Assembly (NCBI GenBank): GCA_030038445.1
Contig: JASHOW010000010.1
Coordinates: 1-32,239 of the forward strand
DNA: 32,239 nt
From: Nitrosopumilaceae archaeon
GTDB lineage: Archaea; Thermoproteota; Nitrososphaeria; Nitrososphaerales; Nitrosopumilaceae
Direction: 5' to 3'
Part shown: positions 1 through 32,239 of the stretch, piece by piece
Layout: the number at the start of each line of letters is the position of its first letter
Numbering within the stretch: position 1 is the stretch's first letter
Position numbers and translations under genes: made by a program
The notes under the pieces: model-generated
Seen by the model: only the letters and a program-made list of their open reading frames with translations
Database searches by the model: none
What the model was told of the DNA's origin: nothing

Positions 1-35
1 AAAGACACTTATTCTGGGATTTTAATTTTCACGTT

Positions 36-120
36 GCGGGGGTCGCCTAGCCTGGTCAACGGCGTAAGGCTCAGAACCTTATCTCTTAGGAGTTCGTGGG
101 TTCAAATCCCACCTCCCGCA
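36..120 (+). tRNA. tRNA-Leu (anticodon CAG)
   Basis: Acceptor GCGGGGG pairs with CTCCCGC; anticodon stem TAAGG/CCTTA with loop CTCAGAA (anticodon CAG); long class II variable arm; T arm GTGGG-TTCAAAT-CCCAC; no encoded CCA. Confidence 0.95.
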
Positions 121-219
121 TTACAAATCTTTAAGATCAACAAAATCTACGTTTCGTTACCAGTTATCTACTTCAAAAGGCTAGTTAGTCTGTAACATTA
201 GACAATAACTTGACACGCT

Positions 220-2154
220 TTAATTTCCTTTTGGATTTGTATCAAGTCGCATCTTTATTTTGGCTTCTAGCATCTGATTTATCCTCTGACCATCCACCTT
301 TCCGCGCAGGTTTTTCATTGCGAGCCCCATCAATGGCCCAATGGATCTTGGACCTTGCTGTTCTATCACTTTGATGTTAGCTAACACCAACTCATCTAAT
401 ATGCCATTTAATTCTCTGTCATCTATTGTACTGATTGCATTTTTTTCAATTGCATCCTCTAGAGAAGTGGAGGTTTGATTCATCATACTTTCAAAGATGA
501 TCTCAAGTGACTCTTTTGCAATCTTTCCTTCCGCTAAAAACTCAAATGCTTTTGAAATATCTGAATCTTTTAATAATTTCGAGTCCAGACCACGTCTCTC
601 AAGATTAGTAATGGTTCCACAAAGAACTGACGATACAAAATTTGGCGAGATCCTTTTATCTTTGCATATTGATTCAAATAAATCAAGATATTCAGAATCA
701 AATATTTGCAAGGCAAGTTGTGGGTTTAGGTCATATTGCTTTTGAAGTGCCAGTAGGCTCTCTTCCCAAGATTTTGGTACCTTTTTTCTAGCCTCATCTA
801 TCTCATTACTGTTCACAATAATTGGAGGTATGTCTGTTTCTGGATACATTCTAGAGGCGCCTGGCTTGGGTCTGAGATAAACTGTCTCTCCAGAAAGTGT
901 AGCTACTCTTGTTTCTGCTGGTACGCCAATCTTTGCCTCCTCTATTCTTCTAATTATGGATTCTATTACTGTGTCAAGTTTCTGTGATTCTCCTGCAAGA
1001 ATCAAAAAGCCATCATTTTGTTGTATTTCAAGAACTTTTTTGACTTGTTGTATCTCATTTTCCTCAATTCCATAGTTTGGGAGCTCATCTGAGTGAAAAA
1101 TGCCACCCAAGCCAAAGAATCTGACCAGCTCTCCCAGTTGTTTCCCAAGTCTGATCCCAGGGTAAGGCTCAAAGCCAAACATGCCTGCAAAATTTTTCAC
1201 CTTGATTGCCTTTACCACTGCACCACTGGTTATTGACTTTTGAATGGTTTTTGACTTACAATCTCTAAAGTACAATGTAACATCTTTTACGTCCCTTTCC
1301 TTTGCAATTCGTTCAGTATCCATTTTTTGTAGTTTTTCATATATTATTTTGAGACCGTGCTGCCTTTTAGCTTCATATTCCACTACTTTTTCAAGTTGAT
1401 CAAGTTTTTGGACTCCTTTTACTTCCACGATTCCCCCTCCATCGATTGAAACATTGACATCCTGTCTTATGGAGCCCAGCCCCCTCTGAACCCTCTTGGT
1501 CGCTCTCAGCAAACGTCCTAATGTCAACGCAATTTTCTTAATTTCTTGGGGAGTGCCACTTACAGGCTCTAGTGCTATTTCTATCAAGGGTATTCCCAAT
1601 CTGTCTAAAGTATATTCCCTGAAATCAGCCAAGTCGTTTAGAAGCTTTGCCGCATCTTCTTCTAAACAGATACTCTGGACACCTACATTTTTCCCATCCA
1701 CCTCTAGATTCCCTCCACGCCCAATCAACATAGTTCTCTGAAAGCCGGATGTGTTTGAGCCATCTATGACTAGTTTCCTCATTACATAAATTTCGTTGAA
1801 AATGTTTGTTTTTAATGCAGAAGATACTATCAACGCAGTTTCCTTCGCATCGGCACTGACATCATGTGGGGGTTCTTCGTCCTGCTCCACAAGGCAGCTA
1901 CTTTCGGGATTTGCATAATACATTATGGTTTTCTGTTTACTGGTCTCAAATAGAGCGCTAGGATCTAACTCTCCAAGTTCGCTTCTTGCTATTCTTAACC
2001 TTCGAGTGAATTTTATGGGATAATCCGTTGATTCTATTGAAGAACAATTGCAGAACAGCTTTGTGCCTGTTCCAAGCTGCTGATGTACCTCAAGTCCTAC
2101 CTTCAAACCAATCTTGTCTATCTGAACTTCAGACACATCTGATTTTATTGTCAT
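220..2154 (-). CDS. gatE: Glu-tRNA(Gln) amidotransferase subunit E
   Basis: 644 aa; GatB/E motifs (GLKVGLEVHQQL, LEEDAAKL, PLIEIALEP, RMYPETDIPP); directly downstream of gatD. Confidence 0.95.
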   Translation of the reverse strand: MTIKSDVSEVQIDKIGLKVGLEVHQQLGTGTKLFCNCSSIESTDYPIKFTRRLRIARSELGELDPSALFETSKQKTIMYYANPESSCLVEQDEEPPHDVSADAKETALIVSSALKTNIFNEIYVMRKLVIDGSNTSGFQRTMLIGRGGNLEVDGKNVGVQSICLEEDAAKLLNDLADFREYTLDRLGIPLIEIALEPVSGTPQEIKKIALTLGRLLRATKRVQRGLGSIRQDVNVSIDGGGIVEVKGVQKLDQLEKVVEYEAKRQHGLKIIYEKLQKMDTERIAKERDVKDVTLYFRDCKSKTIQKSITSGAVVKAIKVKNFAGMFGFEPYPGIRLGKQLGELVRFFGLGGIFHSDELPNYGIEENEIQQVKKVLEIQQNDGFLILAGESQKLDTVIESIIRRIEEAKIGVPAETRVATLSGETVYLRPKPGASRMYPETDIPPIIVNSNEIDEARKKVPKSWEESLLALQKQYDLNPQLALQIFDSEYLDLFESICKDKRISPNFVSSVLCGTITNLERRGLDSKLLKDSDISKAFEFLAEGKIAKESLEIIFESMMNQTSTSLEDAIEKNAISTIDDRELNGILDELVLANIKVIEQQGPRSIGPLMGLAMKNLRGKVDGQRINQMLEAKIKMRLDTNPKGN

Positions 2155-2168
2155 ACTTGTTTTAAGTC

Positions 2169-3452
2169 TTAGTCTGAAATTTCCAATGCTATGTTTTCTT
2201 TCATTATTTTTTCCATTTCATTGCTATCTTTGGCATTAGCCAAGGCCCACATAGCTTTTACAAGAGCAGTTTCCGGAATCATGTTTCCAAGTGGAGTTAC
2301 ACCAAGATTTAACAAGTCTCTTCCACTGTCATATACGGTCATGCGCACAATTCCGTCTATGCATTGCGATGTCATGCCAATGAATAGACCTTTTCTTTTT
2401 GCGCGTTCTATTGATTCGTACATTGTTCTGCCTACATGACCAAGACCAGTTCCTTCAAAAATAATTGCCTTGTAATCAGAGCTAATTATATGATCTATCA
2501 GAGTTGGATCAAGGCCTGGGTAGTATTTTATCAGCATGACCTTATTGTTGAAATTAATTCTGGGATTGAATGGTTTTTGTATAAAACCAAATGATGGATT
2601 TCTCTCAATGCTGTCTTTTCTTACAATGAATGCAGGAGATCCTCCTACTGTCTGAAACGCATTTCTCTTGCTGGTGTGATTTTTCCTTACTCTTGTCCCC
2701 CAATGACAAGCAATCTCATCATCACTTGTTGAATTGTGCATCACAACAAAAATACCGCTAGCGTCAGTTTTGACAAGAAACTTGGCTGCCGATAGGAGAT
2801 TTAGTGCAGCATCAGAAGAAGGCCTGTCTGAGGATCTTTGAGATCCTACCAAAGCTACAGGTTTGGGATAGCCCTGCAATGAAAACGAGAGTGCAGCTGC
2901 AGTATACTGCATCGTGTCAGTTCCGTGAGCTATTATGATTCCCTTGTATTCAGACCTAGAACACGAGTTGAGTTTTTCTGCAATTTTCATCCAATGTTCA
3001 GGCAGAAGATTCTCGGAATATTCAGAAAACAATACTTCTGTGTCTATGTTGGCTATTTTGGATAGTTCCGGCACACTTGCATTTAGTTCTGCTGCCGTTA
3101 GTGCAGGCGTTACCCCGCCTGTTCTATAGTCTATCCTGCTTGCAATGGTTCCTCCAGTTGATATCAACAAAATCTTGGGTAGACTTGGATCCGCCTGTGG
3201 ATGTGAGATATTTTCCTTCTTTACAGATGGATTGGATTCAATTTCGATCTTGGATATTTTTTCAATCTCTAATCCTATATTGTAACCGTTTTTTAGCTTG
3301 AGAACAATGTGACCATCATCACTGTGCTCATATCTTGGCATCAAAATTCCTGAATATGTAGAATCGGCCTGCACTTTGACAAGGTTGCCTACCTCTATCT
3401 TGTTCTTCTCAAGAAATTCAAGGCCTTTTCCCCTGTATCCACTATGAGACAT
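2169..3452 (-). CDS. gatD: Glu-tRNA(Gln) amidotransferase subunit D (asparaginase-like)
   Basis: 427 aa; asparaginase motifs ILLISTGGTIASR and IIAHGTDTMQYTAAALSF; N-terminal GatD domain; adjacent to gatE. Confidence 0.95.
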   Translation of the reverse strand: MSHSGYRGKGLEFLEKNKIEVGNLVKVQADSTYSGILMPRYEHSDDGHIVLKLKNGYNIGLEIEKISKIEIESNPSVKKENISHPQADPSLPKILLISTGGTIASRIDYRTGGVTPALTAAELNASVPELSKIANIDTEVLFSEYSENLLPEHWMKIAEKLNSCSRSEYKGIIIAHGTDTMQYTAAALSFSLQGYPKPVALVGSQRSSDRPSSDAALNLLSAAKFLVKTDASGIFVVMHNSTSDDEIACHWGTRVRKNHTSKRNAFQTVGGSPAFIVRKDSIERNPSFGFIQKPFNPRINFNNKVMLIKYYPGLDPTLIDHIISSDYKAIIFEGTGLGHVGRTMYESIERAKRKGLFIGMTSQCIDGIVRMTVYDSGRDLLNLGVTPLGNMIPETALVKAMWALANAKDSNEMEKIMKENIALEISD

Positions 3453-3485
3453 TTGTTAGGATTAGAGTTTGTTATTTTATTAAAA

Positions 3486-5687
3486 TTACCTGTAGTAGGG
3501 TACTGCTACCTTTTCGCCTATCTTGAGTTCCTTTTGGGTCCTTACCTTCCTGACAGCTTCCTCAAAGTGTCGCATCGTGACCTTGGCATCTGCGGCTTGT
3601 TTTTCAGCCTCTTTTTGGTCAGGATATTTTGCAAGAAACTCGTGTATTACTAGAGATACTGCTGTGTTTGCAATGGATGCAACGTCTGCTCCGCTCATTC
3701 CATCGCTTGATTCTGAAATCTTGTCCAGATCTACATAATCAGGATTCTTTACACCATCTGCCATAGGTTCTCTTACAACTGGAATGTCCTTTGCATTAAT
3801 CTCCAGTATCTTCTTTCTTCCTTCTTTATCAGGAAGTGGTACTAGGATAATTTTGTCAAATCTACCTGGTCTTAGCAGTGCCGTGTCTATCATGTCTGCT
3901 CTGTTCGTAGCAGCCAAGACCACTACTCCTCGTAGGCTTTCTATCCCATCAAGTTCAGTTAACAGTTGGCTGACTACTCTTTCAGTCACCGCAGTCTCTC
4001 CTCCGATTCCTCTGACTGGAGCTATTGAATCGATTTCGTCAAAAAATATTACACAGGGTGAGGCCTGTCTTGCCCTTCTGAATATCTCTCTTATTCCACG
4101 TTCTGATTCTCCTACCCATTTTGATAATAACTCGGGCCCTCTGACTGATATGAAGTTGGCCTCACTTTCAGTAGCGACAGCTTTTGCAAGTAGAGTCTTT
4201 CCAGTTCCACTTGACCCATGTAGTAAAATTCCTCTTGGCATTCTATGTCCAAGCTTGGAATACAACGTTGGATATTTCATGGGCCACTCTACTGCCTCCT
4301 GTAGCTCTCGCTTGACATTCTCTAGCCCTCCAACTTCTTCCCAACTAACATCTGGGTTCTCAATAAAGACTTCGCGCATTCCGGAGGGAGTTACCTCTTT
4401 GAGTGCATTCTGATAATCTTCGTCATTTACAATCAGCTTGTCAAGGGTCTCAGGAGGAAGCTTTTCATCTTCTAGGTTGAGCTCAGGCAATAACCTTCGC
4501 AAGCACTTCATAGCTGCTTCTTTACACAAGTACTCCAAGTCAGCACCAACATATCCATGGCTTATTGCTGCAATCTTGTCCAAGTTTACATCATCACTAA
4601 GAGGCATGTTTCTAGTATGGATCATGAGAATGTCTTTTCTACCCTTTTTGTCTGGAACCTTGATCTCGATTTCTCTGTCAAATCTACCTGGTCTTCTAAG
4701 TGCAGGATCAATTGCATTGGGTCTGTTAGTAGCAGAAATTACTATGACCTTGCCTCTTGCTTCTAGACCATCCATGAGAGATAACAATTGTGACACTACT
4801 CTTCTTTCTACTTCGCCTGTCACCTCTTCTCTTTTTGGAGCTATGGAATCAATTTCATCAATGAATATTATTGAGGGGGATTTTTCTTTAGCTTCTTTGA
4901 ATATTTCTCTGAGTCTTGCCTCACTTTCACCATAAAACTTACTCATGATTTCAGGTCCTGAAATACTTATGAAATGAGCATTACTTTCATTTGCAACAGC
5001 TTTTGCAAGTAGAGTTTTTCCTGTTCCTGGAGGTCCATACAAAAGCACTCCTTTTGGAGCTTCTATACCAAGTTTCTCAAATATTTCTGGATGTCGTAGA
5101 GGTAGCTCAATCATTTCACGAACTTTCTTAATTTCGTCAGTCAGGCCACCAATATCCTCATAGGTTACCTGTGGAACGCCACGCAGAGTCTCTCCTTTTT
5201 CTGCAATGTGAAATACTGTCTTTTGGGTTACAAGTACAGCATCAGCCGCAGGTGTAACACCTATTACTTGAAAAGTAAGTCTTCCACCAAAATATGGGAC
5301 CATTACATTGTCTCCTTTTATCAGAGGAACACTTTCCAAAGCATCAGCAAGATATCTTTCATCAATTGGCGGTATTGCTTCAAGTGGGGCAACTACTACT
5401 TTTTCGGCAGCAACAGCCTTGATCTTGCGTACGGCAACTGTATCGCCTATTGCAATACCTGCATTATTTCTTACAAGCCCATCTACTCTGATTATGCCTT
5501 TGCCTTCGTCGGATGGATATAATGGAAGACATTTAGCTACAGTTCTTCTTTTACCTTTTATCTCAATAACATCTCCAGTGGATGCACCAAGGGAATCCAT
5601 GGAATCATAATCAATACGTGCTACCCCTCTTCCTACATCTCTTGTATAGGCCTCAAGTACCTTAAGGGAAAGCGTATTCTGGCTCAT
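3486..5687 (-). CDS. cdc48: Cdc48/VCP/VAT-family AAA+ ATPase, two AAA domains
   Basis: 733 aa; N-domain plus two Walker A/B sets ([34 protein letters not shown] and [33 protein letters not shown]); C-terminus ...VPYYR. Confidence 0.95.
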
Positions 5688-5788
5688 GTTTAAACACCCT
5701 CAAACTAATTTTTATACCTTTGTTGTCTTTGATCCACCACAAATAGATCAGAAGATTAAAATTTACAAGAAAGGGCACATTCGATGCT

Positions 5789-6520
5789 TTGGGTAAAAGG
5801 CCACTAGTGAGACGACGGGGTAGAGGCGGAATGCAATTTCGTGCAGCTTCTACTGGTAAGTTAGTACCAGCAAAATATCCCAGATTTATGCTGTCTGAAC
5901 AACATGAGGCAGAGGTAATTGATATAGTTCATGAGACTGGTCGCGACGCTCCTCTTGCCAGAGTTAGATTCAAGAATGGAAACTGGTCTCTTATTCCATC
6001 GGTTTTAGGTACCAAGATTGGTTCAAAATTACACTTTGGATTAAAGTCCGAAATTTCTTCTGGAAACGTAATTAGTATACAAAACATCCCAGATGGAACT
6101 CTGGTATGTAATGTAGAAAGACACTTTGGTGATGGCGGTTCTCTGGTAAAATCAGCAGGATCTTATGCCACCGTCTTTTCTCATGGGAATGAAGGTGTAA
6201 CACTAAAACTCCCATCGGGTAAGTTTACCACCCTTAATCCACAGAATAGGGCAATGATTGGAGTCCTTGCTGGAGGAGGTGCAGGTGATAGACCGTTTCT
6301 AAGAGCAGGAGTGGCTTGGCGCAGAATGCGTTCTAAAGGACACAAGTATCCAATAGTACGAGGTGTTGCACAAGCAGTATATGTCCATCCACACGGTGGT
6401 GGAAGACACCAACATGTTGGTAGAAGTTCAACTGTTTCAAGAAATGCTCCTCCTGGACGCAAAGTTGGTAGCATAGCAGCAAGAAAGACGGGACGAGCCA
6501 GAGTTAAAGAAAGAGATTAA
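5789..6520 (+). CDS. rpl2: 50S ribosomal protein L2 (uL2)
   Basis: 243 aa; L2 signatures (GGGAGDRPFLRAG, RGVAQAVYVHPHGGGRHQHVG); TTG start. Confidence 0.95.
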   Translation: MGKRPLVRRRGRGGMQFRAASTGKLVPAKYPRFMLSEQHEAEVIDIVHETGRDAPLARVRFKNGNWSLIPSVLGTKIGSKLHFGLKSEISSGNVISIQNIPDGTLVCNVERHFGDGGSLVKSAGSYATVFSHGNEGVTLKLPSGKFTTLNPQNRAMIGVLAGGGAGDRPFLRAGVAWRRMRSKGHKYPIVRGVAQAVYVHPHGGGRHQHVGRSSTVSRNAPPGRKVGSIAARKTGRARVKERD

Positions 6521-6560
6521 TTTCTTAAAGCTAATTAATAGTTGAAACAAAACCAGATCT

Positions 6561-6839
6561 GTGACCTTAAAACGAGTTCATCTTTACGTTAGTGGAACGG
6601 TACAAGGAGTTTATTTTCGACAAAGCATGAAAGAATCTGCAGAAAAAAATAATGTTAGGGGATGGGTCAGAAACCTTCCAGATAAAAGAGTTGAAGCAGT
6701 ACTAGAAGGCGAGGAATCAAACGTAGACGCTGTAATAGATTGGAGTCATCTTGGTCCTGCTGGTGCTGTTGTAGATGAAATAAAAATCATGAATGAAAAT
6801 AAGATTGAAAACCTTACAGATTTTGAAATTCTCTCTTAA
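6561..6839 (+). CDS. acyP: Acylphosphatase
   Basis: 92 aa; VSGTVQGVYFRQSM...GWVRNLPDKRVEAVLEG motif; GTG start. Confidence 0.92.
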   Translation: MTLKRVHLYVSGTVQGVYFRQSMKESAEKNNVRGWVRNLPDKRVEAVLEGEESNVDAVIDWSHLGPAGAVVDEIKIMNENKIENLTDFEILS

Positions 6840-7165
6840 TGTATATTCAAATAGGCATCAGAGAGAAGACCTTTGAGTTCATCAAGACTTTGACCTGACA
6901 TTATCTCTATTTCTTTTATTGGTTCTTTTCTATCTCTTCTGATCTTTGCAATAACTGATTCTCTCTGCGGTTCAATATCTGCAAAATATCTAAATGTCAT
7001 GGATTTACAAAATACTATCCTGTGCATTCGCACATCCTCTAATACATTGTTTCCAAGCGAGAAGCAAAAATTTCGCACCTCCTCAAACAATGGTTTTACT
7101 TGAGGCGACAGCTGCTTCTTAAAATCATCATATGTTCTTGTATGACCTGAGATCAAGCCGTCCAT
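6836..7165 (-). CDS. Conserved hypothetical protein, possibly DUF5655-like
   Basis: 109 aa ORF filling the gap between acylphosphatase and SRP RNA; pattern (LFEEVRNFCFSLGNNVLEDV...FRYFADIEPQ) resembles DUF5655-type proteins from memory. Confidence 0.6.
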   Translation of the reverse strand: MDGLISGHTRTYDDFKKQLSPQVKPLFEEVRNFCFSLGNNVLEDVRMHRIVFCKSMTFRYFADIEPQRESVIAKIRRDRKEPIKEIEIMSGQSLDELKGLLSDAYLNIH

Positions 7166-7192
7166 ACCTTGTCATCTTATTAGGACGTATTT

Positions 7193-7514
7193 AGAGGTAG
7201 TAGCTCTGCTAGTTCCAGTCTAAACAGACGGCCTCGTCTCAAGTCAAGCAAGATCCGCCACGTAGACGAAGTAGCGTGGATGCTCTACCTTAGGATTGCT
7301 CCCTCCCGGACCTCATCCCTTTCGGCAGTTAGAACTTGAGAGCCATCCCTTCGGACAGTCTCGGTCCTGCATCCACCCGCTTCGGCGTGATTTCATCTCC
7401 GCAAGTCAAGTGAGTATCATCCATCTAGAGATTTACCCAGCAGTTACTGACCCCTGCATATAGCCGGTTTCAGAGGCAGGGCACGGCTAGCGCCCCGATC
7501 TTCCCTACTACCAT
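7193..7514 (-). ncRNA. ffs: Signal recognition particle RNA (archaeal 7S RNA)
   Basis: Minus strand contains the helix 8 signature GAGGTCCGGGAGGGAGCAATCCTAAGG and the 5'-domain signature CCGTGCCCTGCCTCTGAAACCGGCTATATGCAGGGGTCAG; ends pair (GGTAGTAG with CTACTACC). Ends approximate. Confidence 0.93.
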
Positions 7515-7544
7515 CATGTCGTTATGATAAGATCCTTATGTGCA

Positions 7545-8333
7545 TTAGGGTCGTCCCAGTCCCAAATTAAATAATGTCTTGCATACGGAGCACGTATCAC
7601 CTGTACAGTCTGATCCGCATTTTGAGCATCTTTTCCATACCTTATCTGTTTTGTCTTTAAATTCAGAAGAAATTTTCAAAATTGATTTGTACATGTTGTT
7701 CTTGATTCCACTATGATTCTTTTCCAATGCATTGAGAAAATTGCGTATTTCGGTTCTAATTCCCTCATTCATGTGAGGACATTCTTCTGATTGGAACGGG
7801 ATGTTATTTGCAAAGGCATAGAAGACAATCTCATTTTCGTAAATCTCACAAAATGGCTTTATCCTTCTTGCTTTGTTGTCTGTAGTCTCTGGATCCATCC
7901 AGCTTATCTTGTTTGTGTCACCTGAAAGAAGATTGATGATAAAAGTCTGAATAAAATCATCTAGATTATGGCCTGTTGCAACTCTGTCCACCCCAAATTC
8001 TCTTGCGCCAAAATCAATGGCTCGTCTTCTTAGTATGCCACATATGGAACAAGATGATATCTTTTCCTCTTCTCTTATCTTAAGAGATTGTTCTAAAGTC
8101 GAGCCAAAAAGTTCCTTATATGAATAAACTGCATGTTCCACTTTGATCTTGTTACAAAAGTCGCTTACAATTTCCAGTGCTTCATCTCTATATCCAGGAA
8201 TTCCCTCATCAATCGTAATGGCTTGAAGCGTAAAGTTGTGACTCAACGAGATTTGCTTTAATATATGTAGAAGAGATAGTGAATCCTTACCACCAGAAAC
8301 GGCAACACCTATTGCATCTCCGGGGTGAATCAT
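7545..8333 (-). CDS. tRNA 2-thiolation ATPase, TtuA/Ctu1 (TtcA-like) family; N-terminus probably extends upstream
   Basis: GVAVSGGKDSLSLLHIL PP-loop; central CSICGILRRRAI; C-terminal RCSKCGSDCTGDTCSVC zinc ribbon; ends GLGRP. In-frame sequence to about 8480 encodes an additional CDYC...CPGC zinc ribbon. Confidence 0.88.
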   Translation of the reverse strand: MIHPGDAIGVAVSGGKDSLSLLHILKQISLSHNFTLQAITIDEGIPGYRDEALEIVSDFCNKIKVEHAVYSYKELFGSTLEQSLKIREEEKISSCSICGILRRRAIDFGAREFGVDRVATGHNLDDFIQTFIINLLSGDTNKISWMDPETTDNKARRIKPFCEIYENEIVFYAFANNIPFQSEECPHMNEGIRTEIRNFLNALEKNHSGIKNNMYKSILKISSEFKDKTDKVWKRCSKCGSDCTGDTCSVCKTLFNLGLGRP

Positions 8334-8499
8334 CTTGTATTTTGATATGGTCTTTATCGTTTTGTGTATGATGGATTTTGAAAAACAACCAGGACAAAGG
8401 TTTTCTCCAGAATATTTTCTGGAATATGCTACGGTATTTTCACAATAATCGCATTTCGTGAACTTTTCACTCCTTTGGTTTCATATTTGGCAAGCCCTT

Positions 8500-9702
8500 T
8501 CAAATTGTGATAAAGCCAGATTTTACTGCTGAAAGTGCAATGTTTAGTCCAAATAGAGCAAAAGTAAATACGTACAGCGATAGCATTGTTACTTTTAGTG
8601 CTTTTTCAGACATCTTTTTCTCAATTATGCTATGGACAAATTTTCCACCATCAAGTATGGGCAAAGGTAGCATGTTGAATATGCCAATGAAAAATGACAG
8701 CATCCATAACCACAACAAAAACATGAACACCTCTGGGCTCCAGTGAATGTAGTAGGGAACAACCGGTTGATAGGATGGCAGTGCAGCCCTCATGATACCG
8801 AGCATTCCTTTTTGAGGATCATCTGGTGACGGGGTTGTCACCACCGGAATTTGGAGAGTCTGCCCTGATCTTGTCAGCGTTACGGTAGCAGTATCGCCAG
8901 GCTTTAGCTTGACTTTGGCAAAGTCTTGCGGTAGAGATATGTGAACTCCATTGATCGCAGTTATCATGTCATCCTTTTGCAATCCTGCCTTTTCAGCTCC
9001 TGAGCCAGGTTCAACAGAAATAATTGGAACACCTAGCGGTTCACTATAGAGTATATTTCGTATGCCATCTGGCATGATTAGGGCAAAGGACGGATTGAAA
9101 AGAAGCAAGCCTGCAATTACAAAAGAGAATATGACATTTGACGTAGCACCAGCCCCTATCACTCGAAGTCTAGATATTTTTCTGGCCTTTGCAAATTCCT
9201 CTTCGTCTGGCTCGACAAAACCTGCAAATAACGCAATAAAGACCGCAAAGCCACCCGTCTTGATCTTTATCTTTTCAAGTGTTGCTACTATCCCATGTGC
9301 ACCCTCGTGCATAACAAGCACTATTGGAACAGCAAGCAGGAAATACGCAATGTTGGTACTTGACTGAATTGTAACTCCGGGGATGAGTACTGTCATTTCT
9401 GCAAAAGACTCTGGTTTTACAAAAAAGTTAGAAAGATTGGAAATCAGATACCAAAAACCTGCTCCCATCATTATAAATCCAAGAACAACACTTGCGTTTG
9501 AAAAAATTCTTGTTGCACGTTCTGTCCTACCCAAAAGTCTTGTTAAAATTAATTGGACGTTTTGATTTTTGTAGGTAAGACTGTATGGTTTTATCTCAAA
9601 GCCGCGTTTATCAAGTTTTGATACCTTTGCAATCGCAAATATGATAAACCATGCGATTAACACGTAGATAATAGAATTTTGCTGCAAAAATCCAAATGCC
9701 AA
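8500..9702 (-). CDS. Site-2 protease (M50 family) with PDZ domain
   Basis: VMHEGAHGIVA (HExxH-type), PDZ-like EPGSGAEKAGLQKDDMITAINGV, LPLPILDGGKFVH. TTG start at 9702 proposed instead of the ORF-track start at 9819, which would overlap cutA. Confidence 0.85.
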   Translation of the reverse strand: MAFGFLQQNSIIYVLIAWFIIFAIAKVSKLDKRGFEIKPYSLTYKNQNVQLILTRLLGRTERATRIFSNASVVLGFIMMGAGFWYLISNLSNFFVKPESFAEMTVLIPGVTIQSSTNIAYFLLAVPIVLVMHEGAHGIVATLEKIKIKTGGFAVFIALFAGFVEPDEEEFAKARKISRLRVIGAGATSNVIFSFVIAGLLLFNPSFALIMPDGIRNILYSEPLGVPIISVEPGSGAEKAGLQKDDMITAINGVHISLPQDFAKVKLKPGDTATVTLTRSGQTLQIPVVTTPSPDDPQKGMLGIMRAALPSYQPVVPYYIHWSPEVFMFLLWLWMLSFFIGIFNMLPLPILDGGKFVHSIIEKKMSEKALKVTMLSLYVFTFALFGLNIALSAVKSGFITI

Positions 9703-9745
9703 ACTAATTGATACTCTTTTTAGCGAGGCAAATTTATCAGTTGCT

Positions 9746-10093
9746 ATGGGAATTGTGATAGTTTCTACATATCCAGATAAAAAATCCTTAGATAAAATCG
9801 CAAATATTGTGGTCAGCAAGAGACTTGCCGCATGTGTTAATTATACAAAAATCAATTCTATCTATACTTGGAAAGGAAGAATAGAAAACACCGAAGAATT
9901 CTTGGCACTCTTTAAAACCACAACAAAGGCAAAAAAAATGCTCAAAGATGAGATTACAAGAACACATCCATATCAAGTTCCGGAAATCGTGGAACTAGAA
10001 ATGGATTCCGTAAATACATCATATCAGAATTGGCTAATGGATTCAACTAGTAAGGGAAAACCTAAGAAGAGAAATAACTCCACCAAGAGATGA
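9746..10093 (+). CDS. cutA: CutA1-like divalent-cation tolerance protein
   Basis: 115 aa; VVSKRLAACVNYTKINSIYTWKGRIENTEEFLALFKTT...THPYQVPEIVELE matches CutA1. Confidence 0.92.
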   Translation: MGIVIVSTYPDKKSLDKIANIVVSKRLAACVNYTKINSIYTWKGRIENTEEFLALFKTTTKAKKMLKDEITRTHPYQVPEIVELEMDSVNTSYQNWLMDSTSKGKPKKRNNSTKR

Positions 10094-11095
10094 GACCCTA
10101 AGCCCAACATCTGTTGTTGAATCTACTGCGTACACTTCTACCCCTTTTCCCTCTGCCTGATTTAGAAAAGAAATAACCTTATCTTCGTCCTGATTTTCAA
10201 AAATTTTGTCGGAGAATACTAATGATTGTACTGCTCCTGCATCATTTGCCCTTGCTGTTTCCTCAAAACCCATGCTGAACCTGTTGATCTTTTTGTTTAC
10301 CATGAGCATTATCTCATCTAAAATATGCGATACCTTTGCAATCTTGCTTTTTGCAAGAGCCTGCTTCATTGTATCGGATTTTATGAATGTGTATATGCCG
10401 TCTTCTCCGCTTGAATCTATGCCGTCAATCACACGTATCACATGTCCCTTGGCAGAAGACGTATCGGAGATAAAATTTCCCAATCTTTTCTTTGTTTCCC
10501 CTGGGCCAAATATTATGACTTCATCATTTTCTCTTATTGCAGATGATATTGCGCCTTGAACATCCTTGAAAAAATCCTCGATGTTGAATTTAGATTTGTA
10601 TCTCTTACCGCTTGCGCCAGAATATAGGTTGGGTAGTAGTTTGAGATGAGTTCCAGCCAGTCTCCCTATCCCACAATCACTAGTATCTATTGCAACAAGT
10701 AAAAAACTTCCTGCGTCTTTCTTTCCAAAAATCAATTTTTTTTCTATATCGCTCCAACTTTTCTTAATGAGAGTTATAGGCTCACCAATCTTTAGGGTCA
10801 TTGAATGATGTGAACCTCTAGCAACAGATTCATTATCTGATTCTGATATGGTCCCCTGAATCTTCAGTCTATCTACAACATAGTCAATAGATATTTTCTC
10901 AACATCTAACGCAATGCGAATTTTAATTCTCTCTCCTCGGTCAGGTCTTGCAAAGTCTTTGTCTTGTTTTACAACACGAGTAGTATCTCCTATTACTTTG
11001 TCTTGGCTTCGCATGACTCTTCGTAATGTGAAAAGATCATCAGACTCTTCAGGTATTAGAGCCACCATGTTCTCGTCTATTTTCTTTGTAATCAA
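10043..11095 (-). CDS. pelA: mRNA surveillance protein Pelota (Dom34)
   Basis: 350 aa; N-terminal DLFTLRRVMRSQDKVIGDTTR and Pelota/eRF1-like architecture (FGPGETKKRL; C-terminal VYAVDSTTDVGLRVSSLGGVISLLRF). Confidence 0.93.
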   Translation of the reverse strand: MITKKIDENMVALIPEESDDLFTLRRVMRSQDKVIGDTTRVVKQDKDFARPDRGERIKIRIALDVEKISIDYVVDRLKIQGTISESDNESVARGSHHSMTLKIGEPITLIKKSWSDIEKKLIFGKKDAGSFLLVAIDTSDCGIGRLAGTHLKLLPNLYSGASGKRYKSKFNIEDFFKDVQGAISSAIRENDEVIIFGPGETKKRLGNFISDTSSAKGHVIRVIDGIDSSGEDGIYTFIKSDTMKQALAKSKIAKVSHILDEIMLMVNKKINRFSMGFEETARANDAGAVQSLVFSDKIFENQDEDKVISFLNQAEGKGVEVYAVDSTTDVGLRVSSLGGVISLLRFSLTS

Positions 11096-11139
11096 TTCGT
11101 ATTGTATTAAAATCTACAATAATAAAAAAGAACAGTGAT

Positions 11140-11562
11140 CTAGTTTGTTAGCTCGTCAGCCTTGACCTGTTTCTCTTCTGCCTTTTTTCTTAGATAGTTC
11201 TGTACCCATTCCTGCGTTAATACCCCGGCTTCGGTCAAATTTACCAGCGTATTCGTTGATGCATCTCCAGTTACCTTTCCCATGACACGCCTGATCTGTC
11301 TCCACTTTAGGTTTGTATTGCCACTTTTTGATGAGTATATTATGCCAAGAACCTCTTTTGCATTGACAAAGGTCATGTCACGAATCTTCTTAAGGGTCAC
11401 CTTGTCTGCTGCCTCCACGTAAATTAGTCCAGGCGAAGTCTCGCGCTCTGGAAATACCTCGTAATCCTCCACATAGCTCTCCGGAATAAAAGAATTGCAG
11501 GTACTCAGAACTATGAATTTCCTAAAACTTTCAAGTGAACAAGTGGCGTCGATTGCTACCAT
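11140..11562 (-). CDS. Conserved hypothetical protein
   Basis: 140 aa ORF upstream of pelota with coding-like composition; no family recognized. Confidence 0.6.
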   Translation of the reverse strand: MVAIDATCSLESFRKFIVLSTCNSFIPESYVEDYEVFPERETSPGLIYVEAADKVTLKKIRDMTFVNAKEVLGIIYSSKSGNTNLKWRQIRRVMGKVTGDASTNTLVNLTEAGVLTQEWVQNYLRKKAEEKQVKADELTN

Positions 11563-11636
11563 TTGCTTGGATCTTGCAACCGCCTTTTATCAAGCTTCTT
11601 GAAAAACTCAATTAGGAACAAAAAAAATTACTTGCT

Positions 11637-11698
11637 GCAGGCGTTGATGACCAAATCCCTTTTGATTTGATGAGAAGGATCTTGAGTTCTGAGCCTGC
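11637..11698 (+). ncRNA. Candidate box C/D sRNA (2'-O-methylation guide)
   Basis: GCAGGC-G-TTGATGA-N11-TTGA-T-TTGATGA-N15-CTGA-GCCTGC: 6-bp terminal stem, k-turn geometry with 3-nt loop GTT, internal C'/D'-like boxes, 62 nt, intergenic. Confidence 0.72.
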
Positions 11699-11734
11699 AC
11701 TTGATTTTTATGAAATAAGAATTCTACAACTGTC

Positions 11735-12154
11735 ATGAAATCCTTTACTGAATACTTGACATTTAATGTACCATCGCGAAGGGGATTTGTCAATATTACC
11801 CCTGAAGTGCGCAAAATAGTACAGAAAAGCCAAGTAAAAGAGGGACTCTGTCTAGTTAACGCAATGCACATCACAGCCAGTGTATTTGTCAACGATAATG
11901 AAAGTGGTCTGCATAAAGATTATGAACGGTGGCTTGAAGAATTGGCTCCTCACGAACCAACATCGAAATATGAACACAATAAAACAGGAGAAGACAATGC
12001 AGATGCACATCTTAAAAGACAGATAATGGGAAGAGAAGTTATAGTTGCCATAACAGATGGTCAACTTGATTTTGGTCCGTGGGAGCAGATGTTCTACGGA
12101 GAATTCGATGGAAAAAGACCAAAGCGTGTACTTGTGAAAATTATAGGAGAGTAA
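11735..12154 (+). CDS. YjbQ/UPF0047 family protein (secondary thiamine-phosphate synthase-like)
   Basis: 139 aa; [26 protein letters not shown]...[52 protein letters not shown]. Confidence 0.93.
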
Positions 12155-12310
12155 CTAGCTTAATGAACCGCGTTTCTGACTTCCTTCCGTAATGGGCTTG
12201 ATCTTAAAACTTTCCTCATGATTCTGAGGGCCGTGGCTGCACTTGACACAACCAACTTTAAAACCATTTGAGTCTTTCACATATGTTTCGCAGCCACAAA
12301 AACATGTCAT
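12155..12310 (-). CDS. Small Cys-rich (zinc-ribbon-like) protein, 51 aa
   Basis: MTCFCGCETYVKDSNGFKVGCVKCSHGPQNHEESFKIKPITEGSQKRGSLS; five Cys including CxCxC and CxxC; not in the supplied ORF track; stop codon immediately abuts the yjbQ stop. Confidence 0.7.
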   Translation of the reverse strand: MTCFCGCETYVKDSNGFKVGCVKCSHGPQNHEESFKIKPITEGSQKRGSLS

Positions 12311-12349
12311 ATCTTCTTCAAATCTTGCCTCTGATATAATTCTTCAAGA

Positions 12350-12790
12350 CTAGACCCTGCAGCATTTTCCACGAGGAATAGTATGTCCATGAGGACACTG
12401 TCTAGGATGCTTTAACATTGTACATAACGCATCCGTAAACTGTTCATTCATGTGATGTTCTATTCCACAAACCATCTCTTCATCAATGTCAACCTTAAGA
12501 GCGCTATCCATCAATACTTCAAGCAGTCTGCTATTTCGCATCATGTTAGAACCAATCTGTTCTCCATTTTTGGTCAGAGAAACCCCGCCCTTGTTGTAGT
12601 TTACAAGTTTGGTATCGTTTAGTTTTTTTAGCATCTGAACTACACTTGGTTGTCTTACGTTTAGCATCTTTGCTATGGTGCTTATCTTTACGGGATCTCC
12701 ACCCTCCTTTATGTGCCAGATTGCCTTTAGGTACATCTCCACATGTTCTGCCTCGGCAGTTCCAACAAACAGGATTTCTTGATCTTTCAT
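12350..12790 (-). CDS. DtxR/MntR-family metal-dependent transcriptional regulator
   Basis: 146 aa; EHVEMYLKAIWHI..ISTIAKMLNVRQPSVVQMLKKL wHTH; metal-site-like VCGIEHHMNEQFTDALC; CPHGHTIPRGKC. Confidence 0.9.
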   Translation of the reverse strand: MKDQEILFVGTAEAEHVEMYLKAIWHIKEGGDPVKISTIAKMLNVRQPSVVQMLKKLNDTKLVNYNKGGVSLTKNGEQIGSNMMRNSRLLEVLMDSALKVDIDEEMVCGIEHHMNEQFTDALCTMLKHPRQCPHGHTIPRGKCCRV

Positions 12791-12809
12791 GATTTGTAAT
12801 CTCCCAACC

Positions 12810-13580
12810 TTACTTTACATCTTTTGATTCTCTCAATAAGTATTCAAAGTATTCGCGTGCAAAGCCTGCAAGACCTGAATGATCGGCCCATATGGCAACG
12901 GCCTCTTTGGAAGCAGATGTCCCAAGCTCCTCGCCAAGTAGCAAAACCACATACCTCTTGTCTGATATTATACCGCCTCCAAAGAGTCCCTTTTTTAATT
13001 TGACCTTGGACACACGTGACAGTGACTTTAACGTATCACTATCTACATCTTCTGATACTAGAATAGTAATGTCTACACCTCTGTCATGCAATAACCTAAG
13101 CTTTGGCAATGCCTCCTTTGCTAGGGCCTCTGCAACTTTGGGTATTGCAATCAAGACCTCGTTTCTGCAAGAATCTACCATCTCAAGAATCTTGGTTGCT
13201 ATATTCATGACTCCAGAGACTATCCAGATGTCTGGTCTCTCGCTTGTTCCACTCTGTTCGTAAAGTGGGGTGAGCTCCTTCAATATGATATTCTCATTAT
13301 TGCTAAAATCTGTCTCAAATTGCTGCCTTGATGTCTGCATGGCAGTAGCTGGAGATTTGGCAAAATACTGTGTGGGACGAGAGTCGTCAGAACCTATCCA
13401 GCCTTTCTCTTCCAAAGTGCCTAACACCTCATATATCTTAGAATAAGGAACGCCTGATTTCTGGCTTAGATCGGAGGCTGTTATTGGTCCAGTCTTCAGA
13501 AGAGACGCATATGTCTTTATCTCATAACTAGTAAGCCCAACCTTCTCAAGGGACTTTCTAGTCCTGTCAGAAAGACTCAT
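12810..13580 (-). CDS. TrmB-family transcriptional regulator
   Basis: 256 aa; wHTH LEKVGLTSYEIKTYASLLKTGPITASDLSQKSGVPYSKIYEVLGTLEEKGWI followed by a TrmB C-terminal-type domain. Confidence 0.9.
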   Translation of the reverse strand: MSLSDRTRKSLEKVGLTSYEIKTYASLLKTGPITASDLSQKSGVPYSKIYEVLGTLEEKGWIGSDDSRPTQYFAKSPATAMQTSRQQFETDFSNNENIILKELTPLYEQSGTSERPDIWIVSGVMNIATKILEMVDSCRNEVLIAIPKVAEALAKEALPKLRLLHDRGVDITILVSEDVDSDTLKSLSRVSKVKLKKGLFGGGIISDKRYVVLLLGEELGTSASKEAVAIWADHSGLAGFAREYFEYLLRESKDVK

Positions 13581-13597
13581 GTCATATCAATCGAGAT

Positions 13598-13619
13598 TCC
13601 AAGGTATATATATCTAGGA
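13598..13619. promoter_or_regulatory. Imperfect inverted repeat over the TATA region of the TrmB-like gene
   Basis: TCCAAGGTATA|TATATCTAGGA: 9 of 11 positions symmetric; 18-39 nt upstream of the TrmB-like ATG in the divergent intergenic region. Confidence 0.45.
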
Positions 13620-13702
13620 TTGAGTGCTGCGTGCTGAGAATACGTGTCTACCTATTCATCTGGTGTCTTGTTGGAAATGGATTAAATACTAATTACTAAG
13701 AT

Positions 13703-15382
13703 ATGCCAATAACAAGCATGGAACTAATTCAGATATCTAATCTAAAGACTCCAACTCTGGGTAAAAGGTCTACTATAAGATTTACACAAAGCATATGTCC
13801 AGACTGCAATATGATACTTGACGCCGAAGTCTTTGAAAGGGACGGTAAGGTCTTCATGACAAAGACCTGCCCTACACACGGAGAATGTGAGGAATTGTAC
13901 TTTGGCTCATATGAAATGTACAGAAAGTTTAGCACCTATTGGATGGATGGAAAGGGTGCCCATGCTCCTAATGTAATGATTGACAAGTGTTCTTGTCCAA
14001 ACAACTGTGGATTGTGCTCTAACCACCTTTCGCACAGTGGACTTGCAAACATGATAGTTACAAACAGGTGTGATCTCACGTGTTGGTACTGCTTTTTCTA
14101 TGTAAAGAAGGGACTTGAAGGTGCATACATGTACGAGCCAACACAAGATCAGGTAAGAGCAATGATGAAGACTCTCAAGGCAGAGAGGCCAATTCCAGGA
14201 AACTCTATGCAGATTACTGGAGGAGAACCAATGCTAAGAGAAGACATTACAGATGTTATCAAAATAATGAAAGAGGAAGGAGTGGATCATATCCAAATGA
14301 ACACAAATGGAATCCGATTTGCTCTGGATCCAGAAGCAATGCGAGAGGTACGACTTGCTGGCGTAAATAATCTCTATCTTAGCTTTGACGGCGTAACCCC
14401 AAGAACAAATCCCAAGAATCACTGGGAGATTCCATATGCACTAGAGAGTGCAAGAAAGACAGGAACCACTGTTGTCTTTGTACCTACAGTTATCAAATCA
14501 ATTAATGATCACGAGCTAGGCGGAATAATTCGATATGCACAAAAGAATCTTGATGTTGTGCACGCAGTAAACTTCCAACCAGTCTCACTGACAGGAAGAA
14601 TGGGCAAGAAGGAACGTGAAAAATACAGAATTACAATACCAGACTGCATACAAAGAATTGAGGAACAAACAGGTGCCGAGGTAACAGTGGATGACTGGTT
14701 CCCAGTACCAAGCTGTATGCCACTAACAAATGTCATTGAGGCATTCTCAAGCAAGCCAAAATACGAATTATCGATTCACTTTGCATGTGGCGCTGGAACA
14801 TACATCTTTGAGGATCAAGAAACCAAAAAGTTTGTACCTCTAACTAAATTTGCAGATATTCAAGGAATGCTAGAGCTCTTCGAAGACAAGGCAGAAGAGA
14901 TTCGCTCTGGCAAGAACAAGTACTTTACAATGTTAGAAGTTGTAAGAAAACTTTCTAGCTTTGTTGATAAGAAGAAACAACCAGCGGGTCTTGACTTGGC
15001 AAAGATGTTTGGTAACATATTGATGAAAAGATCATTTGACGCAGTTGGCTCATGGCATGTCAAAGGACTCTTCTTGGGCATGATGCACTTCCAAGACAAG
15101 TACAACGAAGACTTGGAAAGACTGCAGAGATGTGATATTCACTATGTAACACCAGATCTTAGAATCATTCCATTCTGTGCATTCAATGTAATTCCAGAAT
15201 GGTACAGAGACAGAATCCAAAAGAAATACTCCACAACAGTAGAGGAATGGGAACAGAGGGTAGGCGTAAAGCTAGAGGATGGTCTCTATAGGGGAATAAT
15301 GAGAAGAGGTGCTGGTGATGAGCTTGCTGCAGGATGTGCAAAGAGCCAGATGTTCCACGAAGCATCTCAAGCATTGATGTAA
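13703..15382 (+). CDS. tes: Radical SAM protein of the MJ0619/Tes type (candidate tetraether lipid synthase)
   Basis: 559 aa; CDLTCWYC radical SAM motif, MQITGGEPMLRED; N-terminal CPDC/CPTHG and CSCPNNCGLC clusters; overall architecture like MJ0619/Tes. Confidence 0.8.
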   Translation: MPITSMELIQISNLKTPTLGKRSTIRFTQSICPDCNMILDAEVFERDGKVFMTKTCPTHGECEELYFGSYEMYRKFSTYWMDGKGAHAPNVMIDKCSCPNNCGLCSNHLSHSGLANMIVTNRCDLTCWYCFFYVKKGLEGAYMYEPTQDQVRAMMKTLKAERPIPGNSMQITGGEPMLREDITDVIKIMKEEGVDHIQMNTNGIRFALDPEAMREVRLAGVNNLYLSFDGVTPRTNPKNHWEIPYALESARKTGTTVVFVPTVIKSINDHELGGIIRYAQKNLDVVHAVNFQPVSLTGRMGKKEREKYRITIPDCIQRIEEQTGAEVTVDDWFPVPSCMPLTNVIEAFSSKPKYELSIHFACGAGTYIFEDQETKKFVPLTKFADIQGMLELFEDKAEEIRSGKNKYFTMLEVVRKLSSFVDKKKQPAGLDLAKMFGNILMKRSFDAVGSWHVKGLFLGMMHFQDKYNEDLERLQRCDIHYVTPDLRIIPFCAFNVIPEWYRDRIQKKYSTTVEEWEQRVGVKLEDGLYRGIMRRGAGDELAAGCAKSQMFHEASQALM

Positions 15383-15453
15383 ATTTTATTTCATCAAATC
15401 TTTCATCATTAAAATTCTAAAGATTAAGTGTAAGGGCATGCTCACAATTCTAA

Positions 15454-16527
15454 TTGAAAATAGGGATCATCCATGGATTTGTAGGTGGTGGCGGAGGAAC
15501 TGAAACAACTCTACTTACCCTAATTGAAGCCTTGGTGGAGAACAAGCATACTGTAAACCTGTATACTGTCTCCAAACCAACAATTTCATTACCAAAAATC
15601 AAGGTTCAATCCGTCTTTCCCTTTCGCTTGCCAGCCTTTGGTCTATATCAGAGATATCTTGAGTCAAAACTGGCAGAAAAAGCAAAAGACGATGATCTGA
15701 TTGTGCAAGTATCAGGAGGGCTAGCTCTACCATATAGAAATGACCAAAAAATCATAATCTACTGTCATCATGATTTCAGAAATGAAACTGAAAAGGACAT
15801 CACAAAGTACAAAGGTATCTGGTCGGCATATTACAAACCATACTATGTACTAAGTCAAAAATTTGTTAACCAGATCTCTGACAAAAACATCATACTTGTT
15901 GCAAATTCAAAATTCATACAAGATTCACTTAAGGATAGGTTTGGGAAAGATTCTACTATAGTCTATCCGCCTGTTGATATTGATGCATTTCGCACTAGTG
16001 TGAAAAAAGAACAAAGAGTGCTTACAATATCGCGATATTCTCAGGAAAAGAATCTAGAGTTTGCCATAGATACACTAAATGAAATAGATATACCATATAC
16101 CATAATAGGAAACACAAAGACTCGGGTAAATGAGCTGTATTATGAGGATCTAGTTACAAGAATCAAGAATCACAAGCCAACAGGAAAAATATCGTTAATG
16201 AAAAACATAGGACGCAACAAGGTAATAGAAAGCTTGATGTTGTCTAAGGTATATTTTCATGCATCGCCAGAAACTTTTGGGATCTCTATTGTTGAAAGTA
16301 TAGCAGCTGGCTGCATACCAATAGTACCAGACAATTCTGCGCACAAGGAAACCGTGCCTTTTGATGATCTACGCTACAAACCAGATGACAAAAAAGATGC
16401 CCAAGAAAAAATAAGAAACGCTATTGCAGGAAATTATGATAACTTGTTAGATAAGCTCAAAAATTCTATTAGCATTTACAGCAAACAATCCTTTAAGAAG
16501 TCAATCACGGAACTTATTGAAAAGTGA
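15454..16527 (+). CDS. Family 4-like glycosyltransferase
   Basis: 357 aa; GFVGGGGGTETTLLTLIEAL, LTISRYSQEKNLEFAID, ETFGISIVESIAAGCIPIVPDNSAHKE; TTG start. Confidence 0.88.
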   Translation: MKIGIIHGFVGGGGGTETTLLTLIEALVENKHTVNLYTVSKPTISLPKIKVQSVFPFRLPAFGLYQRYLESKLAEKAKDDDLIVQVSGGLALPYRNDQKIIIYCHHDFRNETEKDITKYKGIWSAYYKPYYVLSQKFVNQISDKNIILVANSKFIQDSLKDRFGKDSTIVYPPVDIDAFRTSVKKEQRVLTISRYSQEKNLEFAIDTLNEIDIPYTIIGNTKTRVNELYYEDLVTRIKNHKPTGKISLMKNIGRNKVIESLMLSKVYFHASPETFGISIVESIAAGCIPIVPDNSAHKETVPFDDLRYKPDDKKDAQEKIRNAIAGNYDNLLDKLKNSISIYSKQSFKKSITELIEK

Positions 16528-16528
16528 T

Positions 16529-17251
16529 TTATGGATCTGAAATGTGATATTTTTTCCATCGTTCAGTATCAAGGCTCATATCCATTGTCAGTTTGGGACC
16601 GTTATACTCCTTGATTGTCATGGGCTGTACTTCGACAGTAGTCATCTTTGCCAGTTCAAATATTGATATTTTTTTATCACCAACTATGTGTACAAATCCC
16701 TGAAGATTTGCCTTTTGAACATCGCTTATTCCTTCTGCCACTCCGTCTGCAAATAGGTATGTCCCAAATCTATCAGTGAAAGCCTTTGGATATGGCCATT
16801 TTTTCTTTGCCACAAAATTTGTTCTAATTATGAGATACTCTGAAAGCTTGTTTACTTCGTGCTCACCCAGTAATTTTGTTAATGCGTAAAAGTTTTCAGG
16901 ATAAGGAATGGAACTCTCCTTGTACATGCCGGTATGACCGTCAAAAACGCAGGCAGTGCTTACATAAATGAATTGGACTTTTCTTTTTGAAGCAAGCACT
17001 GCTTCTATGAGGTTTCTTGTGCCTACAACATTGGTGTTCCATGCAAGCTGCTTGTTTTCCTCACATGGCCGTATGCCAGTTAGTGCTCCTGCATGAATAA
17101 CCAGATCAATATCATTTTTCTTAAATAATTCATCTACGGCTTTCTTGTCTGCTATCTCCAGCTCCTTGTGATTTGGAGCCAGCGCATCTCTGAATCTATT
17201 CTTAAGCTCAGTCCCTAATGCTCCAGATCCTCCAGTGATTAATGTAGTCAA
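16529..17251 (-). CDS. RmlD-like sugar-nucleotide reductase (SDR)
   Basis: 240 aa; LITGGSGALGTELKNRF, TDxVIHAGALTGIRPCE, YVSTACVFDG, YALTKLLGE. Confidence 0.88.
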   Translation of the reverse strand: MTTLITGGSGALGTELKNRFRDALAPNHKELEIADKKAVDELFKKNDIDLVIHAGALTGIRPCEENKQLAWNTNVVGTRNLIEAVLASKRKVQFIYVSTACVFDGHTGMYKESSIPYPENFYALTKLLGEHEVNKLSEYLIIRTNFVAKKKWPYPKAFTDRFGTYLFADGVAEGISDVQKANLQGFVHIVGDKKISIFELAKMTTVEVQPMTIKEYNGPKLTMDMSLDTERWKKYHISDP

Positions 17252-17255
17252 GATG

Positions 17256-18248
17256 TTATTTTTTGAAAATTGGGCCCTGTGTGTAAACCTTTCTTTGAAT
17301 ATCTTTTGAATTGAAAAATGACTTGTAATTACTATATTTCTCCTGCTTGTAATTTTTCACATCTTCTAGTATTTTGGTCTTGAACTCATTTGCAGCATAT
17401 TTGATATCCTTTGTTGCCTTGAAGCCAAATTTCTCAAGCTTGGCACCAGTTACCCTATAGTCTCTCTTATCCACTATATCCTTTGATATTTTGATCTCGG
17501 CTGGAATCAGCTTTTTTACTTCCTTTGCCATCTGTTCTATGGTCAAATTTTTCCATATTGTATTGTAGATTCCTTCCATGTTGCGCTCTACTACAAAACT
17601 AAATGCCTCTGCAGCATCATTTACGTGTAAAAATGGTCTCCATTGGTTTCCGCCAAAAACTGTTATCTCTTCTTTGTTCAAGGCTTGAGCAAGGAATAGA
17701 TTGATTGCAAGATCAAATCGCATCCTGTAGGAGGCGCCAAATAGCGTACCAAGTCTAAGTATGGTTGGATAGTCATATGCCTGAAGTATTGCCCTCTCGG
17801 ACTGGAATTTTGACTGTCCATACGAGTCAAGTGGATTTACTTCCGAGTTCTCGGAGATAAAGTTGTTAGGTTGTGCGCCATATACAGAACATGTACTTGC
17901 AAAGACAAACTGTTTGATTTTATATAATTTACACAGATCAGCAATGTTTCGTGTTGCCAAGTAATTTATCTCGATAGATGTTTTTGGATCTAATTCTGAA
18001 GATTGTGTTCCCACAATTGATGCAAGATGGATCACTACATCTACATCTTTTAGTGACTTGCTAACAACCGCCAAGTCTCTTACATCTCCATTGATTAGTT
18101 CCAAATCTTTGTTCTTGAGAACCTCTCCAAGTGTCTGCTTTCCAAAGAGAAAATTATCCAAAATTCTCACCTGGAATCCTTTCTTCAAAAGTTTTCTAGT
18201 GAGTATTGAGCCAAGGTATCCTGAACCTCCTGTGAGTAGTATCTTCAT
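17256..18248 (-). CDS. NAD-dependent sugar epimerase/dehydratase (extended SDR)
   Basis: 330 aa; MKILLTGGSGYLGSILTRKLLKKGFQVRILDN, FASTCSVYG, YGQSK. Confidence 0.9.
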   Translation of the reverse strand: MKILLTGGSGYLGSILTRKLLKKGFQVRILDNFLFGKQTLGEVLKNKDLELINGDVRDLAVVSKSLKDVDVVIHLASIVGTQSSELDPKTSIEINYLATRNIADLCKLYKIKQFVFASTCSVYGAQPNNFISENSEVNPLDSYGQSKFQSERAILQAYDYPTILRLGTLFGASYRMRFDLAINLFLAQALNKEEITVFGGNQWRPFLHVNDAAEAFSFVVERNMEGIYNTIWKNLTIEQMAKEVKKLIPAEIKISKDIVDKRDYRVTGAKLEKFGFKATKDIKYAANEFKTKILEDVKNYKQEKYSNYKSFFNSKDIQRKVYTQGPIFKK

Positions 18249-18691
18249 CTATCTTTGACCTTCCAAACATCGCCATATGCATGAGGATCTAATCTCTCAT
18301 CATCTGGATTATCTTTGTCAAATACTTCGCTTGACATGCCTATAACAACTGTATCATTTTGCAGAGACATCCAACCTGTATAGACACCAGTTGGTACTGT
18401 CAAAACTGAAGGGTTTAATGGCGACAAGATAAATGTGTTGATCTCCTTGTACGTTTTGCTATCTTTTCGATCATCTACTGCAACAAATTTTGCAACTCCA
18501 GAGGGTACAAAAAATGCTTTTTTTTCTCTTTTGTGTTTGTGAAAACCACGTATTACCCCCTTTGAAAAATTTCCTGTTGAGTAGATCCTCTTTACCTGAA
18601 AAGACTCTTCACCTTCTGGAAGAACCTGAGTGAGAAATCCCCTATCGTCAATAAATGATTTTACAGGATTATTCCTTACTCCTTCAATCAA
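18245..18691 (-). CDS. RmlC-like cupin (dTDP-4-dehydrorhamnose 3,5-epimerase-related)
   Basis: 148 aa; GVIRGFHKHKREKKAFFVPSGVAKFVAVDDRKDSKTY; overlaps next gene by 4 nt (ATGA). Confidence 0.82.
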   Translation of the reverse strand: MIEGVRNNPVKSFIDDRGFLTQVLPEGEESFQVKRIYSTGNFSKGVIRGFHKHKREKKAFFVPSGVAKFVAVDDRKDSKTYKEINTFILSPLNPSVLTVPTGVYTGWMSLQNDTVVIGMSSEVFDKDNPDDERLDPHAYGDVWKVKDR

Positions 18692-18741
18692 TTTATGTAA
18701 TTTCAGGAAATGGATTATTAATCTTATCTGAGTTTTCTTGT

Positions 18742-19950
18742 TTAACCAAATGTATTATCTGGCATCAGTGGGTTTTTCCATTTATTTACGTAGGAGCTTA
18801 TGGAATAGCTCTTCTTAATCTTCGGTGAATCCCACCAGGTTTTTGGTGATAAAATTTCTTTCTTGTGTTTTTCTAATACGTCCATTGTCTTTTTTGCACA
18901 TTCTGGTTTTCCATATGGGTTCTTCCAGTTTGTTCTTTTATTGACCATTATCCTAACGGCTTCAATAATGTATTTTTTGTTTAATCCTGCAACTATATTA
19001 GATCCAACCTGTACTGTCTCAGATCTCTCTGTACTTATTCTCATGGTAACACATGGTACTCTAAAGATGCACGAGTCTTCCTGCACGGTGCCTGAATCTG
19101 TCACACAACAAAATGCATTTTTTTCAAGTTTTGAAAATTCTAAAAATCCTAATGGATCCATTAATTCTATTCCATCTGATACTCTAAGTCTGAATGACTT
19201 GATGCTAGCTCTAGTTCTTGGATGTATGGGAAAAATGACCTTTTTCCCATAGATTTTGTATAACTCGTCAAGACTTTCAAGAATATTTCTAAGTGGTGCC
19301 CTAATTCCAACATTTTCTGGTCTGTGCGCAGTTACAAGGAAATATTCTTTCTTTTCAACACCCAGTCTATCCATTATGTCATTGTTATCAATTTGGCTTC
19401 TAAAATTATGTAAAACATCCATGATCAATTTACCCACCTGAAATATCTTGTGAGGGGCGATTCCTTCGTCAAGCAGATTTTGTTTGGTGCCTGAAGTAGG
19501 CGTAAATAGATAATCTGAAATACTATCCATCAATCTACGATTCTTTTCTTCTGGCATTCTCCAATCATAACTGCGCATGCCTGCTTCTAGATGAGCTACC
19601 TTTATTCCCATCTTTGATGCAACAATTCCTGACAAGGCAGGATTTGCGTCTGAAAAAGAAAAAACTAGGTCTGGTTTTTCTTTGACTAGGACTTTTTCAA
19701 ACCTTTCAACCATTGATGCCAATTGCTGAGCTTGTGTTCCAGAACCTACTTTAAGATGATAATCTGGTTTTGGAAAATTAAGTTGCTCAAAAAATAGCTT
19801 GTCAAAGAAATAAGAATAATGCTGTCCAGTGTGTACTATGGTGTAGTTACAATTTCGCCTTTCCATTTCTTTTACTATGGGATGTAAATTAATGATGTCA
19901 GGCCTAATACCTAATACTATCATGTACTTTACTGACAATTCGACTTCCAT
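18742..19950 (-). CDS. UDP-N-acetylglucosamine 2-epimerase-like protein (WecB family)
   Basis: 402 aa; GIRPDIINLHPIVKEM, HTGQHY, HLEAGMRS, PEEKNRRLMDSISDYLFTPT, DSGTVQEDS. Confidence 0.88.
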   Translation of the reverse strand: MEVELSVKYMIVLGIRPDIINLHPIVKEMERRNCNYTIVHTGQHYSYFFDKLFFEQLNFPKPDYHLKVGSGTQAQQLASMVERFEKVLVKEKPDLVFSFSDANPALSGIVASKMGIKVAHLEAGMRSYDWRMPEEKNRRLMDSISDYLFTPTSGTKQNLLDEGIAPHKIFQVGKLIMDVLHNFRSQIDNNDIMDRLGVEKKEYFLVTAHRPENVGIRAPLRNILESLDELYKIYGKKVIFPIHPRTRASIKSFRLRVSDGIELMDPLGFLEFSKLEKNAFCCVTDSGTVQEDSCIFRVPCVTMRISTERSETVQVGSNIVAGLNKKYIIEAVRIMVNKRTNWKNPYGKPECAKKTMDVLEKHKKEILSPKTWWDSPKIKKSYSISSYVNKWKNPLMPDNTFG

Positions 19951-20018
19951 CTTTTGATGGCAGAATATATCTTTTGAGTGTACCAGTGAAACTTATTATC
20001 CAAGTTTTCCTTTGTTGA

Positions 20019-20831
20019 GTGTTGCAAATTAAAAAACTAGCAAGAAGCATGCGTAGTACTTACAAAAATCTACAAAAAATCAATATCTCAAATGTCAGAA
20101 ACGAAATAAAAGGAGATCCCAAGAAGATCAAGTTGATAGGATTTGTAAAATGCTTCAACGAAGGACAGAGTGGAAATCTTGAGAGGTGCCTAAAACACCT
20201 CTCTTTGTTTTGTGATGATATCGTGATATGCGATGACAGCTCTCAGGACAATAGCCTTGAGATCGCAAAAAAGTATACTGACCACATAATTATCATGCCT
20301 GATGAGTTCAAGCAAGAGCTTGCACACAAACAAAAGCTCCTAGAATTGGCATTATCTCTAAATCCTGATTGGATCGTATTTTTAGACCCTGATGAGATAT
20401 TTGACAGAAATGGTGAGCAAGATGGTGTTAGAACCCTATGTCAATATGGAAATGAACATGGAATAGACTCCTTTTCATTTCTATACTATAATCTATGGAA
20501 AGGCAAAGAAAACTATCGAATCGATGAACTATGGAACAAAAACTGGCAGAGAAAATTGTGGAAAAATACAGGCAATCTAAAATTTAACATTAGGGAAGGT
20601 TTGCACATGAGTCAATTCCCATTGGGATTAAAAAATGAAAGAAGAACCGATATAAAATTAATACATTATGGATTTGCCGGTGAAGACAAAATAAATAAAA
20701 AATTTTCAACATACCAATCATTAGGACAAAGTGGTTGGTCGCTACAAAGAATTAAGGATGAAAATTCTCTTCAACTTAAAAAATTTGAAAAAGAATGGTT
20801 TCCTTTATCAGTTTTGGAATTACGCGATTAA
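20019..20831 (+). CDS. Family 2 glycosyltransferase
   Basis: 270 aa; CFNEGQSGNLERCLKHLSLFCDDIVICDDSSQDNSLEIAKKYTD, WIVFLDPDEIFD; TTG start. Confidence 0.87.
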   Translation: MLQIKKLARSMRSTYKNLQKINISNVRNEIKGDPKKIKLIGFVKCFNEGQSGNLERCLKHLSLFCDDIVICDDSSQDNSLEIAKKYTDHIIIMPDEFKQELAHKQKLLELALSLNPDWIVFLDPDEIFDRNGEQDGVRTLCQYGNEHGIDSFSFLYYNLWKGKENYRIDELWNKNWQRKLWKNTGNLKFNIREGLHMSQFPLGLKNERRTDIKLIHYGFAGEDKINKKFSTYQSLGQSGWSLQRIKDENSLQLKKFEKEWFPLSVLELRD

Positions 20832-20882
20832 ATGTGAAAGCTTTTTGGAAATGTATTAATCTTCTATGTATAAAAAAGAATT

Positions 20883-21752
20883 ATGAGAGTAAATGTTGTC
20901 ACCGTAAACAGTGGTTGGATTCTACAAAAAATAGCAGAACGCATAGTTTCATCTGCACCAATTAACACAGAATTTTTCCTTTCTCATTCGCCCAGAAAAG
21001 ATGTTGACATAAATTTTTATGTAGATATTCAAAATTGTTATCGAGGTAAAAGCAAAGTAAAAGATGTGGGATTTTTCACTCATCTGGATGAAGATAGTGT
21101 AGATCATTTGCTAAAAAATAAGCGTTGGTTAACTTGTGATCATATAATTCACATGAATAAAAGATACTTTGACAGATTTGCTGATTATTATCCTAAAGAA
21201 AAAATGTCAATTTTAAAGCCAATAGACATATTGTCGAGATTTGATCTAAAAAAATTAAAACTGGGGGTAGTACAGAGAGGAGGTTTTGAAGGAAAAGGAT
21301 ACAATTTCATGCTCCGCATGGCAAATCATGACTATCTAAAAAATTTTGAATTTTTGTTTTGTGGCAAGAACTGGGATGAAGTCATTGAACTATATTCTTC
21401 AAAAGGCATAAAATGTTACACAGCAGACGAAAATTATGAAAATTATCCTAAAGTTTATGATGTTATAGATTATTTGCTTATTCCATCTCTGTGGGAAGGA
21501 GGACCAATGTCGGTTCCGGAGGCTCTTGCAAAAGGCGTTCCCATTATTTCCTCGGATGTGGGATGGGTTCCAGAATTTAATGTTGAATATTTGTTCAAGC
21601 CCAATGATGAACAGGGCCTTTTGGATATACTGAAAAAAATACGAGAGCCCTTGCTAGAAAGAAGAAAACAAATTGAAAACCATTCCATGCAAAAATATAC
21701 AAAAGATTTGGTAGAAATATTTGAAAAAGTTTTAAGCTCTACAGAGTCTTGA
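20883..21752 (+). CDS. Glycosyltransferase, GT4-like C-terminal domain
   Basis: 289 aa; LIPSLWEGGPMSVPEALAKGVPIISSDVGWVPEF. Confidence 0.85.
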   Translation: MRVNVVTVNSGWILQKIAERIVSSAPINTEFFLSHSPRKDVDINFYVDIQNCYRGKSKVKDVGFFTHLDEDSVDHLLKNKRWLTCDHIIHMNKRYFDRFADYYPKEKMSILKPIDILSRFDLKKLKLGVVQRGGFEGKGYNFMLRMANHDYLKNFEFLFCGKNWDEVIELYSSKGIKCYTADENYENYPKVYDVIDYLLIPSLWEGGPMSVPEALAKGVPIISSDVGWVPEFNVEYLFKPNDEQGLLDILKKIREPLLERRKQIENHSMQKYTKDLVEIFEKVLSSTES

Positions 21753-21836
21753 ACTGACTAAATATTATACAATTAATCGTTGAAAACTATATGAAATATG
21801 TATAAAAGAAATTCTAAAACGATTAGAACACATTAT

Positions 21837-22655
21837 TTATGCAGTTCTTTCTCCCTGCACAAAATGATATGTGATACAATCTCTGACAATATAGTTTTCA
21901 TATCCGTTTTCTTGAAATCTATCGTGAATTATGACATCACCAGTTATACCATTTTCTAAGGCTGGCAAGGGACCATGATCTATCCAATCTTGTTTTGTCA
22001 TCAACCACGAACAACCATCTGTTCTATTTGTCTTTCCAAATTTACTATAAAAAGCGGTCGGTTTTTTCCAATGTTTTAATGCCATATCTATTGTCAAAAG
22101 ATCTTCCTTTACAGGAGAATTAATTTTTCTGATAAATTTCTCAAACGCTTCATAATTCATATTTGAAAAATTTTCACCAAAATCCTCATCAAAATGCCTG
22201 CTTTTTTTGACACCAATCTTCCTAAGCCTACTGCGACATTCTATCGTATTAGCTTGAAATATCACCTTTTTTTGCGGGAAGCTGGTCTTCATTTTTTCTG
22301 CTGTTTCATAGAGCGATACAAATGAGTCCTTAGAAAAAACTTGATCTGATCCTCCTCTAAAAACATAACCCGGAGGTGCAGTCTCATATCCCAAATTCCA
22401 ACATGCGTACAAATTGTCTATAAAAGAATTAGTAGGCTCCTCATAAACAAAAGATTTGATATCCTGTTCTTGGCAAAATTTTAAGATCGAATCTGTTATC
22501 TCGCTTTTTATTTTGCTATTCTTATACACAATTACATGAAAGTTTTTCTTGCATGATAATTTGTCAAAACCTGCATATGTTTTGACATTGTTAACATGGT
22601 TTTTGAACAATTCCAAATCCTTTCCAATAATGGTATAGTATGTAAATTCTGTCAT
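21837..22655 (-). CDS. Hypothetical protein, possible divergent GT-A glycosyltransferase
   Basis: 272 aa; NLYACWNLGYETAPPGYVFRGGSDQVFSKDSF resembles the GT-A region around the DxD; overlaps the methyltransferase gene by 4 nt. Confidence 0.6.
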   Translation of the reverse strand: MTEFTYYTIIGKDLELFKNHVNNVKTYAGFDKLSCKKNFHVIVYKNSKIKSEITDSILKFCQEQDIKSFVYEEPTNSFIDNLYACWNLGYETAPPGYVFRGGSDQVFSKDSFVSLYETAEKMKTSFPQKKVIFQANTIECRSRLRKIGVKKSRHFDEDFGENFSNMNYEAFEKFIRKINSPVKEDLLTIDMALKHWKKPTAFYSKFGKTNRTDGCSWLMTKQDWIDHGPLPALENGITGDVIIHDRFQENGYENYIVRDCITYHFVQGERTA

Positions 22656-23143
22656 TTTATTATCTGTAATTTGTAAAATACATCAGGTCCATTTGGTTTA
22701 TTCTTTACTTTTTTGGCTTCAAGAACTCGTAATTTAATGTGATCCCATCCGTATATTCGTCCATTTATGCCAAGATCTTTGGTTGAATCAAAATAATCAA
22801 AAGTACGCGTAGTCATTGGAAATTTATGTGTAGGATCTGTCCAAAAATTGTCTGAACCTGCATATGGCGATTCAATAGAAACAATTGTACCGTTCTTACA
22901 AACTCTGAATATCTCTTTCATTACACTTATGAAATTTGATTTTGAAATATGCTCAAAAACATGTTTCATCAATATCTCATCAACGCTTGAGTCTTCAAAT
23001 GGCCAAGGAAATTTTTCAATATCGTGCTTAACATCACAATTAACGTTTCCGCTATCTACATTTACCCAACCGTGTTTATAATCTGTCCCGCAACCTAAAT
23101 TTAATTTCATTTGATGGCTCTTGTTATTACTTCTATATATCAT
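22652..23143 (-). CDS. SAM-dependent methyltransferase (class I)
   Basis: 163 aa; LNLGCGTDYKHGWVNVD, DEILMKHVFEHI. Confidence 0.87.
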   Translation of the reverse strand: MIYRSNNKSHQMKLNLGCGTDYKHGWVNVDSGNVNCDVKHDIEKFPWPFEDSSVDEILMKHVFEHISKSNFISVMKEIFRVCKNGTIVSIESPYAGSDNFWTDPTHKFPMTTRTFDYFDSTKDLGINGRIYGWDHIKLRVLEAKKVKNKPNGPDVFYKLQIIK

Positions 23144-23293
23144 GATAACTATTTTTGCAGATCTTCAATAAGTATATCTGGTCTGCGTTTACGAAAGTCT
23201 AATTTGATATGAACAGGTCTATTTTGATGATTCACCGCCTGCGGTCTTCATAAAATTTCTTAATCTTTAATTATCTATTTTTTACTAATTTTC

Positions 23294-23719
23294 CTATTTT
23301 GTTTCCATGTTGGCATCATCATTATTTCTGCCGTAACTTTTATTCTCAATACATATGTTCATATTTTCTCCATCAATAATTTTCTTAACGTTAAATACAA
23401 ACATCTCATCAATAGCCTTTTTAAAAATGGATCTTCTTTTGACTGTCTCAATATTTTCAAATGATTTCTTTGCAATTTTTTCTAAAATTTCAATTCGTTC
23501 GTTTTCTTTAATGCCAGGCCTTTCTAATTCTTTCTTATAAGCAACAGTATCATCCAAGACATGCCATAGTCTTATGTTTTCAATACAGAGTTTGTCTATT
23601 AACTCAGAAAGAGAATTGCATGAATTGATAAATTTCATGACATCTTTAATGTTATCACCATATTCCGAAAATTCTCGTTCGTCTTTTTTTGAAACATCTT
23701 GCGTATCAGATTCTTTCAT
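23294..23719 (-). CDS. Helical hypothetical protein, possibly DUF4254-like
   Basis: About 141 aa from the ATG at 23719, which forms an ATGA overlap with the upstream epimerase stop (ORF track starts at 23749); SLSELIDKLCIENIRLWHVLDDT. Confidence 0.6.
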   Translation of the reverse strand: MKESDTQDVSKKDEREFSEYGDNIKDVMKFINSCNSLSELIDKLCIENIRLWHVLDDTVAYKKELERPGIKENERIEILEKIAKKSFENIETVKRRSIFKKAIDEMFVFNVKKIIDGENMNICIENKSYGRNNDDANMETK

Positions 23720-24762
23720 TTTAGTATGCCTCTGTTTTGTTTCATCCATTCTATTACCTCATCCAAACTTTCTGATAAGTTAACTTTTGCTTCAAAGCCT
23801 AGAACTTTTTTAGTCTTTGTCGTATCTGGTATACGTTTTTGAACGTCATGCTCAAATGGAGGATCTGAAACCCACCTAAATGGCTTGTCAGGGTTGATCT
23901 TTTTCCAAATCATCTCGGCCAATTGTAGAACTGTAGTACTTACTGATGTAGATATATTGAAATCATTATTCACTGCATTTTCTGACTCGAGAATAATCCC
24001 AACAGCTCTTGCAATATCCTTGCCATTTGTATAATGCCTGATCTGGTTGCCATCTCCTAAAATATGAAGTGGGTCTTGCCCACGCAAACATTTGTTTATG
24101 AGATCAGGTACTACGTGCGACATCATTAACTTTACATTGCCGGAAAGGACTTCCTCCTCCTTTATGGATTTGTCTTCCCCCACTCCTATGCAATTAAATG
24201 GTCTTACTATGGTATATGGAAGCCCGTATTGCTCAAATGCTCCTTTCACAAAATATTCACATGCCAATTTTTGAAAACCATATGTTGATGAAGGTGGAGG
24301 ACAGATCAATTGGTGGTCCTCTGGAGTGGGCCATATGTTGGCATTTTCAAAAACCATGCTCGAGCTCAGAACTACTATCTTACCAAGTTCTTTTTTCTTG
24401 AATCTGTCTATTGCAATATCAAAGGTGTTTGCTATTATTCTCTCATTAGTGGCAATCAGATCATAGGCAAACTTATGAAAATATGATATGCCACCTATCA
24501 TGGCAGCTCCTGCAATAATGAAATCTATCTTAGTGTCTTTTTCTTTACCTGAGATAAAAGTAGTCTTAAAAGAATTATCTGCACAATCCACCTCAATTAA
24601 TCTAAACTCAGTATGATTATCATGTGCGCGTTTGACTTTGCCATATTTTGAATAGTTGTCAATTCCTATGACCTTGTATCCTAATGAAAGCAGCTCGATA
24701 CAAATGTATGAACCGATAAAACCTTGGGATCCAGTTACTAGAACTGTTTTATTTTTTTTCAT
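23716..24762 (-). CDS. NAD-dependent sugar epimerase/dehydratase
   Basis: 348 aa; VLVTGSQGFIGSYICIELLSLGYKVIGIDNYSKYG, VVLSSSMVF, YGFQKLACE. Confidence 0.9.
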   Translation of the reverse strand: MKKNKTVLVTGSQGFIGSYICIELLSLGYKVIGIDNYSKYGKVKRAHDNHTEFRLIEVDCADNSFKTTFISGKEKDTKIDFIIAGAAMIGGISYFHKFAYDLIATNERIIANTFDIAIDRFKKKELGKIVVLSSSMVFENANIWPTPEDHQLICPPPSSTYGFQKLACEYFVKGAFEQYGLPYTIVRPFNCIGVGEDKSIKEEEVLSGNVKLMMSHVVPDLINKCLRGQDPLHILGDGNQIRHYTNGKDIARAVGIILESENAVNNDFNISTSVSTTVLQLAEMIWKKINPDKPFRWVSDPPFEHDVQKRIPDTTKTKKVLGFEAKVNLSESLDEVIEWMKQNRGILK

Positions 24763-25543
24763 TTAATTTCTTATTATCCTCTAACAAGCCTTTGAGAAAA
24801 TCATAATGTATGCCAAGCTTGGAAGTCATAGCAAATATTGCAGTTGTATCTTTAGGAAGACATGCCCCCCCAAAACCTCTAAGGTTTTCATTACAATCCA
24901 AGTAAGAATCAATCATGTTGTATCTTTTAGTTGCTATTCTTTTGGATTCATCATAATCAGCTCCCACTTTCTTTGAAATATCATAGAAAAGATTAGCAAA
25001 TATTATTCTTGTAGAATTAAACACATTACAAAAATATTTCACCATTTCTGCATTGACAGGAGTGGTCCTGATGAACTCCTTTGCTAGATTTCCATGAGCT
25101 TTTACTATTTTTTCATAAAGATCGTCATGCCGTGTTCCTATTACACATATGTCCTGATGGCAAAAGTCATGTACTGCTGCACGCTCCAAAAGAAATTCTG
25201 GATTCATTGCAAATTTTATTGATTTTAACCTCTCTGCAAGCCTATCTGTGGTGCCAGGTTCTACAGTTGACTTTATAATTACATCCTTGATCTCTCCTTT
25301 CTTTTCTGCAATCAAATTGATCTCCTCACATATGGTCTGAACATTAGATATGTTGCAGGAACCATCGGAGTTTTGTGGGGTACTTACGCAAATGAATATC
25401 ATCTCAGAATTATTATATACATTTTCTATGGAAGTATTTTCAAATTTTTTATCATGCACAAATACATTGTGACCCCTCTTGAACTCAAAACCATATTTTA
25501 CGGCACTACCTACATTTCCTACGCCAATAAGGCCAATGTTCAT
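24749..25543 (-). CDS. Short UDP-glucose/GDP-mannose dehydrogenase-like protein
   Basis: 264 aa; MNIGLIGVGNVGSAV, IKSTVEPGTTDRL, NPEFLLERAAVHDF, GFGGACLPKDT; no C-terminal UDP-binding domain. Confidence 0.88.
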   Translation of the reverse strand: MNIGLIGVGNVGSAVKYGFEFKRGHNVFVHDKKFENTSIENVYNNSEMIFICVSTPQNSDGSCNISNVQTICEEINLIAEKKGEIKDVIIKSTVEPGTTDRLAERLKSIKFAMNPEFLLERAAVHDFCHQDICVIGTRHDDLYEKIVKAHGNLAKEFIRTTPVNAEMVKYFCNVFNSTRIIFANLFYDISKKVGADYDESKRIATKRYNMIDSYLDCNENLRGFGGACLPKDTTAIFAMTSKLGIHYDFLKGLLEDNKKLNEKK

Positions 25544-25741
25544 ATGATATCTACCTCAGAATTTTTCCATTTTCCATTATAATACATTGCAATAGCAAAA
25601 TTTGCTCTTTAGTATTTAACCCTATGTTACGGCAGATACAACAAAAAGACATGTGATTAACAATCTGTACTAATCTATTCGTAGGTTCATCTGAACAATT
25701 GAGATAATATAAGAAATATAGTCCTCTTTTCAATATAGGTC

Positions 25742-26227
25742 ATGAAGAAAAAAACACAAGGATTCAGATTATTCTACTATTTTCGTATAGGATATGCAAC
25801 CTACCTTGCTATGTTCATTGGTGTAGCTAACGTTTTGACAACAACCTACTTTCTTGCAGGAAAAAAAATTCCTTGGATCCAACAGATCTTTCCTAACTTT
25901 GAAAGCTATGTTGCCTTTTGCATAGGAGTCGGAGTTCCAATAGTTGTTGTTGTAGGATGGTTGCATTTCAAGAAGATGGGTACGTATACTCAGGAAGTTG
26001 CTATTTCACAGCAATATTCCCCATACAACTACAAATTTCCACCCGGATATAACAGAGAAGTCTTTGGCCCAACATATCTTGCAATATTATCACTAAACAT
26101 TAAACGACTGAAAGGAGAAAAATTGACGCAAGAAGAACTTGAAAATATTTTATCTTTAGAAAAAAAACTGAAAGAACTAATGGAAGGAGGATTTGCGGGC
26201 AGTCCTCCAAAAGGAGTTTTGGAATGA
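25742..26227 (+). CDS. Small membrane protein of unknown family, paralog A
   Basis: 161 aa; two hydrophobic segments; shares YYFxxGYxxY..VLTTTYFLA and SPYNY with the next ORF. Confidence 0.75.
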   Translation: MKKKTQGFRLFYYFRIGYATYLAMFIGVANVLTTTYFLAGKKIPWIQQIFPNFESYVAFCIGVGVPIVVVVGWLHFKKMGTYTQEVAISQQYSPYNYKFPPGYNREVFGPTYLAILSLNIKRLKGEKLTQEELENILSLEKKLKELMEGGFAGSPPKGVLE

Positions 26228-26703
26228 AAAAAGTCCATTTCCGTTCGTGGTATTATTTTCAAACAGGATATACACAGTATTTTACATTTACAATAGCAGT
26301 GATAAACATGCTAACAACTACATATTATTTAGCCATAAACCAAAATGAGATTATTGGAAAAATATTTCCAACCTTCTCTACATATGTAATAATATCATCA
26401 ACTATTGGTATACCACTTTTAGTTTTTCTGGGATATCTTCACATGAGGCGGTCTCATATATACAAGTCACAACAAGACATTCTCCAAGAATCTTCGCCCT
26501 ATAATTATTATCTTCTTCCAGGAATACAGAAAGAAGTAATGACACCATTATTTCGTGAATTGCTCGAATTAGGAAGAAAATCTCTTTCCAATGAAGGAAT
26601 TACTGAAGAGCAGTCCAAGAGACTAGACGATCTTGTCCAAAAACTTGAATTGCTATCTTCGGGCGGATCGTTAGAGATGCCAAAAAAATTCGATAGAGTA
26701 TGA
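26224..26703 (+). CDS. Small membrane protein of unknown family, paralog B
   Basis: 159 aa; same motifs as paralog A (YYFQTGYTQY..MLTTTYYLA..SPYNY); ATGA overlap with paralog A. Confidence 0.75.
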   Translation: MKKVHFRSWYYFQTGYTQYFTFTIAVINMLTTTYYLAINQNEIIGKIFPTFSTYVIISSTIGIPLLVFLGYLHMRRSHIYKSQQDILQESSPYNYYLLPGIQKEVMTPLFRELLELGRKSLSNEGITEEQSKRLDDLVQKLELLSSGGSLEMPKKFDRV

Positions 26704-27575
26704 AAGTTTCAATTGTAATTCCGGTTTATAACGCAGAAAAATATTTACAGGAATGCATAGATTCCTGTCTAAAACAAACCTATCAAGACATTGAAATAAT
26801 AGGCATAGATGACGGCTCCACAGATAATTCTGCTAAAATACTAAAATCATATTCAGGAAAAATAAAGATGATTACAAAGGAAAATAGGGGAACCCCGTCT
26901 GCACTTAACTCTGGAATAAAACTAATGAGTGGTGAATGGTTCAAGTGGCTAAGTGCGGATGATGTGTTGTATGAGAATGCCATCGAGATACTTGTAAAGG
27001 AAGCAGAATCTCAAGGAGAACATGCAAAGTCTTGCATATTTTATTCAAACTATGATATCATAGATGAGAACAGTGTTGTTGTAGGAGAATTCATAGAGCC
27101 TAACTATAACAATCTGAACAGCCTGCAAAGAAACACTATTCTACTAGATCACTACATTGGTAATGGTTCCACCAGCTTGATTCACCGATCGGTCTTTGAT
27201 AGATTTGGCCTTTTTGATGAATCCATCGGTTTTAAGGAAGATTATGAATTCTGGATGCGTTGCTGCATTATTAATGACTGTAACCTTTTCTTAGTTCCAC
27301 AAAAACTTGCAAAATACAGAGTTCATTCAACTCAGCTAACAAAGAAAAAGGTTCGAGAAAATATAGAACATGTTAATAAAATAAAAAATTTAATACTTGA
27401 AAAATTATCAGAAGACAAGCGCAAACAATATCTTCATGAACTTAAAATATATCAAAAAACCAAACCTGTTAAAGTAAAGATTCGTAGAAAAATGAGAGAT
27501 ATGATGTTACGAATATTGCCAAAAGATACATCAGGCAAAATAATCGAAACTTATATGAACCGTAAGAATTCATGA
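26700..27575 (+). CDS. Family 2 glycosyltransferase
   Basis: 291 aa; MKVSIVIPVYNAEKYLQECIDSCLKQTYQDIEIIGIDDGSTDNS, WFKWLSADDVL; ATGA overlap with paralog B. Confidence 0.93.
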   Translation: MKVSIVIPVYNAEKYLQECIDSCLKQTYQDIEIIGIDDGSTDNSAKILKSYSGKIKMITKENRGTPSALNSGIKLMSGEWFKWLSADDVLYENAIEILVKEAESQGEHAKSCIFYSNYDIIDENSVVVGEFIEPNYNNLNSLQRNTILLDHYIGNGSTSLIHRSVFDRFGLFDESIGFKEDYEFWMRCCIINDCNLFLVPQKLAKYRVHSTQLTKKKVRENIEHVNKIKNLILEKLSEDKRKQYLHELKIYQKTKPVKVKIRRKMRDMMLRILPKDTSGKIIETYMNRKNS

Positions 27576-27674
27576 ATTGCCATCTCTTTAATGCTGTCTC
27601 TGATAAAATAAAATTATTACAAGAGCAATGAGACAAGTAAACCCTCTTATTCATCTGATCTGGAAGGTGAATTA

Positions 27675-28457
27675 TTGATTACAAAAAAAGATGTAGTTTG
27701 TGGCCTTGGAGAAATTGGAACACCAATCTTACAATTGATCTCAAAAGGAACAGAGACTGTGGGCTATGATACCAATCCAAGATTGGTAGACAAAACTAAA
27801 TTGTCAAGACTTGAATCTGTACCTACAGAACTACTGCATATTGCTATTCCGTACAACAAAAATTTTCATGATAATGTCAAAAAATTAATCTCCAAGTTCA
27901 AACCTAGCGGCGTAGTTATACACAGTACCATAAGTCCAGGAACCACCGAAAGATTGCAAAAACAAGTTAGGATTCCAGTTATCTACAGTGCAACCAGAGG
28001 AGTACACAAGCGAATGATAAAGGATCTTAAGAGATACACAAAATTCTATTCTGTCTACAGTTGGGCTCCAAAATCAGGATGGGCAAAAAAGATCTATGAA
28101 AATAGAATGAGGAAGGTAAGCGTAAAGACAAAGACAATGTCAAGCCCTTTGGCACTGGAGCTTGCCAAAATAATAGTAGATACATCATATTATGGATGGC
28201 TGATAAACTATGCCCAGCTTAGTAACATGATTGCCATAAAACATAAGGTAAATTATGATGAGATGTGGTCATTTGCAGACGAAATTCACAAATATCTGGG
28301 AAACAGGCCAAAAATGTTTCCAGGTTTCATAGGTGGGCATTGTGTGATCCCAAATCTTGATTTGATAGGTAATGATGCTCTTAAGATCATAAGGGAAATC
28401 AATTCAGATTACGCCAAGATACTAAAGAAAAGACACTCACTTGGTAAGAAATATTGA
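27675..28457 (+). CDS. Divergent short UDP-sugar dehydrogenase-like protein
   Basis: 260 aa; VVCGLGEIGTPI, VIHSTISPGTTERLQ, FIGGHCVIPN; TTG start; no C-terminal UDP-binding domain. Confidence 0.78.
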   Translation: MITKKDVVCGLGEIGTPILQLISKGTETVGYDTNPRLVDKTKLSRLESVPTELLHIAIPYNKNFHDNVKKLISKFKPSGVVIHSTISPGTTERLQKQVRIPVIYSATRGVHKRMIKDLKRYTKFYSVYSWAPKSGWAKKIYENRMRKVSVKTKTMSSPLALELAKIIVDTSYYGWLINYAQLSNMIAIKHKVNYDEMWSFADEIHKYLGNRPKMFPGFIGGHCVIPNLDLIGNDALKIIREINSDYAKILKKRHSLGKKY

Positions 28458-28511
28458 AAATTTTCTTGTATAGTTTGAATAGTATATAGTATAGTTAAGG
28501 CGACAAAAACC

Positions 28512-29567
28512 ATGGAAACTAAGATTCATCCTTCTCTCAGAACAGTGGAATGGAAAGATAACACAGTGGTAATGATTGACCAGACTAGACTGCCAAATGA
28601 GCTAGTATATGTAAATTATACTGATTACAGAGATGTTGCTGACGCAATACGAAATCTCGTAGTGCGAGGTGCACCTGCAATAGGAGTTTCCGGGGCTTTT
28701 GGGCTTGCCTTGGCAGCATTGCAAAGCAAGGCAACAGACAAAGAGAACCTTGTTAAAGATCTGGAACAAGCAAAAAAAATTCTTTTTGAAACAAGACCTA
28801 CTGCAATTAATCTTGCGTGGGGACTTGAAAAAATAATGAGTGTTGCAAGATCGGGAAAAGATGCTTCTGAAATCAGAAATAATATCATCAATGAAGCTAA
28901 AAAAATGGCAGATGAAGACATTGAGATAAACATGCGTATGGGAAAGCACGGCTCGCAGCTATTCAATGACAATGACACCATAATGACTCACTGCAATGCT
29001 GGTGCATTGGCTACGGTGGCCTATGGTACTGCACTTGGAGTAATAAGGGCAACAAAAGATAGCGGAAAAAAAATTCGAGTCATAGCTACGGAAACTAGGC
29101 CTGTGATGCAAGGCTCTAGGCTTACCGTTTTTGAACTAAAGCATGATGGAATAGACGTAAGCCTGATCCCAGATACTGCAGTTGGATATTCTATGGCAAA
29201 CGGTCTTGTATCCAAAGTAATTGTAGGAGCAGATAGAATATTGCGTACAGGTCATGTATACAACAAGATTGGGACATATCAGGTAGCCATGATGGCAAAA
29301 CAACATGGTATACCGTTCTATGTTGCAGCGCCGCTTTCAACATTTGATATGAAAAGTACTACAAAAGATGTAATAATCGAACAACGAAAAGCAAGTGAGG
29401 TAACTGGAGTGGGTGGTAGAAAAACTGCCCCTGATGATATTAATGTCATAAATCCTGCCTTTGATATGACTCCACCCGAACTTATAACAGGAATAATAAC
29501 AGAAGCCGGAGTGGCAAAGCCTCCATTTGACGAATCAATCAAAAAATTATTCGAGTCAAAGCTGTAA
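28512..29567 (+). CDS. mtnA: S-methyl-5-thioribose-1-phosphate isomerase / aIF2B-related protein
   Basis: 351 aa; VRGAPAIGVSGAFGLALA, THCNAGALATVAYGTALGVI, ETRPVMQGSRLT, VGADRI. Confidence 0.88.
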   Translation: METKIHPSLRTVEWKDNTVVMIDQTRLPNELVYVNYTDYRDVADAIRNLVVRGAPAIGVSGAFGLALAALQSKATDKENLVKDLEQAKKILFETRPTAINLAWGLEKIMSVARSGKDASEIRNNIINEAKKMADEDIEINMRMGKHGSQLFNDNDTIMTHCNAGALATVAYGTALGVIRATKDSGKKIRVIATETRPVMQGSRLTVFELKHDGIDVSLIPDTAVGYSMANGLVSKVIVGADRILRTGHVYNKIGTYQVAMMAKQHGIPFYVAAPLSTFDMKSTTKDVIIEQRKASEVTGVGGRKTAPDDINVINPAFDMTPPELITGIITEAGVAKPPFDESIKKLFESKL

Positions 29568-29600
29568 GGTATTTATTCCATAGACAAATCACATCAGTTT

Positions 29601-30230
29601 ATGCCAACAGTAACTGCCGCACAAGTATTAGAGTCTCTCAAACAATGCATGGATCCAGAGATTCCAATTAGTGTAGTAGATATGGGTCTAATCTATGGAG
29701 TGAACATTTCTAGTGATAACAAAGTTGATATAAAAATGACAATGACCACGCGTGGCTGTCCTCTTCATGATACGCTTGTAAGCGACGTTAAACGATATGT
29801 CAATAAAGTCCCAGGAGTCACAGGAATAAATGTAGAGATAGTCTGGGAGCCCCAGTGGACTCCAGAAAAGATGTCAGATGAAGGAAAAAAACTCATCAAC
29901 TATGGAAAACAAAAAACTGTTGCACCAATAAACTATGAAATTGCATTACCGCAAGGAGTGGGTTCTGTAGTAAAACAAGATGATGGCTCTCTTATTTTGA
30001 TGAATGAAAACCAGCAGGGATTTATGGTAAATCAGGCCATCGTAGATTTTTGGCATCTCTGCAATGGAAAGAGGAAGATAACAGAACTGGTAGATTCATT
30101 TGCCCAAAAAATTGGCCTTCAGCGGGCACAGGTAGAAAAAGAGGTTCTACAACTCATACAACAACTACGAGATGGGGGACTAATTACAATAAAAGAACCT
30201 GAGGTCTCTAACGTACAATTCAAGAAATAG
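29601..30230 (+). CDS. DUF59/MIP18-like Fe-S assembly domain fused to a PqqD-like domain
   Basis: 209 aa; N-terminus CMDPEIPISVVDMGLIYGV...TTRGCPLHDTL (DUF59); C-terminus GSLILMNENQQGFMVNQAIVDFWHLCNGKRKITELVDSFAQKI...VLQLIQQLRDGGLITI (PqqD/RRE-like). Confidence 0.82.
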   Translation: MPTVTAAQVLESLKQCMDPEIPISVVDMGLIYGVNISSDNKVDIKMTMTTRGCPLHDTLVSDVKRYVNKVPGVTGINVEIVWEPQWTPEKMSDEGKKLINYGKQKTVAPINYEIALPQGVGSVVKQDDGSLILMNENQQGFMVNQAIVDFWHLCNGKRKITELVDSFAQKIGLQRAQVEKEVLQLIQQLRDGGLITIKEPEVSNVQFKK

Positions 30231-30233
30231 ACT

Positions 30234-30473
30234 TTAGATCTCTGTAATCTCTGTTATTGTACCTTGTACAGAATCCATTTTTACTATGACCTTCTTTTCT
30301 TCAAATCCTAGCGCTACGTACCAATCTCCACCGTCATCATCATATTTTGTTTCAAGGGTTTTGATCCCTGCTGCATTTACATTGTATCTCTGAACTATTC
30401 CTGATACTGCTACCGGTATTGCCTCTTTTTCGGTGGGAAGCCTTCTTTTCATTAGGCCAATTCCAGGACTCAT
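30234..30473 (-). CDS. Conserved hypothetical small protein
   Basis: 79 aa ORF; stop only 3 nt from the convergent upstream CDS stop. Confidence 0.6.
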   Translation of the reverse strand: MSPGIGLMKRRLPTEKEAIPVAVSGIVQRYNVNAAGIKTLETKYDDDGGDWYVALGFEEKKVIVKMDSVQGTITEITEI

Positions 30474-30693
30474 AAAACAACTAGATTATGGAAGTATAAT
30501 AATTTAGCCTTACACATTATTGTTTTTCAAATTTTGTAAATCTGAAAAGCTTCATTACTTCTTTATGGAAATACCAAAATGATCAGAAAACATGTACTTC
30601 ACATGACAAGAATGAAAGTTCTCATCTAAAAACTAGAAGCTAAAGATTACCAAACAAAATTCTATATAACACGGTTGCAGATATTTTTTTAAC

Positions 30694-31284
30694 ATGTATC
30701 TATCGAACAGATTTTCTGCATCTGTTCTGGCAAGAACTAGAAAGATTACAGAATTTTCATCTTTTCTTGCTACATGTGGAACAATAACAATGCTGTTGGG
30801 TGGAATTTGGGACTCGATATCTCATGAGCTGAGAATTCCAGATACATTTTGGACAATCCAGCATGTGACCATTTATACAGGCGCATCTATGGTAGCCTGC
30901 TCTGCAATTGCCTCAATCCTAGTCCTAAATCATTGTAAACATAAAACAATGAGAAGAGGGATAATCATGATCTTGCTTGGGGCAATATTTCAACTGGGAG
31001 GAGGTTATGCAGATTATAATTTTCACGAGGTCTATGGTATAGATGGACTTGTTACCCCGTCACATATGACAATAGAGACTGGTTTACTGCTTAGTACAGT
31101 AGGAAGTTTTATCACACTATCCAGATCTCAAAATAATATTCTCAGAAAGATGATTCCAGTATCAATGCTGTCCATACTTTTATCTGCATCGTGGATAGGA
31201 TTCAATCTGTCTTTGTTAGTTGGATCTGTCGTACTGTGTGTTCCAGTCTTTCAACTGTTTTATTCAGGATGCGCGGTAATGTAA
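30694..31284 (+). CDS. Multi-pass membrane protein with duplicated D-x3-H-E-x12-H motif
   Basis: 196 aa; several hydrophobic segments; WDSISHELRIPDTFWTIQHVTIYTG and ADYNFHEVYGIDGLVTPSHMTIETG. Confidence 0.7.
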   Translation: MYLSNRFSASVLARTRKITEFSSFLATCGTITMLLGGIWDSISHELRIPDTFWTIQHVTIYTGASMVACSAIASILVLNHCKHKTMRRGIIMILLGAIFQLGGGYADYNFHEVYGIDGLVTPSHMTIETGLLLSTVGSFITLSRSQNNILRKMIPVSMLSILLSASWIGFNLSLLVGSVVLCVPVFQLFYSGCAVM

Positions 31285-31742
31285 CTTCGTAATCTCAAGT
31301 ATCCTGACAATACCAATAAACACGCTCCAACCAAAACTATGATACAAGGAATGCCAAATTCTTGATATTTAGTATCTCCAAACTCTACCGTTAATTGCAC
31401 AGGATCTGCAGAAAGATTTGTCAATTCAAGAGCGTATTCTCCAGTATGATCAAAGATAAAGTAATTGACAGTCTCCTTGTTGGTTATGGTCTTCATTCCA
31501 ATATAATTTCCATTTGTATCTAGAATCTTTACCAGAATAGAATTGTTGTATTGATTGGAAGATATCTCGTAGAAACCTATACCGCTTCCCTGTAGATACA
31601 AAGACATACTGTCAGAGTTCATCTTGTCAATATCGAAATTTCTCAAATCTTTTGTAGAGGATGAAAAAACCATGCCGGTCCAAACCGAACCTATGACTAC
31701 AACAATAATAGCTATCTTAAATACAGTTAACCACTTGAACAC
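31260..31742 (-). CDS. Membrane-anchored hypothetical protein with predicted extracytoplasmic beta domain
   Basis: 160 aa; N-terminal and C-terminal hydrophobic segments flanking a polar domain; 3' end overlaps the convergent ORF by 25 nt. Confidence 0.6.
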   Translation of the reverse strand: MFKWLTVFKIAIIVVVIGSVWTGMVFSSSTKDLRNFDIDKMNSDSMSLYLQGSGIGFYEISSNQYNNSILVKILDTNGNYIGMKTITNKETVNYFIFDHTGEYALELTNLSADPVQLTVEFGDTKYQEFGIPCIIVLVGACLLVLSGYLRLRSYITAHPE

Positions 31743-32239
31743 AATTTCCGATAGTGTACATCATATCTATCTATTTCTAAGGACTTCGGACTGACTGATG
31801 ATAGTGTTGTTTTAGTATAAAGTGATGATATATCATTTTATGTTATATCAGTTTAGGTTCCTGCATCTTGAGTAAAACTTTTCTGTTATTCTCTTTGCAG
31901 GAAATTGAATTGTCGGTTCAGTAAATCGTACAGCCCACATGCCTAACATATTCAAATTAACGGTTTTGCATGGATTAGTCTGTTGAGGCTTCGTTTGGCT
32001 CGTCTTTTTACATATTAATTCGGTGACCAATCCAATGATCATTACAATTATCAAATCTGTATATTCTTGAACTTGGGAATTATGAAATAACCTACCCTCT
32101 TTATCCTACTGTATCTTCCACTTGATCCTCTGAGAGTAGATATTCATTGATAAATCACGGCCTTGATCATTCAATAATTAAGACTAAATTTGATAAAGTA
32201 GTCACAAGAATAGAGAATATGGTTTCTTCTGAGTTAGAA

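Follow-up and report, generated by a model that had tools for sequence, protein, structure and literature searches.

Gene finders accept ATG, GTG and TTG as start codons; applied to one TtuA-like gene in the window (the whole stretch of DNA analysed here, 32,239 nucleotides from an uncultured Nitrosotalea-type archaeon), this rule would remove a metal-binding domain from a core tRNA enzyme. Where, then, does translation of this gene begin? The original prediction held that an N-terminal CxxC...CxxC ribbon is encoded upstream of the first in-frame ATG without a standard start codon, and offered four options: a non-standard ACG start, a programmed +1 frameshift, a mutation, or a sequencing indel. 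On the minus strand, the frame leaves a TGA at 8483-8481, runs through NQRSEKF to an ACG at 8459-8457, continues with KCDYCENTVAYSRKYSGENLCPGCFSKSIIHKTIKTISKYK to an ATG at 8333 and ends at the stop codon 7547-7545. Around the ACG the minus-strand letters are TGA AAC CAA AGG AGT GAA AAG TTC ACG AAA TGC GAT TAT TGT (plus-strand letters 8457-8459 being CGT). Reading this frame bears out the predicted coordinates: from the TGA down to 8333 the number of ATG, GTG and TTG codons is zero, the ACG stands directly before KCDYC at 8459, and the ATG at 8484 yields MKPKE and then TGA. The elements of the locus are as follows.

7545..8459, minus strand: gene for a tRNA thiolase of the TtuA/NcsA family; 304 residues and a stop when reading begins at the ACG
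8457..8459, minus strand: ACG codon in place of the relatives' ATG start; the altered base is 8458
8382..8456, minus strand: N-terminal zinc-ribbon segment, residues 2-26, with C3, C6, C22 and C25 (TtuA_LIM_N 24.1 bits, just below the 27-bit cut-off)
8466..8473, minus strand: Shine-Dalgarno sequence AGGAGTGA (one bulge when paired with the assumed anti-Shine-Dalgarno), ending 7 nt 5' of the ACG
8482..8489, minus strand: putative TATA-like sequence CAAATATG, at -30 to -23 from the ACG, holding the ATG of the MKPKE mini-ORF (assigned from its spacing and the genome-wide A+T peak)
8331..8333, minus strand: first in-frame ATG, codon 43, without a Shine-Dalgarno sequence; its product would be ribbonless

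A tRNA thiolase with a ribbon at each end

The 304-residue product matches NcsA of Methanococcus maripaludis (PDB 6scy) over residues 2-301 (E 6e-46) and TtuA PH0300 (E 9e-38), in both cases along nearly the whole length. It carries the PP-loop motif SGGKDS (translated as SGGKDSL; Pfam ATP_bind_3 68.6 bits, cut-off 27), three cysteines in putative Fe-S positions (C137, C140 and C227, aligned with those of 6scy), and a C-terminal ribbon/TIGR00269 region (85.3 bits against 62.75; C278, C281, C290 and C293). The PP-loop, the three cysteines and both end ribbons are common to this protein and to the structures of the NcsA/Ncs6 (Ctu1-type) U34-tRNA thiolase (6scy) and of TtuA from Pyrococcus and Thermus (3vrh, 5mko, 5b4e), to which it is similar over its whole length; zinc fingers at both ends have been described for NcsA/TtuA-type proteins (PMC10067955). 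By sequence, the gene predicted to be TtuA-like is a tRNA thiolase of the TtuA/NcsA (Ncs6, Ctu1) family. It departs from the known NcsA and TtuA systems in its ACG start codon and in that its product falls under both NCBIfam equivalog cut-offs (178.6 of 450 for the TtuA model, 177.4 of 500 for the NcsA model); it is therefore assigned to the family, with no choice of tRNA position. The predicted N-terminal ribbon (C3, C6, C22, C25) is indeed present, and since its codons lie upstream of 8333, it is part of the protein only if translation begins at or near the ACG.

The gene occurs once in this genome. Of the relatives with a completeness of 90% or more and a contamination of 5% or less, 36 of 36 carry it. 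Directly 3' of it, on the same strand, lies an archaeal SRP RNA gene (7198-7510, minus strand), and a gene for an M50/PDZ site-2-type protease, likewise on this strand, ends 41 nt upstream.

The ACG occupies the start column of the relatives

The nearest named records belong to Candidatus Nitrosotalea and other Nitrosopumilaceae/Thaumarchaeota bins, which places the window in that group. All 29 same-genus orthologs taken from whole genomes have ATG in the ACG column, followed by the ribbon. A class-wide pattern in which ATG or ACG was allowed matches 87 genomes, including a 30th same-genus ortholog with ATG, read by pattern (G036); 86 have ATG and one, that of the window, has ACG, so that none of these 87 provides a second genome with ACG at the thiolase start. 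Named genome records, which largely overlap the 29, agree on ATG, and three Nitrosotenuis-type records have GTG. Residues 2-304 are 72-84% identical to the orthologs along their length, a match beyond chance, and Met43, encoded by the ATG at 8333, is conserved among the relatives. Upstream of the ACG column the sequence is not conserved as coding in the relatives, and none of the orthologs has an extension. The ACG thus stands at a conserved start position, ahead of an intact coding region that offers no alternative start. The ubiquity of ATG in the relatives fits a base error and a real substitution alike and does not discriminate between them: the ACG is either a rare natural instance of an unusual start, or reflects a mutation or one-base error in a single draft genome.

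The ribbon itself, as far as its sequence can tell, is without sign of decay. Of the sites that are invariant in ten close relatives, 60 lie in the ribbon and 376 elsewhere in the gene; the window departs from them at 2 and 5 sites, respectively. Of the two ribbon-site changes, one is silent and the other is R32H, histidine at position 32 occurring in other relatives as well. Hence either translation still includes the ribbon, or the change happened very recently or is not real.

ACG as a probable weak start codon

We consider it more probable than not that the substitution is real and that the full-length protein is made from the ACG at reduced efficiency. In such a mechanism, one T-to-C change in this lineage would have turned the ATG start codon of a single-copy core thiolase gene into ACG; the Shine-Dalgarno sequence would set the ACG in the ribosomal P site, where the initiator tRNA-Met would match it at two of three positions; and the full-length protein, including the N-terminal ribbon, would be produced at lower yield. 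We infer that the cell really has this base, that the ACG initiates and does so with methionine, and that enough protein results. Speaking for the use of ACG are its exact coincidence with the ATG column, the intact ribbon, the Shine-Dalgarno sequence and the lack of another start, the single-copy and universal nature of the gene, the absence of broken genes from the portion of the assembly that was compared, and two further genes discussed below, hemA with CTG in the genus and an ACG gene in a relative; speaking against it are its occurrence in one draft genome only, the invariable ATG in the thiolase gene of the closest relatives and, as set out below, the poor showing of ACG in E. coli reporters, its absence from the reviewed archaeal starts, a Shine-Dalgarno sequence that is nothing out of the ordinary, and an mRNA that may be leaderless and so lack it.

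Among 104 ATG starts assigned with confidence in this genome, 96% have a weaker pairing energy than AGGAGTGA, as computed against the usual archaeal anti-Shine-Dalgarno, which is assumed, the 16S 3' end being absent from the genome DNA examined. Its distance to the ACG (7 nt) is comparable to that seen for the CTG of hemA (6 nt) and for a probable ATT start (6-7 nt). Across the orthologs of the relatives, Shine-Dalgarno sequences range from weak to stronger than that of the window; AGGAGTGA thus permits, but does not prove, the use of ACG. An unusually strong Shine-Dalgarno sequence as a specific compensation for the ACG was considered and rejected, as several relatives with ATG have a stronger one.

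Genome-wide, A+T content has its maximum between -30 and -24 relative to the start, which suggests that many mRNAs of this genome are leaderless or have short leaders. The window has CAAATATG at the matching spacing, which suggests the same for the thiolase mRNA; if leaderless, it would leave the Shine-Dalgarno sequence outside. Alternatively, the Shine-Dalgarno sequence may be carried on a leader, for example on a transcript joint with the upstream protease gene.

Four bases past the start codon there is an out-of-frame ATG (8441-8455, minus strand; ATGCGATTATTGTGA), which opens a four-codon frame, MRLL; the overlap, ATGAAATG, is also found in most relatives. If ACG is the start, the ATG at 8455 could compete with it for initiation.

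Archaeal starts have been reviewed as AUG, GUG and UUG only (PMC7531240), and a search of the literature for archaeal ACG starts returned nothing relevant. In E. coli reporters, ACG is a poor start, in the range of 0.1-1.5% of ATG (PMC6925171). Near-cognate initiation in eukaryotes extends to CUG, ACG and AUU, with ACG among the starts tested in yeast reporters (PMC11706245); there, too, ACG differs from AUG by its middle base, and archaea share initiation factors of the eIF1/eIF2 type. Unlike eukaryotes, archaea do not scan, and the ACG of the window, where initiation is predicted, has a Shine-Dalgarno sequence and would be the only start in frame for a core gene.

Other probable near-cognate starts

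The scan of start codons set 839 kb of the 1.49-Mb genome beside 1.2 Mb from a single relative (G034), yielding 529 ortholog pairs once shadow ORFs had been removed. Clear losses of a conserved start without a substitute are few: the thiolase gene here, and a short-chain dehydrogenase gene in the relative (G034:C24:1051778, minus strand). The latter, found without searching for ACG, has ACG where this genome has ATG; its other same-genus orthologs, matched by pattern, have ATG or GTG at the start. It has a weak Shine-Dalgarno sequence, with TTTTTTAA about 28 nt upstream, and its mRNA is possibly leaderless.

The hemA gene (glutamyl-tRNA reductase; L067:8318, G000:C5:8318-9571, plus strand) has CTG at its start in this genome. 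At least 11 species of the genus share this codon, and 9 others have ATG there; pattern matching accounts for ten CTG genomes, this one included, and the nine with ATG, and G034 is the eleventh with CTG, by sequence. Because the open frame starts just two codons before the CTG in most of these genomes, and because here it overlaps the stop codon of the preceding gene as CTGA, 6 nt after AGGTGA, the CTG is almost certainly the hemA start. Like the thiolase ACG, in the same genus and genome, it is a near-cognate codon at a conserved start position, with a Shine-Dalgarno sequence upstream (6 nt away in the case of the CTG). It differs in occurring in at least 11 species, and so is not an error, whereas the ACG occurs in one genome; its mismatch lies in the first base, that of ACG in the middle base; and it overlaps an upstream stop. 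NCBI table 11 lists CTG as a start, but not ACG. The CTG of hemA across the genus is the firmest by-product of this analysis, firmer than the ACG.

In a GDP-mannose dehydratase-like gene (L139, G000:C78, minus strand, about 1580-1620), ATT follows GGTGA by 6-7 nt, both here and in G034, and is probably another near-cognate start; a pattern search of the relatives gave only a few matches for this start, and the ATT is known from two genomes. On the basis of the CTG of hemA and the probable ATT of the dehydratase, this group seems to make use of near-cognate initiation. As a tentative generalization, one that we would not yet bet on, Nitrosotalea-type archaea may begin translation of core genes at the near-cognate codons CTG, ATT and ACG; ACG would then be a natural start that mismatches in its middle base and is picked through the placing of the Shine-Dalgarno sequence or through a leaderless 5' end. 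Should core genes of the group truly begin with these codons, start choice in archaea is less strict than annotation assumes, and natural cases would be at hand for testing the control of start codons by aIF1 and aIF2.

Alternatives to initiation at ACG

The main rival to an ACG start is an error of base calling, assembly or strain mixture in the consensus at 8458, which would make the true codon ATG and the gene ordinary; we regard it as a real but distinctly less probable explanation. The change is a lone substitution in a single draft, metagenome-derived assembly (130 contigs, 89.7% complete), all relatives have ATG, and the rarity of such cases weighs little in one that was selected for its oddness. 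Against this, none of about 450 genes tested is broken by a stop or frameshift, which places the substitution error below 1.7e-4, and the number of start losses expected from error in 529 genes is 0.011 at a rate of 1e-5 and 0.11 at 1e-4. An assembly that is error-prone in general was rejected: there is no convincing broken gene, and the three or four survivors of the scan resemble shadow ORFs.

Less likely is a real and recent loss of the start, with the ribbon unmade and either a truncated enzyme produced from the ATG at 8333 or the gene being lost altogether. The ATG of codon 43 is in frame, the PP-loop and the Fe-S cysteines are encoded downstream of it, and its methionine is kept in the relatives; but it has no Shine-Dalgarno sequence, the out-of-frame ATG at 8455 would compete with it, the ribbon is undecayed here and retained in all orthologs, and the gene is single-copy and universal in good relatives.

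Although the ATG at 8484 and the GAG-TGA-A that follows are truly present, a programmed +1 frameshift from MKPKE into the ribbon frame, or an indel, is very improbable: orthologs all start at the ACG column, none with an upstream coding extension or a conserved segment in the other frame, the ribbon aligns free of gaps and the ACG column for column with the relatives' ATG, the ATG at 8484 falls within the AT-rich, promoter-like TATA stretch, and the single T-to-C change at 8458 accounts for the ACG, so that neither is needed. Ortholog alignment thus leaves two of the four options originally proposed, an ACG start and a mutation or base error, and removes the frameshift and the indel.

Elsewhere in the window, a radical SAM protein encoded at 13703-15382 (plus strand) scores well over the cut-off for the tetraether lipid synthase Tes, and a tRNA-Leu (CAG) gene lies at 35-121 (plus strand).
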